Shown here in pieces: positions 1-64,000 of a stretch of 64,000 nucleotides of DNA. The notes under the pieces are model-generated. The model made no database searches. It saw only the letters and a list, made by a program, of their open reading frames with translations, and had not been told where the DNA came from. The stretch is from Halorientalis sp. (GTDB taxonomy: Archaea; Halobacteriota; Halobacteria; Halobacteriales; Haloarculaceae). The number at the start of each line of letters is the position of its first letter. The first letter of the stretch is position 1. Both the position numbers and the translations under genes were made by a program. The DNA is taken from assembly GCF_028275115.1 (NCBI RefSeq), contig NZ_JAQCNH010000097.1:1-64000 (forward strand), given 5' to 3'.

Positions 1-81
1 CGCGAGCAGCAGCCACGACCCGCCGGCGACGCGACGGGAGCGAGCGGAGATGTTTTTTCACTCAGACCCTAACAGCGGGTA

Positions 82-666
82 ATGACTGTGACTGCAGGCG
101 TCGTTGCTGTGCAGGGCGACGTGAGCGAACACGCTGTGGCAATCGAGCGGGCCGCTGCGTCCCACGGTGAGGAAGCCGAGGTCCGGGAGATCAGACAGTC
201 CGGCATCGTTCCGGAGTGTGACCTCCTGCTGTTGCCCGGTGGCGAGTCGACGACGATTTCGCGGTTGCTCCGCCGCGAGGGAATCGCCCCGGAGATTCAA
301 GCGCACGTCGAAGCGGGCAAACCGGTGCTCGCGACGTGCGCGGGGCTGATAGTCCTCTCGGTGGATGCCAACGACGACCGCGTCGAGACGCTGGACCTGG
401 TGGACGCGACCGTCGAACGCAACGCCTTCGGCCGGCAGAAAGACAGCTTCGAGGCACCGCTTTCGGTCGCCGGACTCGACGACCCGTTCCACGCGGTGTT
501 CATCCGCGCGCCGCTGATCGAGTCGGTCGGCGAGGCAGCGGTGCTGGCCGAGTGGGACGGGCGGCCGGTCGCCGTGCGGGACGGCCCGGTCGTCGGGACG
601 TCGTTCCACCCGGAACTGACCGACGACGCACGACTCCACGACCTCGCTTTCTTTGGGGCGGACTGA
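82..666 (+). CDS. pdxT: Pyridoxal 5'-phosphate synthase glutaminase subunit PdxT
   Basis: Glutaminase that makes ammonia from glutamine and passes it to PdxS for the DXP-independent synthesis of pyridoxal 5'-phosphate. The 194 residues are of usual family length. The GGES motif is at about 53-56, the nucleophile Cys86 sits in VLATCAG, and the His176/Glu178 pair is in FHPEL. A T-rich TATA-like box at 53-58 lies about 27 nt before the ATG, which fits a leaderless transcript. pdxS is not in the window. The 81 bases before the gene show no clear coding frame and may be the edge of a neighbour. Confidence 0.95.
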   Translation: MTVTAGVVAVQGDVSEHAVAIERAAASHGEEAEVREIRQSGIVPECDLLLLPGGESTTISRLLRREGIAPEIQAHVEAGKPVLATCAGLIVLSVDANDDRVETLDLVDATVERNAFGRQKDSFEAPLSVAGLDDPFHAVFIRAPLIESVGEAAVLAEWDGRPVAVRDGPVVGTSFHPELTDDARLHDLAFFGAD

Positions 667-729
667 CCGCGACAGTCGGCTCTGAGCCGGGAACCGGGGT
701 TTTTGCCCACGCACCCCTTCGGCCCGAGT

Positions 730-1176
730 ATGGACGCATCCATCGAGGGCGTACGCGTCGCTGGCACGCCGACGGGACCGGTACCGGTCGTCCTGCTCGG
801 GGTCGACGGTGAATCGGACCTGCTGCCGATATTCATCGGCTTCGACGAGGCCGCGAGCATCGCCCGCGGACTCGACGCCGAGGACATTGGACGGCCGCTG
901 ACCCACGACCTCACGCTGGACCTGATCGAAGAACTTGGGGGGCGGGTCGAGCGCGTGGTCGTCAGCGACGTGGACGACGGGACCTATATCGCGGATTTGC
1001 ACCTGGCGACGCCGCGGGACGCCGCGGTAGTCGATGCCCGCCCGAGCGATTCGCTGGCACTCGCCGCCCGAACAGATGCCGGCCTCTCGGTCGCCGAGGC
1101 CGTCTTCGAGGACGGCCGGCGCGACCCCGACGAGTTCGACGACCTCGACGACATCCGTGAAGTGATGGAGGTTTAG
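730..1176 (+). CDS. DUF151 / bifunctional nuclease family protein
   Basis: The 148 residues match the DUF151 (bifunctional nuclease domain) family, with the conserved IGFDEAASIARGL-type and RPSDSLALAAR segments. Homologues in plants and bacteria have reported RNase/DNase activity; the role in haloarchaea is not established. The ATG at 730 is preferred over the in-frame ATG at 703 because it matches the family N-terminus and a GTTTTTG TATA-like box lies about 28 nt upstream. It is co-directional with pdxT and hisE. Confidence 0.85.
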   Translation: MDASIEGVRVAGTPTGPVPVVLLGVDGESDLLPIFIGFDEAASIARGLDAEDIGRPLTHDLTLDLIEELGGRVERVVVSDVDDGTYIADLHLATPRDAAVVDARPSDSLALAARTDAGLSVAEAVFEDGRRDPDEFDDLDDIREVMEV

Positions 1177-1198
1177 TCGCCGGGCGAGAACAACGGCC

Positions 1199-1492
1199 AT
1201 GGACGACACCGACGCCGTAATCGACGAACTGTTCGGGACTATCGAGGACCGCAAAGAGACACTCCCAGCGGACTCCTACACCGCCTCGCTGTTCACCCAC
1301 GAGAAAGGGGAGAACGCCGTTCTCGAAAAGCTCGGCGAGGAGACGACCGAACTCGTCTTGGCAGCGAAAGACGACGACCGGGAAGAAATCACACACGAGG
1401 CCGCCGACGTGGTCTATCACCTGCTCGTCCTGCTCTCGATGAACGAGATCGACGTGACGACCCTGCGGGCGGAATTACGCGACCGGCGGTAG
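1199..1492 (+). CDS. hisE: Phosphoribosyl-ATP pyrophosphatase HisE
   Basis: Hydrolyses phosphoribosyl-ATP to phosphoribosyl-AMP and pyrophosphate, step 2 of histidine synthesis. The 97-residue all-helical MazG-like protein carries the metal-binding LGEETTELVLAAKD and EAADVVYHLLVLL motifs. It is separate from HisI, as is usual in haloarchaea, and far from hisH (53.5 kb), so the histidine genes are scattered here. The start follows the DUF151 gene by 22 nt, so co-transcription is possible. Confidence 0.93.
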   Translation: MDDTDAVIDELFGTIEDRKETLPADSYTASLFTHEKGENAVLEKLGEETTELVLAAKDDDREEITHEAADVVYHLLVLLSMNEIDVTTLRAELRDRR

Positions 1493-1511
1493 TCGTCGGG
1501 TCGTGAGGGCG

Positions 1512-2939
1512 TCACCCCGGGGAACCCTTCGGGTAGACCGTAACACCGGTGAACTCGAACCGGGCGCCGTCGGCCCCGTCTGCCAGCGATACGTTCCACC
1601 CGTGAGCCTGGGCAATTTCCTCGACGATTGCCAGCCCCATGCCCGTCCCTTCGCCGGTGCCGAAGCCGTACTCGAACACGAGGTCTCTTTCTTCGGGGGG
1701 AATGCCGGGACCGTCGTCTCCGACGTAGAAGCCACGGGGGTCGTCGTCACCGAGCAGGCCGAGTCGGACGGTCACGTCCGGACCGGCGTGGGTGACCGCG
1801 TTGGCGCAGAGATTCTGGAGCAGCTCGACCAACCGGTCGCCGTCGGCTTCGATTGCACAGTCGGTCTGACACACCAGTGTGGCCTCCTGGGCCTCGATAC
1901 GGCCCCACGCGGCGCGGGCACAGTCGTCGAGGTCCGTCTCGTCAAGGTCACCGATGACCTGCCCGTCCCGGGCCAACGTGAGTACGTCGTCGATCAGGTT
2001 CTCCATCCGGCCGACGGCCTCCTCGATGTGGTCGTGATGGGCACTCTCGGTCTCGGCCCGCGCGGCCGCGACGCGGGCGCGCACCACCTGGAGCGGGTTC
2101 CGGAGGTCGTGTGAGACGACGCTCGCGAACTTCTCCAGCCGCTCGTTCTGTCGCTCGAGTTCCCGCTGGTACTGTTGACGTTCGGTCACGTCTCGGGAGT
2201 TGACGACTACGCCGGCCAGCGCGGGGTCTTCGAGGCGGTTGTGGCCAACCGATTCCAGGGTCCGCCACGCACCGGCCACGGTCTGCATCCGGTAGGTGAC
2301 CTCTCGTTGCTCGCCAAGCCAGGCCCCTGGGTGGGTGAAAAAATCCAGCACGTCGTCCCGGTCGTCGGGGTGGACGCGGTCGATCGGATTGTGACCGACG
2401 AACTCCGACGGGGGGTAGCCCATGATGTCCTCGATGATCGGGTTGACGTAGCGGACCACCCCGTCCCGCCGGTGGATGGTGAGTATATCCGTCGAGAACG
2501 CGACGAGTTGCTCGAATCGGCCGGCCGGCCCTTCTTTGCCGGTCAGGTCCGGGCGGACGCGGGCGAGTGCGTCGGTCAACCGGTCGGCCAGAACGTCCGC
2601 GTCCGGGCTCGATTCGACGGGAACGTACTCGGTCACGCCGACCGAGAGGGCCTCGCTGACGAGGCGTTCGTCGCCGTCACGGGAGAACAGCACGAACGGG
2701 ACTGTCGGCCGCTTGTGGCGCGCCTGCTGGAGAAGGTCGACACCACCCATATCCGCGAGGTCGGCAGCACTCAGCACGGCACCGACGGGCCTGTCCTCCA
2801 GCACCTCCAAGGCCGCCGCGCCGTGTTCGACTGCCTCCACCGACGACACCTCGGTCGTCTCGACCAGTTCGTCACGCAGCGCGTTCGGATCCGGTTCGGG
2901 TGCGACCAGCACCGTCGGTGGGCCACTCCCCTCAACCAT
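1512..2939 (-). CDS. Soluble sensor histidine kinase: pseudo-receiver, PAS, HisKA, HATPase
   Basis: The 475-residue protein has no membrane segment. An N-terminal receiver-like domain (about 8-125) is followed by PAS (about 145-255), a short coiled coil, a HisKA box with VVSHDLRNPLQ, and an HATPase domain with N box (LCANAVTHA), G1 (DDGPGIP) and G2 (GEGTGMGL). In the receiver, Ala58 stands where the phospho-accepting Asp is expected, so it is probably a non-phosphorylated pseudo-receiver. No response regulator is adjacent. A TCTATAC box near 2968 is suitably placed for the ATG at 2939. The ligand is unknown. Confidence 0.88.
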   Translation of the reverse strand: MVEGSGPPTVLVAPEPDPNALRDELVETTEVSSVEAVEHGAAALEVLEDRPVGAVLSAADLADMGGVDLLQQARHKRPTVPFVLFSRDGDERLVSEALSVGVTEYVPVESSPDADVLADRLTDALARVRPDLTGKEGPAGRFEQLVAFSTDILTIHRRDGVVRYVNPIIEDIMGYPPSEFVGHNPIDRVHPDDRDDVLDFFTHPGAWLGEQREVTYRMQTVAGAWRTLESVGHNRLEDPALAGVVVNSRDVTERQQYQRELERQNERLEKFASVVSHDLRNPLQVVRARVAAARAETESAHHDHIEEAVGRMENLIDDVLTLARDGQVIGDLDETDLDDCARAAWGRIEAQEATLVCQTDCAIEADGDRLVELLQNLCANAVTHAGPDVTVRLGLLGDDDPRGFYVGDDGPGIPPEERDLVFEYGFGTGEGTGMGLAIVEEIAQAHGWNVSLADGADGARFEFTGVTVYPKGSPG

Positions 2940-3103
2940 TGGTTATTGCACGCATTCCCCACATGTATAGATTTACAATTATTTAGACCACGCTCAGAAG
3001 CCAACCGAGCCCGCGAGTATATAGAGATTTTGTAGTCAGGGTGTCGTTTTTTATCTGATCGGAACGGCACGGCCGGCTGGTCGGGTGCGTGTCAAAGGAC
3101 GCG

Positions 3104-3110
3104 TTTTTAT
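3104..3110 (+). promoter_or_regulatory. TATA-like box for the NOG1-type GTPase gene
   Basis: TTTTTAT centred about 29 nt before the ATG at 3136. It supports that start, with a leaderless transcript, over the in-frame ATG at 3109 and the upstream start at 3085. Confidence 0.55.
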
Positions 3111-3135
3111 GCACGACTCGTCTACGAACCTCAAG

Positions 3136-4098
3136 ATGATTCTCGAGGACCTCCCGACGACGCCCACGTCGGAGGAGCTCATCGACCAGGCGTTCTCCCG
3201 GGCGGCCCGCGCAGGCCGGGCCAAATCCGGGTTCGAGGCCCAGCAGTCGATGCTCCAGACCGCCGCGAACGTCGTCTCGGACAACCTCGAGAACGTCGTT
3301 ACCGCGTGGCCCGACATCGACGACCTCGACCCGTTCTACCGGGAGTTGATCGACGCTCTCGTCGGCGTCGACGACCTGCGACAGCACCTCTCGGAAATTA
3401 CCTGGGCCAGCCGGAAGGCCAGTGACATCCGCGACGAGTACCAGGGCCGCTTCCGCAACGTCGACGCCGACGGGGCCAAGAAGCTCCGTAAACAGGCCTT
3501 CGCCCGGATAGCCGACGTGGTCGAGGAGGTGGAGGACGACCTGCTGGCCGTCAACGAGGCCCGCAACACGCTGCGGGACCTACCGGACATCAGGCCTGAC
3601 GAGCCGACCATCGTCGTCGCCGGCTACCCTAACGTCGGGAAGTCCTCGTTCGTCAACCGGGTCACGAACGCCAGCAACGAGACGGCGACGTACCCGTTCA
3701 CGACGACAGAGATCAGACTGGGCCACATCGAGCGCGACCACATCAGATATCAGCTGGTCGATACCCCCGGGCTGCTCGACCGGCCCCCGGAAGACCGCAA
3801 CCAGATCGAATCGCAGGCCGTTAGCGCGCTGGAACACCTCGCCGACGCCGTGTTGGTAATGGTCGACGCCAGCGGCGAGTGTGGCTATCCCATCGGCGTC
3901 CAGCTGGAACTCAGGGACGCGCTGGCCGGGCGGTTCACTGACGTACCCGTTCTCACGGTGTGTAACAAGAGCGACCGCTCGACCGACGTCGACGCGGACC
4001 GCTACATGAGCATCACCGAGGGCGAGAACGTCGACGCGACGCTCGGGGCGGCCGTCGAGGCCGTCGGGTACGAACCGGAACTGCTCTACGACGAGTAG
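3136..4098 (+). CDS. NOG1-family GTP-binding protein
   Basis: A 320-residue P-loop GTPase of the NOG1/Obg group, whose eukaryotic member acts in 60S ribosome assembly. The helical NOG1 N-domain covers about 1-150. G1 (GYPNVGKS, about 163-170), G3 (DTPG) and G4 (NKSD) follow, so the G domain is intact. The start at 3136 gives the family N-terminus MILEDLPTTPT and fits the TATA box at 3104. It is divergent from the histidine kinase across a short AT-rich gap. A role in large-subunit maturation is inferred from the family. Confidence 0.88.
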   Translation: MILEDLPTTPTSEELIDQAFSRAARAGRAKSGFEAQQSMLQTAANVVSDNLENVVTAWPDIDDLDPFYRELIDALVGVDDLRQHLSEITWASRKASDIRDEYQGRFRNVDADGAKKLRKQAFARIADVVEEVEDDLLAVNEARNTLRDLPDIRPDEPTIVVAGYPNVGKSSFVNRVTNASNETATYPFTTTEIRLGHIERDHIRYQLVDTPGLLDRPPEDRNQIESQAVSALEHLADAVLVMVDASGECGYPIGVQLELRDALAGRFTDVPVLTVCNKSDRSTDVDADRYMSITEGENVDATLGAAVEAVGYEPELLYDE

Positions 4099-4099
4099 C

Positions 4100-5404
4100 T
4101 CAGACGTCCTCGATGGTGACGTAGCGGACCTGCGTCTCTACGTCGTGGCCGGACGCGCGGTCGACAGCGGCGTCGATTTCTACGCTGAGGCCGGTTACCG
4201 ATCTGTCGTCCCCGGGCGGGACGCCGACGGTCACGACAACGCGCTCTGACTGGCTCAACAGGATGCCATCGGTGTACTGTACCTCGGTGTCGAGTACTGT
4301 TGCGCGCTCGCTCTCTGCGACGGCACCGTCGACACCCTCGCGGATGTCCCGGTCGCTAACGCCATTCTGGAACGAATTGTAAGTGACCCCGCCCAGGAAC
4401 ACTGAGAGGACCGCGACGGCGACGGCGAGGGTGGCCACGCGTTTCAGGACCGCACTCCGGGCGTCGTCGAACTGAAACCACTGCTGTGGCCGGTAACCGC
4501 TGGACCAGAGGACGGCGATGGCGGCGACGTTGATCGAGAGCCAGTTGACCAGGGCCAGCACACCCGAGCCGATACCGACCATCGGGAGCCCCCAGGCGAG
4601 GCCGATGCCGACCGTGGCTGCCGGCGGAATCAGGGCAACCGCGATCATGACGCCGACGATGGCCGCCGAGACACCCGACGATAGCGAGAGCGCGCCGGCG
4701 ACACCGGCACCGAGCGCGACCGCCAGCGAGAGGAAGTCCGGGGTCAGTCGTTCGCGAATCTCGGGCACCTGCGTCACGTCGATGCCCGGCGGGACGAGAT
4801 TCGAGTACCGGACGAAGACGGCGAATGCGGCGGCGCTGACGACCGCCAGCGACATGCCGAGTACCTGCAGTTTGACGCCACGGACGAACAGTTCGTCTTC
4901 GCCCAGTACCGTCCCGACGCTGGCGGCCATCGCCGGGCCGATCAGGGGCGCGATGACCATCGAGCCGACGACGACTGCCGGCGAGTCGAGCAACAGGCCG
5001 GCGGTGGCGATGATAGCGCTGATGACCGTCATCGTGGTGTAGGTCCGCAACGTCGGTGCGAGGTCCTCTGCATGACCCAATAGCTCCTCGCGGGCGATGC
5101 GGTCTTCGTCGACTGCCTCCCGTTCGGCGTACCGTTCCTCCAGTTCGTCGAACCGCTGGGAGACGACGGCACTGGCCTCGACGACGACGGTGTAGGCCTG
5201 GTCGTCGATACCCGCGTCCCGGAGTTGCTCGAGAACGGGCTCGACCGCGGGGTTCGGCAGCGGTGCGTAGACGATGGCGGTGAACTCGCGGCCGCTGGTC
5301 TCGTCGGTGACGACGTAGTCGACGCCCTCCTCGTCTAAGGAATCGAGGACCGTCTCGCGTTTTCCGGTCGGGACAGTCACCTGGAGAAGTCGCACACCCC
5401 ACAC
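4100..5404 (-). CDS. DUF389 / TIGR00341 family integral membrane protein
   Basis: The 434 residues form a cytoplasmic N-domain (about 1-125, starting [12 protein letters not shown]), then several hydrophobic helices (about 128-345) with the family signature [21 protein letters not shown], and a C-terminal soluble domain. The family is widespread in haloarchaea and cyanobacteria, and its transport or signalling function is unknown. Its stop lies next to the stop of the convergent GTPase gene. Confidence 0.85.
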
Positions 5405-5500
5405 TCACACGGCGGCGACAAATACGTGACGGGCCGCCACGCGTCGCTCGCGTGGGCCGAAATGCCGGCGCTTATCCGGCCCAGTCGTCTACCCGCTCAC

Positions 5501-6118
5501 ATGTTCGATTCGCGGCCGGACCGCAGCGCAGAGGTCGTCCTTGCGGGACGCTCGAATGTCGGCAAGTCGACGCTGATGCGCGAGCTAACCGGCCATACGT
5601 TCGACACGGGCCAGCGGCCGGGTGTTACCCGCCAGCCCAACCACTACGACTGGAACGCAGCGGACTTCGTCCTCACTGACCTCCCCGGGTTCGGATTTAT
5701 GAACGGCGTCCCCGACGAAGTGCGCGAGGAGATCAAAGACGACATTGTCGCGTACCTCGAGAGCTACGCCGAGCAGATTCTCGTGGCGGTGCTGGTAGTC
5801 GACGGCAAAGCGGTGATCGACATCATCGACCGCCACTCCGGGCCCGACGAGATTCCACACGACGTTGAGATGTTCCACTTCCTGCGCGAGATGGGTATCC
5901 CGGTCGTCGTCGCGGTCAACAAGATGGACAAGGTCGACGACCGTGACGAGCGCCTGGACGACCTGTGTGACCGACTCGGCCTGCTCCCGCCTTGGAAGCA
6001 GTGGCAGGAGACTATCGCCCCGGTCACCGCCAAACGTGGGTCCATCGACCCCATGACCGAAGCCGTCCGCCACCACCTCCACGAGCAGCGACGCGACGAC
6101 CTGTTCACCTTCTTCTGA
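5501..6118 (+). CDS. engB: EngB/YihA-type ribosome-biogenesis GTPase
   Basis: TrmE-Era-EngA-EngB-Septin superfamily GTPase of 205 residues. G1 is [10 protein letters not shown]3 is DLPGFG and G4 is NKMD. The ATG at 5501 ([13 protein letters not shown]) is chosen over the longer frame from 5426 because it gives the usual haloarchaeal N-terminus and follows a GCTTATCC box near 5474 by about 27 nt. The bacterial orthologue helps large-subunit assembly; the archaeal role is inferred. Confidence 0.9.
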
Positions 6119-6414
6119 CTCCCGGTTGGTTACGAGATGTAACAACTGTGGTGTGGTGGTCGGGAAACGGTACTGGTCGTCGCTGTGCGGCCGAGAGCGC
6201 CGCTCCGGTGGTACAGTAGAAAACGGGGGTAGAGGGGGGGATGTTGGGGGGTGGCACCCGAAAATTGGGTGCAATCCAATTTACACGCCTCATACTAATG
6301 AATCTTGCGACTGACGACTCTACAAATAGCTGGCTGGCACTGTCGCTGGAGCGGGACGCCGTGGGAGATAAAAGCGGTGAAAGGGCTTAGTGGGCCCGCT
6401 CCAAAGGTACGCAC
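6119..6414. other. Non-coding gap with G-rich tract and overlapping inverted repeats
   Basis: I see no supported gene here. A three-run G tract (6225-6254) has quadruplex potential on the plus strand. Just after it, GCACCC (6254-6259) can pair with GGGTGC (6267-6272), and AAATTGG (6262-6268) with CCAATTT (6276-6282). The two stems share bases and exclude each other. They lie upstream of rimI. Confidence 0.5.
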
Positions 6415-6888
6415 GTGACCACGCCGGCATCCGAATCCGATGCGCCTGCGCCGACCGTCCGGGAGGCGGTCAAGGCGGATCTGCTCGCGGTGTATCGTAT
6501 CGAGAAGGCGTCGTTTCCGCAGCCGTGGCCGTTCGCCGCGTTCCAGCGGTACGTCGAGAAACCGACCTTTCTCGTCGCGGAGTTCGGGGCCGGCGTCGTG
6601 GGATACATCGTCGCCGACTCGGTTCCCAACCACGGGCGGCCGCTGGGCCACGTCAAGGACCTGGCGGTACATCCCGACCAGCGGGGCCAGGGCGTCGGCT
6701 CAACCCTGCTCCAACGGGCACTGGGTGTCATGCGCACAGCGGGCGTCGCCGAAGTGAAACTCGAAGTGCGCGAGGGCAACGAGCGGGCCCGGCGTCTCTA
6801 CGAGTCCTTCGGGTTCCGCCACCAGCGAACGGTTCCCCGCTACTACGACGACGGCGAGAACGCTCTGGTCATGGTCGTCGACCTGTAA
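6415..6888 (+). CDS. rimI: RimI-type GNAT N-acetyltransferase (protein N-terminal acetylation)
   Basis: GNAT fold of 157 residues with the acetyl-CoA motif VHPDQRGQGVGSTLL and the RimI-like segments IEKASFPQPWP and RRLYESFGF. Archaeal members acetylate protein N-termini, combining RimI- and Ard1-like activity. The predicted start is GTG at 6415, with a weak GCTTAGT box about 27 nt upstream and a clearer GATAAAA at 6367. The non-coding stretch before it contains alternative hairpins that could be in a longer leader. Confidence 0.9.
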   Translation: MTTPASESDAPAPTVREAVKADLLAVYRIEKASFPQPWPFAAFQRYVEKPTFLVAEFGAGVVGYIVADSVPNHGRPLGHVKDLAVHPDQRGQGVGSTLLQRALGVMRTAGVAEVKLEVREGNERARRLYESFGFRHQRTVPRYYDDGENALVMVVDL

Positions 6889-6919
6889 AACCTATCCGTC
6901 CAGACGCGTACGATGAGGC

Positions 6920-7354
6920 ATGGGATACGCCTGCCCGGTGTGTGAGGACCCACAGGCCGACGCCGAACACCTGGCGAATCACCTCGCGTTCACCGCCTTG
7001 CTGGGCGACGACGACCACGAGGCCTGGCTCGATGAACACGCGCCCGACTGGGACCAGGTCGACGCCGACGCGCTTGCTGCGACCGTCACCGAACTCGCCG
7101 AGGAAACCGACTATCCGCAGGTCTTCGAGGACACTGTCGACGACCACGACCACGACCACGAGCGCTCCGGCGCCCTGTTCGACGACAAGGCACGCGCCAT
7201 CGAGCGTGGCCGCGAGCGTGCACGGGACCTGAGCGACCTCGACACCGCCGACGAGTCGGTTCTGGAGGAGGCCCGCGAGATGACCCGGCAAATGCGGGGT
7301 CGCGACTCGGCCGACGCCGAAGCCGAGGACCCGGCCGACTCCGAAACCGAGTAA
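6920..7354 (+). CDS. DUF5810-type zinc-finger protein
   Basis: A 144-residue haloarchaeal protein starting with a C2H2-like finger (Cys5, Cys8, His17, His21), then an acidic helical body, an HDHDHDHE metal-binding-like stretch and an acidic tail. I recognise it as the haloarchaeal family found next to the DUF5809 gene, as it is here 24 nt downstream. The function is unknown; the finger suggests zinc binding. Confidence 0.75.
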   Translation: MGYACPVCEDPQADAEHLANHLAFTALLGDDDHEAWLDEHAPDWDQVDADALAATVTELAEETDYPQVFEDTVDDHDHDHERSGALFDDKARAIERGRERARDLSDLDTADESVLEEAREMTRQMRGRDSADAEAEDPADSETE

Positions 7355-7378
7355 CCGGAGCGACCCGAGGCTCCTGAT

Positions 7379-7804
7379 ATGCACACAGAAGGAGTGTTCG
7401 CGCCCGAGACGGCGACGGCCGCAGGCGAGTTGTACACGGCCGTCGGCCCGGCCGCTCAGAACAGCGTTCGCGGGGCCGCAAAGGCCATGAATTTCGACAG
7501 CGAAGAGTACGACGAGCGGGTGACGAACTCGGTCGTCGCGACCGCTCACGAGGCAATCTTCGCCTCGATGCTCGAAGTCACGGTCGGCTCTGCCGAGGAG
7601 TTCGAGACGTGGTGTGACGACCATCCCGACTACGCGCAGGAGACAATCGGGAGCGAGAACGTCGACCGCGTTGTCTGGCACCCGGTCCCCTTCGCCGAGA
7701 CCGTCGTCGCCGCCACCTTCCAGGAACGGACTGAGGCAGCCGTGGGAACGCTTCGCCGCCAAGCCTTCGGCAGCGTCTACCGCGAGGTTGTGACCGACAG
7801 GTAA
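7379..7804 (+). CDS. DUF5809 family protein
   Basis: A soluble 141-residue protein, MHTEGVFAPETATAA..., typical of the haloarchaeal family paired with DUF5810. No catalytic motif or membrane segment is visible. The conserved pairing and same-strand spacing suggest the two products act together. Function unknown. Confidence 0.75.
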   Translation: MHTEGVFAPETATAAGELYTAVGPAAQNSVRGAAKAMNFDSEEYDERVTNSVVATAHEAIFASMLEVTVGSAEEFETWCDDHPDYAQETIGSENVDRVVWHPVPFAETVVAATFQERTEAAVGTLRRQAFGSVYREVVTDR

Positions 7805-7852
7805 CCGAGTCAGTTCCGCTATCGTTTTTCCGCAGCACACCGAGTGGTGGGT

Positions 7853-8275
7853 ATGCGACAGATCACGCGCCGAGTCACCGTCGCCGTCCTCGTCGCAATC
7901 GTCCTGTTGCTGGCGCTCGGTGCTCTCCCGGGTTATCTGAAAAGTGGCGATCCGTACTACATGACGGCGACGGCCACGGACACGGACAACCGGACTGCCA
8001 TCCCGGCCGACACGCTCGCGTCCAACCGCTACCCCTACGCGGCGGCCGCGCTGGCGAACGCGACCGACGCGGCCGGGAGCGGGGTCGCAAACGCCACGGC
8101 TCGCTCAGACCCCTACTGGAAGGGCCCCGTCGGCGTGAAAGGCGCGTTCAGCCACTCACCGTTCGACGAATTTAACGCGATCAGACAGCGCAACCGGTCC
8201 GCGACGACCGAGACGGCCGTCTTCGTCCGCCAGAACGGCACCGTTTACACCCTGGAGGTGACACAAGACCCATGA
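7853..8275 (+). CDS. Small membrane-anchored hypothetical protein
   Basis: A 140-residue protein with one N-terminal hydrophobic segment (about 8-27) and an exported, Asn/Thr/Ala-rich domain. I do not recognise the family. The ATG at 7853 is preferred to GTG at 7844 because it is three residues nearer the signal anchor. Its last four bases overlap the start of the Nudix gene (ATGA), so the two are probably translationally coupled. Confidence 0.65.
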   Translation: MRQITRRVTVAVLVAIVLLLALGALPGYLKSGDPYYMTATATDTDNRTAIPADTLASNRYPYAAAALANATDAAGSGVANATARSDPYWKGPVGVKGAFSHSPFDEFNAIRQRNRSATTETAVFVRQNGTVYTLEVTQDP

Positions 8276-8955
8276 CCAACGATCCGACCATCCGACGGTT
8301 CGACCCCGATAGTCGCCCCGTCCGAGGCCCCGAAGAGTTCGACTGGCCCGTCCAGGAGTCCGACGCCGAGTACGAGACCGGCTGGTACACTGGCGGCTAC
8401 GACCTCGTGGGACAGCCGGACGGCTCCGAGAAACGCTACTACTGGGCCGACCTGCCTGCCGCCGCTGTCGTCGTGGCGGTCGTCGACGGCGCGGACGTGC
8501 CCAGCGTGGCCGCGGACGCATCGGACGGAGCGCGGCGTGGCCCGGGAGGTGGGACCGGTGCCGACGCCGAGGACGGCGTCGACCACCTCGTCATGGTCGA
8601 CCAGTACCGACCGACGATCCGTGAGCAGTGTCTCGAACTCCCCGCCGGTATCGTCGAGGACGGCGAGAGCTACACCGACGCCGGTCGACGGGAACTCCGC
8701 GAGGAGACCGGTTTCGACGCCGCCGGCGTCTCCCTGCTGGAGGAGTTCTGGTGCTCGACCGGTATCCTCCGGCACCGCCGGGGTATCGTCTTCGCAGAGG
8801 GACTGGAACCGGTCGAGGCCGACCTCGACGACAACGAGTTCCTCAGCGTCACGACCGTGCCGGTCGACGAGGCGCTCGCTGTGGCCCGGCGAGAGCCAGC
8901 GAACGACGCCACTATCGAGGGAGTCCTGCTGGCACAGGCCGAGGACGTGCTCTAA
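8272..8955 (+). CDS. Nudix hydrolase, ADP-ribose pyrophosphatase-like
   Basis: A 227-residue protein with a complete Nudix box (G-x5-E-x7-REL-x-EETGF, about 130-152) preceded by the LPAG motif common in ADP-sugar pyrophosphatases. A low-complexity Gly/Ala-rich insert (about 80-100) splits the first beta-sheet strands and is absent from most relatives. The start overlaps the upstream gene by ATGA. The stop overlaps the convergent gene by four bases (CTAA). Confidence 0.85.
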   Translation: MTNDPTIRRFDPDSRPVRGPEEFDWPVQESDAEYETGWYTGGYDLVGQPDGSEKRYYWADLPAAAVVVAVVDGADVPSVAADASDGARRGPGGGTGADAEDGVDHLVMVDQYRPTIREQCLELPAGIVEDGESYTDAGRRELREETGFDAAGVSLLEEFWCSTGILRHRRGIVFAEGLEPVEADLDDNEFLSVTTVPVDEALAVARREPANDATIEGVLLAQAEDVL

Positions 8956-10445
8956 TCGAACACGACCGACCGGGTCACGCGCCGCTCGCCTGCGGCCGTC
9001 ACTGTCAGGGTGTACTGCCCGTCCTGAAGACCGGTGATCCACGTCTGAAACTCGCCGCCGGACACCGAGGTGTTCGTCCGTAGGACTCGCGTCCCCGTCG
9101 CGTCGGTGACCCGGACCGTGACGGACTCGGTCGGACTCCGGCCGTCGACCCGGAGTGTCCCCGACTGGATCGTCGTGTCACGTCCGGGCGTCTCCAGCCC
9201 GAACGCCGCGTCGTCGGCCCCGGCTTTGACTCGCACGTCCTCCTCGACCGCCGTCCCGTCGCTCCGCGCCACCACGCGGTACGACCCCGATTCGGGCGCC
9301 GCGAACTCCACCCGGAACCCGTCGGCGCCGGCCTCGACACGTCGATTGGCGACTGTCTCACCGGTGTCGTCCACGAGCCGTACCGTCAGGCCGCCGCTCG
9401 CGCCCCAGCCTCGGACCGCGACGGTCGTTCCCGTGACCGACGCCGAGAGCGTGACGACGGAGCCCGTGGTTGTAGGTGTCCCCGTCGCGGCGGCCGGGCC
9501 GGGGCCCCCTCCACCGTCGAAGGACCCCCCTGTGTCGGTGGCGAACGGGCCGGCTCCGACCACCGCCGTGGTCGCCACGGCCAGCCCGGCGACCACGACC
9601 ACCGCCAGCGCCAGTACCGTCGCAGTCAGCCCATTCGGGACCGTGATTGACGGGCGGGGCCGCCCGTCAGTCGCGCGGCCGAGGACGGCCGCGAGCCCGC
9701 CGTCGGTCGCGACCGCCGCCTCGGTGTCGTCACTCCCGGCCTCGCCAGCGTCGACTGCGGGTGCGGGCGTTCGCTCACCCACCCCTCCGGACCGCCCGAG
9801 GGTGTCGGGCTCCGACCCGCCCGACGGCGCGTCGTCGCGCTTCCACTCCCACAGCTTTTTGCTCCGCTCACACAGCGGGGCGAAGTCGTCGTCGTGCCCG
9901 GGCCGGAGGACGACGTCGGCGCTGGTCAGTGGCCTGCCGTCGCCGTCGACGATGGCGACGCTTGCACCCGTTCGAGCCACTGCCGTCGCGACACCGACCG
10001 CCCGGTCGGCCGTCTCCATCCCGAACGACAGGGGTGGCTCGCCGCCGTCCGCGAGTCGTGCGAGCAGGGACACCTGCGTGCCGGACCGGGACGCGGCGGT
10101 CGCGCGACCGAGCGTGTCGAGCCACGCCTCGTCCCGAGGATGACACTCCCACCCCCACCCCTCGAGCCGGAGTTTCGTGAGTTCGCGCTCTAGCGCAGCC
10201 AGCGAGGCGGCCGGTGTGTCGTCGCCGTCGGCCACGTACTCGGCGACGTATCGCCGCCAACCGCCGCGCTCGCCGGTCGGGTCGCGGCCGAGGAATAGAT
10301 ACAGGACCCGCGCTCGGTCGACGACGACGGCGGTCGTCCGGTCACCGTCGAGCAGCGACTTCACCGTCGCGTCGACGAAGGCCGCGTCGGCACTGGACGG
10401 ATACGCGAGCGTCGGTCCCTCGCCGTAGATTCGGAACGATGCCAT
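8952..10445 (-). CDS. Single-TM protein with cytoplasmic N-domain and Ig-like exterior; unrecognised
   Basis: The 497 residues start with an alpha/beta N-domain of about 210 residues (MASFRIYGEGPTLAYP) that I do not recognise. A low-complexity linker follows, then one hydrophobic helix (about 278-303), a Gly/Thr-rich linker and two beta-rich Ig/big-like units to the C-terminus. There is no N-terminal signal, so the middle helix should place the N-domain in the cytoplasm and the Ig-like part outside. It might sense or anchor something at the surface, but the role is unknown. Confidence 0.6.
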   Translation of the reverse strand: MASFRIYGEGPTLAYPSSADAAFVDATVKSLLDGDRTTAVVVDRARVLYLFLGRDPTGERGGWRRYVAEYVADGDDTPAASLAALERELTKLRLEGWGWECHPRDEAWLDTLGRATAASRSGTQVSLLARLADGGEPPLSFGMETADRAVGVATAVARTGASVAIVDGDGRPLTSADVVLRPGHDDDFAPLCERSKKLWEWKRDDAPSGGSEPDTLGRSGGVGERTPAPAVDAGEAGSDDTEAAVATDGGLAAVLGRATDGRPRPSITVPNGLTATVLALAVVVVAGLAVATTAVVGAGPFATDTGGSFDGGGGPGPAAATGTPTTTGSVVTLSASVTGTTVAVRGWGASGGLTVRLVDDTGETVANRRVEAGADGFRVEFAAPESGSYRVVARSDGTAVEEDVRVKAGADDAAFGLETPGRDTTIQSGTLRVDGRSPTESVTVRVTDATGTRVLRTNTSVSGGEFQTWITGLQDGQYTLTVTAAGERRVTRSVVFD

Positions 10446-10503
10446 CGGTTGTCAGTCTGGGCCGTGCTCGGTCGCGAGCCTGAAGCGACCGGCCCGGAAG
10501 CAG

Positions 10504-10740
10504 TTACAGCCCGCCGATGCCGTTCTGCAGCAAGGTCACCAGCAGGTCGAGCAACTGCGCGAACTGGTCGAGCGTACTGACGAGGCCCTCGAGCTGGTTG
10601 GCGAAGTCACCACCCAGCAGGCCGCCAAACTGGAGCGTGCCGACCGGTGCCGCCACCGCCGGACTGGTGGCTACCCACAACAACAGACACGCCGTGATTG
10701 CACTGCCGATTCCCCACCTGAAAGAGCATCCCCCTTTCAT
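10504..10740 (-). CDS. Small secreted hydrophobic peptide, hypothetical
   Basis: A 78-residue product: positive N-terminus, hydrophobic core (about 11-29), an AVA-A-type cleavage site, then a short Gly/Leu/Gln-rich mature part of about 48 residues with no charge cluster. The low acidity is unusual for this genome. A TTAATAA box (10765-10771) lies 28 nt before the ATG, which supports a real leaderless gene. It lies upstream of, but is not clearly co-transcribed with, the Ig-like gene. Confidence 0.5.
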   Translation of the reverse strand: MKGGCSFRWGIGSAITACLLLWVATSPAVAAPVGTLQFGGLLGGDFANQLEGLVSTLDQFAQLLDLLVTLLQNGIGGL

Positions 10741-10764
10741 CGCTAGGTGGAAGGTCTATCCGCG

Positions 10765-10771
10765 TTATTAA
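10765..10771 (-). promoter_or_regulatory. TATA-like box for the small secreted peptide gene
   Basis: On the minus strand the bases read TTAATAA, centred 28 nt before the ATG at 10740, in a local AT-rich patch. Confidence 0.5.
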
Positions 10772-10816
10772 CTTTACTATAGCGCTTATCTTGAATTAAC
10801 TGTGAGTTTCTAGAAC

Positions 10817-12010
10817 CTATCCGTTCAGTGCCTCGACCGGCCGCCGGTTGGCCGTCTTCCAGGCGGGGTAGAGACCGCTGAGGAGGCTCGTCCCGACGCC
10901 GAAACAGAACGCGAGCAACAGGAAGGCCACGTTGCGCGGGTGCAAGACCAGTTCCAGACTGACGGGTGTCACGACCGAGAGGCCGACACCCGCCAGCAGG
11001 CTCAACATCGCACCCGCGAGTCCGCCGAGGACACCCAACAGCAACGCTTCGGCGACGACCATCCGCATAACGGTGGTCCGTCCGACGCCGACCGCCCGAA
11101 GCATACCGAGTTCCTCGCTGCGCTCGCTCGTGCTCATCAGCATGACGTTGACGATGCTGACGCCCGCGACGACCAGCGAGATCGACCCGATGGCGAGCAA
11201 GACGGCGTTGAGCAGCCCGAAGTACTCCCGAATCTGGTCCAGCAGCGAGGACAGTTCGACGACCGTAATACGGTTCCCGCGGCCGTCGAACGCGGAGCGC
11301 AGTTCGCCCGCGACCGCCGCGGCCTGCTCCTGAGACTCCGTCCGGACGATAATCTGGCTGTATGGCTCGGTGAACTCCCCTTCGGGCAACACGAGTGCGT
11401 TCCCCGTCGCGATAGGCAGGAACTGGCTCCCCTCTTCGAGAAGCGCGAGGACGCGGTAGCTGTTCCCGTCGATTTCGACGGTACTGCCGACCCGGAGTCC
11501 GAGGTTCTCGGCCAGGTCGTGTCCGACGAGTGCGCCCTGCCGGTGGTTCCGTGGGATGCGACCGTCCGACGCCGAGAACAGCGCCTGCGGGTTGTCCGTC
11601 CCTGCGAGGACGCCGATCTGCTCGCTCTGGCCGCGGCTGACCGTGCCGGCGGCGGTGACCATCGGAACCACCGTTCCGTGTTTCTCGCCGATGCGCCTGA
11701 TCCGTTGCACGTCCCGGGGCGAGAACCCTTCCGTGTCACCGCCGCCGGTGACCGCACTGAGCGAGTCGAGTGAACTCCCGTCGCCAGCACCCCCGCTCCC
11801 GCCCGGCGTGACGACGACCTGCGTCCCGACGCCGCCGAACGCGCTCGTGGCAGACAGCTGTAAGACGGTACCCAGGATACCCAGCGTCGCGATGGCCATC
11901 ACACCGATGACGATACCCAGCGCTGCCAGCCCGGTCCGCAACCGGTTGCGGCCGAGGTTCCGGACGGCGATTCGGACGACCGGCAGTCGGTGAGCAGGGA
12001 GGACACCCAC
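10817..12010 (-). CDS. ABC transporter permease, MacB/FtsX type
   Basis: A 397-residue MacB-type permease. It has a first TM helix after an amphipathic N-terminus (about 24-48), a large MacB periplasmic-core-like extracellular domain (about 50-260), and three C-terminal TM helices forming the FtsX domain with the RSEELGMLRAVGVG loop. It starts six bases after the ATPase stop, in the order exported protein, ATPase, permease. MacB systems export peptides or act mechanically on the envelope rather than importing. The substrate is unknown. Confidence 0.9.
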   Translation of the reverse strand: MGVLPAHRLPVVRIAVRNLGRNRLRTGLAALGIVIGVMAIATLGILGTVLQLSATSAFGGVGTQVVVTPGGSGGAGDGSSLDSLSAVTGGGDTEGFSPRDVQRIRRIGEKHGTVVPMVTAAGTVSRGQSEQIGVLAGTDNPQALFSASDGRIPRNHRQGALVGHDLAENLGLRVGSTVEIDGNSYRVLALLEEGSQFLPIATGNALVLPEGEFTEPYSQIIVRTESQEQAAAVAGELRSAFDGRGNRITVVELSSLLDQIREYFGLLNAVLLAIGSISLVVAGVSIVNVMLMSTSERSEELGMLRAVGVGRTTVMRMVVAEALLLGVLGGLAGAMLSLLAGVGLSVVTPVSLELVLHPRNVAFLLLAFCFGVGTSLLSGLYPAWKTANRRPVEALNG

Positions 12011-12016
12011 GCGTGC

Positions 12017-12682
12017 TCACCCCAGGTCCCCGTCGACGAGGTCGAACCGTCGGTCGGCGTAGTCACTGACCAACTGGTCGTGCGTGACGACGACGACGCT
12101 GACCCCCTCCTCGGTAATCCGCTGGAACTCGTCGAGGATGACCGTTCCAGTGTCGCGGTCGAGATTGCCGGTCGGTTCGTCGGCCAGCAGGACCGACGGT
12201 CGGTTGATCAGCGAGCGGGCGATAGCGACCCGCTGGCACTGCCCGCCGGAGAGTTCGGGCGGCTTGTGACCGCGTCGGTCACCGAGTCCCACCCGGTCGA
12301 GCAGCTCCTCGGCCCGCTCGCGCTCGCCACGGCCGTCGAACACCGTCGGGAGTTCGACGTTCTCGACGGCTGTCAGCGTCGGGACGAGGTGGTAGTCCTG
12401 AAAAATAAATCCCAGATACTCCCGGCGGACTTCGGTGCGTTCCTCGACCGACAGCGCCGTCACGTCTTTCCCTTCGAGCCACAGGGTGCCGTCGGTCAGC
12501 GAGTCGAGCAGCCCGAGAACATTGAGCAGTGTGCTCTTACCGCTCCCGCTGGGGCCGAACAGACAGACGAACTCCCCGGAGCCGACCCGAAAGTCGACAC
12601 CGTCGAGTGCCGTCACTGCCCTGTTCGCCCCCTCGTAGCGTTTGGTCGCGGCTTCCAACTCCAGAGGTATCGTTGCCGCCAT
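12017..12682 (-). CDS. ABC transporter ATP-binding protein, LolD/MacB type
   Basis: A 221-residue nucleotide-binding domain with Walker A (GPSGSGKST), Q-loop (FQDYHLVP), signature LSGGQCQRVAIAR and Walker B (VLLADEPTGNLD). The GNLD after Walker B is typical of the LolD/MacB/FtsE subclass. Its ATG follows the stop of the CARDB-type gene by two bases, indicating one transcript. Confidence 0.93.
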   Translation of the reverse strand: MAATIPLELEAATKRYEGANRAVTALDGVDFRVGSGEFVCLFGPSGSGKSTLLNVLGLLDSLTDGTLWLEGKDVTALSVEERTEVRREYLGFIFQDYHLVPTLTAVENVELPTVFDGRGERERAEELLDRVGLGDRRGHKPPELSGGQCQRVAIARSLINRPSVLLADEPTGNLDRDTGTVILDEFQRITEEGVSVVVVTHDQLVSDYADRRFDLVDGDLG

Positions 12683-12684
12683 GG

Positions 12685-14250
12685 TTACCTGATGACGTAG
12701 ATGCCGACCAGCGCGAACGTGACGACGAGCAGGCCGACCAGCAGGAAGCCAGAGCCACCACCCGTCGACTCCTCGCTCGCATTGAGGAGACGCTCGTTGA
12801 ACCCGAGCCGGACGGTCCTGGTCCGTTGCTGGTCGTCGACCCTGTAGGTCAGGTTCAGGGGGACTGTCGTCTGGTTCTCGTCGGTGACGGTCAGTTGCAC
12901 CTCGAACGGCGTGAACTGGCCCGACTCGATGGGGCCGACGAAGTACCGCCCCTTCTGGTCGGCAGGAGCGACGCCGGACCCGTCGCCGGCCTCCACGACG
13001 AGCCCCGAGATGGCGCCCGTCCCGATGTTACCGGCGTTGCCCGACACTGTGACGGTGCGCTCGTCGGTCTGAGTGACGTTGATCCCAGTGAGCCGGATCC
13101 GGCCCCGGTCGGGCCGGTAAGGAAGCGTCGTCCGCTGGGTTCCGGACTCGGTGCCGACCCGGTAGTCGACGGCGACGTTCAGGTCTGCGGGTCCCGACAG
13201 GGTGGAGAGGTCTACGGTCACGGCCCGACTCTCGCCGACCGAGAGCGTCGTCGCGACGGGCTCGCGGGCCAGCATCGCGTCCGAGGCGTTCGGAACGACC
13301 ACGACGTCTTTGACCGGTGCGTTCCCGAAGTTCGTCACGCGGACCTGTGCTCGTGGCGGCCTGGGCCCCTGCTCGTCCTCTGATTCGGACCCGGACCCGC
13401 CCACGAGCGACGCGAGCGTGTCCTGTGCCTGTTGGCCGGGCGGCGGGCCGACGAGCTGTGTGACCTGGACGCCCACGTCGGTCACCAGCGGTGAGACCGA
13501 GACGTCGCGCCCGACGCGTTTCGACCGCTGGACACCGGCACCCGTCGTGTAGGATACGTCGACGGAGAACCGCTGGTCGCCGGCCCGCTGGGGCCTGACG
13601 CCCACGTCGAGTCTCGTCGACTCGCCGGCGGCGAGTTCGGCGACCGCCGACTTCTCGGTGAGTCGCTCGAAGCCGCCGGACGCGACCGTTGCGACGACGT
13701 CTCTGATCGACCCCTGCGTCGGGTTCGACACCGTCACCGTCGCGTTGGTCCGGACGCCGGCGGTCGGCTTCGCCACGTCGAGCTCTACGATGGGCTCGGT
13801 CTGCTCGACGACCAGACTCACTGGCCGGGCGATGCGGACCTCGTCGCCGTCACTGTCGGTCCCCGCGACGACCACCTCGACGTTCTTCAGCCCCGGTTCG
13901 TCGAACGTCGCCGTCAGCGGCAGGTCGAGGTCGTCGCCGGCCGAGAGTGAGCCCACGTCCGAGGCCTCGACCAGTGACTCTCCGTTCCGGTACTGGAGTT
14001 CGACCCGGTCGATTCTGGCTGCCGACGTGCTCCCCCGAGAGTTGCTGACCGAGACGCTGACCGTGACCGGCGACCCGACCAGCGGCGTCTCCGGTGTGAC
14101 CGACACGTCCTCGACGACGAGACGGGCGTCCGGCACGTCGCTGTCCGGTTGTGTCGCGGCCGGCGCGCCGCCCGCGACGACCGATGTGCCTGCCACTACG
14201 AGCAGGCCTGTGAATACCAGCACCGCCAGTGTGTGTCCCCCGTTTACCAT
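12685..14250 (-). CDS. Exported, C-terminally anchored CARDB/S-layer-type protein (ABC exporter partner)
   Basis: From the ATG at 14250 the product has 521 residues: an N-terminal signal sequence (about 6-30), several beta-sandwich repeats resembling CARDB/COG1361 domains with repeated phrases such as LxxGESxxVTVD, and a C-terminal TM helix ending IYVIR. The start at 14250 places the signal peptide at the N-terminus; a TTG at 14304 would add 18 polar residues. It heads the operon with the ATPase and permease and could take the place of MacA as the outside partner; that is inference. Confidence 0.78.
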   Translation of the reverse strand: MVNGGHTLAVLVFTGLLVVAGTSVVAGGAPAATQPDSDVPDARLVVEDVSVTPETPLVGSPVTVSVSVSNSRGSTSAARIDRVELQYRNGESLVEASDVGSLSAGDDLDLPLTATFDEPGLKNVEVVVAGTDSDGDEVRIARPVSLVVEQTEPIVELDVAKPTAGVRTNATVTVSNPTQGSIRDVVATVASGGFERLTEKSAVAELAAGESTRLDVGVRPQRAGDQRFSVDVSYTTGAGVQRSKRVGRDVSVSPLVTDVGVQVTQLVGPPPGQQAQDTLASLVGGSGSESEDEQGPRPPRAQVRVTNFGNAPVKDVVVVPNASDAMLAREPVATTLSVGESRAVTVDLSTLSGPADLNVAVDYRVGTESGTQRTTLPYRPDRGRIRLTGINVTQTDERTVTVSGNAGNIGTGAISGLVVEAGDGSGVAPADQKGRYFVGPIESGQFTPFEVQLTVTDENQTTVPLNLTYRVDDQQRTRTVRLGFNERLLNASEESTGGGSGFLLVGLLVVTFALVGIYVIR

Positions 14251-14447
14251 TCCGTCTGCATCCCCCCGTATGCGCGTATTCGGACGTTGATTCTTTCCGG
14301 ACAAAAGCGTTGTTAATATTGTCTCGAAATTCGGCGTATCTTCCAGGTGCTCGGGCTGGAACGCCGTTGCTGTCGGGTACGCCAGTCGGAGAAAGACCCG
14401 ATAACAGCTCTCGGTCCGCCTGAACCTCGGTCAGAATGGGTCCGGCG

Positions 14448-14747
<300 letters not shown>

Positions 14748-14821
14748 TCAGGCTTACGAAACCGACGTATTAAACATCTTCGGGACCCACGAAAGCATCC
14801 CTCTGAAGCCGTTCTGGGCGG

Positions 14822-17005
14822 TCAGCCGAACGGACCCGTCCGTTCCCGGACGACCTCGTTCGCCGCCGCCACCGTGTCGTCGGCGACACTCACCGTCACG
14901 TCGCCCGCGTATCGGGCCCGCTCGTGGAGTCGATAGACCTGCTCGACACTCTCGTCGGCGTCGACCGCCGCCAGGTACTCCCGTGGCGTTTCTCCATCCC
15001 TTCGTGGCCGTTCCTCACGCGCGAGGACGTACTCGACGCGCTCGAACGCCCGTTGTACGTCGGCTGCGGGACCGTCCCGCGGCTGCCAGCGCACCCAGAT
15101 GACCCGGTAGACCCGCTCGGTCAGACCGAGTCTGCGTGCGCCCGCGACGACGCCGCCGACCACCACGAGGATGAGTGCCGCCTCCTCCCGCGACGGTGGG
15201 TCGGGCAGAGGCAGGCCGCCCCCGTCGTCTCTCGTCGTCCGCACCGCATCCTCCTCGCCGAGTGTCTGGACCGTCTCGGGCGTCGAATCAGGCGTGTTCG
15301 CAGTCGGCTCGTTCGTCGCCGGCGACGGAGTCGACGGCGGTTCGGTCGTCGGCTCGGGGTCGTCGTTCACGTTCCCGCCGTTCTCGTCGCCACCGACCCG
15401 TTCTCGCTCGGCGTCCTGTCGGGGTCCGGCCGGCGTCGGGTCGAATCTCACCCAACCGACGCTGGGGAAGTAGACCTCGACCCAGGCGTGAGAGTCCAGT
15501 CCGCGCACCCGGTACTCGTCGTCGCCGACCCGTTCGCCGGACGTGTAGCCGACGACGAACCGTGCCGGGATGTTCTGGGTCCGCAGCATCGTCACCATCG
15601 TCGTGGCGTAGTAAGTACAGTACCCCCGGTCCATCTCGAACAGAAAGCCGTCGGCGATGTCGCCCTCGGGCCGCTCTACGTCGAGCGAGTACTCCTTCTC
15701 CCGCTCCAGATAGGACTCGACCGCCCTCGCCGTCTCGTAGACCGTCTCGGCGTTGGCCCCGTCCTGTATCTGGCGGGCTCGCGTCGCCACCCGGTCGGGC
15801 GTGCTCGAGGGAAGGTTCGTGTACCGCGACTCGATCTGTCTGGGATAGTCGTTTCCGGCCCGCTGGAGCCGACTCGGTGACGCCACGGGCTGGCTGCTGG
15901 AAACAGTATAACTGTCGCCGGGTGAAAACGGCTGTGCCGGCTGGAGGCCCCCGAGTGAGGTCACCGACGTACTGTCGGCGACGCCCTCGCCGACCCTGAC
16001 CGGCTTCCAGGCTGCGGGCATGGCGTCCAGTTCGGACTCGACGGTGACCGTCTGTTCGACGATGCGGGCCTCGCCCGGTGGCGAGGCCATCTCGCCCCGG
16101 TACCCTAATGCCGACCCGGTCCGCACCCAACCGTCGCCGGTGTAGCGGTCGTAGGCCCCCGTCCGCCAGTACGTTTCACGCGAACTCTCGACGGTGAACC
16201 GGACTTCCGACGAGAGGCTGATCGACCCCTGTATCGCGACACGCTCGTCCGAACTGATCAGGCTCCCCTCGATGGTCTCCGTGCCGCCGTCCCCGAAGAG
16301 CCCGAACGGGGTCCCAGTCCCTCCAGGGACCACGCTGACCAGCATCGTCACGACCACAATCACGGCCAGGACGACGGCCATCGTCTCGACGGCGCGGTCA
16401 GCCCCGCCGAACCGTTCGAGTCGACCGAACCCGACCGTCCCGACCGCGCCCAGCGCGCCGAGTAACGCGACAAGCGTCCCCACGTCGCCCGTGAGGACGA
16501 AGAACGTCAGTGCCGCCCCACCGACGAGAGCCGTTCCCACGTACCGCCGCCGAAGTGCCAGATACCACGCCAGGAAGACGGGGCCCGGCGTGTACGCCAG
16601 CGCGAACAGCTCGATCATCTGTAGGCGCAACACCGACAGCCCCATGAACAGCGACAGCACGTCCCCAAAAATACGGTCCTGCTGGGCGAACACGTCCGCC
16701 GGCAGTGCCGACGCGTACGTCCAGAGCCCCAGCAACAGCAGCGCCAACCCGACGGGCAGCGCCGTCCACGCTCCGACGACCCGCGACAGCCCCGTCGCCA
16801 CCGCTAACGTCACCGCCACGACCAGCAGGAACGTGCCCGGGTCACCGACCACGTCGATGATTTCGTACAGTGGGAAGGTGAACGAGAACAGCAGCAGGCC
16901 CGTCGACAGCAGGGCCAGCCCACGCGGCTCGAACACTGCGCTCCACGGCCGCCCCGTCGTGTTGGGGGTAGCCTCAGGGGCTGCCGTGCCGGCGTCGGTA
17001 CTCAT
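14822..17005 (-). CDS. Transglutaminase-like membrane protein (DUF3488/TgpA type) with DUF4129-like tail
   Basis: A 727-residue protein. A cluster of hydrophobic helices lies at the N-terminus (about 28-225). An exported transglutaminase core (about 400-520) holds the Cys in RGYCTYYAT, the His in LDSHAWVEVYF and the Asp in RFDPTP. An acidic Thr-rich linker, one more TM helix and a cytoplasmic tail rich in Arg follow. The catalytic triad is intact. It overlaps the DUF58 gene by ATGA and is the last gene of the MoxR-DUF58-transglutaminase operon. A role in envelope protein processing is inferred. Confidence 0.88.
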   Translation of the reverse strand: MSTDAGTAAPEATPNTTGRPWSAVFEPRGLALLSTGLLLFSFTFPLYEIIDVVGDPGTFLLVVAVTLAVATGLSRVVGAWTALPVGLALLLLGLWTYASALPADVFAQQDRIFGDVLSLFMGLSVLRLQMIELFALAYTPGPVFLAWYLALRRRYVGTALVGGAALTFFVLTGDVGTLVALLGALGAVGTVGFGRLERFGGADRAVETMAVVLAVIVVVTMLVSVVPGGTGTPFGLFGDGGTETIEGSLISSDERVAIQGSISLSSEVRFTVESSRETYWRTGAYDRYTGDGWVRTGSALGYRGEMASPPGEARIVEQTVTVESELDAMPAAWKPVRVGEGVADSTSVTSLGGLQPAQPFSPGDSYTVSSSQPVASPSRLQRAGNDYPRQIESRYTNLPSSTPDRVATRARQIQDGANAETVYETARAVESYLEREKEYSLDVERPEGDIADGFLFEMDRGYCTYYATTMVTMLRTQNIPARFVVGYTSGERVGDDEYRVRGLDSHAWVEVYFPSVGWVRFDPTPAGPRQDAERERVGGDENGGNVNDDPEPTTEPPSTPSPATNEPTANTPDSTPETVQTLGEEDAVRTTRDDGGGLPLPDPPSREEAALILVVVGGVVAGARRLGLTERVYRVIWVRWQPRDGPAADVQRAFERVEYVLAREERPRRDGETPREYLAAVDADESVEQVYRLHERARYAGDVTVSVADDTVAAANEVVRERTGPFG

Positions 17006-18048
17006 CGTGACACCTCCCGCTCGGCAGGGGATTCGCCGGCTGCGCGGGTAGTCCCCTGCTGTCGCTCGCCGTCGCTCGTCGGGGACTCCGGTGGTGTGGG
17101 ACCGATCGAGAGGCGATGGTCCTGTCCGTCGACGGTCACGGTCACGCCATCCTCGTCGGCGGTGAGCCGGGCGTCCGCACCCTCGCGAGCCGGCTGGACC
17201 GGCTGTCCCGACCCGGTGCGCGCGAGCAGTTCGAGGAGGTGTCGCCGGTGGGCCTGCCCGCGACCGGCCGGCACCTCACCGGCTGGGCAGGCGACGCCGA
17301 CCGACAGCCCGGCGTCCATCGCCAGCACCGCGAGACTGGCCGCGCCCGACGCCATCGTGTCGGCGTGGCCAGTGCCAGCCTCCGCCGCAATCGTCAGCGT
17401 TGGCTCGCGCTGCTCGCTGACGAACTGCTTGACCACGAGGTCGTCGTCGGCACGCTTGGCACTGGACTTCCAGTGGACGTCCCGTAACGGGTCGCCCGGG
17501 GCGTACTCGCGAATCGTGTCGAAGGCCCGCCGGTCGGTCGTCGTGTCGTACCCGAGCAGGCGCGCGACTGCGCCGTCTTCACGTAGGTCGACCAGCGGCG
17601 GGTAAACCAGCGCCGTCGTGGTCCCGTCGGGCTCGAACGACCGCACGAACAGGCCGAGGACGTCGGTCACGACGACACGAGGCGGGCCGATGTCCCACAC
17701 CCCCCGCGCTCCGAGTTCGACCTCATACTCGACCGTCGCCGGGAGCGTCACCCGCCGGTCGTACCCCGTGGCCGCCACGCCCGGTGGCACGGCGTCGGTC
17801 ACCCGCGCGAGCGCCCCGCCGTCGACGGACAGTGCGACGGTGCGGGACTCGCCGGGATGGCCGGGGACGGGACTCTCACGGTCGACCGTCGGCCGACCGG
17901 CGAGATACACCTGGACGCCGCTCACCACCAGTGCGATCAGTGCGGGCGCGGCGAGCGCGTTCAGCGCACGAGCGCCCGACGCGGCCGCCATCAGAATCGA
18001 ACCGACTGCGACGCCGACGACGCCGACAGTGCGCCAGGTCGGTCTCAT
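17002..18048 (-). CDS. DUF58 domain protein (MoxR partner)
   Basis: A 348-residue protein: two N-terminal hydrophobic helices (about 8-48), a beta-rich middle, and the DUF58 signature EYAPGDPLRDVHWKSSAKR followed by a vWA-like region. DUF58 proteins usually work with MoxR AAA ATPases. It overlaps both neighbours by four bases, showing tight coupling. The C-terminal part is acidic and less conserved. Confidence 0.9.
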   Translation of the reverse strand: MRPTWRTVGVVGVAVGSILMAAASGARALNALAAPALIALVVSGVQVYLAGRPTVDRESPVPGHPGESRTVALSVDGGALARVTDAVPPGVAATGYDRRVTLPATVEYEVELGARGVWDIGPPRVVVTDVLGLFVRSFEPDGTTTALVYPPLVDLREDGAVARLLGYDTTTDRRAFDTIREYAPGDPLRDVHWKSSAKRADDDLVVKQFVSEQREPTLTIAAEAGTGHADTMASGAASLAVLAMDAGLSVGVACPAGEVPAGRGQAHRRHLLELLARTGSGQPVQPAREGADARLTADEDGVTVTVDGQDHRLSIGPTPPESPTSDGERQQGTTRAAGESPAEREVSR

Positions 18049-19007
18049 TCGACGGTGACGGTGCGGCGCGCCTCGGTGACGATTTCCTCGCCGGTCCGGT
18101 CTGCCGTTGTCGTCCGGATTCGGTGGGGCATAATCGCACTCACCTCCGCCTGCACGTCGTCGGGGACGACGTAGTCACGGCCTGCCAGCGCTGCCCGTGC
18201 CTGTGCGGCTCGTAAGAGCGCGATCGAACCGCGAGGGCTCACCCCGAGCTGGGCCTGCTCGCGGGTGTACTCCGAGAGCCGGGTGACGTACGCCCGGATC
18301 GGTTCCTCGACGGTAATCTCGCCGACTGCCGTCCGCGCGGCCCGGAGGTCTTCGAGCGTGGCGACCGGCGAGAGCTGTTCAATGGGGTGGTTGCCCACCA
18401 CGCGGCCGAGCAGTTCTGCTTCGTCGCCGGAATCGGGATACCCGAGGTGGAGCTTCTTCATGAACCGGTCGAGTTCGGCCATCGGGAGTTCGTAGGTCCG
18501 GTCGCGCTCGACCGTGTTCTGGGTCGCAATCACGGTGAATGGATCGGGCATCTCGTAAGTATCCCCGTCCACCGTGACCTGCTGTTCCTCCATGGCCTCC
18601 AGAAGGGCGCTCTGAGTCTTCGGCGGTGCGCGGTTGATTTCGTCGCCCAGCACGACGTTCGCGAACACCGGGCCTGGCCGGAAGTCGAATTCGCTCGTCT
18701 TCTGGTTGTAGACGTTGACGCCGGTGATGTCGGATGGCAGCAGATCCGGCGTGAACTGGACGCGATTGAACGACCCGTCGAAAGAAGCGGCGATGGAGCG
18801 GGCAAGCATCGTCTTGCCGACTCCGGGCACGTCCTCCAGCAGAACGTGGCCGCGGCCCAGTACCGCGGTAAGGATGTGTTCGATTTCGGCCTGATGGCCG
18901 ACGATCACCTCGCCGACGTTCTCGGCGACGCGGCGAGCTAGAGCACCGGCCGCTTCTACGGCGTCGTCCGACTCCTGTTCTATCGTCGATGTGTCTGCGT
19001 CAGTCAT
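18045..19007 (-). CDS. MoxR-family AAA ATPase
   Basis: A 320-residue AAA+ ATPase with Walker A in LEDVPGVGKTMLAR, Walker B in VVLGDEINRAPPKTQ, and the MoxR-specific FNRVQFTPDLLPSDITG. The ATG at 19007 is the usual family start; the longer frame to 19145 adds a non-conserved Arg-rich stretch. MoxR ATPases act as chaperones for vWA/DUF58 partners, here the next gene. Confidence 0.92.
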   Translation of the reverse strand: MTDADTSTIEQESDDAVEAAGALARRVAENVGEVIVGHQAEIEHILTAVLGRGHVLLEDVPGVGKTMLARSIAASFDGSFNRVQFTPDLLPSDITGVNVYNQKTSEFDFRPGPVFANVVLGDEINRAPPKTQSALLEAMEEQQVTVDGDTYEMPDPFTVIATQNTVERDRTYELPMAELDRFMKKLHLGYPDSGDEAELLGRVVGNHPIEQLSPVATLEDLRAARTAVGEITVEEPIRAYVTRLSEYTREQAQLGVSPRGSIALLRAAQARAALAGRDYVVPDDVQAEVSAIMPHRIRTTTADRTGEEIVTEARRTVTVE

Positions 19008-19175
19008 GGGTTGCGGGGGTGGGCGGATACCTGCTCCTGCACTGCGGACCGTCGATCGACTCGTCGGACCGTGGACTCGCTCGCCGTGTCGGGCGAGACC
19101 ACGACCGTCGGTGCCGTTCACATGCGCCGTTAGGCCCGGGCCCACCTAACAGTGCTGTATCAGTCAACTGACTCG

Positions 19176-19445
19176 TTACCACTCTTTACAGTCGGCACAG
19201 ACGAGTTCGTCGCCGCCTCGCCAGCGGCGCGCAACCGCTTCGCCACAGGCTCCACACACTGCCCCGTCACCGGTCCAGGCGTACGTCGACGTGGCCAGCG
19301 CCACGCCACCCGACGGCTCGTCGCCGTCGCCCCCGCCGTCCTCCGGCCGACTTCGCTCCACGCTGCTCGCCGGTGCCGGTGACTCGCCGTGTTCGCCCCC
19401 GTCGTCGTCCGTGGTCACGAATTCGTCGAGCGAGGTGTCGTCCAT
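19176..19445 (-). CDS. DUF7573-type zinc-ribbon protein
   Basis: An 89-residue protein with a long acidic, Ser/Pro/Gly-rich N-terminus and a C-terminal zinc ribbon (CGACGEA ... CADCKEW, four Cys). Small haloarchaeal family; function unknown. It is divergent from the small membrane peptide gene. Confidence 0.7.
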   Translation of the reverse strand: MDDTSLDEFVTTDDDGGEHGESPAPASSVERSRPEDGGGDGDEPSGGVALATSTYAWTGDGAVCGACGEAVARRWRGGDELVCADCKEW

Positions 19446-19522
19446 ACACCTTTTTGATTCCCGGCCGTCTTATGACTTCGCCAAACCACGACACACAAGT
19501 ACCAGCCACACAACGTTCAGCT

Positions 19523-19738
19523 ATGGCAGGGCTCGTCGACATCGTGACCAGTCTCCCGAAACTCGTACAGAGCATCGCCGAAATCGCCATGTCCGACCCG
19601 TTGAGTGCCGTCCTGATAGCCGTCGGCGGACTCCTGATCGCCGGGACGGTGGGTCTGACGGGCTATCTCGCGGCCGGCGTCTTCGTCTCCGCGGTGATGC
19701 CGGACTTCAGCGGAGGACAGCCCCCGCAAGGTCGATAG
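19523..19738 (+). CDS. Small membrane protein, hypothetical
   Basis: From the ATG at 19523 the product is 71 residues: an amphipathic N-terminal part (VDIVTSLPKLVQSIAEIA), then one long hydrophobic segment (about 27-57) and a short polar tail. An upstream ATG at 19472 would give 88 residues, but the added part is polar and less likely. The 3' end overlaps the convergent mer gene by 32 bases. Function unknown. Confidence 0.6.
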   Translation: MAGLVDIVTSLPKLVQSIAEIAMSDPLSAVLIAVGGLLIAGTVGLTGYLAAGVFVSAVMPDFSGGQPPQGR

Positions 19739-20675
19739 CTCGTTCTAGATCCGGGCCCAGCGGTGCACCGGCGACGAAACTGTCCGCGTGCTCCATCACG
19801 GCCTCGACGTCGCTTTCGACCTGCTCCTGCGTCCCGGCGATACAGAAGGCGTCGATCATCTCCTCGGTGACCAGCCCGAACGCCTCGTTGAACGACCCCG
19901 CCTCGATAGCCCCGCCGACGTTCTCGGCCCGCTCCCGGTCCAGGTCGTGACGGTCCAGCACGGGCGGGGCCGCACCACCGGCGATGAACGCGACCGGTGG
20001 CCGGGCCGCCTCGCGAGCAGCCTCCTCCTCGTCGGCGACGCTGACGCTCGCGTAGGCCGCAAAGTCGAAACTCCCCCGCTCGTCGGGCCGGTCGTCGAGC
20101 CCTTTTTTGACCTGTTCAGCCGCCCACGCCATATCCCGAGGGTGCGAGCCGTTGTAGAGGACACCGTCGGCGTGTTTCGCGCTCATTCGGATCATGTGAG
20201 GGCCCTGTGCGCCGACGTAGACGGGAATCTCGCCCTCGACCTCGTATTCGAGGTTGGCCTCGGCCGCTTGGAAGGTTCCATCGGCATCGACTGACTCGCC
20301 GGCCCACAGGTCTTGTGCGGTTTTGAACGTCTCTAACACTCTGCGGAGCGGGCTGTCGCGTTCGACGCCCAGCGCCGAGAGCGTCGAGCGGTCGCCCGGA
20401 CCGACGCCGAAGACGGCCCGGCCGTCACTGACCTCCTGAATCGTTGCGACGCGGGAGGCCAGCGCCACGGGGTGTGTGTCGTACGGGTTGGCCGCCGCCG
20501 GACCCAGTGCCACCTCGTCGGTGGCGTCTGCGATCCGGTCCAGAACGACGTAGGGATCGCGGTTGAAGTAGTGACACGACGCCAGAACGGTGTCGAAACC
20601 CGCCGTCTCGGCGCTGACTGCCAGTTCGGTAACCTCTTCGATCGGATGTTCGGTGGTGAGTTCGATAGCCTTCAT
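19707..20675 (-). CDS. mer: F420-dependent methylenetetrahydropterin/folate reductase-like protein (Mer)
   Basis: Bacterial-luciferase-like (LLM) TIM barrel of 322 residues close to Mer, the F420-dependent 5,10-methylene-tetrahydromethanopterin reductase. Segments such as LGPAAANPYDTHPVALASRVATI and GVGPGDRSTL match the family. Haloarchaea make no methane and use folate C1 carriers, and Mer homologues have been proposed to serve as methylene-THF reductase. It overlaps cofE by ATGA, linking F420 synthesis with an F420-using enzyme. Confidence 0.82.
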   Translation of the reverse strand: MKAIELTTEHPIEEVTELAVSAETAGFDTVLASCHYFNRDPYVVLDRIADATDEVALGPAAANPYDTHPVALASRVATIQEVSDGRAVFGVGPGDRSTLSALGVERDSPLRRVLETFKTAQDLWAGESVDADGTFQAAEANLEYEVEGEIPVYVGAQGPHMIRMSAKHADGVLYNGSHPRDMAWAAEQVKKGLDDRPDERGSFDFAAYASVSVADEEEAAREAARPPVAFIAGGAAPPVLDRHDLDRERAENVGGAIEAGSFNEAFGLVTEEMIDAFCIAGTQEQVESDVEAVMEHADSFVAGAPLGPDLERAIDLAGAVLR

Positions 20676-21424
20676 GAGTCGTATTCCCACGCTTCCAGTG
20701 CTTGGCGGACGAGGTCGTCCGCGCGGTCTCGAAACAGTTCGTCGCTGCCGGCGTGGTCGCCGAACTGCCAGTCGCGAACGACGGTCACCGGCGTGCCGCC
20801 GCCGCCCTCACCGGCCACGAGGTTGCTCGCGGCCGCGAGTTCGTCGACCACTGATTGGACCGTAACGTCGAGTTCGCGGCCGTCGCGGTCGCGTTCGCCC
20901 CGCCAGTCGCGGCTGGCTGGCATTCCGGCCCAACCGACCGCGACGCCGCGCTGGCCGTGGCGGAACGGTCGGCCGGAGGTATCGGAGACGACCACCGGGC
21001 GGTCCAGCCTCTCGGCCAGCGCCTGCGCGCTCGCACCCGGGTCTTCGGGCAACAAGAGGAGATCCGCGCCGGGTACGTTCGACCGGTCGATGCCCGCGTT
21101 GACCGTCACGTGACCGAACCGGGTCTCCGTGAGCAGGAAGGGAGCCGACAACAACAATGCCTCGCTCTCGTCCAGCACTGCCTGTGCGAACCGGGGGTCT
21201 TTGGTTTCACCGGTCAGGTCCGACAGACGCTCGGCAATCTCCCGAGCGCGCGCCCCCGGTTCGAAGTCCGACAGCGCCGCCGTTCGCCCCTCGGCCTTCG
21301 AGACGACCGTGCTGGCGACGACTACCAGGTCTTCCGGCCGGAGTCGGACCCGGCGCTCGATCAACTCGGCCAGGTCGTCGCCAGGCCGGACCTCCGGCAG
21401 CCCTGGGACCGCGAACACCTCCAT
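20672..21424 (-). CDS. cofE: Coenzyme F420-0:L-glutamate ligase CofE
   Basis: GTP-dependent ligase adding the first glutamates to F420-0. The 250-residue protein has the CofE features: VFAVPGLPEVRPGDDLAELI at the start, VVASTVVSKAEGR, DRSNVPG, and VVSDTSGRPFRHGQRGVAVG. It is the first gene of the cofE-mer pair and ends inside the start codon of mer. Confidence 0.94.
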   Translation of the reverse strand: MEVFAVPGLPEVRPGDDLAELIERRVRLRPEDLVVVASTVVSKAEGRTAALSDFEPGARAREIAERLSDLTGETKDPRFAQAVLDESEALLLSAPFLLTETRFGHVTVNAGIDRSNVPGADLLLLPEDPGASAQALAERLDRPVVVSDTSGRPFRHGQRGVAVGWAGMPASRDWRGERDRDGRELDVTVQSVVDELAAASNLVAGEGGGGTPVTVVRDWQFGDHAGSDELFRDRADDLVRQALEAWEYDS

Positions 21425-21619
21425 ACCACCACTGTGGGACGGCCGATAAAAAGGGACGCGCCACTGGCAAGGCCGGCCACCATCGCTGACGCGCCGGTCA
21501 CCCGAACGTCGTATGTAAACTGCCGGAGCTTTCCGGACGATATAACAGGATACGTATAATAAGTCGTGTTTGGCTGCTTTTATTATTCACACTTAAACTG
21601 CCGGCTATCTACGCGGGAG

Positions 21620-21636
21620 GATATATCAGATATATA
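21620..21636 (+). promoter_or_regulatory. Perfect GATATATC palindrome next to TATA-like box
   Basis: GATATATC at 21620-21627 is a perfect 8-bp palindrome, followed at once by GATATATAC, a plausible TATA box for a start near 21658 and for the membrane-protein gene at 21686. The overlap would suit an operator. Confidence 0.35.
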
Positions 21637-21685
21637 CAAACATTTGAAGTACCACGGCGCAGAAGAAGTTAGTGGGGTGACCGAT

Positions 21686-22063
21686 ATGACGACCACGACC
21701 CGAACAAGGCGACGGCTGCCGAGGGTGAACCTGACGGTGTTCGTGCCGACGGTGATACTCATCGCTGCCGAGGTGTGGTTCCTGGCGACACAGACGCGAG
21801 CGCTACTCATCCCCCTCATCTGGATGACGCCGATGAACCTGCTCCTGTTGTCCTACGCCGTCGAGGGGTCGCTCGCGCTCTCGATGGTGGGAATGGTGTT
21901 GTTCTTCGCGCGGTTCGTCTACCTGCCCTTTCTGTTGTTCGCCCCTATGAACAACTTCCTGTTGTTCTACGCGCTGTTCATGGCGCCGGTCGACGTGATA
22001 ATCGTCGGCTACATGATCAGCGCCGCCGGGAATCGGGTTCTCGGGTCGTCGCCGGACACCTGA
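21686..22063 (+). CDS. Small integral membrane protein, hypothetical
   Basis: A 125-residue protein with a basic N-terminus (TRTRRRLPRVN) and three or four closely spaced hydrophobic helices, with repeated Met/Phe/Leu and an M-x-P-M-N-x-x-L-L motif occurring twice (TPMNLLLL, APMNNFLLF). This points to an internal duplication. The ATG at 21686 is supported by GGGGTGA six bases upstream. Family not recognised. Confidence 0.65.
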   Translation: MTTTTRTRRRLPRVNLTVFVPTVILIAAEVWFLATQTRALLIPLIWMTPMNLLLLSYAVEGSLALSMVGMVLFFARFVYLPFLLFAPMNNFLLFYALFMAPVDVIIVGYMISAAGNRVLGSSPDT

Positions 22064-22159
22064 CTCCCCTCTCTCGACACTCCCGTAGTTCCCCCAACAC
22101 CACGGGACCGTTCCCCCACGGAACCGACTCCCGAACCGACGACCGACGCTCTCCCCGAC

Positions 22160-22185
22160 GGAACGCGCCGTCCGACGCGCGTTCC
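22160..22185. terminator. Inverted repeat between convergent genes
   Basis: GGAACGCG (22160-22167) pairs perfectly with CGCGTTCC (22178-22185) across a 10-base loop, between two convergent genes. CGTTTCTC follows on the plus strand. Position suggests a two-way transcription end, but there is no strong T-tract. Confidence 0.4.
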
Positions 22186-22269
22186 CGTTTCTCACTCTCC
22201 GACCGAACGTTCCGTAGCGCCGCGTAACTGCCGAGAACCGACCCCGAGGCACCGGCCGCCGACGGTCGT

Positions 22270-23913
22270 TCAGTCACGCTCTGGCGGGCCCGAGTTCTCG
22301 GGTGACCGGCTCGCCACGTCCTCGGGCATCTCCGGCCTGTCGGGCGCATCCCGTGACGCAGGCGTCTCCGGTGTCTCGTAGACGCCGGCGGCCGTCTCGA
22401 CGACGACCTCGATCGGCAGTACCTCCCGACAGAAGTCGACGCCGAAAGGCGTCAGGTGGATGCTCCGACGGACCAGTTTGGCACGTTTGGCCGCCTCGAT
22501 GGCTTCCTCTACGTCTGGCTGAGCCTGCAGAATCTGGTACTCGTTCAGGTCCTCGACCGGTTCGTCCGAGAACCAGACCAGCCCCAGTCGCTTGAGATTG
22601 TTCATGTAGGCGTGAACCCGGTCGAGGTGCTGACAGCCCGCCTCGTTGCCGATCATCGACAGCCCGGCCGCGACGAGTTCGGAGCTGATCGGTACCCAGC
22701 CCACGTCGCGCACGTCGAGCGACGGCTGGCGCCCCTCGGTGGCGAGCAACCGGAGGATGCGTACCTCGTCGGGGGCCACCTGGTCGAGGATCGACGCGTA
22801 GGCCGGGTGGAGATCCTCGACGTAATCGACGTCGGCCGAAGCCTCCATCACGCGTGCACCGCGTCGTCGCAATCGGTCTCTGTCGGCCGGAAGCGTCGAC
22901 GCCTCACGGTCCACCTCGCGTTCGTCGTTCTCGACGGGCGTATCGACGCCGAGTCGGTCCAGTTCGTCGAGCGTGATCGACCGCACTTCCTCGACCATGT
23001 CGACCATCGACTCCGAGGTCGCCGCGGCCCGGACTAACCGCGGGCCGGTCCGCACGCCCGACCGGACGGAGTAGCCCGTCGACCGCTGGAGGGCAGCCGC
23101 CCCGATCCGGGCCACCCGGAACGAGTCGTCGATGTCATCCGGCGTCGCCGAGAGCGACGGGTGGTCGACCTCGTCGAGGTCCGGCGGCGAGAATTTGTCT
23201 TCCTCGGTTTCGCCCGGGTTCAGCAGGTGTGACATCACGCTGTCGACCGACGAGAGCGTATCCTCCGAATCCGTCGCCGGGTCCGCCATGTCAGCGACCG
23301 CGTTGTCGAGTGACGACACTAACTCGTCGGTGTCGACAGCGGGGTCCAGCAGCCCCGTGACGGTCGAATCGAGCGTCGAGAACACCTCCTCCGAGTCACC
23401 CGACGGGTCGGTTAGCGCCGCGAGGGCGGCGTCGATGATGGTGAACGCCTCCTCGACGCCCTCCTCCGCGGCGGTCGGGTCCGTTACCGCGGACTCGATT
23501 ACGGAGAGGACCCCGTCGGTCTGGGTCGTCGAGGAGCCGGCCGGGTTGACGATAGCCGTGTTCAGCACCGAGAGGACTCCTTCGGTGGCGTCGGGGTCGA
23601 CAGGGTCGGTAATCGTCGATTCCAGCACCGAGAGCAGTCGTTCCGTCTCGTCTGTGTCCACTGGCGTCGGTGTGACGATAGACGCCTCCAGTACGTCGAG
23701 TAACTCGTCGACCTGCTCCTGGCCGAGGTCGCGTTCGCCGGTCGCTACGTCGAGGATGTCGAACAGCCGCACGACCGACGACGGGTCGAGTCCGCCGGTC
23801 GCGTCGCCAGTCCCCTCGGTTTCGCGAGCGATCTCCGACACCCAGTCGGCGCTGTCTCCCCCTCCCGGTTCGGAATCACCCGGTGTCCGTTCACTATCGT
23901 CGAATTCGCTCAT
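22270..23913 (-). CDS. Abi_alpha (DUF4393)-like protein with eight N-terminal tandem repeats
   Basis: A 547-residue acidic soluble protein. Residues about 68-237 hold eight degenerate repeats of 20-23 residues with the consensus [DE]xxLSxL[DE]SxVTDP (examples: ERLLSVLESTITDP, DGVLSVIESAVTDP, EEVFSTLDSTVTGLLDP). A middle region with RSGVRTGPR-type basic residues leads to a C-terminal domain (about 375-510) with LHPAYASILDQVAPDEVRIL, NNLKRLGLV and LTPFGVDFCREVLP, matching Abi_alpha/DUF4393. It overlaps the DUF445 gene by ATGA. Phage-defence links of Abi_alpha proteins are known; the role here is inferred. Confidence 0.72.
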   Translation of the reverse strand: MSEFDDSERTPGDSEPGGGDSADWVSEIARETEGTGDATGGLDPSSVVRLFDILDVATGERDLGQEQVDELLDVLEASIVTPTPVDTDETERLLSVLESTITDPVDPDATEGVLSVLNTAIVNPAGSSTTQTDGVLSVIESAVTDPTAAEEGVEEAFTIIDAALAALTDPSGDSEEVFSTLDSTVTGLLDPAVDTDELVSSLDNAVADMADPATDSEDTLSSVDSVMSHLLNPGETEEDKFSPPDLDEVDHPSLSATPDDIDDSFRVARIGAAALQRSTGYSVRSGVRTGPRLVRAAATSESMVDMVEEVRSITLDELDRLGVDTPVENDEREVDREASTLPADRDRLRRRGARVMEASADVDYVEDLHPAYASILDQVAPDEVRILRLLATEGRQPSLDVRDVGWVPISSELVAAGLSMIGNEAGCQHLDRVHAYMNNLKRLGLVWFSDEPVEDLNEYQILQAQPDVEEAIEAAKRAKLVRRSIHLTPFGVDFCREVLPIEVVVETAAGVYETPETPASRDAPDRPEMPEDVASRSPENSGPPERD

Positions 23914-25220
23914 ACTGTAGTCACCACCAGTAGCTGAATCCACCCCGCAACGAACCCGAGGGCTGCCCCGATACCGATGAGCAACCACTCGTCTTCTTTG
24001 AACGCAGAGCGTAGCGTCATCGTAAAATCCTGCGGGGGGAGTTCCTGCATCCGGTTCGCAATCAACTTCTTGACCGGAATCGAACGCTCGCGGTTGAAGT
24101 CGGCGTCCTGCAGCGGCTCCAGTGCGTACTCGACGCCCTCGGTCGCCAGGGCGTCGCGGATCTTCTCGTACCGCCTGTCACCCGTCGCGACGCGCACGAC
24201 CGGTGCGGCCAGTCCGAGCGCCTCGTCCAGCGCGGGCCGGATCGCCTCCTCAATCATCCGGCGTGTCCGGTCGGAGCGGTTCCCGTAGAGGAGGTTCTGG
24301 GCGACGTTCTCGACGGTAATGATCTCTTCGGCGACGATCTCACCGTACCGCTCGGCCACCTCGTCCTGGCGCTGGATGAACAGTCCCTGCAGTGTGAATG
24401 GGCCGATTTCGACTGGCTCCTGTGGATTGAATATCGCCTTGATCGCGATGTAGTTCGTGAAGTAGCCCACGAGGACACCCGACACCGGCAGGACCCACCA
24501 CGCCTGGTTGAAAAACAGAAACATCGGGATGGAGAACACGCCCAGCAGCGTTCCGAAGTAGAAGCCGGAGTTGACGAGAAACGTCAGTTCCTCGTCGCCG
24601 ACTTCCAGGAACATTCGGTTGAGCAGTTCGGGGTGGTTGTCGAGATAGTCGATGGTCATCAGCTTGAGGCTCAACACCTCGTCGATGTTCTCCGCTGTCG
24701 TCTTCATAATCCGGTCGGCCACCGTCGGCAGTTGCTCCTCGATCTGCGTGTGGACGAACTGCCGGGCCCCGCTCGGAACGGAGTTCCAGACGACCGGCTG
24801 TTCCCGTCCCAGCAGGTCGTCGACGTACGCGTGGACGTTCTCCCGTGACTGGGCGACCATATGCTGTGAGATCCGGTCGGGGTCGAGCCGTTCGTAGAAC
24901 TCCTGTTGAGTCGCAAGCTTCGCGATCGAGGCGTCGTAGGCGACGCTGCCCATCTTTGCCGACCGTGACGGGATAATCCCCTGCCAGCCGAGCTTCCCCT
25001 CCATCACGCCCGGAATCTGCTGCACCCTCATCGGGAGCATCGGGGCCAGTTGCTTCAGACCGGGCATCCTGAACCCGCGGAACTCCAGTGGGTGAAAGAG
25101 CAACCGAATCCCGACCCAGTTGGTGACGTAGCCGATGATACCAGTGATCGGCGGGATCAGTATCAGATTCCACCGCAGCGCCGGGAGCGCCGCCGCCAGC
25201 CCGTCGATAGACGATATCAT
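23910..25220 (-). CDS. DUF445-family membrane protein
   Basis: A 436-residue protein with the DUF445 signature GYVTNWVGIRLLFHP in the first TM region (about 18-42). The motif recurs as GYFTNYIAIKAIFNP in the second TM region (about 210-270), and a last TM helix (about 410-434) ends the protein. Two long amphipathic soluble segments lie between. The repeated motif shows an internal duplication. GAGGTGA lies about 10 bases before the ATG at 25220. It is translationally coupled to the Abi_alpha-like gene. Function of the family unknown. Confidence 0.82.
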   Translation of the reverse strand: MISSIDGLAAALPALRWNLILIPPITGIIGYVTNWVGIRLLFHPLEFRGFRMPGLKQLAPMLPMRVQQIPGVMEGKLGWQGIIPSRSAKMGSVAYDASIAKLATQQEFYERLDPDRISQHMVAQSRENVHAYVDDLLGREQPVVWNSVPSGARQFVHTQIEEQLPTVADRIMKTTAENIDEVLSLKLMTIDYLDNHPELLNRMFLEVGDEELTFLVNSGFYFGTLLGVFSIPMFLFFNQAWWVLPVSGVLVGYFTNYIAIKAIFNPQEPVEIGPFTLQGLFIQRQDEVAERYGEIVAEEIITVENVAQNLLYGNRSDRTRRMIEEAIRPALDEALGLAAPVVRVATGDRRYEKIRDALATEGVEYALEPLQDADFNRERSIPVKKLIANRMQELPPQDFTMTLRSAFKEDEWLLIGIGAALGFVAGWIQLLVVTTV

Positions 25221-25367
25221 CGCGACTCACTCACCTCTCCCGAGCCGCGTTACTCCCCTACACCCGTCTCGTGCCCCCGTCATCTCTGTGGACGTATCTG
25301 AAACCCCTGCATCCGCACTCCCCCTTGAGTTCGGAAACGATGCGGCGCGGTGCCGCAGGGCCGCCGG

Positions 25368-26036
25368 TCAGGCCTCGGCGGTGTCGTCGTCCTCGGTGCC
25401 GACCTCGTCGGGCAGCTCCTCGAACTGCTCCTGGAGGTCCTCGACCTGCTCACGGTAGCGGTCGATCTGGTCGCCCAAGGCTTCCTCGAACTCCTCGGCC
25501 TGCTCCTCGAAGCGGCCACCGAGCTCCTCGGCCTGCTCGCTAACTTCGTCCTGTAGCTCCTCGAACTGGTCGATGAGGTCGTCGAGGGCGTCGACGGTCT
25601 GCTCTTCGACTGTCTCGTTGGCGTCGATCAGGACCTCGAACTGCTTGTCGATTATCTCGAGGGTCTGGTCGAGCTGTTCCTCGTAGAGGTCGAGCGTGTC
25701 CTCGTAGCTCTCGTCGATGTTGTCGAGTGCCTGCTCGTGCTGTTCCAGCAACTCCTCGAAGCCCTCGTCGACGGCCTCGCGGATGTCTTCGATTGTCTGT
25801 TCGCCCTGCTCGGGCGTGGCCGACTCGACGGTATCGAGCAGCTGGTCGATGGTGTCCTGCACGAACTTGACCGTGTCCTGCTGGGCCCTCTTCTGGTCGC
25901 CGATGGTGCCGTGGAGTGACTCGTTGGCCGCTTTCGGGACCTTGAGCGTCTGCTCGATGACGTCCTGGCCCGTCTCGATTGTCCGACGCTGCACCTCGAA
26001 TATCGTACCGATTGGTGAGTTGTCTTCTTCGCTCAT
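25368..26036 (-). CDS. Long coiled-coil protein, hypothetical
   Basis: A 222-residue almost wholly helical, Glu/Gln/Asp-rich protein with no hydrophobic segment; heptad-like patterns run from about 15 to 210. The first 60 residues (SPIGTIFEVQRRTIETGQDV) look phasin-like in style, but I cannot assign it. The ATG at 26036 has GGAGG seven bases upstream, deciding it over the longer frame. It precedes the DUF445 gene on the same strand by 147 bases and could be part of the same unit. Confidence 0.7.
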   Translation of the reverse strand: MSEEDNSPIGTIFEVQRRTIETGQDVIEQTLKVPKAANESLHGTIGDQKRAQQDTVKFVQDTIDQLLDTVESATPEQGEQTIEDIREAVDEGFEELLEQHEQALDNIDESYEDTLDLYEEQLDQTLEIIDKQFEVLIDANETVEEQTVDALDDLIDQFEELQDEVSEQAEELGGRFEEQAEEFEEALGDQIDRYREQVEDLQEQFEELPDEVGTEDDDTAEA

Positions 26037-26385
26037 TGTTCTGCCTCCAGTCTGCCGCTGGGTGCCACTGGAATGTCGGACTGGTCTCACCGACAACGTC
26101 GCCACAGCGGACGTCCACCCTCTTACCCCCACAGAGACCTAAGGCGACGACCGGTCACCAGCTCACCCGACGTCGGCCGTTCCACGTCGTTGACGCCGAC
26201 GGTCGCCCCGTGCGAGGTGGACACCACTCGACTCCACCGACCGCGTCCAACATTCACTATACACGAGCCAGTTCGTTTCTTTCCGGTATTTAGTTGATGG
26301 CATAAATGTGGGTCGAATTAAATACCCTGACAGAGGTATGCATACGCTGTTCCCGGACGTAGTTCCTTCGAAGGCATCGTTTCTG
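26037..26385. other. Intergenic region with AT-rich inverted repeat
   Basis: No supported gene. GGTATTTA (26285-26292) and TAAATACC (26319-26326) form a perfect 8-bp inverted repeat 26 bases apart in an AT-rich patch, between the upstream side of the coiled-coil gene and the 3' end of the phosphodiesterase gene. It could be an operator or a remnant of mobile DNA ends. Confidence 0.4.
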
Positions 26386-26883
26386 TCATCGGTCCCGCCG
26401 GTGAACCGTGACCGTGAGAGCTCCGTCGTCGACGGCAGCAATCAGCATCGTCACCTGTGTCGCTGGTGGTGCGCCAGTCGCGCTCCCAGGGTTGAGCAGT
26501 CTGACACCCCCCGTTACCGTGTCGAGGACTCTGTGAGTGTGGCCCGCGACGCCGACTGTCGGGCCGGGACCGGCGCGCTGCGTTACCGTCTCGGCGACCC
26601 GGTCCTCGTACCCGACCGGACTGCCCGTCCCGTGGGTGACGACGAACTCGACACCACCGAGCGTCACGGCCTCGACCGCGGGCAGTCCGAGTCCCACGTC
26701 CGTGTTCCCCGAGACAGCGGTTAGCCCGCTGGCGACGTCCTCAACGGTTGCGAGTGCTGCTGCGGAGTCGAAATCCCCTGCGTGGACCACGTGGTCCGCG
26801 TCCCGCAACCGGTCGCGCACCCAGTCGGGGATGCGGTCGATGCGGGAGGGAACGTGCGTGTCGCTGACGATGGCGACATCCAT
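26386..26883 (-). CDS. MJ0936/YfcE-type metallophosphoesterase
   Basis: A 165-residue phosphodiesterase with the full metal-ligand set: SDTH near the start, HAGDFD, SGNTD, THG and GHTH. Relatives hydrolyse phosphodiesters with Mn or Ni; the natural substrate is unknown. The ATG at 26883 gives the family start MDVAIVSDTHV and has a TTTTTG box 27 nt upstream. It is divergent from the Nudix-eIF2B gene. Confidence 0.88.
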   Translation of the reverse strand: MDVAIVSDTHVPSRIDRIPDWVRDRLRDADHVVHAGDFDSAAALATVEDVASGLTAVSGNTDVGLGLPAVEAVTLGGVEFVVTHGTGSPVGYEDRVAETVTQRAGPGPTVGVAGHTHRVLDTVTGGVRLLNPGSATGAPPATQVTMLIAAVDDGALTVTVHRRDR

Positions 26884-26907
26884 AGGTCGACTCGTGGGGC
26901 AACGAAC

Positions 26908-26937
26908 AAAAACCGTCCAGTCGACCGCGGGTTTTTG
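26908..26937. promoter_or_regulatory. Two divergent TATA-like boxes
   Basis: A minus-strand TTTTTG (26908-26912) lies 27 nt before the phosphodiesterase ATG. A plus-strand TTTTTGG (26932-26937) lies 27 nt before the Nudix-eIF2B ATG at 26961. Both genes appear leaderless. Confidence 0.5.
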
Positions 26938-26960
26938 GACGTTCCGACGCCACCCCGAGT

Positions 26961-28241
26961 ATGGACGAGACGCCAATCGTCATCTGTTTCCTCCGTACCC
27001 GCGGCGAGGTCCTGCTGTGCCGGAGCGAGGCAGTCGGCTCCGAAACCGGCCACTGGGGTGGCATTACCGGCCACGTCGCTCGCGGGTCCGAACCGGCGAC
27101 CGGCCCCGACTCGACACCGGCCGAGGCCGCTCGGCGTAAAATCGACGAGGAGACCGGCGTAGCCGACACGGCCGCGCTCGTCCGTCGCGGCGACCCTGTT
27201 CCGGTCGCGGACGCGGACATGGACCGGCGCTGGCTAGCCCACCCGTACCTGTTCGACTGCCCGTCGCGGAAGGTGACGCCCGACGACGAGACGACGGAGT
27301 ACGAGTGGGTCCCGCCGACGGCCATCCTGCGTCGCCGGACGGCCCCGAAACTGTGGACCGCGTACGACCGGGTGCGTCCGACCGTCGACACCGTCGCCCA
27401 GGACCGCGACCACGGCGCGGCATATCTTTCCGTGCGCGCGCTCGAAGTCCTTCGCGACGCCGCCGCTCTCGCGGCCGAGCGTGACGCCGGCGACTGGGCT
27501 ACCCTTGCCGACCGTGCCAAGGACCTGGTGGCTGTCCGTCCAGCGATGACCGTCGTCCGCAACCGCGTCAATCGCGTCATGCACGCCGCCGCCCGAACGC
27601 CGACCGCGGTCGAAGAAGCTACCCACGAAGGAATCGACACGGCACTGGCCGCGGACGGGGCCGCCGCGGACCGCGCCGCCGAACGGGTGGCGGGAGACAG
27701 GTTGGTGACGCTCTCGCGGTCGGGAACCGTCGAGCGCGCCCTCTCTTTGGCCGACCCCGAGCAGTTGCTGGTCGCGGAGTCCCGGCCGGGGGGAGAGGGG
27801 GTCGGCGTCGCCGAGCGGCGGGCCGCGGCGGCCGACGACGTGACACTGGCCCCGGACGCGGCGCTCCCGTGGCTGCTGGCCGACGGGAGTTACGACGCCG
27901 TCCTGGTCGGCGCCGACACCGTCCTCGCGGACGGGAGTGTGGTCAACAAGGTCGGGACGCGTGCGCTCGCGCTCGCGGCTACACGCGAAGACGTTCCTGT
28001 CTACGTCGTCGCGGCCCAGGACAAAGTGAGCCCCGAGCCCGACGCCGACCTCGAAACGGCCGACCCGGAGACGGTGTACGACGGTGGCGCAGCCCTCTCG
28101 GTGGCGGCCCCGCTGTTCGACGTGACGCCGCCTGACCTCGTTGCTGGTCTCGTCACCGAGGACGGTCCGCTCGACCCCGACGAGGCGGCGGCCGTCGCCG
28201 ACGACCATCGCGAACTGGCCGGCTGGAACGCAAAGGCTTAG
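26961..28241 (+). CDS. Fusion of Nudix domain with eIF2B alpha/beta/delta-type domain
   Basis: A 426-residue two-domain protein. Residues 1-145 form a Nudix fold, with the box altered (G-x-EPATG...AARRKIDEETGV: the region contains EAARRKIDEETG). Residues about 150-425 match the IF-2B/ribose-1,5-bisphosphate isomerase superfamily, with DAVLVGADTVLADGSVVNKVGT and VPVYVVAAQDK. Archaeal IF-2B relatives include nucleotide-salvage isomerases, so this may couple nucleotide hydrolysis with sugar-phosphate conversion rather than translation. That is inference. Confidence 0.82.
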   Translation: MDETPIVICFLRTRGEVLLCRSEAVGSETGHWGGITGHVARGSEPATGPDSTPAEAARRKIDEETGVADTAALVRRGDPVPVADADMDRRWLAHPYLFDCPSRKVTPDDETTEYEWVPPTAILRRRTAPKLWTAYDRVRPTVDTVAQDRDHGAAYLSVRALEVLRDAAALAAERDAGDWATLADRAKDLVAVRPAMTVVRNRVNRVMHAAARTPTAVEEATHEGIDTALAADGAAADRAAERVAGDRLVTLSRSGTVERALSLADPEQLLVAESRPGGEGVGVAERRAAAADDVTLAPDAALPWLLADGSYDAVLVGADTVLADGSVVNKVGTRALALAATREDVPVYVVAAQDKVSPEPDADLETADPETVYDGGAALSVAAPLFDVTPPDLVAGLVTEDGPLDPDEAAAVADDHRELAGWNAKA

Positions 28242-28440
28242 CCGGCCGGTCGGGTAGCGTCATCCGGGCGGCAGTGACGAAGGGTTACCCCCTCCGAGCC
28301 CCGTGTGACGAACCCGTTTCTCCGAGCCGCCCGTTCTAACCCGTCGAGTGAACTCGTTGACCGCGCTGCCATTGGTATGTGTATAAGGTGATACCGGCAC
28401 CCCTCTCGCGTCCGGCGGTTTCACAGGTAAAAGGGAATAT

Positions 28441-28468
28441 CTCTATATGTGGAGTGGACGTAAATAGG
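28441..28468 (+). promoter_or_regulatory. TATA-like elements before structured leader
   Basis: CTCTATATG (28441-28449) and GTAAATAG (28460-28467) are possible TATA boxes. The first would start RNA near 28471, just before the outer stem of the leader hairpin at 28479. Confidence 0.4.
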
Positions 28469-28478
28469 TGTACGGCTG

Positions 28479-28559
28479 GGCGGTTCGTGTGAGGGGAGTG
28501 AAGTCCGACCGGGTGCGTATCACTGACGATGACCGGGGCACCCGCGAGCACGAACCGCC
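28479..28559 (+). ncRNA. Candidate structured 5' leader (nested hairpin) of a zinc-peptide gene
   Basis: GGCGGTTCGTG (28479-28489) pairs over 11 bases with CACGAACCGCC (28549-28559). Inside, CGGGTGC (28510-28516) pairs over seven bases with GCACCCG (28538-28544). CCGACCGGG occurs both inside the structure and again over the ribosome-binding site just downstream. The fold ends 15 bases before the ATG at 28575. It could be a leader that controls translation, or a separate small RNA. Confidence 0.45.
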
Positions 28560-28574
28560 GACCGGGAGTGAACT

Positions 28575-28736
28575 ATGCTACAGCACGAACTGACGCCGAA
28601 CACCGAGCGACTCGGGAGCGACCGTGAAACAGTGTCGACACACGTCACGTCCTGTCCGACCTGCGATGCAAGCGTCGTCGACGGCCAGGGGCTGCTCGCC
28701 TGCACCGACTGCGACTGGGCCGGTCTCGTCGACTGA
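28575..28736 (+). CDS. Small C4 zinc-finger peptide (53 residues)
   Basis: A 53-residue protein with a C-terminal zinc ribbon: Cys27, Cys30 (CPTC), Cys43, Cys46 (CTDC), ending DWAGLVD. GGGAGTGA lies five bases before the ATG, a strong ribosome-binding site by haloarchaeal standards. This type of small zinc protein is common in haloarchaea and mostly uncharacterised. It is preceded by a possible RNA fold. Confidence 0.75.
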   Translation: MLQHELTPNTERLGSDRETVSTHVTSCPTCDASVVDGQGLLACTDCDWAGLVD

Positions 28737-28752
28737 TTCGGTCGGTCACGAC

Positions 28753-29415
28753 TCAGTCCATCGCAGAGTGGATGATCTGTGACTCGATACGGTTGAGATG
28801 TTCCCCGACGGTCCCGACGGTACAGTCACACACCTCGGCGATGTCCTCGTACGTTGCCTGCCGTGGGACCTCGTAGTAGCCCATCTCGACGGCTGCCTCT
28901 AGCACTTCTCGCTGACGGTTGGTCAGGCCAGCGATGGCGCGCCCGTCGTCGGGGTTGTACTCGCCCATCTGTGTGGCCTGTGCGTCGATGGTGTCGGGGA
29001 CGCTCCGGAGTGCCTGCTGAATGTTGTCGTCACTCCCGATGACCGTCACGCGGAGATACCCTTCGCTGGTGAACCGCAGGGGCAACTCCAGGACGAGGCG
29101 GAACTTGTCGAGCAGTTTCAACAGTCCGACCGCCGGTTCGCGGCCGACGAAGTGGATGTAGGCGTAGTAGCCGTCCTCGTCGTTGCCGGGGATCAACTCC
29201 CAGTCGACGACGTCATCGACGGAACTCAGCACTTCCGCGGCGGCCTCCGGGTCGCCCCGGCCTCCGAGCAGGACGACGCCGGTGTCGTCCTCGAACAGAT
29301 TGACGTACTTCATCTGCTCGAGTGTGATGTCCGGGTGTTGCCGCGCAGCGACCAGTGACGGATGGAAGTACCGGTCTGCGAGCGGGACGAGTGTGAAGGT
29401 AAAATACCGCATCAT
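28753..29415 (-). CDS. Bacterio-opsin activator-type HTH regulator (HTH_10)
   Basis: From the ATG at 29415 (or 29412) the protein has 220 residues: an N-terminal Bat-like sensory region of alpha/beta type, then a C-terminal HTH_10 domain with LTNRQREVLEAAVEMGYYEVPR and AEVCDCTVGTVGEHLNRIES. Such proteins regulate transcription in haloarchaea, some responding to oxygen, light or redox. No GAF or PAS domain is visible. The longer frame upstream is low-complexity and not conserved-looking. Its target is unknown; it is far from the opsin-like gene. Confidence 0.82.
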   Translation of the reverse strand: MMRYFTFTLVPLADRYFHPSLVAARQHPDITLEQMKYVNLFEDDTGVVLLGGRGDPEAAAEVLSSVDDVVDWELIPGNDEDGYYAYIHFVGREPAVGLLKLLDKFRLVLELPLRFTSEGYLRVTVIGSDDNIQQALRSVPDTIDAQATQMGEYNPDDGRAIAGLTNRQREVLEAAVEMGYYEVPRQATYEDIAEVCDCTVGTVGEHLNRIESQIIHSAMD

Positions 29416-29649
29416 CGCTCCAGAATCCCCCTCTTCCTCCTCCTTTCCGCTCCGTTCGGCGGCGTGAACGTGACCGCCGGTCTGATGGACTGGTCGGCGA
29501 GCGATCGAACGTCGTGTAGCAGGTGTTTCGTAATCATCTCTCGGCGCTGCCCCCCCGTTAATGGGACGTAACTGTGCGGGACCGACCCCGTCTACGTCAC
29601 AACAATTTATCTTCTGAACCCTTATTTTGCGGTGGTTGTATACTGGCGT

Positions 29650-30108
29650 ATGGACGTAACAGAAATTTTCTCGTACATGCCGTTTACCAACCTGGTCGGT
29701 ATCGAACTGACCGAGGCCGAGGACGGCTACGCCGAAGGACACGTCGAGATGCGCGAGGAACTCGCCTCAGTCCCCGGTGGCGACGTAGCCCACGGTGGCG
29801 TCACGTACTCGCTGGCAGACACCGCTGGCGGCGCGGCCGTCATCTCGCTTGTTCACGACGTGGCGCCGACCGTCGACATGCGAATGGATTATCTCGCACC
29901 GGCGACGGACGACCTCTTCGCCGAAGCGGAGGTCCTGCGGATGGGTGGGAGCGTCGCCGTCACCGACATCGATGTCTGGGACGCCGACGACCACCACGTC
30001 GCCTCGGCACGTGGCGTCTACAAGACCGGCGGCGACAGCGAGGGAACGCCCTGGGTCCGGAGCGGCGACGACGCATCCGAGGAAGCGCCGGACGGACCCG
30101 GCGACTAA
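29650..30108 (+). CDS. PaaI-type hotdog thioesterase
   Basis: A 152-residue single hotdog-fold protein with the PaaI/YdiI signature AHGGVTYSLADTAGGAAV and an acidic C-terminal tail of about 30 residues. It should hydrolyse acyl-CoA thioesters. The ATG at 29650 has a TTATTTTG box about 26 nt upstream. Its stop abuts the stop of the convergent lipoprotein gene with no gap. Confidence 0.85.
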   Translation: MDVTEIFSYMPFTNLVGIELTEAEDGYAEGHVEMREELASVPGGDVAHGGVTYSLADTAGGAAVISLVHDVAPTVDMRMDYLAPATDDLFAEAEVLRMGGSVAVTDIDVWDADDHHVASARGVYKTGGDSEGTPWVRSGDDASEEAPDGPGD

Positions 30109-31155
30109 TCAGCGGAGCCGCCAGATTCCTTTCTCCGTGGCCCCACTCGACGTGAAGTCGAAGGCGAGGTACAGCGGGCCTTCGCCCGCGGCGACGACGT
30201 ACGGAACTTCGCCCTCGACGTGCTCACCCGAGGGAACGTTCGGATTCAGCGGGAACGCGTCGTCGATCTGTTGCTGGACGCTCAGACTGAGCGGCCGTGG
30301 CGTCCCCCGCTCGCCAGTCAACAGCAACTGCCCAGTGAGACCGAGAAACGCCGTCCGGTCTTTGCCGTTGTCGACCCGGACCGTCGGGAGGTGGAACACC
30401 CGACCCTCGCCGGCTGTGGTCCCGCCGATACTGTCGGCGGTTCGCACCTCCGACACCGTCACCGTCAGCCCCGCCTCGGTGACGCTCGCGCCCACCTCGT
30501 TGACCGGGACGCGAAACGATTGCCGGAACCGCGACGCCGGCTGTCGAGGTTGCGCGGCGAGGTCGACCGTCACCTGCTCGAGGTCGGTCTCGACGGCGTC
30601 GACGTCGAAGACGAACGACCAGCCCTGGCTGCCAGCCGCCACCTCGAAGGCGACGAGCCCGCGGACGGTCTCACCCGGCACGAGCAGTCCGTCGGTGAAC
30701 TGACTCCCCGTCTGTGAGACCAGCCTAATCCGTTCGCGTGTCGTCCCGTCGCTGGCCACTCGAAAGTCGGTCAGGTCCGTCATCTGTATCTCGGTGTCGC
30801 CCCGGTTTTTCATCGACAGGAGAACGACCAGGAACTCCTGCCCGCTCGGCGCCTCACCGCTGCGGGCGAGTTGTCGCTGGCGGCCGGCCCGCTCAACGAG
30901 GAACCCGACGGACTCGTCGAGGATCCGCTGGCCGACGACGGCCGACGGGCGTTCGCTGTCGAGTTCCGCCGCGTCACCGTCCTCGGTCGTCCGGCCATCG
31001 CGGGTCGGCACACCCGAGTCGATGGCTCCGCCCGGGACCGTCGGCTGTCCCGTGGGTGTCGTCGAGTCACTGCCGGAACAGCCAGCGAGTGTGAGACTAC
31101 CCGTGGCAGCACCGATACGGAGAAACGTGCGTCGGGAAACGCCGGTGTCGGTCAT
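30109..31155 (-). CDS. Tat-exported lipoprotein (DUF4352-like)
   Basis: A 348-residue protein. The N-terminus SRRTFLRIGAATGSLTLAGC has the twin-arginine motif and a lipobox with Cys27, so it is a Tat lipoprotein as usual in haloarchaea. The mature part starts with a Ser/Thr/Pro linker and has two beta-sandwich units resembling DUF4352 (FLVVLLSMKNRGDTEIQ; VPGETVRGLVAFEVA). Likely outside the membrane; ligand unknown. Confidence 0.82.
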   Translation of the reverse strand: MTDTGVSRRTFLRIGAATGSLTLAGCSGSDSTTPTGQPTVPGGAIDSGVPTRDGRTTEDGDAAELDSERPSAVVGQRILDESVGFLVERAGRQRQLARSGEAPSGQEFLVVLLSMKNRGDTEIQMTDLTDFRVASDGTTRERIRLVSQTGSQFTDGLLVPGETVRGLVAFEVAAGSQGWSFVFDVDAVETDLEQVTVDLAAQPRQPASRFRQSFRVPVNEVGASVTEAGLTVTVSEVRTADSIGGTTAGEGRVFHLPTVRVDNGKDRTAFLGLTGQLLLTGERGTPRPLSLSVQQQIDDAFPLNPNVPSGEHVEGEVPYVVAAGEGPLYLAFDFTSSGATEKGIWRLR

Positions 31156-31248
31156 GCCGGCGATGCTACGCCGACACACGGCATAAGCTTCCTGTCCGCC
31201 GGACGAGCGCTCGTCGCCCGCCGGTCCCATGCTCCGCGGTCGCGACTT

Positions 31249-32934
31249 TTAATCCCCCGCTGCAGACGCTCCACCGACGACCTCGTCCGGGACGGTTCCG
31301 TCGTCGTTCCAGCCGCGCTGGTCGTAGTAACTCGACAGTTCCTCCGAGAGCCCATCCAAGTCGTAAGGCAGCGCCTCGTCGTCGCTGCGGTCCCTGCCGC
31401 GCTCGTTGTGGAAGTGTCGCTCCATCTCGACGATTCGACTTCCCACGTCCATCAACTGCTCGTAGTCGGCCTGGAACACCTTCTCGTAGCGTTCGTCCTC
31501 CGTGTATGAGGAGGAGAACTGGCAGAGAACGCCGCTGTCCCGCACGGCCTTGAGGTTCTCCAGTTCGATGATCTTCTCGGACTTCCCCTCGACACCCTCT
31601 TTATCCATGGCCTCGTTGGGTGCGACGAGCGGATACTCGTAGTCGTAGGCGACCGAGTACATGTGGTCGGCCCCGCGGTTGGCGGTGGCGTAGGAGAGCC
31701 CCTGGCCATTGAGCGTGCGACCGTCGTGGGCGGCGAACTCCATGCCCTTCATCGTCCAGTTGTCCACTCCGAGTTCGTCGTGGATACGGTCGATTCCCTC
31801 CGCGAGCATATCGCCCTCGCCCTCGCGGCGGGCAATTTTCTCCACGAGCTCCAGCATCAGCTCTTCGTTGCCGAACTCGTCGTTGGCGGCGAGGTACGCC
31901 GCGACGGTGTCCCCACAGGAGATAGTGTCCAACCCATAGTGGTCACACAGTTCGTTGGCCTCCATGATGGTCCGGAAGTCGTCGACCAGCGCGTTCGACC
32001 CGAACGCCATCACCGTCTCCCACTCCGGCCCTTCCGTTGTGAACCCGTCCGACTCGTCTTTGGTCGGGAGCTTGCAGGCGAAGGCACAGGACGAGCAGGT
32101 TCCCTTCTTGTACTTGTGGTCGATGACCGCCGAGGACCCGATGTCTTCGAGTTTGTCGTAGGACAGTTCCTCGAAGTACTTCGTCGGGACGGCCTCGACG
32201 GCGTTGGCGAAGGAGGAAACCGACACCGTGCCGGCGTCTTTCATGGGGCTGTCGGAGGTCGCTGCCTCCTGGTGGATCGCCTGTGTCACCTCGTCGTCGA
32301 GTTCAATCTCCGGCCGGGAGTCGCCGTCGAAGGTGAGGAACTTCACGTTCTTCGAGCCGAGCACCGCGCCGAGTCCGCCGCGACCGAACGCCCGCGATTC
32401 GGAGGTGATGATAGAGGCAAAGCGGACCAAATTCTCGCCGGCCGGACCGGCGATGGCCGCGTGTTCGTTCGCGAGGTCGTGCTCCGAATCGAGGTAGTCG
32501 ATGGTCTCGGGAATCGTTGCGCCCTCCAGGTCCGCGACCGGTTCGAAGGTGACACCCTCGTCGGTGACGTGGACGCCAACCAGTTCGTCGCTCGCGCCGG
32601 TGATCTCGACGGCGCCGTAGCCCGTGTCCGCGAACGGTCGGGACATGAACCCACCCGCGTTCGAGGACAGCAACCCGTCGGTCAGCGGCGAGAGCCCGGT
32701 GCAGTCCATCCGCCCGGTGAAGCTCATCGTCGACGACTGGAGTGGCCCCGTCGCGAAAAAGAGGCTGTTCTCCGGCCCGAACGGGTCCGCATCGAACGGA
32801 ATCCGCTCGTGTGCCAGTTTCGTCCCCACACCGCGCCCACCGATGAACGACTCCAGCACGTCGTCGATAGCTTCCGTTTCGGTCTCCTGTTCGCCTACGT
32901 CTACGGTCAGTAGTGGACCTTTCCCGTGTATCAT
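31249..32934 (-). CDS. Aldehyde:ferredoxin oxidoreductase (tungsten/molybdopterin)
   Basis: A 561-residue AOR-family enzyme that oxidises aldehydes to acids with ferredoxin. The pterin-binding N-domain has ESFIGGRGVGTKL and SFTGRMDCTGLSPLT. The 4Fe-4S cysteines are CSSCAFAC plus the later Cys in DTISCGD. It is somewhat shorter than the classic 605-residue enzymes. The ATG at 32934 has a TTTATTA box 28 nt upstream, whereas the longer frame to 33267 is antisense to the next gene. Next gene is an F420-dependent oxidoreductase. Confidence 0.93.
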   Translation of the reverse strand: MIHGKGPLLTVDVGEQETETEAIDDVLESFIGGRGVGTKLAHERIPFDADPFGPENSLFFATGPLQSSTMSFTGRMDCTGLSPLTDGLLSSNAGGFMSRPFADTGYGAVEITGASDELVGVHVTDEGVTFEPVADLEGATIPETIDYLDSEHDLANEHAAIAGPAGENLVRFASIITSESRAFGRGGLGAVLGSKNVKFLTFDGDSRPEIELDDEVTQAIHQEAATSDSPMKDAGTVSVSSFANAVEAVPTKYFEELSYDKLEDIGSSAVIDHKYKKGTCSSCAFACKLPTKDESDGFTTEGPEWETVMAFGSNALVDDFRTIMEANELCDHYGLDTISCGDTVAAYLAANDEFGNEELMLELVEKIARREGEGDMLAEGIDRIHDELGVDNWTMKGMEFAAHDGRTLNGQGLSYATANRGADHMYSVAYDYEYPLVAPNEAMDKEGVEGKSEKIIELENLKAVRDSGVLCQFSSSYTEDERYEKVFQADYEQLMDVGSRIVEMERHFHNERGRDRSDDEALPYDLDGLSEELSSYYDQRGWNDDGTVPDEVVGGASAAGD

Positions 32935-32958
32935 TGGATGTGGCAATGGCTGGCAGCC

Positions 32959-32965
32959 TAATAAA
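32959..32965 (-). promoter_or_regulatory. TATA box for the AOR gene
   Basis: TTTATTA on the minus strand, centred 28 nt before the ATG at 32934; supports leaderless initiation. Confidence 0.6.
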
Positions 32966-33056
32966 TCAATAGCCACTGGACACGGATGGTTCTTACCGGG
33001 CTTTCCGAGCGGAAACCGAGTCTCCTGTTCGGGCTTACACTGGTCGGTCCAGATTT

Positions 33057-34064
33057 TCAGTCGTCGGTCACCGCGTCCATCGTCGTCTCCTTGTGCTCCT
33101 GGCTCATGCCGGAGACGAAGCCGACCCGGACGGCGTCGACGCCGTCGACCGCGGCGAAGGCGTCGACTTTCTCGCGGACCTGATCGGGTGTCCCGACCGC
33201 GGCCACACCGTCGAGCAACTCGTCCGGCAGAGCTGCGGCCATCGCCGCCGTGTCCCGGTTCTCCCACGCGGTGCGGATGTCCTCGACTACGTCCGGATAC
33301 CCCTGTTCGGCGATGGAGTCGCCGTAGAAAGGGCCGTACGCGCCGATCAGGAACGCGACCATCTGCCGGGCCATCGTGCGGGCGGTTTCGCCGTCCTCGG
33401 TCGCACAGCAGCGGACGATGGGACTCACCCGCAGGCTCTCGGGGTCGCGGTTGCCCAGGTCGGCCCCGTGCCGGAGGTCGTCCATGCGCTCGTCCAGCCC
33501 CTCGACGGTGAACAGCTGAGGGACCCAGCCATCGGCGAAGCGGCCAGCGAGTTCGACGGCCTTGGGACCGAGCGCCGCCACGTCGATTTCGGGTGGATCA
33601 CTCGGCACCGTCCCCTCGTAGCTCATCCCGCCGAGGTCGTAGCACTCGCCGTCGTAGTCCACGTCGTCGCCGGCACAGACCTGCCGGATCACGTCGATGG
33701 TCTCCCGGAGGCGGCGAAGCGGGCGGTCGAACGCCTGACCGTGCCAGCGTTCGGCGATGGCGGGCGAACTCGTGCCCAGACTCATCCGGAAGCGGCCGTC
33801 GCTCACGTCGTGCATCGTGAGCGCGGTCTGGCCCAACAGTGTGGGCGCACGCGAGTACGGGGAAATAACGTCGTCGGTGATGCCGATGTCGTCGGTGCGT
33901 TCGGCGATGACGGTGAGGACGGGAACGATGTTGTAGCCGGTCGTCTCGCCCATCGTGACGTGGCTGAACCCGTACGCCTCGGCGCGCTGGGCCTGTTCGG
34001 CCAGTGAATCGACGCTGTCGTGGTCGCGGCTCATCAACACGAGGTCGCAGGTCGGTGCGCTCAT
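33057..34064 (-). CDS. LLM-class F420-dependent oxidoreductase (TIGR04024-like)
   Basis: Luciferase-like TIM barrel of 335 residues. Segments YGFSHVTMGETTGYNIVP, ISPYSRAPTLLGQTALT and SDGRFRMSLGTSSPAI fit the haloarchaeal F420-dependent group. Substrate unknown. The ATG at 34064 is preferred; the frame extends eight residues further. It is co-directional with the AOR gene and 122 bases upstream of it. Confidence 0.83.
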   Translation of the reverse strand: MSAPTCDLVLMSRDHDSVDSLAEQAQRAEAYGFSHVTMGETTGYNIVPVLTVIAERTDDIGITDDVISPYSRAPTLLGQTALTMHDVSDGRFRMSLGTSSPAIAERWHGQAFDRPLRRLRETIDVIRQVCAGDDVDYDGECYDLGGMSYEGTVPSDPPEIDVAALGPKAVELAGRFADGWVPQLFTVEGLDERMDDLRHGADLGNRDPESLRVSPIVRCCATEDGETARTMARQMVAFLIGAYGPFYGDSIAEQGYPDVVEDIRTAWENRDTAAMAAALPDELLDGVAAVGTPDQVREKVDAFAAVDGVDAVRVGFVSGMSQEHKETTMDAVTDD

Positions 34065-34400
34065 ACCGGCTACTCTCCCGGTCGGCACTTAATTTTCAGT
34101 ACATGGCGAGGTCCCAGTCGCGGCTGGCCCGCTCGCGACCAGCGAACAGCCACGCAGGAGAGCCTGGATGCGCCAGCGTTCGCTCACCCCGGGAGTGCGA
34201 CCCGGATGCAACTCGCTGGTCGCCCCGACGAGCAGCAACGCTTCGACCAACGTCAGGAGACAGACGCGCCCGAGCAGTCGTAGCCCGGAACCGAGCGACT
34301 GGACTGACTCTTTCGGACGCCACTGGCAGATCGGACGGAACGAAATCGCAGAACGGCTCGGCTATTCGGGTTCACCGGCCATCCAGAAGCGGTCGTCCGC
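34065..34400. other. Gap with no supported gene
   Basis: Several short frames exist but all are Arg/Ser-rich shadows or unlike known families. No tRNA cloverleaf or long inverted repeat was found. It includes the upstream region of the LLM oxidoreductase gene. Confidence 0.4.
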
Positions 34401-34559
34401 TCACCGCATCTCGGCCAGCGAGACGAGGCGTTCGGACTGGAGCCACCGGGCGGTGTCCTCACGGTCGTAGACGACGAGGGCGTCACCCGCGGTGAACTGT
34501 CTGTATCTGGTCTGCGGTTCGTCGCAGTCGTCTGCGGAGTCCGTTTCAGGGTGTGTCAT
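34401..34559 (-). CDS. Small DUF7331-type protein
   Basis: A 52-residue acidic protein whose second half reads AGDALVVYDREDTARWLQSE, a pattern I associate with the haloarchaeal DUF7331 family. The ATG at 34559 is chosen; a 22-residue extension to 34625 is non-conserved-looking. Function unknown. Confidence 0.55.
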   Translation of the reverse strand: MTHPETDSADDCDEPQTRYRQFTAGDALVVYDREDTARWLQSERLVSLAEMR

Positions 34560-34742
34560 CCTCGACTCGTACTCGGCGTCCCAGCTACGTATAAACCCGA
34601 TACCGTACTGTTGATTACAGCTCATTTAACACGCGTTCGGTGCTGAACTCACCGCTGAACCGTCCGAAACGTCGTAAAACGCCGTGAAACGTCGTCAGTG
34701 CTCCCGGTGAATCGGTACAACCGCCGGACAGCGACCCAGCCG

Positions 34743-36725
34743 TCAGTCGTGGTTGCACATCTGCATCGCCTCCCGGACGGCCTCGCGTTTACCCAGCAGG
34801 GTCACCCGGTCGCCGGACTCGATGACGAAGTCCGGGTCGGGGACCTGGACCTCGCCGCCCCGGTCGATCAGCGCGATGAGACAGGTGTCGGGCAGTTCGG
34901 GACCGACCTCTTTGACCGTCCGGTCTACGAGCTCTCCGGAGGTGACCTCGACCTCCTGCACGTCGCCTTCGCGGCCGATGTCGGTCATCCAGTGAGCTAG
35001 CGCGGGGCGTTCGATCTGATTGTCCATCGCCCACGCGGTTGCCATGGCAGAGGAGATGGTCCGGACGCCCAACTCCTCGAAGGCCTCGACGTTATCGGGG
35101 TTGTTCGCGCGCGCGATCACCCGGTCGGTGTCGAACTTCGAACTCGACAGCTGGGCGATCAGCAGGTTCGCGTCGTCGTCCCCGGTGGCGGCGACGATGG
35201 TCTTGGCGTTCGCGCCGCCGGCTTCCCGGAGTGTGTCGGTATCGGTGCCGTCGCCCCGGATCACGGAGTACCCCTCGTTGCGGGCGCGTTCGATCACCTG
35301 TTCCTCTTCCTCGACGATCACGACGTTTTCGCCGCGATCCTCGAGACGTTCGGCCAGTGCACGGCCGACCTGACCGCCGCCGACGATGATGACTCGCATT
35401 GGTATCACATCCAGGTATTCCGCGATGTAGCGTGCGAAGCCGCCCTCGAGGGCGACCGTCGCGAAGATGACTAGAAAGACCGTCCCGACGAGCAGTTGCG
35501 CCTGATTGTCGAAGGTCGCTGCCTCGGTACAGAGAGTCGCGACTTCCGAGCCCCCCGCCGCGTTGGCACAGGCGGTCGCCGCGTCGGTGCCGGCGATTTC
35601 GGCCGCCTCGGTCCGGAGTTCGCTCGCGTGGCTCTGCAACTCGACGGCAAACAGCGTCGCGACCGACGCCGGAATGATGCCGCGTGGGCCGACGAAACTG
35701 ATGAACAGTTTCTCCGGTCGCGTGAAGCGGTCGCCCCGGGCCGAGACGAACACCAGCAGCGGACGGATCACGAAAATGACCACCGCGACGACCGCGATCC
35801 CCGGCAGTCCGAGCTGGACCAGGTCCGCAATCTCTAGCAGTGCGGCCAGCGCGATGAAAACGAACGAGAGTACGAGAAGCGTCACGTCGCCTTTGAACGC
35901 CTCAATTTCGTCCTCGTACGGTACGTCGAGATTTCCGAGCATCAGCCCGGCGGTGGCGACCGCGGCGACGCCGGCCTCGCTGGCGATAGTGTCGGCGGCC
36001 GCGAAAGCGACGAGCGCGCCAGCGAAGGTTAGCAGTCGCGCGTTCCGCGGTGCGTTCCCCGGTGAGAGATCGACGTATCGAAGCAGGTAGTAGACGATTA
36101 CCGCGACCGTCAGACCGACGACGATGCCGATTCCGAGCCGGGAGACGAACTCCCGGAGGAAGGCCTGGCCGGACTCGTCCCGGAGGATGACGACCTCGAA
36201 GATGACGACAGCGATAATCGCCGCCGACACGTCGTTGATAATTCCCTCTGTTTCGAGTGCGGTGGCCACCCTGTCCCGCACGGGGACGACCTGCAGAATC
36301 GGAGTGATGACCGTCGGCCCGGTCGCGACCAGTAGCGCGCCGATCAGAAACGAGAGGTCCCACGGCTGATTCAGAGCGAACCTGATCGTCGCGGCCGTTC
36401 CCAGCAACGCGGTGGCAGCCCCGACCGTCACGAGTCGAACCGTCGCCGCCGGAGCCTCTCTGATGCGCTCGATACGGAGATTGAAAGCACCCTCGAAGAC
36501 GATGATGGCGACCGAGAGGCCGACGATGGCCGGCAGCGCGTCGCCGAACGTCGCCGCAGAGAGAACCCGGCCCCCAAACAGGAGCCCCGACAGCGGCCCG
36601 AGCACCAGCCCTGCGGAGATGAGAAAAATGATACTGGGGACCTGAAACCGGGCTGCGAGTAGCTGCGCACCGACGCCGAGCCCGATGATAGCGGCCACCA
36701 GTGGAATTACTTCGCCTGTAGCCAC
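34743..36725 (-). CDS. NhaP-type Na+(K+)/H+ antiporter with TrkA-N and TrkA-C domains
   Basis: A 660-residue transporter with about 12 hydrophobic helices of the CPA1 fold (about 1-440), with [11 protein letters not shown] and [15 protein letters not shown] Rossmann TrkA-N domain follows (about 450-570, [14 protein letters not shown]) and then TrkA-C (about 580-655). It should exchange cations for protons and be gated by NAD(H) or nucleotide. The predicted start is GTG at 36725, supported by GGAGGT seven bases upstream; the longer frame has a polar Arg/Ser-rich leader. It is divergent from the transducer gene. Confidence 0.9.
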
Positions 36726-36913
36726 GCCCAAACCTCCATGCACCCAGGCCGATGAGCGCACGGTTCTTAAACGCACCCACTCGCCGCTGTCGGAACCGCC
36801 GCCCGACGAGCGGACAACTAAACGACCTGTGCGGTGTCTCGTGTCACCCGGCGAGCCCCGCCACGTCCCGACAGGCACGACAGTATCGGTGACGATAATT
36901 TTACCCGGATTTA

Positions 36914-36920
36914 TTTATAA
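36914..36920 (+). promoter_or_regulatory. TATA box for the soluble transducer gene
   Basis: TTTATAA centred 26 nt before the ATG at 36943; a near-consensus haloarchaeal TATA box for a leaderless transcript. Confidence 0.7.
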
Positions 36921-36942
36921 CGCCCCGTATCAAAACACGATA

Positions 36943-38595
36943 ATGAGCTTTGTGAGCCGTGTCTCGGCGCTCTTCCGGTCCGATTCCGACGATACGGACG
37001 ACGAAGCGGGGGCCGGCGAGACGGCGGGGCGTGCGGAACCGACGGATGGGGACCCGGCGGCCGGCGTGAATGAACGGGCCGACGAGACAGACGTAGCGTC
37101 AGGGAACGGACCGGCGGACGCGCCGAGTGTAGACGAGACCGACAGCGGTGTTGGAGACGAGTTGGGTACCGATAGCGCGGACGACGCCAAGCAGTTCGTG
37201 TTCGGCGATGCCGCCGACGCGGAGTCGTCCGACTCGGGCGGTGACGCCACGAACGAGGAGAGCGACTCCTCGCCGGTCCCACGTTCCGACGGTGGCACGC
37301 AGGCCGCACAGGCACCCATCGAAGCGACGGCACGGGAGTTCCGGGACGCGATGCAGGCGGCCGCGGACGGGGACCTCGACCAGCGTCTCGACACCGACCG
37401 CGAGAACGAGGCCATGGCCGACGCCGCGGCCGCGTTCAACGAGATGCTCGACGACCTCTCGGAGACGATTGGCGAACTCGACGAGTTCGCCGACGAGGTC
37501 GACGACAAAACCGAGGAGATGAGCGCGGCGACGCGGGAGGTCCGGGACGCCAGCGAGGACGTCGACTCCTCCATGGACGAGATTACGGACAACGCCGCGG
37601 AACAGGAGGAACTCCTCGAGCGCGTCGCGGACGAGATGACCGACCTCTCGGCCACGGTCGAGGAGATTGCGTCCTCGGCCGACGAGGTAGCGTCGATCTC
37701 CCAGGAGGCAGCCGAACACGGCCAGAAAGGCCGGACCGCCGCGAACGAGGCCCTCGACGAGATGGACGACATCGAGTCACACGCCGACACCACCATCGAG
37801 CAGGTCACCTCGCTCGAATCCCAGATCGAGGAGATCGGTGGCGTCGTCGAGGTAATCGACGACATCGCCGATCAGACGAGTATCCTCGCGCTGAACGCCT
37901 CCATCGAGGCTGCACGCGCCGGCGAGGCAGGCGAGGGGTTCGCCGTCGTCGCCGACGAGGTCAAACAACTGGCCGAGGAGGCGGGCCAGGCCACCGAGGA
38001 GATCAGCACGATGATCGAGGACGTACAGGACGAGACAGGTGAAGCCGTCGACGGAGTTCGAGAGATGGGCAACCGTGTCTCGACGGGGACGGAGACGGTC
38101 GAAGACGCGCTCTCGGCCCTCGACGAAATCGCCGACCGCGTCGAGGAGGCCAACGACGGCGTCCAGTCGATCAACGCCGCCACCGACGAACAGGCCGCGA
38201 GCACCGAGGAGGTCGTCGCGATGGTCGAGGACGTGGCGGAGTTGAGCGAGGAAACCGCCGCGGAAGTCGGCGACGTTTCCAAGGCGACCGGGACCCAGAC
38301 CACGATGCTCTCGGAGGTGGCCGTCCAGATGGACCGACTGGCAGACCAGGCCAACACGCTCCGGGACCTGCTGGCAGGCTACGAAGACGAGAGTGACGGC
38401 GACGACGACCTGTCGTGGGACGACGCGCAGGTCCACGACGGTACCGACGAGCAGAGCGACCGCGGCGACGACGACCTGTCGTGGGACGACGCGAAGGTCC
38501 ACGACGGCGCTGGCGCTGATGCGAACGGTGAGGGCGACGACGACGATGGCGACGACCTGTCGTGGGACGACGCGAAGGTCCACGACGGTCGGTGA
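36943..38595 (+). CDS. Soluble methyl-accepting transducer (Htr-like) with triple C-terminal peptide
   Basis: A 550-residue cytoplasmic chemotaxis transducer without membrane helices. A disordered acidic N-terminus (about 1-120) leads to a HAMP-like helix pair (about 128-175), then the long coiled-coil signalling domain with the hairpin tip [18 protein letters not shown]. The last 65 residues hold three copies of DDLSWDDA(K/Q)VHDG separated by acidic linkers. The signal is unknown because no sensor domain is visible. Two STAS-like genes follow on the same strand. Confidence 0.9.
38401..38588 (+). repeat. Three near-identical 38-41 bp direct repeats in the transducer 3' end
   Basis: Copies at 38401-38441, 38467-38507 and 38551-38588 encode [26 protein letters not shown] and [13 protein letters not shown]. 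Copies 2 and 3 are identical over 38 bases at the DNA level, which suggests recent duplication or gene conversion. Confidence 0.9.
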
Positions 38596-38635
38596 ACCGC
38601 GCAGTTTTGAGTTCTGATAATCTGCCGGTAACTTT

Positions 38636-38642
38636 GATATTA
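38636..38642 (+). promoter_or_regulatory. TATA-like box for the first STAS-like gene
   Basis: GATATTA centred 26 nt before the ATG at 38665. The gene therefore has its own promoter after the transducer gene. Confidence 0.5.
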
Positions 38643-38664
38643 CTGTGTGCAGACAACATTCCAC

Positions 38665-39051
38665 ATGGCAGATTGGAGTGTCGACGTTGACGAAGCACAA
38701 AACAGGCTGTATATCGAACTCGCCGGGAGCCACGACCCGGAGATGGCCAAAGAATCGTCGGAGGCGGTCAAGGCGGGCGCCGAACGACTCGACCCTGGAT
38801 TCGAGGTCATCTCCGACATCTCGGAGTTCGTTCCGGGCGATCAGGAGGCGGTCCAGTACATCGAGGAGGGAAAAAAGGCTGTCCGAGAGAACGGTGCCGC
38901 CGCCGCCGTCCGTGTTCTGGGCGAGGGGTCGGCGACCGGGCAGATGCACTTCGAGCGCGTCGGCGAGGACGAAGAGGAGTACGCTGTCGCCGTGGCCGAC
39001 ACCGTCGAACAGGCCGAGAAACTCCTCGAGAAGCGCGCGGCCTCGCAGTGA
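38665..39051 (+). CDS. STAS/SpoIIAA-like small protein, copy 1
   Basis: A 128-residue acidic alpha/beta protein with an N-terminal WSVDVDEAQNRLYIELAG, a middle GFEVISDISEF and C-terminal VEQAEKLLEKR. The strand-helix pattern fits a STAS-like fold, though the family call is tentative. It is clearly paralogous to the next gene (about 45-50% by eye). It lies directly after a soluble transducer, so a role in that signalling route is likely. No obvious phosphorylatable Ser motif stands out. Confidence 0.72.
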   Translation: MADWSVDVDEAQNRLYIELAGSHDPEMAKESSEAVKAGAERLDPGFEVISDISEFVPGDQEAVQYIEEGKKAVRENGAAAAVRVLGEGSATGQMHFERVGEDEEEYAVAVADTVEQAEKLLEKRAASQ

Positions 39052-39109
39052 GTCGGTTCGCTGCGACGCCGACTCACAGGTATCAAACCTGAAAACCACG
39101 CGGCAATTC

Positions 39110-39116
39110 TTATTAT
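39110..39116 (+). promoter_or_regulatory. TATA-like box for the second STAS-like gene
   Basis: TTATTAT centred 26 nt before the ATG at 39139. Confidence 0.55.
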
Positions 39117-39138
39117 CGATAGAGAACGACACGCGTAC

Positions 39139-39528
39139 ATGGCGAACTGGGACGTGACAGTCGACGAGGCGAAACAGCGTGTCTACCTGAAACTTGGCAG
39201 CGGACTCACCGTCGAACAGCAGTCGGCGGCCTCCGACGCCTGCATCGAGGCGGCGAAGCAACTCGACGACGGGTTCGACCTGGTCAACGATATGCGGACG
39301 TTCGAGCCGACGAGCGAGGAGGCACTGGAGGAAGTCGAACGGGGGAAACGCGGCCTCGCGGAGAACGGTATGGGGGCCGCAGTTCGCGTCGTCGCCGAGT
39401 CGACGGTCACCCAGATGCAGTTCGACCGGGCCGGCGAGGACGTCGAAGACTACGAACTCGCGAAGGCCGAGTCCGTCGAGGAGGCCGAGAAACTGCTGGA
39501 CAAGCGCCGCGAGCAGGCCCCGCAGTAA
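39139..39528 (+). CDS. STAS/SpoIIAA-like small protein, copy 2
   Basis: A 129-residue paralogue of the previous gene: NWDVTVDEAKQRVYLKLGS, GFDLVNDMRTF, AAVRVVAESTVTQMQFDRAG, VEEAEKLLDKRRE. It has its own promoter box. It is the closest relative of the decayed third copy beyond the insertion element (41111). Function unknown; the neighbourhood points to chemotaxis-type signalling. Confidence 0.72.
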   Translation: MANWDVTVDEAKQRVYLKLGSGLTVEQQSAASDACIEAAKQLDDGFDLVNDMRTFEPTSEEALEEVERGKRGLAENGMGAAVRVVAESTVTQMQFDRAGEDVEDYELAKAESVEEAEKLLDKRREQAPQ

Positions 39529-39614
39529 CCGGTAACCGGCCACCGGTCGGGCCCGCTCCGCGGTCAGCGTCGAAAACACCGTGGCGATTCTGAAGCAACA
39601 GCGGGCACGACTCC

Positions 39615-39680
39615 AGGTCTGACATCCTCCCCGGTCTAAAGGGCGAGGATTCCCGACCGCGTTGGGATACTAAGATTCGC
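39615..39680 (-). ncRNA. Predicted omega RNA (reRNA) 3' end at the element's right end
   Basis: In TnpB elements the guide RNA overlaps the 3' end of tnpB and continues across the right end, with flanking DNA acting as guide. Here the region just after the tnpB stop holds the pairing GAATCCTCGCCC/right-end motif. The guide would read minus-strand DNA left of about 39615. This rests on known family architecture, not on an RNA seen here. Confidence 0.4.
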
Positions 39681-40944
39681 GGTTAGCAACCTGTTCTCGT
39701 GGGGCGAAACAGCCCTCACTACGGTCGAACAAGTGAACCGCCGGCTGTGCCAACCAGCCGTTATCCCTATCACCGCCGTCCGTGGCGAGACTCGGGAGTA
39801 CCTTTTGCCGAATATTCTCCGCACCATTCACGTCCGCGTTCGCAACCGTATCGCACTCCTCACACACGTACAACCCGCGTTCAACACGCTGTTTGTCGTC
39901 CGTATGGCCGCACGTCGAATACGACTTCGACGTATCGCATTCCGACACCAACTCCACGGCTATACCCTCGGCTTCCGCCTTGTAGTCGAGAATCGTTGTG
40001 AAACGGTTGAACGCCCACCCGTGCAAGTCGAGATTACCGTGGTCGCCCCAGTTACGGGATTCGCCACTCTCGTCGTCTTCTCGGATGCCGCCGAGGTCGC
40101 CAACGACAAGCGTCCCGACACCTCCTTCGACACACTCCTCCACGATTGCTTTCGAGAGGGAGTGCAAGAAGTGCGTCCGGCGACCCGTTCGCTTGCGGTC
40201 AAGACGAGTGGCCTCACGGGACGAGGACTCGTCGCACTTGGCTTTCTTCTTCCTGAAGTAGTAGTCGTCTTCTTTGAGTCCGCCACCGGGATACAACACC
40301 GATTCCCCGCCGAACGAGACGGCGGCGAAGTTGCATATCCCGAGGTCAACACCGGCCACTTCTTCGCCCGGTGGTTCCGGGTCGATGGTGGTGCGACAGA
40401 CGAATTGCAATCGCCACTCGTCGCGCTTGTAGACGGCGCGAACCTGTTGAATGTCCCACTCTATCAGGTCAATATCCGGGCGAGTCTGGTACTCGCACAG
40501 GATGAAGTCTGAACGGTGTTCCTTGAGGTTGCGACCTTTTGAGAGGCGAACGCGGGTGAACTGTGCGTCGTGCTTGAAGCCAGCCGCTTTGAACGATACG
40601 GTTGAACGTGGGTGGGAGTCTCCGTGTTTGCGGTAGCCGGGCGGTCGGGCACGGTCGTCGCCGTTCCGACGCTTGCCGAACCAGCCGTTGAACGCTTCAG
40701 CGAGTTCTTCGAGAACGCGCTGACTGGATTGAGAATGTAACTCCGTATAACGTTCGTGGTCTTTGAGTTCGGCTTCGAGTTCCCCGTCATCGGGAATCTC
40801 GCCCGTTTCGTCCCACTGTTCTTGTGCGTAGTAGCGACCGACGTTCCAGAGTTTTGAGGCGGCCCATCCGAGTTGGTCGAGGTCGTCACGAACCTGCCGC
40901 TGGCTCGTTATCGTGGCCTCGAAGGTTCGGACGGTTCGACTCAT
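39670..40944 (-). CDS. tnpB: TnpB, IS200/IS605-family RNA-guided nuclease
   Basis: A 424-residue TnpB/OrfB. The RuvC-I Asp is D200 (GVDLGICNFA) and the RuvC-III Asp D371 (ANADVNGAENI). At RuvC-II the usual Glu before DL is Gly282 (VVGDLGGI). In the zinc finger, the first Cys of the T-C-x-x-C-G motif is Tyr342 (SYSTCGH), while C345, C361 and C364 remain. Haloarchaeal relatives often have VVGDL, so the Glu change may be a lineage feature; the lost Cys is odder. Activity is therefore uncertain. Full length is retained. Confidence 0.9.
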   Translation of the reverse strand: MSRTVRTFEATITSQRQVRDDLDQLGWAASKLWNVGRYYAQEQWDETGEIPDDGELEAELKDHERYTELHSQSSQRVLEELAEAFNGWFGKRRNGDDRARPPGYRKHGDSHPRSTVSFKAAGFKHDAQFTRVRLSKGRNLKEHRSDFILCEYQTRPDIDLIEWDIQQVRAVYKRDEWRLQFVCRTTIDPEPPGEEVAGVDLGICNFAAVSFGGESVLYPGGGLKEDDYYFRKKKAKCDESSSREATRLDRKRTGRRTHFLHSLSKAIVEECVEGGVGTLVVGDLGGIREDDESGESRNWGDHGNLDLHGWAFNRFTTILDYKAEAEGIAVELVSECDTSKSYSTCGHTDDKQRVERGLYVCEECDTVANADVNGAENIRQKVLPSLATDGGDRDNGWLAQPAVHLFDRSEGCFAPREQVANRES

Positions 40945-41110
40945 TTTCTGGCTTCATAACTGGTTATGAACGTCACTCTGTCAGTAGTGTCGGTTGGCGT
41001 GGAATATCCGGCCTTGCCATCGGCGGTGGATTGTGTAGGAGTTGTCGGCTGTATCCCCGCCCTGAAGGGCGCGGGGTTTTAGCCTTGCAACTTCCATAAT
41101 CGCCCGAAAC

Positions 41111-41467
41111 GTGGAACAACGGGGAGAGACAGTACGCAACCCCACACTGGCCGCTGTTCTCGCCACGGAGCAACGTGCTCCGGCCGCCGACGCCTGTGAA
41201 CGGGCCGCCAAGCGGATCGCTGTGAGGGTCGGTCTGGTCAACGACACGCGGACGTTTAGACCCGGTGGCGGGGACGCCATGGAGGAAACCGAGCGTAGCA
41301 AACGCGCGCTGGAAGGCGGCACGGCGGCGGTCCGGGTCGTCGCGGCGTCCACGATGGGGCAGATGCAGTTCGACCGTACTGGTGAGGGCGAAGTGGAGGA
41401 CGCCGTCGCGAAAGCCGACTCCGTCGAGGAAGCAGAGAAACTGCTCGATCAACGCCGGTCCGCCCTG
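41111..41467 (+). pseudogene. Decayed third STAS-like copy
   Basis: From a GTG at 41111 the frame reads LVNDTRTF, AAVRVVAASTMGQMQFDR and VEEAEKLLDQRR, closely matching the 39139 gene. The N-terminal beta strands are degraded and about eight residues shorter, the ATG is changed to GTG, and no stop follows the expected C-terminus: the frame runs on antisense into the MBL gene. The upstream ATAATCG still resembles the copy 2 promoter. Confidence 0.75.
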
Positions 41468-42379
41468 TCACTCCTCGCGTCGGTCGAGGTACGTCAGGAC
41501 CCCGCGCGTGTTCATCCGCTCCTCTGCGGCCGCTTTCCGGTCTCCCCACACGTCGGTCATCGACGTGTGGTCACCGAAGTACTCGACTACGGCGTCGTCG
41601 TCACCGAGTTCGTCGCGTTTCTCCGCGACCGCTCCGACCCACTCGCTCAGCGTGTCGGCGTACTCGCGCACTCTGTCGTCGGCCGTCGCCGGACCGAAGT
41701 GGGCGTAACAGAGAACCGCGGGGTCGCAGTCCAGAACGGTGCGGAGGTCCGCGAGACACCCCTCCAGGTCGAAGTTCGGCGGCGGCGTCGTCTGTCGAAC
41801 GCTGTCGCGCCCGGGGACGTAGATACCCGCCGCATCGGCGGTGAACACGACCGATTCGTCCGCGAGTTCGAAGACGACCTGGTGTGGCGCGTGCCCGGGC
41901 GTGTGGTGGGCTCGGAGTTCTCGGTCGCCGAGACCGACGGTGTCACCGCCGGAAATCTCACGGATTCGTCCCTCGGGGACCGGCTTCGGGTCCGCGTAGA
42001 ACTCCCACTGGTCACCGACGGCCTGTTTGGTGCCCGCGACCAGCCGCGAGGGGTCGACCAGGTGACGTGCGCCCTGTTCGTGAACCACCACGTCGGCGTT
42101 CGGACAGGCGTCAGCGAGATAGCCCGCGCCGCCGGCGTGGTCGAGGTGGACGTGTGTCAACGCGATCGTCCTCAGGTCCTCGGGTGCGATTCCTCGCTCG
42201 GCCAACCCGTTGAGGACCGCCTCGTGGTTGGTACCGATGCCCGAGTCGACGATGGCCGGTTCGTCGCCCTCGACTACGTACACCGCGCCGTACTCCGCAG
42301 TGTCGTACATTCCCGTATCGACGTAGGAGACGCCGTCGACGCCGCCGACGGCCACCTCGAAGGAGTCGCCGATTGCCAT
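41468..42379 (-). CDS. MBL-fold metallo-hydrolase
   Basis: A 303-residue metallo-beta-lactamase-fold hydrolase with the HVHLDHAGG metal motif, further ligands His (HHTPGHAPH), Asp (VFTADAAG) and His (YAHFGP). The C-terminal helical part is typical of the glyoxalase II-like/hydrolase group. Starts at 42379 (MAIGDSFEVA). Substrate unknown. Its 3' end lies against the decayed STAS-like copy. Confidence 0.85.
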   Translation of the reverse strand: MAIGDSFEVAVGGVDGVSYVDTGMYDTAEYGAVYVVEGDEPAIVDSGIGTNHEAVLNGLAERGIAPEDLRTIALTHVHLDHAGGAGYLADACPNADVVVHEQGARHLVDPSRLVAGTKQAVGDQWEFYADPKPVPEGRIREISGGDTVGLGDRELRAHHTPGHAPHQVVFELADESVVFTADAAGIYVPGRDSVRQTTPPPNFDLEGCLADLRTVLDCDPAVLCYAHFGPATADDRVREYADTLSEWVGAVAEKRDELGDDDAVVEYFGDHTSMTDVWGDRKAAAEERMNTRGVLTYLDRREE

Positions 42380-42485
42380 AGCGACAGTCTGACGCCCGCG
42401 GTTCAAAGCCGTTCCGGCAGTCGAGTGCCGTGGTAACCCGTCTCTCGCCATCTTTATGCCTCTACCCGGTTTGTGCTCATAGGCA

Positions 42486-42680
42486 ATGGCAAACGGTACG
42501 GTCGATTTCTTCAACGACACTGGCGGTTACGGTTTCATCGAGACTGACGACGCGGACGAGGACGTGTTCTTCCACATGGAAGACGTCGGCGGCCCGGATC
42601 TCGAAGAGGGACAGGAAGTCGAATTCGACATTGAACAGGCCGACAAGGGCCCCCGCGCGACGAACCTCGTTCGTAACTGA
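42486..42680 (+). CDS. cspA: Cold-shock domain protein CspA
   Basis: A 64-residue single cold-shock domain binding single-stranded nucleic acid: GTVDFFNDTGGYGFIE (RNP1, GYGFIE) and DVFFHM (RNP2). TTTATG at 42453-42458 lies about 30 nt upstream of the ATG. Family members act as RNA chaperones. Confidence 0.95.
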   Translation: MANGTVDFFNDTGGYGFIETDDADEDVFFHMEDVGGPDLEEGQEVEFDIEQADKGPRATNLVRN

Positions 42681-42758
42681 ACGGCGTTTCGGACCGCAAC
42701 TTTTCCACACACAGTTCCCGGCGAGCAACGGAACCGTTCGGCCCCGATACCCGGTTGC

Positions 42759-44975
42759 TCACCGTTCCGTCCCACCGTCGGCGACGGTCGAATCGACCGT
42801 CCGTTCGGTGGCATCGACTTGGAACGTCGAGAGCATCCGGCGGAGTTCTTTGGTCCGCTCGGCCAGTTGCCCTGCGGCGTCGGACACCTCCTCGACGGAG
42901 TCGGTCGCTTCTCCGGCGGCGTCGGTGACGGTTTCGGCCTGCCGGGTCGTCTGTTCGGAGACGCTGGCAACCTCGTCCACCATGGCGACGATTCCCTCCG
43001 CCGAACCGGCCTGCTCGTCGGTCGTCCGGGCGATGCTTTTGAGTCCGGTGTCGACCTCGTCGACGCCATCGACGATTTCCTCCAGAGCCTCTGTCAGGTC
43101 ACCGACCGATTCGACGCCGTCCGTAATCTGTGATTCGGTGGCCCGGATGTCGCTGGCGCTGTCCCGGGCCTGTGCCTGAACCTGCTCGACCTGTGACTGT
43201 ATCTCCGTGACGACAGTCTTCGTCTCGCTCGCGAGGTCTTTCACCTGGTCGGCGACGACGGCGAACCCGCTTCCGTCGGCGTCGGCCCGCGCGGCCTCGA
43301 TGTTGGCGTTCAGCGCCAGAATCGACGTCTGCTCGGCGATGTCGTCGATCAGTTCGGTTGCCTCACTGACCTGCTCGATCTCGGCGGACAGTTCCTCGAT
43401 GGCAGTCACAGCGTCGGCAATCCGGCCCTCGACATCGCGCATTTCCGTGATGGTTCGCTCGGCCTGGTCGCGCCCGTCTGCACCGAGTCGCGCGACACGG
43501 TCCGACTCCGTGGCGATCTCGTCGGTCGTGGCTGCGACTTCTTCGATTGCCGCCGACAGGTCGTTAACCTCGTCGGCCGTTCGCTGGAGGTCCCGGCTCT
43601 GCTCGCGCGCGCCGGTCGAAATCTGCCCGACCGACTCCCGCACCGCTGCACTGGCTTCTCTGACCTCGTCGGCGCTCGCCTCCACGTCAGTGCTCGACCC
43701 GGCCACGTCGTCGGTGAACTCCTCGACGTCGGCGATGGTCGACTCCAGCGAGGCGATCATGTCGTTGAACGAGGCGGCGATGGCGGACATCGCTTTGCTG
43801 TCGGTCTCGGGGTCGAGTCGTGCCGTGAGGTCGCCCTCGGCGCAGGCGGCCATGATCTCACTGTACCGCTCCGCCTCGGCCTCGAGCTCCGCGTTGAGTC
43901 GCTGGGTCTGAATCTCGGACTGCTCGGCCTCTTCACGGGCGCGCTCGGCCTCCGCACGCGCCGTTTCGGCCTCACCGAGTGACGCCTCCAGTGAACGTCG
44001 CATCGAGTCGAACTCGTCGTACAGCGCGCCAACCTCGTCTACCCGGTCGGTCGACAGCTCCGCGTCGAGATTTCCGCTGCCGATCTCGCCCGCCCGGTCG
44101 GCCAGTCGCTGGAGCGCCAGGGCGAGGTTGCCGCCAATAGTGACGCCGAAGATGCCCAGATTCAACGCGACGACGTAGACCAGGGCGACGATGGCCGCGG
44201 TCGCGACGTCGCGGTCGGCGTAGACCGTCTCGGTCGGTGCGTGACTCACGACGTGCCATCCCGTTCCAGAGACGGGCGCGGCCGTCGCGGCCAGCTCCGT
44301 CTCGCCAACGGTTCCGGTCCCGGTTCCGTTCGCCGCCAGCTCCGTGGCTCCCCCGGCGCGCTCCGGCTCGCCGGCCGCGAGAAGCACGTCGCCGTCCGCC
44401 GCGAGCGCGGTGTCGTATCGCTCGTCTGCGAGTCGGTCCTGGAGCGTCGCGGCTGCGCCCGCCACGACGACGGAGCCGTTCTCCCCGGCCGAGGCGACGA
44501 CTGGGACGACGGAGCCGTCCCCGACGACGGCGTCTCTGGAACCGCCGACCGCGACCGAGTCGGTCCCGTCAGACGTGGGCACAGGCAGCGACCGGCCGAC
44601 CGCGTTCGACTGTGAACTCGCCACGATCCGGCCATCCTCGACGTAATGTATGGCTCCGACCCGACCCGACCCGGCGGCAGTCCTGGCGAGGTAGTCGCCG
44701 AGTCGCGCCGTGTCACCGCTTCGGACGGCATCCGTGGCCGCGACGCTCTCCGCCAGATTGGCGTTCGCGTCGACCCACAGCGCCGCCGTATCGGCGCTCT
44801 CGTTCGCGTCGGCACTGAGGGCGGCGTCGGCGGACCCACCGAGTTCCCCCGCGACGTTCCCGTAAAATACGACGGCCGACACGAGTGTGACGACGAACAC
44901 GAGCGCGAGCGTCGTCGCAATCTTCAGGCTGTAACGCGACCTGATCCGGTCGGGAACGAGGTCTCGTGCGTTCAT
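42759..44975 (-). CDS. Membrane methyl-accepting transducer, Htr-like, two HAMP units
   Basis: A 738-residue transducer: TM1 (about 19-38), a 215-residue extracellular Cache-like domain (about 39-255, ending WHVVSHAPTETVYADRDV), TM2 (about 257-283), HAMP1 (about 284-335), a second HAMP-like unit (about 380-430), then the signalling coiled coil with tip [21 protein letters not shown]. Two HAMP domains after TM2 is the layout of HtrII, the sensory rhodopsin II transducer. The opsin-like gene lies just upstream, 85 bases away on the same strand, and is probably co-transcribed. Confidence 0.92.
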   Translation of the reverse strand: MNARDLVPDRIRSRYSLKIATTLALVFVVTLVSAVVFYGNVAGELGGSADAALSADANESADTAALWVDANANLAESVAATDAVRSGDTARLGDYLARTAAGSGRVGAIHYVEDGRIVASSQSNAVGRSLPVPTSDGTDSVAVGGSRDAVVGDGSVVPVVASAGENGSVVVAGAAATLQDRLADERYDTALAADGDVLLAAGEPERAGGATELAANGTGTGTVGETELAATAAPVSGTGWHVVSHAPTETVYADRDVATAAIVALVYVVALNLGIFGVTIGGNLALALQRLADRAGEIGSGNLDAELSTDRVDEVGALYDEFDSMRRSLEASLGEAETARAEAERAREEAEQSEIQTQRLNAELEAEAERYSEIMAACAEGDLTARLDPETDSKAMSAIAASFNDMIASLESTIADVEEFTDDVAGSSTDVEASADEVREASAAVRESVGQISTGAREQSRDLQRTADEVNDLSAAIEEVAATTDEIATESDRVARLGADGRDQAERTITEMRDVEGRIADAVTAIEELSAEIEQVSEATELIDDIAEQTSILALNANIEAARADADGSGFAVVADQVKDLASETKTVVTEIQSQVEQVQAQARDSASDIRATESQITDGVESVGDLTEALEEIVDGVDEVDTGLKSIARTTDEQAGSAEGIVAMVDEVASVSEQTTRQAETVTDAAGEATDSVEEVSDAAGQLAERTKELRRMLSTFQVDATERTVDSTVADGGTER

Positions 44976-45060
44976 CGGGAGTTCCCTCCAGCCGTGGCGC
45001 TGTCGTCGGTGGCGGAGCGGCCGATTTCGGTCGGCAGCTGGGACGTGTGGCAGCTCATCG

Positions 45061-45816
45061 TCAGTCGTCGGCCGGTGTCTCGGCGGTCGGTCGGTCCGGG
45101 TTCGAGCGCGTCAGGAACGAGAGTGGAGAGGGGTAGGTCTCGGCTACCGACCTGATTGCCGGCGCCGAGCGCAGAATCAGTCCAGCGAGCGCAACGTGGC
45201 TGAACAGGTCGAGATAGGCGGAGACGTAGATTCCGGTGAACGCGCCGAGCAGACCCAGCGCCTGTCGTGTCGTCAGCGCGACGAGCAGGTACGTGAACAG
45301 CATGATTACCTGGACGTTCCGGAGCTTACCGAAGAGGAGTCGCTGGTCGCCGGACACGGACGTCGCCGACCGCGTGTACGGGCGCAGCAACAGCCACAGT
45401 GAGTAGACGAACCCGCCGAGCACCAGCACGCTCACGAAGCTGTCAAGCGGCGGCGACGCGAGGTGGCGGGCCATCGCTCCGAAGGAGAACGCCCACAGCC
45501 CGAGTATCCCCGAGACGAGCAGCCGCCGGTTGGCGTCGGCGAGCAGTCCGGTGTAGGCGGCCGCGAACGCGTATGCGATGCCGTAGTCCAGAAACCGCGT
45601 GACGTACACCGGTGCGCCCTCCGGCCCGTCTAACAGTAGAGTTCCGGTCGCCATCCCAGTATAACTCACCGTGAGCAACGCGGTAACCGTCGGCGCGAGC
45701 AGCATATGCCGACGCATCGCGCCCTCGAACCGGCGGACTCGGGCGGCAAAGACGACTGTCAGTCCCAACGCCACGACCGCAACTGCCGAATAAAGTGTTT
45801 GTTCTTCGAACAACAT
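45061..45816 (-). CDS. Opsin-like seven-helix protein lacking the retinal-binding lysine
   Basis: A 251-residue, seven-TM homologue of sensory rhodopsin II. Helix C RFLDY keeps Arg74 and Asp77 (SRII R72/D75). Helix F starts LRNVQVIMLFTYLLVA, like SRII, but the pocket Trp positions are Leu173 and Ala180; Tyr176 stays. Helix G is YLDLFSHVALAGLILRS: Tyr201 and Asp203 are kept, but the Schiff-base lysine is His207 (codon CAC, two changes from a Lys codon). So it should not form retinal Schiff base. It lies upstream of a transducer with HtrII-like layout. Confidence 0.9.
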   Translation of the reverse strand: MLFEEQTLYSAVAVVALGLTVVFAARVRRFEGAMRRHMLLAPTVTALLTVSYTGMATGTLLLDGPEGAPVYVTRFLDYGIAYAFAAAYTGLLADANRRLLVSGILGLWAFSFGAMARHLASPPLDSFVSVLVLGGFVYSLWLLLRPYTRSATSVSGDQRLLFGKLRNVQVIMLFTYLLVALTTRQALGLLGAFTGIYVSAYLDLFSHVALAGLILRSAPAIRSVAETYPSPLSFLTRSNPDRPTAETPADD

Positions 45817-45910
45817 CGTGTTACTGTGGCGGTTGCTTCCTCCGGGTGACAGTGCAGACGACACCCAGTTCGACCACCGTCTGAACGTTTGCTAGGCGAC
45901 CGCAGGAATA

Positions 45911-45918
45911 AACTCGCG
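45911..45918 (-). promoter_or_regulatory. TATA-like box for the opsin-like/transducer pair
   Basis: GTTTATTC on the minus strand would start RNA near 45888, leaving a leader of about 70 nt before the ATG at 45816. GGAGG occurs 17-22 bases before the ATG. Confidence 0.4.
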
Positions 45919-46019
45919 GTCGGTTTCGCACGCTGAACCGCAGGCGGGCCCGACGGTCTCGACCCGGTGTTCGCGGAGAGCGACACGGTTTTGCCACGGC
46001 ACGGAGAAGTTCAGAGCGA

Positions 46020-47402
46020 ATGATTAGCAGGCAGTTCCTCCGAGAGAACCCGGAGACGGTCAGAGACGCCCTCGACGACAAGGGCGTCGACGACGTGGAC
46101 GTCGACCGGATTCTGGCGGTCGACGAGGAGTGGCGCGAGCTGAAGGCTCGCGGTGACGACCTCCGACACGAGCGAAACGAGGTCTCCTCGAAGATCGGCC
46201 AGCTCAAACAGGAGGGCAAAGACGAGAAAGCACAGGAAGCCATCGAGCGGTCGGGCGAACTGAAAGAGAAACTGGAGGACGTCGAGGACCGTGCCACGGA
46301 ACTCGAGGCCGAACTGGAAGAGGCCCTGCTCGAGCTCCCGCAAATCCCTCACGAGGACGCCCCAATCGGCGACGACGAGAGTGACAACGTTGCGGTCGCC
46401 CGAGAGGGGTTCTCCGACCTGCGCGACCTCCCGGACCCGGTGGTCCCCCACTACGACCTCGGAGAGGACCTCGGTATCCTGAGCTTCGAGCGCGGGGCGA
46501 AAGTCTCCGGTGGCGGCTTCTACTTCCTGCAGGGCGACGGTGCGCGTCTGGAACACGCCCTCATTCAGTTCATGCTCGACCTGCACCGCGAGCAGGGCTA
46601 CACCGACGTGTTCCCGCCGATCCCGGTCAACAGCACGTCGATGGAGGGGACCGGCCAGTTCCCGAAGTTCGTCGAGGACGCCTACCGCGTCGGCGAGGAC
46701 AACGACCAACCCTACGACGAGGACGACCTCTGGCTCCTCCCGACCGCCGAAGTTCCGGTCACCAACATGTACCGCGACGAGATTCTGCTGGACGACGACC
46801 TCCCGCTGAAACACCAGGCATACACCCCCAACTTTCGGCGCGAAGCCGGCGAACACGGCACGGAGACGCGCGGCATCGTCCGCGTCCACCAGTTCAACAA
46901 GGTCGAACTCGTCAACTTCGTTCGCCCGGAGAACAGCTACGACCGTCTCGAAGACCTCCGCGAGGAAGCCGCGGCAGTGCTCGACGAACTGGGCCTGCCA
47001 TACCGCGTGCTGGAGATGTGTACCGGCGACATGGGCTTTACCCAGGCCAAAAAGTACGACATCGAAGTGTGGGCACCGGGCGACGACATGGACGACGGCC
47101 CCGAGGCGGGCGGCCGCTGGCTGGAGGTCTCCTCGGTCTCGAACTTCGAGGCGTTCCAGGCCCGGCGGGCGGGCATCCGGTACCGACCCGAGCGCCACGA
47201 GTCCGCCGAGTACCTGCACACGCTGAACGGCTCCGGACTGGCCGTCCCCCGCGTGATGGTCGCTATCATGGAGTACTATCAGAACGACAACGGCACGGTC
47301 ACCGTTCCCGAACCGCTCCGGGAGTACATGGGCGGCCAGGAGACCATCGAGGGCCACGAACCCGTCGGTGAGAGCGCTCTCGGTGCAGGCGAGAAGGGCT
47401 AA
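46020..47402 (+). CDS. serS: Seryl-tRNA synthetase
   Basis: A 460-residue class II synthetase charging tRNA-Ser. It has the N-terminal tRNA-binding coiled coil (about 35-105), motif 2 around FRREAGEHGTETRGIVRVHQFNKVE and motif 3 near the C-terminus (LNGSGLAVPRVMVAIMEYYQ). Bacterial/common type. The stop overlaps the convergent SnoaL-like gene in CTAA. Confidence 0.97.
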   Translation: MISRQFLRENPETVRDALDDKGVDDVDVDRILAVDEEWRELKARGDDLRHERNEVSSKIGQLKQEGKDEKAQEAIERSGELKEKLEDVEDRATELEAELEEALLELPQIPHEDAPIGDDESDNVAVAREGFSDLRDLPDPVVPHYDLGEDLGILSFERGAKVSGGGFYFLQGDGARLEHALIQFMLDLHREQGYTDVFPPIPVNSTSMEGTGQFPKFVEDAYRVGEDNDQPYDEDDLWLLPTAEVPVTNMYRDEILLDDDLPLKHQAYTPNFRREAGEHGTETRGIVRVHQFNKVELVNFVRPENSYDRLEDLREEAAAVLDELGLPYRVLEMCTGDMGFTQAKKYDIEVWAPGDDMDDGPEAGGRWLEVSSVSNFEAFQARRAGIRYRPERHESAEYLHTLNGSGLAVPRVMVAIMEYYQNDNGTVTVPEPLREYMGGQETIEGHEPVGESALGAGEKG

Positions 47403-47752
47403 GGGTTGGTGAAGGTGTGAACCGTCGCCACGCGCTCGCCCTCGAAGACAAACACGTCCACGAACGAGACGACCGGTTCGCCCTCGGGGTCGAGTAACCG
47501 GCCCCGGACGGCGACCTCGTCCGCGTCCGACTGCGAGTCGCTCCGCGTTTCGCAGTACACGGCGTCCAGTGGGTGGCTCGTCGCCTTCATCGGCCGCTCC
47601 TCGCGCATGAACGTCACGAACCGGTCTCGACCCTCGATGGTCCGGTCGGGACGATGGTGGGCGAACCCGGGAGTCAGCAGGTCTGTGAGTGTCTCGTAGT
47701 CGTCGTCGTCGAGCGCCCGGTAGTACTCGCGGGCGGTCGTCTCGTTGTCCAT
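47399..47752 (-). CDS. SnoaL/NTF2-like small protein
   Basis: A 117-residue NTF2-like fold protein: helix-helix start (TAREYYRALDDDDYETLTDLLTPGFAHHRPDRT) and the strand ending VSFVDVFVFEGERVATVHTF. Such proteins are cyclases, isomerases or ligand binders; no specific activity can be told. The ATG at 47752 is preferred to the ATG three codons upstream. Confidence 0.75.
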   Translation of the reverse strand: MDNETTAREYYRALDDDDYETLTDLLTPGFAHHRPDRTIEGRDRFVTFMREERPMKATSHPLDAVYCETRSDSQSDADEVAVRGRLLDPEGEPVVSFVDVFVFEGERVATVHTFTNP

Positions 47753-47816
47753 ACGGGGCATACGGAGCGGGGAACCGAGAAAGTGGGGGACCGAACACCG
47801 GACGGCGCGGCCCGAG

Positions 47817-49076
47817 TCACTCCGTCGGGTCTTTCAGGTCGAGTTCGATGTCCTCGTCACCCTCCTCGCCACCGTCGTCGGTGACGTCACTGCGTTCGTT
47901 GCCGTCGGCTTCGGCCCGTTCGTCCGCCGTGTCCTCACCGTCACTGTCGTCCGCCACGTCGAATTCGACGGCGCTCGAAACGCCGCTCTCGCCCCGGGCG
48001 TCGGGTCCGGCCCGTTCCGCGTCGTCGCGCTCGGTCGTGTCCTCGTCGTCGACGGACACGTCTTCGACGGCGGCGTCCACGTCGTCCTGTTCGCCGGGGT
48101 CGCCGTCGGCCTCGCCGCCGGGTTCGGACGTGTCCTCGTCCTCGGCGGGGTCGGTCGGAGCGTCGAGGCTCCCGGAGCCGTTCGCCTCGGCCGTGGTAGC
48201 GGTCCCCGCTGCGTCGAGGGTGATGTCGTCGGGGTCCGGCGGTTCTCCGATGTCGCGGGCGGTCTCTAGAGGGGTCTCGGCGTCCTGGCGGAGTTCGTCG
48301 GCCTCCTTGCCGTCGCCGCTCGCGTACTCGCTCGCGGATTCGGCCAGCCACTCGGCGGCCTGCCAGAGCGCGGTGGCTTTCTCTTGGGCGCGCTCGAAGC
48401 CAGCCTCGAGTGGCTCGGACTCGGCGAAGCGGACGGCACTTTGAAACTGGTCGGCCGACTCGCGGAACTCCTCCATCGCCCGCTGGAAGTCGCCCTGTGA
48501 GATCAGCCAGTCACGGTCCTCGAAGCTCTTCATCGCGCTGGTAAACGCCCGCCGAGCCTCGATGTAGTGGGCGTGGCCGACACGGTAGCGCCCGACTGCA
48601 GTCGAGTCGCCGCCGATGGACGAGACTGCCTCCCGGACCGCGTCGATGTCGGGGCGGCGCTCCAGGTCGCTGGTCGACCACGCGTATTGGATGACTCCCT
48701 CCTGGTCGATGACGAACACCGCGCGTTTGGACAGCAACTGGTCACTCTCCAGTGCCACGTCGTATGCCGCGACGGCCTCGCCGTGCGTGTCGCTCAGGAG
48801 GGGGATCGACAGAGAGTACTCCTCGGCGAACGCGCGGTGGCTGAACACGCTGTCGGTGCTGACGGCGAAGATGTCCACGTCCCGCTGCATGGTGAAGAGG
48901 TCGAGCCCTGTCAGGTCACAGGAGTCGTCTTCGCAGGCGGGGTTGAAGTCAGCCGGGTAGAACGCCAGCACGATGATTCCGCTGCCGACGTAGTCGTCGA
49001 GAGAGACGTCTCTCGGTGCACCGTCGACCACGCCCGGCAACGCAACTGTCGGGGCCACCGTCCCTTCCGATAGCAC
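47817..49076 (-). CDS. Peroxiredoxin-domain protein with helical and acidic C-terminal extension
   Basis: About 160 residues of AhpC/TSA-like thioredoxin fold (FYPADFNPACEDDSCDLTG, with Cys in the peroxidatic position and Asn instead of the usual Thr). A helical region follows (about 165-275), then a disordered tail of over 130 residues very rich in Asp/Glu. The total of 419 residues is over twice the usual length. The start is GTG at 49076: a TTTAA box lies 27 nt upstream and GAGGT seven bases upstream. Function beyond peroxide reduction unknown. Confidence 0.78.
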   Translation of the reverse strand: MLSEGTVAPTVALPGVVDGAPRDVSLDDYVGSGIIVLAFYPADFNPACEDDSCDLTGLDLFTMQRDVDIFAVSTDSVFSHRAFAEEYSLSIPLLSDTHGEAVAAYDVALESDQLLSKRAVFVIDQEGVIQYAWSTSDLERRPDIDAVREAVSSIGGDSTAVGRYRVGHAHYIEARRAFTSAMKSFEDRDWLISQGDFQRAMEEFRESADQFQSAVRFAESEPLEAGFERAQEKATALWQAAEWLAESASEYASGDGKEADELRQDAETPLETARDIGEPPDPDDITLDAAGTATTAEANGSGSLDAPTDPAEDEDTSEPGGEADGDPGEQDDVDAAVEDVSVDDEDTTERDDAERAGPDARGESGVSSAVEFDVADDSDGEDTADERAEADGNERSDVTDDGGEEGDEDIELDLKDPTE

Positions 49077-49097
49077 AGCCAAACCTCTACTGCAAGG

Positions 49098-49107
49098 AAC
49101 TTAAACC
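49098..49107. promoter_or_regulatory. Shared bidirectional TATA-like box
   Basis: ACTTAAACCC. The central TTAAA/TTTAA lies 26-27 nt from both the GTG at 49076 (minus) and the ATG at 49129 (plus). One box may serve both leaderless genes; the whole gap is 52 bases. Confidence 0.5.
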
Positions 49108-49128
49108 CTGACTGCGTTCGTACATTCG

Positions 49129-49647
49129 ATGGGCGCATACGGCCTGCACGTCCGCTACGAGGGCGACGACGACCCCGACAAGTGCAGCGCCCGGAAGCTC
49201 TCGCGGTTCGACCGCGCGGAGTTACACCGGGCGACCCGGTCGACACCACCTGGTATCGTTCTCAATCCGTTCGCCAACCGGGTGCTTTCGCCCGAGGACG
49301 GCGTCGGGGCCGGCGCACGCCACGACCGAGTGGTCGCGCTCGACTGCTCGTGGGAGACCGCCGATCGCGAGGCCTTCGACTTGGAGGGCATCCACCGCGC
49401 CCTCCCCTTCCTCGTCGCCGCGAACCCCGTCAACTACGGGACACCCTTCGAACTGAATACCGTCGAGGCCTTCGCGGGCGCGCTCTGCCTCCTCGGCCAG
49501 CGTGCCCAGGCAGAGGAGATCCTCTCGAAGTTCACCTGGGGCCACACCTTCCTCGAACTCAACGAGGAACCGCTCCGTCGCTACGCCGAGTGTACCGACG
49601 CCGACGGGATTCTTGCCGTGCAGGACGACTACCTCGACCGGGAGTGA
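49129..49647 (+). CDS. tsr3: Tsr3-type rRNA aminocarboxypropyltransferase (DUF367)
   Basis: A 172-residue SPOUT-like enzyme transferring the aminocarboxypropyl group from SAM to a hypermodified uridine of small-subunit rRNA. Motifs: [36 protein letters not shown] and [11 protein letters not shown]. Family well conserved in archaea and eukaryotes. Confidence 0.93.
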
Positions 49648-49801
49648 TCAGCGGTCCTGTGGCTCGTGGAACCGCTCGGAGCAGAAAACCGTCGCCGTAG
49701 AACGTGTCGAGCGCACGGAGCGTGCCGATGTACGCACCGATGGCGATGATGCTCACGGTGATGACGAGGCCGAAGACGAACCAGAAGACCTGGAGGACCA
49801 T
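49648..49801 (-). pseudogene. Small membrane protein with apparent 1-nt frameshift
   Basis: The ATG at 49801 starts MVLQVFWFVFGLVITVSIIA... with one TM helix (about 4-25). After YGDG the frame changes character to an Arg-rich tail running antisense into tsr3. Removing one T from the run near 49683 would give FCSERFHEPQDR and a stop at 49648, exactly next to the tsr3 stop. So either a sequencing error or a real frameshift. About 50 residues if restored. Confidence 0.5.
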
Positions 49802-49848
49802 ACGCCGGGCAGTCGAGCCGAGAACTTCAATCCAGCGCCCTTCTCTCC

Positions 49849-50892
49849 TCACGCCCAGCGAAAGCCCACGGGTTCGGCGGGCGGGTCGAGCGGACGCGGT
49901 GACAGGTCCCCCTTGAAATCGGGGTCGTTGTACCCGCCGGGTGCCACGTCGTTGGGACCGTCCGGGTAGAACAGGGCGGCCAGCGCCTGGATGTGACCGC
50001 GGCCGACGCCCAGTTCGAACTGGCCGCCGCCGTACATCCGGATGTCGTGGTCCATGCAGTACTCGATGCTCTCGGACAGCGACGCGACACTCCCGAACCG
50101 GGAGGGCTTGATGTTCAGCCAGTCCGGCTCGAACGGCAGAATCTCGATGCTCTCGACGCCGGTAATCGGTGCGTCCCAGGACACTCGCCCCTCCCGACCC
50201 TCGAACAGCGGCCGCGTCTCCTCTGTGAGCCTCGGGTCCTCGATTACCGCGTTGGGGAACGTCGAAAGCACCAGTTCGTACAGGTCGGGGTCGGCCGGCG
50301 CGTCCACGTCGGTCCCCTCGTACTGCCCTTTCAAGTCACAGATCCGGACGGGTGCGAGATCGGCCACCTCGGCGGCGAGGTCGGCACTCCAGTCGGTCGT
50401 CGGGTCGAGTTTGAACTCGGTGTTGGGACGGATGTCGCGTACCTGCTCTAGCCGGTCTATGGTCGGGGGCTCGCCCAGTCGCGTACTGACGACGAACTCG
50501 ACGGGGTCGTACGTCCGGTCGAGCGCCGACGACAGGTCGAGGCCGTTCTGGCGGAGCGTTAGGTCCAGCGCAGCGCTCTCGACGCCCCACCGCCGATAGT
50601 GCCGGAACACCTCGCGCTCGGGCGGCGTGGGAAACAGGTCCAACTCCCCCACGCGAGCGGAGAACTCGGCGAAGGTGGACTCGCCGGTGAGGTCGGGGAG
50701 GCCAGCCGCGGCGAGTTCGTGGTGGTCCTCGGTCTCGTAGGTCACGTCTTCGCCCCGGCCCGTTTCGCCCTCGCCCGAGAGCTCGACGGTCGTGGTGGCG
50801 CGAGCGAACCCGCTCGTGGTCTCTCGCTCTCGGAGCGTGTGGTCGATACTGTCGACGGCGACCGGCAGGTCCGCGACCCTGTCGAAGAGCAT
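49849..50892 (-). CDS. Enolase-superfamily protein (MLE/OSBS-like), substrate unknown
   Basis: A 347-residue enolase-superfamily protein. The barrel holds the expected acid/base and metal residues: Lys in EFKLD, Asp in ICDLKG, Glu in VIEDP, Asp in SWDAP and Lys in LNIKPSR. So it should be catalytically active in the MLE/o-succinylbenzoate synthase sense. The ATG at 50892 has a TTTTTGA box 26 nt upstream. Divergent from L40e. Specific function cannot be assigned. Confidence 0.75.
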   Translation of the reverse strand: MLFDRVADLPVAVDSIDHTLRERETTSGFARATTTVELSGEGETGRGEDVTYETEDHHELAAAGLPDLTGESTFAEFSARVGELDLFPTPPEREVFRHYRRWGVESAALDLTLRQNGLDLSSALDRTYDPVEFVVSTRLGEPPTIDRLEQVRDIRPNTEFKLDPTTDWSADLAAEVADLAPVRICDLKGQYEGTDVDAPADPDLYELVLSTFPNAVIEDPRLTEETRPLFEGREGRVSWDAPITGVESIEILPFEPDWLNIKPSRFGSVASLSESIEYCMDHDIRMYGGGQFELGVGRGHIQALAALFYPDGPNDVAPGGYNDPDFKGDLSPRPLDPPAEPVGFRWA

Positions 50893-50976
50893 ACACCGGA
50901 TAGAACGGGCTGATTCAAAAAGCCCGTCCGGGGCGGTCTCGGAACGCTTAAACACGACGACAGGGTACAGATATTT

Positions 50977-51126
50977 ATGGCTACGTTCGAGAAAGCTGAA
51001 GATCGCATTCTGTCGAAGATGATCTGCATGCGGTGTAACGCTCGCAACCCGGATGAGTCGGACCGCTGTCGGAAATGTGGCTACGGGAACCTCCGACCGA
51101 AAAACCGCGAACGCAGCGCGGCGTGA
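50977..51126 (+). CDS. rpl40e: Ribosomal protein L40e
   Basis: A 49-residue large-subunit zinc protein with Cys17, Cys20, Cys31 and Cys34 ([18 protein letters not shown]). TTAAA at 50948-50952 lies 27 nt upstream of the ATG, so the transcript is leaderless. Too short for most gene finders but clear. Confidence 0.95.
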
Positions 51127-51333
51127 ACTCCCCTGCCCTACCGCGCTCGGGGCTGCCCGCCGCTCGCTTGTGAGGACAGGGCCTCCCGGTTCTGTGTCGG
51201 AATTTATCGCCGACGTGGGCACAGGGACTCCAGACTTCGCAGGTGACGTTCCGTCACAGGTGGTTCGGAGTGTCCCACTCCTACCGAATGGACACTCGAC
51301 TCCGCAAGTGTGGTCATAAAACCGTCCGTGGCT
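51127..51333. other. Gap with small hairpins
   Basis: No gene seen. GTGACG (51243-51248) and CGTCAC pair across a TTC loop, and GTGTCC with GGACAC shortly after. Both lie between the convergent L40e and MBL genes and may mark transcript ends. Confidence 0.35.
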
Positions 51334-51945
51334 CTACCCGTCGGGATACTTCGGCTCGTGTTTTTCGGCGCGTTCCAGCGCGGTTTCGACCACGTCACGC
51401 ACGTCGCCCTCGAACGTGCTGCCGTGGCCGGCGTACATGTGTTCCACGCTATCGGGCATGCAGTCGAGGAGGTCTCGAACGCTCTCGACCAGTCGGTCGC
51501 GGGACTGGCCGGCCATATCCGTCCGGCCGAAGGAACCGTAGTCGAACGCCCCGTCGTCGTGGACGACCACGTCGCCGCTGAATACGGTGGTCTCGCTGAC
51601 CAGCGAGACGTGATCGTCGGCGTGGCCGGGCGTGTACACTACGTCGAAAGCCTCGTCACCGATTACGACTTGATCGCCGTCCTCCAGTTCGACGGACTGG
51701 TGACGGTGGGGCGCGTAGGTGTAGCACTCGGCGTCGAACTCCTCGAGAACGTCGTCCAACTGGGCGACGTGGTCGCCGTGCTGGTGTGTGAGGACGACAG
51801 CGTCGAGGGTCCGGGTGTGATCGCGGACTTCCTCGACGACGCCGTTCATCGCACCGGCGTCGACCAGCACGGGGCGCTCGCCCAGCGCCAGATAGGCGTT
51901 GCAGGTGAACGTTTCCGCCTCCGCCGTGACGTTGTGTACGTCCAT
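51334..51945 (-). CDS. MBL-fold hydrolase (glyoxalase II-like)
   Basis: A 203-residue metallo-beta-lactamase fold with THQHGDHVAQ, HADDH (as TPGHADDHVSL), FSGDVVV and AGHGS. All ligands are present. Substrate unknown. Typical length for the short MBL group. Confidence 0.85.
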   Translation of the reverse strand: MDVHNVTAEAETFTCNAYLALGERPVLVDAGAMNGVVEEVRDHTRTLDAVVLTHQHGDHVAQLDDVLEEFDAECYTYAPHRHQSVELEDGDQVVIGDEAFDVVYTPGHADDHVSLVSETTVFSGDVVVHDDGAFDYGSFGRTDMAGQSRDRLVESVRDLLDCMPDSVEHMYAGHGSTFEGDVRDVVETALERAEKHEPKYPDG

Positions 51946-52024
51946 GTTTGCCCCGTCGGCCGGAGAACGTTTCAGGGTACCGGGCGGCGAGATGCTTTTT
52001 ACTCTGCAACTCTAATGAACTTGC

Positions 52025-52216
52025 ATGGGGTTCGGGAGCTACGACGAGTCCGAACAGGACAATCAGGACTACGACACTGATTTTGAAGACGACGACGGCG
52101 TATCAACATCCGAGAACACCCACGACGGCGACGTCGAATACGAGTTCAGTGCGTCCAACGACGAACTGCTCGACAAACTCAAACATATCAAAGAGGACGA
52201 AGACGAAAACACGTGA
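52025..52216 (+). CDS. DUF5786 small acidic protein
   Basis: A 63-residue very acidic haloarchaeal protein starting MGFGSYDESEQDNQ and ending in a short helix (ELLDKLKHIKEDEDE). A TTTTTAC box lies 26 nt before the ATG. The stop overlaps the GTG of the DUF99 gene in GTGA, so the two are coupled. Function unknown. Confidence 0.82.
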   Translation: MGFGSYDESEQDNQDYDTDFEDDDGVSTSENTHDGDVEYEFSASNDELLDKLKHIKEDEDENT

Positions 52217-52770
52217 AAAAAGGGGCCCGTGCCCTCGGTATCGCCGAGTCCTTCCGCGGGGACCGGAGTACGCTCGCCGGTGTCGTGACCCGCGCGAGCT
52301 GCGTCGCCGACGGCTTCGCCTTCACCACCTGCACCGTCGGCGGGACCGACGCCACGGACGCCATCTGTTCGCTGTTCGGCGACCTCGGGCGTGAAGACGT
52401 CCGGTATGTTCTCGTCTCCGGAATCGCCCCTGCATGGTTCAACGTCGTCGACCTGCACCACGTCGCCGACCGGACCGACCGACCCGTCCTCTCCGTAACA
52501 TACGAGAATAGCGAGGGGCTCGAACCGGCACTGCACGAGCAGTTCGACGGCGACGAACTCGACGAGCGACTTGAGACCTATCTTGCCCAGCCCGACCGCC
52601 AGCGTGTCGGAATCGGCGACGAGACCCTCTTCGTCCGTGCCGTCGGCCTGAACGACGACGAGGCGGCGGCGGTCGTTGACGGTTTCACCCCGGTCGGCGG
52701 CCGCCCGGAGCCGCTCCGGGTCGCGCGTCTGGCCGCTCGCGGGGCCGACGAGTTCCGCCGCAGCCGCTGA
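52213..52770 (+). CDS. DUF99 (UPF0215) family protein
   Basis: A 185-residue protein with the family segments RALGIAESFRG, VLVSGIAPAWFNVVDLHHVA and RPVLSVTYE. Relationships to endonuclease V folds have been proposed for DUF99. Start is GTG at 52213, overlapping the DUF5786 stop. Function unknown. Confidence 0.88.
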   Translation: MKKGARALGIAESFRGDRSTLAGVVTRASCVADGFAFTTCTVGGTDATDAICSLFGDLGREDVRYVLVSGIAPAWFNVVDLHHVADRTDRPVLSVTYENSEGLEPALHEQFDGDELDERLETYLAQPDRQRVGIGDETLFVRAVGLNDDEAAAVVDGFTPVGGRPEPLRVARLAARGADEFRRSR

Positions 52771-52821
52771 CCGGGCTGGTGCAGGCGACTCACTTTTGTG
52801 CCCGCCCGCCGGAGCGACTGC

Positions 52822-53406
52822 ATGGGCGAGATGGAGCGTCTCGACGTTACCGAATGTACGCGCTGTCCCGACCTCGCGGACTGTCGCAGCCGGATCGTCA
52901 ACGGCGTCGGTCCGGCGGACGCGGACCTGCTGTTCGTGGGTGAGGGGCCAGGCAAAAACGAGGACGAACGAGGCGAGCCGTTCGTCGGCCGGAGCGGCAC
53001 AGTGCTGGACGACGCGCTCCAGGCTGCCGGACTCGCGCGGGCCGACGTGCGGATCACCAACTGCGTGCGCTGTCGGCCGCCGGAGAACCGCGACCCCCGA
53101 ACCGGGGAACTCGACAACTGCCGCGAGTATCTCGAACGGGAGATCGACGCCGTCGAGCCGACGGTAATCGTCACCCTCGGGAAAGTGCCGAGCGAACACC
53201 TGCTGGGACGTGACGTCGGGGTGACCGGCGAGGCCGGCGACACGTTCGACTGTGACATCGCCGGTGAGACTCGACCCGTCATGGTCTCGGTCCACCCGGC
53301 GGCGACGCTGTACGACCGGAGTCAGAAAGAGACCTTCGAGTCGACAATCCAGCGGGCCGCGGACCTGATGGGGTCGGGCGGCCAGTCGACGCTCGGCTCG
53401 TTCTGA
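52822..53406 (+). CDS. Family 4 uracil-DNA glycosylase
   Basis: A 194-residue thermostable-type UDG removing uracil from DNA. The 4Fe-4S cysteines are in CTRCPDLADC and later NCVRCRPPEN. Motif A is GEGPGKNEDERGEPFVGRSG and motif B HPAAT. The ATG at 52822 is preferred over 52798. Confidence 0.93.
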   Translation: MGEMERLDVTECTRCPDLADCRSRIVNGVGPADADLLFVGEGPGKNEDERGEPFVGRSGTVLDDALQAAGLARADVRITNCVRCRPPENRDPRTGELDNCREYLEREIDAVEPTVIVTLGKVPSEHLLGRDVGVTGEAGDTFDCDIAGETRPVMVSVHPAATLYDRSQKETFESTIQRAADLMGSGGQSTLGSF

Positions 53407-53461
53407 TACTCGTGGGGCCTCGTCCCGCGTCCCCGCTCGGTTTCTCTCACGGGAACGCCGG

Positions 53462-53491
53462 GAGACCGAAGCTCTGCCGAGCTCCGGTCTC
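53462..53491 (+). terminator. Strong hairpin after the uracil-DNA glycosylase gene
   Basis: GAGACCG-A-AGCTC pairs with GAGCT-C-CGGTCTC around a TGCC loop: 12 pairs with one mismatch. No T-run follows. It lies between the UDG stop and the hisH promoter (GATTTGAC near 53519). Confidence 0.45.
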
Positions 53492-53545
53492 GCGGTGGTT
53501 GGTTGGAACGGAACTGATTTGACCCGGACTCGCCAATCATCGGAC

Positions 53546-54193
53546 ATGAGTACGACCCAGACGGCCGCCGAGGTGGTCGTCGTCGACTACGGGCTTGGGA
53601 ACCTCCGAAGTGTAACCCGTGGGCTGGAGCGCGCGGGCGCGACAGTCGACCTGATCGAGGAACCAGGCGCCGTCGACCGCGCCGATGGCATCGTCCTCCC
53701 GGGCGTCGGCGCGTTCAGCGAGGGGATGGAGAACGCCGGCCCGTTCCGCGACGCTTTGGCCGACGCTGCCGACGATGGAATCCCTCTCTTTGGCATCTGT
53801 CTCGGGATGCAGATGCTCCTCACGACCAGCGAAGAGGCCGACCACGCCGGTCAAGGCGAGGCCGAAGGGTTAGACCTGATTCCGGGCACCAACAGGCGGT
53901 TCCACGGCGACCAGAAGGTTCCGCACATGGGCTGGAACGAACTGGACGTGCAGCGGGCCCACCCGCTGGTCGACGGAATCGACGGCGACCACGCTTACTT
54001 CGTCCACTCTTACTACGCCGAACCGGAGACCGACGAAGCGGTCGTCACCACGACCGACTACGGCCTTGACTTCCCGAGCATCATCGCCGACGAGAGCGGG
54101 ACGGTCTTCGGGACGCAGTTCCACCCGGAGAAATCCGGGGAGACAGGGTTGCGGATTCTGCGGAACTTCGTGGCAATCTGTGCGGAGCGATAG
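53546..54193 (+). CDS. hisH: Imidazole glycerol phosphate synthase glutaminase subunit HisH
   Basis: A 215-residue class I glutaminase feeding ammonia to HisF. The nucleophile Cys is in FGICLGMQML and the His/Glu pair in TQFHPEKSG. The ATG at 53546 gives the family start; GATTTGA lies 27 nt upstream. hisF is not nearby. A terminator follows. Confidence 0.95.
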   Translation: MSTTQTAAEVVVVDYGLGNLRSVTRGLERAGATVDLIEEPGAVDRADGIVLPGVGAFSEGMENAGPFRDALADAADDGIPLFGICLGMQMLLTTSEEADHAGQGEAEGLDLIPGTNRRFHGDQKVPHMGWNELDVQRAHPLVDGIDGDHAYFVHSYYAEPETDEAVVTTTDYGLDFPSIIADESGTVFGTQFHPEKSGETGLRILRNFVAICAER

Positions 54194-54201
54194 TCGGCCC
54201 T

Positions 54202-54235
54202 ACCGGATGCGAGCGTAGCGAGCATCCGGTTTTTT
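54202..54235 (+). terminator. Hairpin plus T-tract terminator of hisH
   Basis: ACCGGATGC (54202-54210) pairs with GCATCCGGT (54222-54230) and is followed directly by a run of six T. A textbook intrinsic-type terminator, also overlapping the stop of the convergent kinase gene. Confidence 0.75.
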
Positions 54236-55625
54236 ACTGTGCGAGTGGCAGTGAGACCGTGACGACGTTGCCGTCCTCGTTCGTCTGGAAACTGATGCTG
54301 CCGTCGGAGAGGTCGACGATCCAGTAGACGAGCCAGAGGCCGAGCCCACTCGTGTGGGTGACGCTATCCATCTCCTCTTCGCCGGTCAGAACGCGATACT
54401 CGTACTCCGGGATCGGGGGACAGGTGTCCTCGATTTCGACGATGCAGCGACCGTCGGCCCGTGTCGCGTCGACGTGCATCCACGCCGACGACCCGTCGGC
54501 GTGCTTCGCGGCGTTGCCGAGCAGTTCTCTGATCGCAGTCTTGACCTCGCCGATGGCGCAGACGTTCAGCGACGACGGGAGGTCGGTCTCCACGTCGGCA
54601 TTAGGGTAGCGGTCTTTGACCGTCGACACGGCGTCCTCGACGGCCGCCGTCACGTCCATGCGACACGGCGTGACGGGACCAGTGAGCAATTCGATGGTCC
54701 GGCGCTGCTTCTCGGCCTTGTGGAGTAACTCTCTGGCGGTGCGGTAGACCGCGGCTGCGTGCGCCGGAGGCTCGTCCTCCGGGTGTTCGGCGATGTACTC
54801 GGCGTGCCCGATGACAGTGTTGAGGTCGTTGCGGAGGTTGTGTCGAAGCATCGTGTCGATGACGCGCAACTGTCGCTCCCGGCGTCTGCGGTCGGTCACG
54901 TCGCGCGTGAACCCGACGATTCGAACGACCTCGCCCCGCTCGTAGATCGGTTCTGCCTGCACCCAGGCCCAGCGGCTGTAGTCCTGTCGTGGGTTGACGC
55001 GGTACCCGATGTCGACCGACTCGCCGGCCGAGAGTTGCGCCATGGCGTCGCGGACTGCCGGGCGGTCGTCGGGATGGATCGCGTCGAGGAATTTCCGGGC
55101 GTCCGCACGGATCGTATCGGCCGACTGCCCGTAGATCGGCTCGTAGGCCGCGTTGATAAAGAGCAACTCGGACCAGTCCGCCGAGAACATCCACAGCACG
55201 TCGTCGGCCTTGGCAGCGATCTCCCCGAGGCGCTCGGCGGTCTCGTCGCGCTCGCGCTCGGCCCGGACCCGTTCGGCGATGTCCCGCGAGCTCACGATAT
55301 ACCCGTCCGTTTCTGGGCCAGTGAGCTCGCTGATTCGGCTTTCCAGCCACGTGTAGGAGCCGTCGCTGGTCCGGTGTCTGTACTCGATGGCCCTCTCGTC
55401 CGCTCCTCTGGCGACGACTCGCTCGAACCGTGAACGGACGCGCTCGCGGTCGTCGGGGTGGACGTACTCGAAGACGCTCTCACCCAGGAGGACCGCGGGG
55501 TCGTATCCGATAATGTCTGTCGTCGCCCGGTTCAGATACCGGAACGTCCCTGCCTCGTCGAGAACGACAATCTTGTTCCGGGCGTGGTTGAGTAGCACCT
55601 CCGCCGAAGCGGGCCACTCCATCAT
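54234..55625 (-). CDS. PAS-PAS sensor histidine kinase
   Basis: A 463-residue soluble kinase: two PAS domains (about 8-125 and 135-255), an H box with LRHNLRNDLN, and an HATPase domain with LLGNAAKHA and HTSGLGLWLVYWIV. No membrane helix. HNLRND is the usual haloarchaeal H box. No adjacent response regulator. The signal may be redox or a small ligand. Confidence 0.88.
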   Translation of the reverse strand: MMEWPASAEVLLNHARNKIVVLDEAGTFRYLNRATTDIIGYDPAVLLGESVFEYVHPDDRERVRSRFERVVARGADERAIEYRHRTSDGSYTWLESRISELTGPETDGYIVSSRDIAERVRAERERDETAERLGEIAAKADDVLWMFSADWSELLFINAAYEPIYGQSADTIRADARKFLDAIHPDDRPAVRDAMAQLSAGESVDIGYRVNPRQDYSRWAWVQAEPIYERGEVVRIVGFTRDVTDRRRRERQLRVIDTMLRHNLRNDLNTVIGHAEYIAEHPEDEPPAHAAAVYRTARELLHKAEKQRRTIELLTGPVTPCRMDVTAAVEDAVSTVKDRYPNADVETDLPSSLNVCAIGEVKTAIRELLGNAAKHADGSSAWMHVDATRADGRCIVEIEDTCPPIPEYEYRVLTGEEEMDSVTHTSGLGLWLVYWIVDLSDGSISFQTNEDGNVVTVSLPLAQ

Positions 55626-55698
55626 CCTATACTGACTGCCGAAGAAAAAAAAAGTGGTGGCGGGAATCGGCTCGCTCGGGTCCGCAGGAGAACTGCGG

Positions 55699-56919
55699 TC
55701 AGTAGAACGCGATCGGACCCGTCTCGGCGTTGTCCTCGTCGGTGACTTTCTCGCGGGCGTCCTCGAAGTCCGTCATACGGACCTCCGTCCGGCTGTCTCG
55801 GATGGCGAACATACCGGCCTCGGTGGTGAGACTAGCGAGTTCAGCCCCGCTGAAGCCCTCCGTCTCGGCGGCGATCGAAGCTAGGTCGAGGTCCTCGGCG
55901 AGGTTGAGTTCCGACGTGTGAATCTCCAGGATTCGCTCGCGGCCCTCTGCATCGGGTTCCGGCACTTCGATGAGGCGGTCGAAGCGGCCGGGGCGAAGAA
56001 TCGCACGGTCGAGCATGTCGAAGCGGTTGGTCGCTGCGATGATACGGATTTCGCCGCGGTCCTCGAACCCGTCCATCTCCGAGAGCAACTGCATCATCGT
56101 CCGCTGGACCTCGGCGTCGCCCGACGTTTTCGACTCCGTCCGCTTGGCCGCGATGGCGTCGATTTCGTCGATGAAGATGATGGCCGGCTCGCGCTCAGAG
56201 GCGAGCTCGAACAGGTCTCGGACCAGCCGTGCGCCCTCACCGATGAACTTCCGGACGAGTTCCGAGCCCGCCATCTTGATGAAGGTGGCGTCGGTCTCGT
56301 TGGCGACCGCTTTGGCGAGCATCGTCTTCCCGGTGCCGGGCGGACCGTGCAGAAGCACGCCGCTCGGCGGGTCGATTCCGATTTCGCGGAACTGCTCGGC
56401 GTTGACTAGCGGCTCCTCGACGGCCTCGCGGACCTCGCGAGTCTGTTCGTCCAGGCCGCCGATGTCGTCGTACAGCACGTCGGGACTGTGGTCGACCTGC
56501 ATCGCCTGGGCGCGGGCGTCGGTTTCGGCGTCCAGAAGTGCCTGCACCGAAAAGGAATCGTTGATAGCGACCCTGTCGCCAGCTTCCAGCCCTTCGCGAA
56601 GGTTCGGCGACACCTCCGTAAGCACTTCCTGGTTGTTGCCGTGCTGTTTGACGATGACACCGTCCTCGGTGACCTCCTCGGCCGTGGCGATGTACAGCGA
56701 CGACGTTTTTAGCGTCTCGTTCTCTCGTTCCAGCCTATCGACCTCGCCGCTGAGGTCCTCACGACGCTCCTGGGCCGAGTCCAGTTGCGACGATAGTTCG
56801 TTGTTGACTTGTTCTAGCTTGGTAAAGTGCTCCCGCAACGCATCCAGCCGTTCTCCTGGAGACATCTCCGGATCGAGATCCAGGCGCGGCCGGTCCGGGA
56901 GCGACGGACTCCGGGACAT
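55699..56919 (-). CDS. pan: Proteasome-activating nucleotidase (PAN)
   Basis: A 406-residue AAA ATPase that unfolds proteins for the 20S proteasome. N-terminal coiled coil (about 28-72), OB domain, Walker A GPPGTGKT, Walker B IIFIDEIDAIAAKR. The C-terminus is GPIAFY, so Tyr is the last residue rather than the penultimate residue of a classic HbYX motif; the effect on docking is uncertain. Confidence 0.95.
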   Translation of the reverse strand: MSRSPSLPDRPRLDLDPEMSPGERLDALREHFTKLEQVNNELSSQLDSAQERREDLSGEVDRLERENETLKTSSLYIATAEEVTEDGVIVKQHGNNQEVLTEVSPNLREGLEAGDRVAINDSFSVQALLDAETDARAQAMQVDHSPDVLYDDIGGLDEQTREVREAVEEPLVNAEQFREIGIDPPSGVLLHGPPGTGKTMLAKAVANETDATFIKMAGSELVRKFIGEGARLVRDLFELASEREPAIIFIDEIDAIAAKRTESKTSGDAEVQRTMMQLLSEMDGFEDRGEIRIIAATNRFDMLDRAILRPGRFDRLIEVPEPDAEGRERILEIHTSELNLAEDLDLASIAAETEGFSGAELASLTTEAGMFAIRDSRTEVRMTDFEDAREKVTDEDNAETGPIAFY

Positions 56920-57011
56920 CTGACTATCTGTGTTAACGGGCGCTCGTAAAAGGGCCTTTGGGTCCCGGCTAACCTCCCCCGCCGTGACCCGATCCGTCGA
57001 TTCCCCGGTGA

Positions 57012-58802
57012 TCAGGTCAGGTTCGCGAACTCGTCGAGGTAGTCATCGTAGACGTCGAGGGCCGACTCCACGGGGTCGGGCGAGGCCATGTCGACGCCGG
57101 CGTCCTGGAGTAGTTCGAGGGGGTACTCCCGGGACCCCTTCCGGAGGAAGTCGACGTACTGCGTGGCTGCGGGCTCGCCCTCCGAGAGGATGGTGTCGAC
57201 CAGTGCGACGGCCGCACTGATACCCGTCGCGTACTGGAAGACGTAGAACGCCCGGTAGAAGTGGGGGATGCGCATCCACTCGCGGGCGATTCGGTCGTCG
57301 ATTTCGGCCGGTTCGTAGTAGTCGCCTTTCAGTCCGTGGTAGAGTTCGTCCAGCCTGTCGGGGGTTAGCGCCTCGCCGGCCTCCGAGAGCTCGTGGGCAC
57401 GGTGTTCGAACTCGGCGAACATGGTCTGGCGGTAGAGAGTAGACCGGAACCGTTCGAGGTACTCGTTGAGAACGTGCCGGCGGAGCCGCTCGTCGTCGAC
57501 GGTGTCGAGCAGATGGTGGGTCAGCAGAGTCTCGTTGACCGTCGAGGCCACCTCTGCGACGAATATCTCGTAGCCGCTGTAGACGTAGGGCTGTTCCTCG
57601 CTCGTGAGTTGCGTATGGAGGGAGTGCCCGAGCTCGTGGGCCAGCGTGTACATCGAGGACACGTCGTCCTGGTAGTTCATCAGGATGTACGGCTGGGAGT
57701 CGTAGGTCCCGCCGCTGTAGGCCCCGGACTGTTTGCCGTCGGTCTCGTACACGTCGACCCAGCGCGACTCCAGCCCCTCCGCGAGCCGGGACTGGTACTC
57801 CTCGCCCAGCGGCGCGACGGCCTCCGTAACGTACTCACAGGCCGCCTCGTAGGTGACCTCCGGGCTCTCTCCGTCGACCATCGGGACGTAGAGGTCCCAC
57901 ATCTGCAACTCGTCGGCCCCTATCGCCTCCCGCTTCAGTTCGGCGTGCCGGTGCAGACTATCCAGGTTTTCCCGGACCGTGTCGACGAGGTTGTCGTACA
58001 CTTCGACGGGGATGTTGGGACCGTCGAGTGCGGCCTCGCGGGCGGTGTCGTAGTTGCGCGCGGTCGCCAGTTTGCTGTCGGTCTTGACGCTGTTTTTGTA
58101 CGCCGTTCCGACGGCATTACGAACCGTCTCCCACTCGTCGTAGAACTGTTCGTAGACGTCCTGGCGGAAGGCCCGGTCGGGGTTCTTCTGGAGCGTAGTA
58201 AAGTTGTTGAGCGTGATCCGTTTTTGCTCGCCCTCGGGCGTCTCGACCGCTGGGAACGTCATGTCTGCGTTGGCCAGCGTATTGTAGACCTCGCCGGGCG
58301 CGCCGGTCACCTCGCCGAGTTCGGCCAGCAGGTTCTCGATCTCGGCCGAGCGGGTGTGTTCTTTCATCCGCAGTACGTCGTCGAAGTAGTGGCCGTAGAC
58401 CGCTAGATCGGACTCCTCGTCGACCATCGCCTCGATCTGGCCGCGGTCGAGGGCCTGCAACTCGGGTTCGATGAACGAGGCGGCGCTCTGTGCCTCGGAG
58501 GACAGCGACTGTGCGCGGGCCAACAGCGCCTGATAGTGGCTGTCGGTCGTATCCTCGTCGCGACGCATCCGTGCGTACGAGGTAATATCCGAGACGGTCC
58601 GCATGACCTCCTCGCGGAGCGTCAGCACGTCCAGCAGGGTCGCGGCGTCCGCCGTCACCTGGCCTTCGTAGGCTGCCAGATCGGCCAGTCGCTCCTGGAC
58701 CGCCTCGAAGGCGTCCTCCCACGCCTCGTCGTCGGCGTAGAGTGCCGCCAGATTCCACTTGTGTTCCTCGTCGATGTCGCTTCGTTCGGGAACCGAACTC
58801 AT
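57012..58802 (-). CDS. pepF: Oligoendopeptidase F (M3B)
   Basis: A 596-residue cytoplasmic zinc metallopeptidase with the HExxH motif in TLAHELGHSLH (about residue 385) and the downstream Glu about 25 residues later. Usual length. It cleaves short peptides and may finish proteasome products, the pan gene being next to it. Confidence 0.95.
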   Translation of the reverse strand: MSSVPERSDIDEEHKWNLAALYADDEAWEDAFEAVQERLADLAAYEGQVTADAATLLDVLTLREEVMRTVSDITSYARMRRDEDTTDSHYQALLARAQSLSSEAQSAASFIEPELQALDRGQIEAMVDEESDLAVYGHYFDDVLRMKEHTRSAEIENLLAELGEVTGAPGEVYNTLANADMTFPAVETPEGEQKRITLNNFTTLQKNPDRAFRQDVYEQFYDEWETVRNAVGTAYKNSVKTDSKLATARNYDTAREAALDGPNIPVEVYDNLVDTVRENLDSLHRHAELKREAIGADELQMWDLYVPMVDGESPEVTYEAACEYVTEAVAPLGEEYQSRLAEGLESRWVDVYETDGKQSGAYSGGTYDSQPYILMNYQDDVSSMYTLAHELGHSLHTQLTSEEQPYVYSGYEIFVAEVASTVNETLLTHHLLDTVDDERLRRHVLNEYLERFRSTLYRQTMFAEFEHRAHELSEAGEALTPDRLDELYHGLKGDYYEPAEIDDRIAREWMRIPHFYRAFYVFQYATGISAAVALVDTILSEGEPAATQYVDFLRKGSREYPLELLQDAGVDMASPDPVESALDVYDDYLDEFANLT

Positions 58803-58909
58803 TGGACACGTTAGGTGGGGACGTCAGGTAAGCCTTTACGCGGCGGCTGGGCCTGCCGGTCCCGGCCACACCGCGGTAGGCATTTGAGGGTGCCAACCGA
58901 ACCCGAACC

Positions 58910-60253
58910 ATGGACATCGACCGGGCCCTCGGCCACGCCTGGCGCGACGACGCCCCCTGGGACCTGCTCACCAGGCTCTGTGAACTCGACGACCGGTTAG
59001 GCGGCCACCCAGGCGAGCGACGGGCAGCTGAGCTGGTCACCGACGCTCTCGGCGATGCGGGCGTCCGCGACGTCGAGACCCACGACTTCGAGATGACTCG
59101 ATGGATGCGCGGACAGACCGACCTCGTCGTCACGGTTCCCGACCGCGGTCTCGAACGCGCGTTCGAGGCTGTCGCGCTTCCGTACTCGCCGGCCGGCGAC
59201 ATAGATGCGTCGCTCGTCGACGTGGGCCACGGGACGCCCGCGGAGATCGACGATACCGACTGCGAGGGCCGTGTCGCGCTGGCGAGTACGGGCACACCGG
59301 CGGGTGCCGACCGACGAATCCACCGTATGGAGAAGGTGGGACATGCCGCGGCCGCGGGCGCGGCGGCGTTCGTCTTCGCCAACCACACACCCGGTCAGCT
59401 CCCGCCGACCGGTACCCTCCGGTTCGGCGAGGCCGCGGCCATTCCGGGCGTCGGCGTCAGCGCCGAGACGGGCGACTGGCTCCGGGAGTACGCGGCCGCC
59501 GGTGCGTCGGTGTCGCTCGCCGTCGACGCTGACACCTGCCCGGGGACGAGTCGCAACGTCGTTGGCCACCTGGGACCCGAGACGGACGAGTCGATTCTGC
59601 TGGTCGCACACTTCGACGGCCACGACGTTGGCGAGGCGGCCCTGGACAACGGCTGTGGCGTCGCCGTCCTACTCGGCGCGCTCCGCATCCTCGGCCACGT
59701 CGAGAGCAGTCTCGGAACCCGGATCGTAGTCGCGGCCGTCGGGAGCGAGGAGCTCGGTTTGCTCGGGAGCGAGGCGCTGGCCGCCGAGTTCGACCCGGAG
59801 CGGTTCCGCGCCGTCGTCAACTGCGACGGCGTCGGCCGCAGTCGCCGGCTCCGCGCGCTGACCCACACCAGCGGCGACCTCTCGGCACTCGCGAGGAGGG
59901 TCGCGGCCGACCTGCGCCACCCGCTCGAAGTCAGCGAGCGACCCCACCCTTACAGCGACCACTGGCCGTTCCTCCGTCGCGGGGTGCCTGCGATACAGCT
60001 CCACAGCGAACGGGCCGACGACGAAGGCCACTGGGAGCGGGGCTGGACCCACACCCGCGCCGATACTCGCGAGAAAGCCGACGTGCGGACGATCCGTGAA
60101 CACTCGATGGTCACCGCCCTGCTCGTCAGGACACTCACACGCGAGGACCAACTGCCGCCCCGGGTCGAACCCGCGACCGTCCGCGAGCGACTCGTCGAGG
60201 CTGGCGCCGAACCCGGTATGGTCGCCGCCGGAATCTGGCCCGACGGCTGGTGA
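58910..60253 (+). CDS. M28-family zinc aminopeptidase
   Basis: A 447-residue co-catalytic zinc peptidase: His/Asp ligands in HFDGHDVGEAALDNGCG, the Glu pair in GSEELGLLG, later Asp (VNCDGVG) and a C-terminal His. A PA-like insert lies at about 120-200. No signal peptide, so it is cytoplasmic. Divergent from pepF. Confidence 0.87.
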   Translation: MDIDRALGHAWRDDAPWDLLTRLCELDDRLGGHPGERRAAELVTDALGDAGVRDVETHDFEMTRWMRGQTDLVVTVPDRGLERAFEAVALPYSPAGDIDASLVDVGHGTPAEIDDTDCEGRVALASTGTPAGADRRIHRMEKVGHAAAAGAAAFVFANHTPGQLPPTGTLRFGEAAAIPGVGVSAETGDWLREYAAAGASVSLAVDADTCPGTSRNVVGHLGPETDESILLVAHFDGHDVGEAALDNGCGVAVLLGALRILGHVESSLGTRIVVAAVGSEELGLLGSEALAAEFDPERFRAVVNCDGVGRSRRLRALTHTSGDLSALARRVAADLRHPLEVSERPHPYSDHWPFLRRGVPAIQLHSERADDEGHWERGWTHTRADTREKADVRTIREHSMVTALLVRTLTREDQLPPRVEPATVRERLVEAGAEPGMVAAGIWPDGW

Positions 60254-60257
60254 CCGG

Positions 60258-61100
60258 TCACGATCCGTCGGTTTCGTCCCTCTGGCCCACGTCACCGACA
60301 CCAGTGACCAGCGCGTCGGCCACCCTCGCCCTGGTCCGGTGCCTGGCCCGACGCGCACTGAAGAGTTCGCGAACGCTCGCCGCGGCCGCCGGGTCTCGCT
60401 CGAACTCCAGACCGGGGTACGTCACGTCGGCCAGCACCAGCGGTTCGGCCGGCGCGGCGGGCACCCCTGCCGGTCCCGGTAGCGGTTCGGGCGCGAGAAC
60501 CCGTTCGACGGCCCCGACGTCTCGCTCCGCACTGGCGACCGCCTCGACGAGGGCGACCAGCCGGCGGACGAGTTGACGGGCGAAGCCGCCCGCCCGGACG
60601 CGAACCACGAGAAAATCGCTGTCCCGGCCGAGCGACCCCTCGATGTCCCTCACCGTGTCGTCCGCATCGGGTGTCAGGTTGTGGAAGTCGTGTTCGCCAC
60701 AGAGCGCGTCGAGTGCGGTGCCCGCGCGCTCGTCGTCGAAACGCTCGGACGGGGCGTGGAGATGGTAGACGTACTCGCGGCTCGCCGCGTCGTGGGTGGC
60801 GTGGAACCCGGCAGGCGCGTCGGCGGCAGCCCACACACGCACGTCCGGCGGGAGTTCGCTGTTGAAGACGCGCGGCGCGAGCCAGTCGGGAGCTGCGAAG
60901 GCTACAGTCTGTGCCACTGCTGACACACCGGCGTCGGTTCGCCCCGCGGCCGCGTATCCCGACGGCACGTCGGCCCCGCCCTCCAGCACGCCCAAGTCCC
61001 GGAGCGCCGCCACCAGCGTGTCGGAGACGGTCGACACGTCCGGCTGGCGCTGGAACCCGTGGAACCGCCGCCCGTCGTACGCGACCCGGTAGGCGCGCAT
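60258..61100 (-). CDS. truA: tRNA pseudouridine synthase TruA
   Basis: A 280-residue TruA making pseudouridine in the anticodon stem (38-40). The catalytic Asp is in AAGRTDAGVSA. The start at 61100 gives MRAYRVAYDGRRFHGFQRQP, the family N-terminus. Ends near the convergent M28 gene stop. Confidence 0.94.
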   Translation of the reverse strand: MRAYRVAYDGRRFHGFQRQPDVSTVSDTLVAALRDLGVLEGGADVPSGYAAAGRTDAGVSAVAQTVAFAAPDWLAPRVFNSELPPDVRVWAAADAPAGFHATHDAASREYVYHLHAPSERFDDERAGTALDALCGEHDFHNLTPDADDTVRDIEGSLGRDSDFLVVRVRAGGFARQLVRRLVALVEAVASAERDVGAVERVLAPEPLPGPAGVPAAPAEPLVLADVTYPGLEFERDPAAAASVRELFSARRARHRTRARVADALVTGVGDVGQRDETDGS

Positions 61101-61324
61101 ACATCCACTGTCGTGTCGGCAGGTGAATGAGGCTTGCGAGGCCGTCGGCGCATTCCGTATATAGCCGCTCCGACCGTTCAAACCGGCTCGGCCGGGGCTC
61201 TCCGCGAAATCACACGACCGCAACGGCACGAAACTCGGTGCAATCGGCACCAATCCGGCGGAACGCACCGCCAGAGCCACCCCTTTATACGAACCACTGG
61301 CCACGAACTACGGATGCAATGTAG

Positions 61325-62092
61325 ATGGATATCCGAACTGGTTCGTTGTTGCTGGCACTCGCGGTGGTCCTCACCGCGACGGTGCCCGCGGGTGCCGCGA
61401 GCACGGACGCACAGGTCGCCGAGAACGAGACGGACGGCGAGGCCGAAGCAGGTGCCCAGGTCGGCGTAACGGCTTCGGCTAGCGCCGATGCGGACGGCGG
61501 CGGAAACGGCCCGGCCGAAGTGGCCATCGACGCCGCTGTCAGTGCGTCGGCCGACGGTGACGCCCGGTCGGACCGCGGTGAAACCGCCGCCGAAGGCTCC
61601 GCCGACGCGAGTGCCGACGGGACGGTCTTGCTGCCTTTCGACATCGTGATCGACCTGCCGTTCGGTGCGGAGAGCGAGGCCAGCGCGAACGCGAGTGCGA
61701 GCGTGGACGACGGTGACGACGAGGACCTGCTCGGGGACCTCGACGAAACTGTCGGCCCGGCTAACCGGACGGACTGGCCGTTCGGCGGGAACGACTCGAC
61801 GCTCGGTGGCATCTTCGAGGAACTGAGTGATGGAAACGGGTCGCTGGACCTCGACGAGGTGATCGAGGACGACCCGACCGACTCCGACGACCTGCTCGGT
61901 GGGAGCGACAGCGAAGGTGACGACACCGACGAGGGCGAGGAAAACGGTAGCGACGACCCGCTCGGCGGCATCCTCGATGGGAACGTCACCGACGAGGACA
62001 GCCTGATCGACGGCACGGACGACGGAATACCGGACGACGACACCGACACGCCGACCGACGATTCGTCCGACGATGGGCTGTTCGGTGGTTAG
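61325..62092 (+). CDS. Secreted acidic low-complexity protein
   Basis: A 255-residue protein with a signal peptide (about 1-24, ending AGAAS), then Ala/Ser/Asp-rich sequence and repeats of the D-x-L-L-G-G/D type (EDLLGDLDE, DDLLGGSD, DDPLGGILDG, DGLFGG at the end). No C-terminal anchor or catalytic motif. A TTTATAC box is at 61284-61290. The stop overlaps the hisS stop in TTAG. Function unknown. Confidence 0.7.
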   Translation: MDIRTGSLLLALAVVLTATVPAGAASTDAQVAENETDGEAEAGAQVGVTASASADADGGGNGPAEVAIDAAVSASADGDARSDRGETAAEGSADASADGTVLLPFDIVIDLPFGAESEASANASASVDDGDDEDLLGDLDETVGPANRTDWPFGGNDSTLGGIFEELSDGNGSLDLDEVIEDDPTDSDDLLGGSDSEGDDTDEGEENGSDDPLGGILDGNVTDEDSLIDGTDDGIPDDDTDTPTDDSSDDGLFGG

Positions 62093-63390
62093 AAGTCCTC
62101 GAACGTCGGCCGGTCGCGGTCCCCGGGGAACTCCGCGAGCGGCACCTGTTGCTGGTCGCCCGAGGCCATGTCCTTGACCGTCACCGCGTCGTCCTCGAGG
62201 TCCTGCTCACCGACGATGACGACCGTCTCGGCGTTTATTGAGTCCGCGTAGTCGAGTTGCCCGCCGAAACTTCGGCCCGAGAGATCGGTCTCGACGATGT
62301 GGCCGCGCTCGCGCAACTCGCGGGTGATCCCAGCCGCCACGTCACGTGTGTCGCCGACCTGCAGGACGTAGTAGTCCGTCGTGAACCCTTCGTCGGGCCA
62401 GACGTCCGCTCGCTGGAGCAGCAGGGACAGCGGTGCGAGGCCCGGGGCGACCCCGACCGCTGGCGTTGGCTGACCACCGAACCCCTCAATGAGGTCGTCA
62501 TAGCGGCCGCCGCCGAATACCGACCGCGAAACCTCACCGGTGGCGTCGAAACACTCGAAGACGACGCCAGTGTAGTAGTCCAGTCCACGGGCAGTCTCCA
62601 GCGACAGTGTACAGTACTCCCGCACGCCGAAGTCCGCGGCCACGTCCAGTACGCGCTGGAGGTTCGTCACCGCAGCTTCGACGCGGTCGGTGCCCGCGAA
62701 CTCGATCAGTTCGTCCAGATTCGCCGCGTCCGTATCGAGCAGGCCGTCGAACTCGGTAGCCTGGTCGGCGGAGAGGCCGGCTTCGATCAGGAGGTCGTGG
62801 TACTCCTCGTCGTCGATCTTCGCGGACTTGTCCACGGCGCGGATGGCCTCGCGGGAGTCCACGTCGGCGTCGAACGCCGCCAGAAGTCCCCCCAGAATAT
62901 CCCGGTGAGAGACGCGGAACTCGAACGCCTCGCCCGTGAGGCCGAGATTCGTCAGAGCGTCGGCGGCGAAGGCGAGTACCTCGGCGTCGGCCTCCGGTTC
63001 TGCGGAGCCGAAGACGTCGACGTTGGTCTGGTAGAACTCGCGAAATCGACCCTGCTGGACCTGCTCGTACCGCCAGAACGGCCGCGTCGAGACCCACTTG
63101 ATCGGCTTCGAGAGTTCCTGTTGTTTCGCCACGACCATCCGCGCGACCGTCGGCGTCAACTCGGGCGTGAGTGAGACCTCGCGGCCGCCCTTGTCCTCGA
63201 AGGCGTACAACTCCTCGACGATCTCCTCGCCGCTCTTGTCGACGTACATCTCGGTGCGCTCCATCGCAGGAGTACCGACCTCTCGGAAGCCGTACCGCTT
63301 CGCCGTGGCCTCCAGCGTGTCGATGACCTCTCGTCGAGGTCCCATCTCCGCGTGGTAGAAGTCGCGAAAGCCCTTCAGGCCGTCGTACAT
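62089..63390 (-). CDS. hisS: Histidyl-tRNA synthetase
   Basis: A 433-residue class II synthetase: start MYDGLKGFRDFYHAEM, motif 2 region RPFWRYEQVQQGRFREFYQ, histidine A box LDYYTGVVFE and motif 3 FGGGRYDDLI, then the anticodon-binding domain. The ATG at 63390 is preferred over 63408 as it gives the usual N-terminus. Confidence 0.95.
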   Translation of the reverse strand: MYDGLKGFRDFYHAEMGPRREVIDTLEATAKRYGFREVGTPAMERTEMYVDKSGEEIVEELYAFEDKGGREVSLTPELTPTVARMVVAKQQELSKPIKWVSTRPFWRYEQVQQGRFREFYQTNVDVFGSAEPEADAEVLAFAADALTNLGLTGEAFEFRVSHRDILGGLLAAFDADVDSREAIRAVDKSAKIDDEEYHDLLIEAGLSADQATEFDGLLDTDAANLDELIEFAGTDRVEAAVTNLQRVLDVAADFGVREYCTLSLETARGLDYYTGVVFECFDATGEVSRSVFGGGRYDDLIEGFGGQPTPAVGVAPGLAPLSLLLQRADVWPDEGFTTDYYVLQVGDTRDVAAGITRELRERGHIVETDLSGRSFGGQLDYADSINAETVVIVGEQDLEDDAVTVKDMASGDQQQVPLAEFPGDRDRPTFEDF

Positions 63391-63499
63391 GTGGCCCGCT
63401 TTGCCCACCGCGCGCTTGAATCTGTCCGTTATCGGCGCTCGCTATCCCTCGTCGCTGGTCTCGTTCTTTATTACAGAGAACAACGTTATAATCAATATG

Positions 63500-63506
63500 T
63501 TTATAA
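63500..63506 (+). promoter_or_regulatory. TATA box for the terminal zinc-finger gene
   Basis: TTTATAA in a strongly AT-rich stretch. RNA would start near 63530, leaving a leader of about 40 nt with GGAG just before the ATG at 63571. Confidence 0.6.
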
Positions 63507-63570
63507 TATCAGTAGAAGCCGAATGGGGTAGACCTATGTAAACGCAAAACAAATAGACAGTACGGAGTAC

Positions 63571-64000
63571 ATGGTATACCGCTGGCAGTGTCGTCAGTGT
63601 TCATACACGGTCTTTTCACCGAACGAACCAGCTACCGCTGAGACGGTCAAATCACACCTCATGGAACACTACTCTGGGCAGCTCGCGAAAGAGGACTTCC
63701 GGGTGAGGTGGGAGTGTCCGTACTGTGACCAAGCTGGGCAGAGTCACGATGCCGAGGACGGCGTCACTCGGTTCAAAAGTCACCTTTTTTCTCACGTCGA
63801 GCCGCTCATGGAGGCCGGATCTCATGTTGCGGAGGCTATAAACGGAACCGGTACTGTTCTGGTCAAGTCTCCGTTGGATAGTTCCGGTGCAGATAATGCA
63901 CGAGTTCATCTGCTTTCCCCAGGTGATATCCTGCTGATCGTGACGACTACCCCTGTTGCCCGACTTCGGCTGCTGAACGAGCGGCTGTCCGAATGGCCAG
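63571..64000 (+). CDS. Double C2H2 zinc-finger protein, partial (runs off window)
   Basis: The first 143 residues are visible. Two similar C2H2 units: Cys7, Cys10, His29, His33 and Cys49, Cys52, His71, His75. An alpha/beta part follows (GTGTVLVKSPLDSSG, DILLIVTTTPVARL). GGAG four bases before the ATG supports the start. Base composition and codon use are visibly less GC-rich than the neighbours, and the upstream region is AT-rich, so this may be acquired DNA. Family not recognised with confidence. Confidence 0.7.
   Translation, partial: MVYRWQCRQCSYTVFSPNEPATAETVKSHLMEHYSGQLAKEDFRVRWECPYCDQAGQSHDAEDGVTRFKSHLFSHVEPLMEAGSHVAEAINGTGTVLVKSPLDSSGADNARVHLLSPGDILLIVTTTPVARLRLLNERLSEWP

Follow-up and report, generated by a model that had tools for sequence, protein, structure and literature searches.

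Lysine-less opsins of haloarchaea were described by Becker et al. (2016; PMC4915679), who found that 48 of the 170 opsins in 80 haloarchaeal genomes lack the retinal lysine and named these opsin-related proteins (ORPs). According to that report, the ORPs are monophyletic and lie nearest to the sensory opsins. They comprise a group A, which combines Arg at position 205 of sensory rhodopsin II (SRII; its numbering is used here for comparisons) with W76D and Y174L, and a group B, which combines Leu or another hydrophobic residue at 205 with Y174L; Tyr199 is given as universal, and D189 as highly conserved in both groups. Linkage to a HAMP/MCP transducer gene was reported for all but one of the 16 members of group A and for 17 of the 32 members of group B. 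Transcription was observed for eight of nine ORPs tested, the protein was undetected by LC-MS/MS in the native hosts, and two expressed ORPs showed no retinal absorption. Models of ORPs were predicted to contain new cavities, and the sensing of a non-light stimulus was proposed (Becker et al., 2016). Chromophore-free opsin signalling has been an open proposal since that work, and a search of the open-licence literature returned no functional study of a haloarchaeal ORP. The main text of Becker et al. does not include Halorientalis, uses the word histidine once, in another sense, and names no His form.

Two further kinds of system invite comparison. In the SRII/HtrII complex, helices F and G of the opsin are those that bind the transducer, and a second hydrogen bond joins Thr189 to Glu43/Ser62 of HtrII (reviewed in PMC3274258); the HtrII of Halobacterium salinarum is described in the same review as both a photo-transducer and a serine chemoreceptor. 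Lysine-less type 1 rhodopsins are also reported from fungi (PMC4915679) and from bacteria, namely the betaproteobacterial Rh-noK and the freshwater FArhodopsins (PMC10308929). The bacterial proteins share with the one described below their kinship to type 1 rhodopsins and the missing retinal lysine, but as described they are relatives of xanthorhodopsin and proteorhodopsin encoded beside a proteorhodopsin or flotillin gene, with no HtrII-like transducer.

The stretch of DNA analysed here (the window) comprises 64,000 nucleotides of a Halorientalis sp. genome. On its minus strand, an intact open reading frame from 45816 to 45061 encodes an ORP of 251 amino acids with seven helices. The Pfam profile Bac_rhodopsin (PF01036) matches the protein at 40.2 bits (cut-off 24.6), and no NCBIfam profile matched it. 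The fold is borne out by an AlphaFold2 model (pLDDT 86.8, pTM 0.82, 13 sequences), which Foldseek matches best, within the PDB, to the SRII chain in solved complexes with HtrII (5jjn_A, TM 0.80/0.89, 23% identity); when PDB entries are ranked by sequence only, deltarhodopsin is best (7e-10) and SRII fifth (4e-5). His207, encoded by CAC at 45196-45198, occupies the place of the retinal lysine, both in the alignment with SRII (K205) and in a column where all 12 lysine-bearing aligned rows have Lys. These results confirm what a first-pass annotation had read from the letters alone, namely an unbroken frame for a seven-helix opsin homologue with His207 replacing the Schiff-base lysine of SRII.

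Residues were mapped onto SRII through an ungapped alignment of helices F and G to 2ksy, with helix C also aligned. The window protein retains Arg74, Asp77, Tyr176, Tyr201 and Asp203 (R72, D75, Y174, Y199 and D201 in SRII). Exchanged are Leu173 and Ala180 for the pocket tryptophans W171 and W178, Tyr78 for W76, Ala81, Tyr82 and Ala83 for T79, T80 and P81, and Ser206 for T204, and Gly191 stands at T189. The residues listed in the first-pass annotation, including Leu173, Ala180, the AYA of helix C and the helix C Arg/Asp, are right by this alignment; the preserved equivalent of Tyr174 had gone unmentioned.

With His, Tyr and Tyr at positions 205, 76 and 174, the window protein has neither the Arg, Asp and Leu of group A nor the Leu/hydrophobic residue and Leu (at 205 and 174) of group B. 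Judged by the absent lysine, its place in a lysine-less clade and a linked transducer, it can nonetheless be assigned to the ORP class, the identity of the clade in our tree with that of Becker et al. being judged from the features and genera they have in common. That the protein is of a new kind was considered and rejected, lysine-less haloarchaeal ORPs having already been published (Becker et al., 2016); the near-unprecedented status first suggested for the gene is therefore not supported, although the part of that suggestion that none has been functionally characterised agrees with the open-licence literature searched. What appears to be new is the branch that combines His, Tyr174 and a long transducer. 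The Halorientalis His clade shares with the ORPs of Becker et al. the missing lysine, Tyr199, a small residue in place of Trp178 and the frequent transducer neighbour with HAMP and MCP domains. It differs from them, as they are described, in its His, in the retained Tyr174, in a transducer that is long and carries a dCache-like domain, and in the order of the genes, the opsin gene preceding that of the transducer; the window protein also has Gly191 where theirs have D189, the residue at this position being Asp in H. marina, and its Tyr201 is the equivalent of their Tyr199. Tyr174 is kept both in the His clade and in an Arg clade of Natrinema and Haloterrigena, unlike in groups A and B as described. 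Because Arg72 and Tyr174 are kept throughout the His clade and Asp75 in five of its seven members, the cavity appears from its residues to be less altered than in either published group.

The gene is present in six of the eight Halorientalis genomes examined, being absent from G006 and G007, and H. pallida is a seventh Halorientalis species that has it. All seven species carry His at the lysine position, and the other six proteins are 41-81% identical to that of the window. A sequencing error, which the first-pass annotation had also discounted, is ruled out because these six further species share His at the same place, and a pseudogene is ruled out by the open frame and by purifying selection. 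Selection was measured on 14 ORP pairs (10 distinct) from five distinct sequences, L028 and L173 being identical as proteins; L171 was excluded as having neither Lys nor His. For the whole protein, dN/dS is 0.22-0.37 (10 pairs, five closely related Halorientalis ORPs), and without the tail it is 0.18-0.33 with a median of 0.25 (14 pairs, 10 distinct), values that lie inside the range of the Lys-bearing opsins of the genus (median 0.20, 0.08-0.56, 61 pairs). The ratio of pN in helices F-G to that in helices A-E has a median of 0.35 in the ORPs (0.21-0.52; 14 pairs, 10 distinct), as compared with 0.71 in the Lys opsins of the genus (0.12-1.83; 61 pairs), a wide range within which the ORP ratio falls, and with 0.56-0.83 for all but one of the 14 pairs from the sensory rhodopsin-like L004 family. 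The F-G block (residues 156-222; 45151-45351, minus strand) is the most constrained part of the protein and the counterpart of the helices by which SRII binds its transducer. From the dN/dS values and the F-G/A-E ratios, we conclude that the ORP is maintained by purifying selection, strongest in helices F-G. A histidine found only here and under relaxed selection, the outcome that the first-pass annotation had set against its own reading, is not what emerged: seven species have it, and dN/dS is far from 1.

In order to place the protein among its relatives, we screened the order with an ORP profile; of 392 genomes, 185 matched at E <= 1e-25, Lys-bearing opsins included. The 80 regions taken are the listed matches down to 121.4 bits, a set that misses weaker ORPs and holds few Lys rows by design. 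They provided 88 distinct rows, 84 of them lysine-less among the matches listed. The window genome, which has nine opsin matches, contributes the eight of them that bear the retinal lysine and brings the total to 96. In this set of distinct sequences, the lysine position is occupied, among the matches listed, by Leu in 34, Arg in 21, Lys in 12, His in nine, Val in seven, Phe and Ile in five each, and Thr, Met and Ala in one each. A maximum-likelihood opsin tree was computed with the lysine column left out, on the 88 of 100 rows that remained after thinning near-identical ones. It places 72 lysine-less rows on one branch (100/99) opposite 16 Lys rows, so that one change suffices among the matches listed, a result limited to the rows used; in a smaller set of 19 rows, the lysine-less branch has support of 100/100. 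Inside this branch, the seven Halorientalis His rows form a clade (100/99) that stands beside L100 and the Leu class (87/69), and 14 Arg rows including Natrinema and Haloterrigena form a separate clade (100/100; among the matches listed). The nine His rows in the tree (among the matches listed) are those of Halorientalis, a Salinarchaeum MAG and L100; they need three changes, and the AU test speaks against a single haloarchaeal His clade (p 0.035), which was rejected. The conserved His clade that the first-pass annotation had asked about thus exists within Halorientalis but does not extend across the haloarchaea.

A different opsin of the genus, at 7766-8485 of L181 (G007:C1), has Met at the lysine position, lies outside the main lysine-less clade and is sister to the Lys-bearing L007 of the window genome (100/100); by its place in the tree it represents a second, independent loss of the lysine. 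Downstream of it is a short gene (8636-9829) that looks MCP-like by its sequence, and CheW matches occur nearby, one of them inside a CheA-like frame of 1200 amino acids.

The gene downstream of the ORP in the window (42759-44975, minus strand) begins 85 nt past the ORP stop and encodes a transducer (MCP) of 738 amino acids with Pfam matches to HAMP and MCPsignal, the signalling domain covering residues 504-672 (42960-43466; PF00015, 7.2e-35). Divergent from the ORP on its other side is a gene on the plus strand (46020-47402), which we take to be serS-like and which serves as a synteny landmark outside the system. The order serS-like gene, ORP, transducer recurs in all nine context loci compared with the window (six distinct Halorientalis genomes). 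This linkage supports the transducer partnership that had been suggested for the protein; adjacency and constraint fall short of proving that the two proteins bind.

Residues 246-354 of the transducer match TM2-HAMP of Natronomonas pharaonis HtrII (phmmer to 2f95_B/4gyc_B, E=1e-21; TM2 and HAMP at 43914-44240). Its Asn272 (44160-44162) is the equivalent of HtrII Asn74, which is kept in all seven Halorientalis transducers; among the matches listed, transducers of the Tyr174-Arg class have His at this position in 10 of 18 cases and Asn in the other eight. The residues of the Tyr199-Asn74 pair are kept in both ORP and transducer. The partners of the second SRII-HtrII bond are altered on both sides, Thr189 to Gly191 and Glu43/Ser62 to Asn40/Ala260, the assignment of Asn40 resting on a weak match of TM1 to HtrII (9.8 bits, i-E 4.9). 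The pair thus shares with the SRII/HtrII complex (5jjn, 1h2s) the fold of the opsin (TM 0.80/0.89), the homology of TM2-HAMP and the Tyr199-Asn74 pair, and differs from it in lacking the retinal lysine, in the loss of two pocket tryptophans and in the changed partners of the Thr189 bond.

Between TM1 and TM2, the transducer has an extracellular domain of ~215 amino acids (44220-44864), delimited by hydropathy and predicted to be dCache-like. In the model of residues 1-336 (pLDDT 77), this part resembles the dCache ligand-binding domains of chemoreceptors (Foldseek, E about 3e-7, TM_t 0.6-0.7). The Pfam dCache profiles gave no match in the window transducer and reached E 0.037 in one of 11 relatives; the predicted dCache-like character is thus a resemblance by fold alone. 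The suggested combination of an opsin partner with chemoreception in one transducer is, by description, like that of H. salinarum HtrII, but the opsin half in Halorientalis cannot bind retinal covalently.

Pairing with a transducer extends well beyond Halorientalis. Among the matches listed, a same-strand MCP gene lies within 400 nt of the opsin in 56 of the 84 lysine-less rows. It does so in 27 of the 28 that have Tyr174, and the partner is long (720-758 amino acids) in 26 of these 27, the exception being L100. Rows with Leu or Met at 174 have an MCP partner in 28 of 55 cases among the matches listed, and all 28 partners (24 distinct transducers, as four ORP pairs share one transducer) are short (526-585 amino acids), with loops of 10-19 amino acids between TM1 and TM2. 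Long and short are separated here by a protein length of over 700 amino acids or not; L039 (Thr174), with a partner frame of 245 amino acids, enters neither the trees nor this count. Because the classes are clades, the split is an architectural pattern and no test of coevolution. Among the long transducers in the matches listed, the opsin gene precedes that of the transducer in the seven Halorientalis rows and follows it in the remaining 19. Each of four loci (L036, L038, L097 and L099) has a Leu-type ORP on either side of a single short-loop transducer that both share, with more MCP genes nearby.

A tree of the transducers places 51 ORP transducers on one side of a branch (100/95), opposite one sensory rhodopsin transducer and one soluble MCP. 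In it, the Halorientalis clade falls outside the other 42, long and short classes alike (100/100), as judged with two distant outgroup rows, L144 (the transducer of a Lys opsin) and the soluble MCP, of which the program warns that the two long branches meet. In a quick unrooted tree, the Halorientalis transducers group with L144 and not with those of the remaining ORPs (99). A motif mismatch removed the partners of three Lys rows (L141, L146 and L148) from both trees, and the quick tree additionally lacks L123, L127, L147 and L149. The opsin and transducer trees resolve the same main classes, which suggests a long co-inheritance of ORP and transducer, but they position the Halorientalis clade differently.

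We consider it probable that the window ORP is a retinal-independent, dedicated seven-helix partner of the downstream HtrII-like chemotaxis transducer and feeds a path of the SRII-HtrII type. Helices F and G of the ORP would form a complex with the transducer by holding TM1 and TM2 as in SRII-HtrII, and a relay from Tyr176 through Ser206 and Tyr201 to Asn272 of the transducer (Tyr174, Thr204 and Tyr199 of SRII and Asn74 of HtrII) would be retained. A non-light input would alter helices F/G and HAMP, and hence CheA and the archaellum, with taxis as the output. Chemical sensing by the Halorientalis His branch is more likely than light sensing. As to which half senses, the stimulus is about equally likely to enter through the cavity of the ORP, where His207 may lie near Asp77, or via the transducer's extracellular domain.

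One form of this proposal, to which we would give somewhat less than an even chance, makes the ORP a structural subunit that only stabilises or biases the transducer, the dCache-like domain being the sole sensor. The transducer does carry its own predicted ligand domain, the binding-face helices F-G are constrained and helices A-E vary more, and the cavity residues differ even within Halorientalis. Against it stand the Leu/Met174 ORPs, which pair with short-loop transducers in every one of the 28 rows with a partner (24 distinct, among the matches listed), and in which the opsin is the only large outward-facing part of the pair. Moreover, among the matches listed, 28 of the 84 lysine-less opsins lack an MCP gene on their own strand within 400 nt, so the ORP fold has uses beyond that of a scaffold.

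The ORP may instead be a chemoreceptor or a proton or charge sensor in its own right, its cavity binding another small molecule and His207-Asp77 replacing the switch between Schiff base and Asp75; we give this, too, somewhat less than an even chance. The new cavities in the ORP models of Becker et al. (2016) are in keeping with it, as is the retention of Tyr174 and most of the relay in this class. An acidic residue at 75 accompanies Lys, Arg or His at 205 in 36 of 42 rows and is found in 0 of 46 others (among the matches listed), a suggestive association of charges which is not counted as support because the tree reduces it to only two independent pairs. In H. salina and H. marina, the His form is combined with Gly at position 204 and with Met or Val at position 75, residues that speak against a strict relay or a His-Asp pair.

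A broader extension of the preferred reading, in which the ORP is the retinal-independent partner of its transducer, is speculative and on balance doubtful. It would make the ORPs with the Tyr174-Tyr199-Asn74 relay a third lysine-less lineage, acting as retinal-free co-receptors of dCache-like transducers, with a charge pair in place of the protonated Schiff base. If this were true, the pair would be His207-Asp77 here and Arg with Asp or Glu in Natrinema and Haloterrigena, and a chemical or proton signal would use the switch of a photoreceptor. The Halorientalis clade offers a sharp test of chromophore-free signalling, with a conserved His, a mostly conserved relay and a definite partner gene. 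Further material is provided by closely related species that have or lack the gene and by a genome in which the ORP is the sole opsin. Two natural designs can also be compared, long transducers beside Tyr174 ORPs and short-loop ones beside Leu/Met174 ORPs.

That genome, G003 (Halorientalis, 99% complete, 3 contigs), bears on whether the protein could sense light through non-covalently bound retinal or another chromophore, which we regard as very improbable. The residues Arg72, Asp75, Tyr174, Tyr199 and Asp201 are kept, and seven of the eight Halorientalis genomes, the window's included, have a BCD (Brp/Blh) match; Trp171 and Trp178 are lost, and the two published ORPs that were expressed showed no absorption (PMC4915679). 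In G003, the single PF01036 match is the His ORP, and neither BCD (Brp/Blh) nor Lycopene_cyc gave a match, which sets it alone among the eight genomes; the Lycopene_cyc profile is weak here, with a best E of 4e-6, and of the seven genomes that do match it, two (one of them the window's) fall below the cut-off. Eight species whose genomes are of this kind were reported for other ORPs (Becker et al., 2016). G003 also has three CheW matches and archaellin matches. Because it keeps a constrained ORP without a detected gene for retinal synthesis, it argues that the ORP functions without retinal made by the cell itself; retinal may be taken up from outside. Together with dN/dS of 0.18-0.33 without the tail, the absence from G003 of another opsin or a retinal-synthesis match bears out the suggestion of the first-pass annotation that selection acts for a function without covalent retinal. 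A sensory rhodopsin decaying under relaxed selection, for which the loss of the lysine and two pocket tryptophans could be cited, is scarcely credible in view of the open frame, His in seven species, a median dN/dS of 0.25 beside 0.20 for the Lys opsins of the genus, and the fact that no frameshifted copies were seen.

Other genes near the ORP locus include a further MCP gene at 36685-38595 (plus strand), with an MCPsignal domain and a weak HAMP, and next to it two related proteins of ~130 amino acids without a Pfam match (38647-39528, plus strand). At the equivalent position of several other Halorientalis loci there are three to five tandem relatives of the latter, flanked by a metallo-beta-lactamase gene on one side and an MCP gene on the other wherever the locus extends that far. 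A frame at 39670-40944 (minus strand) resembles, by the look of its sequence, a transposon-associated (TnpB-like) protein.
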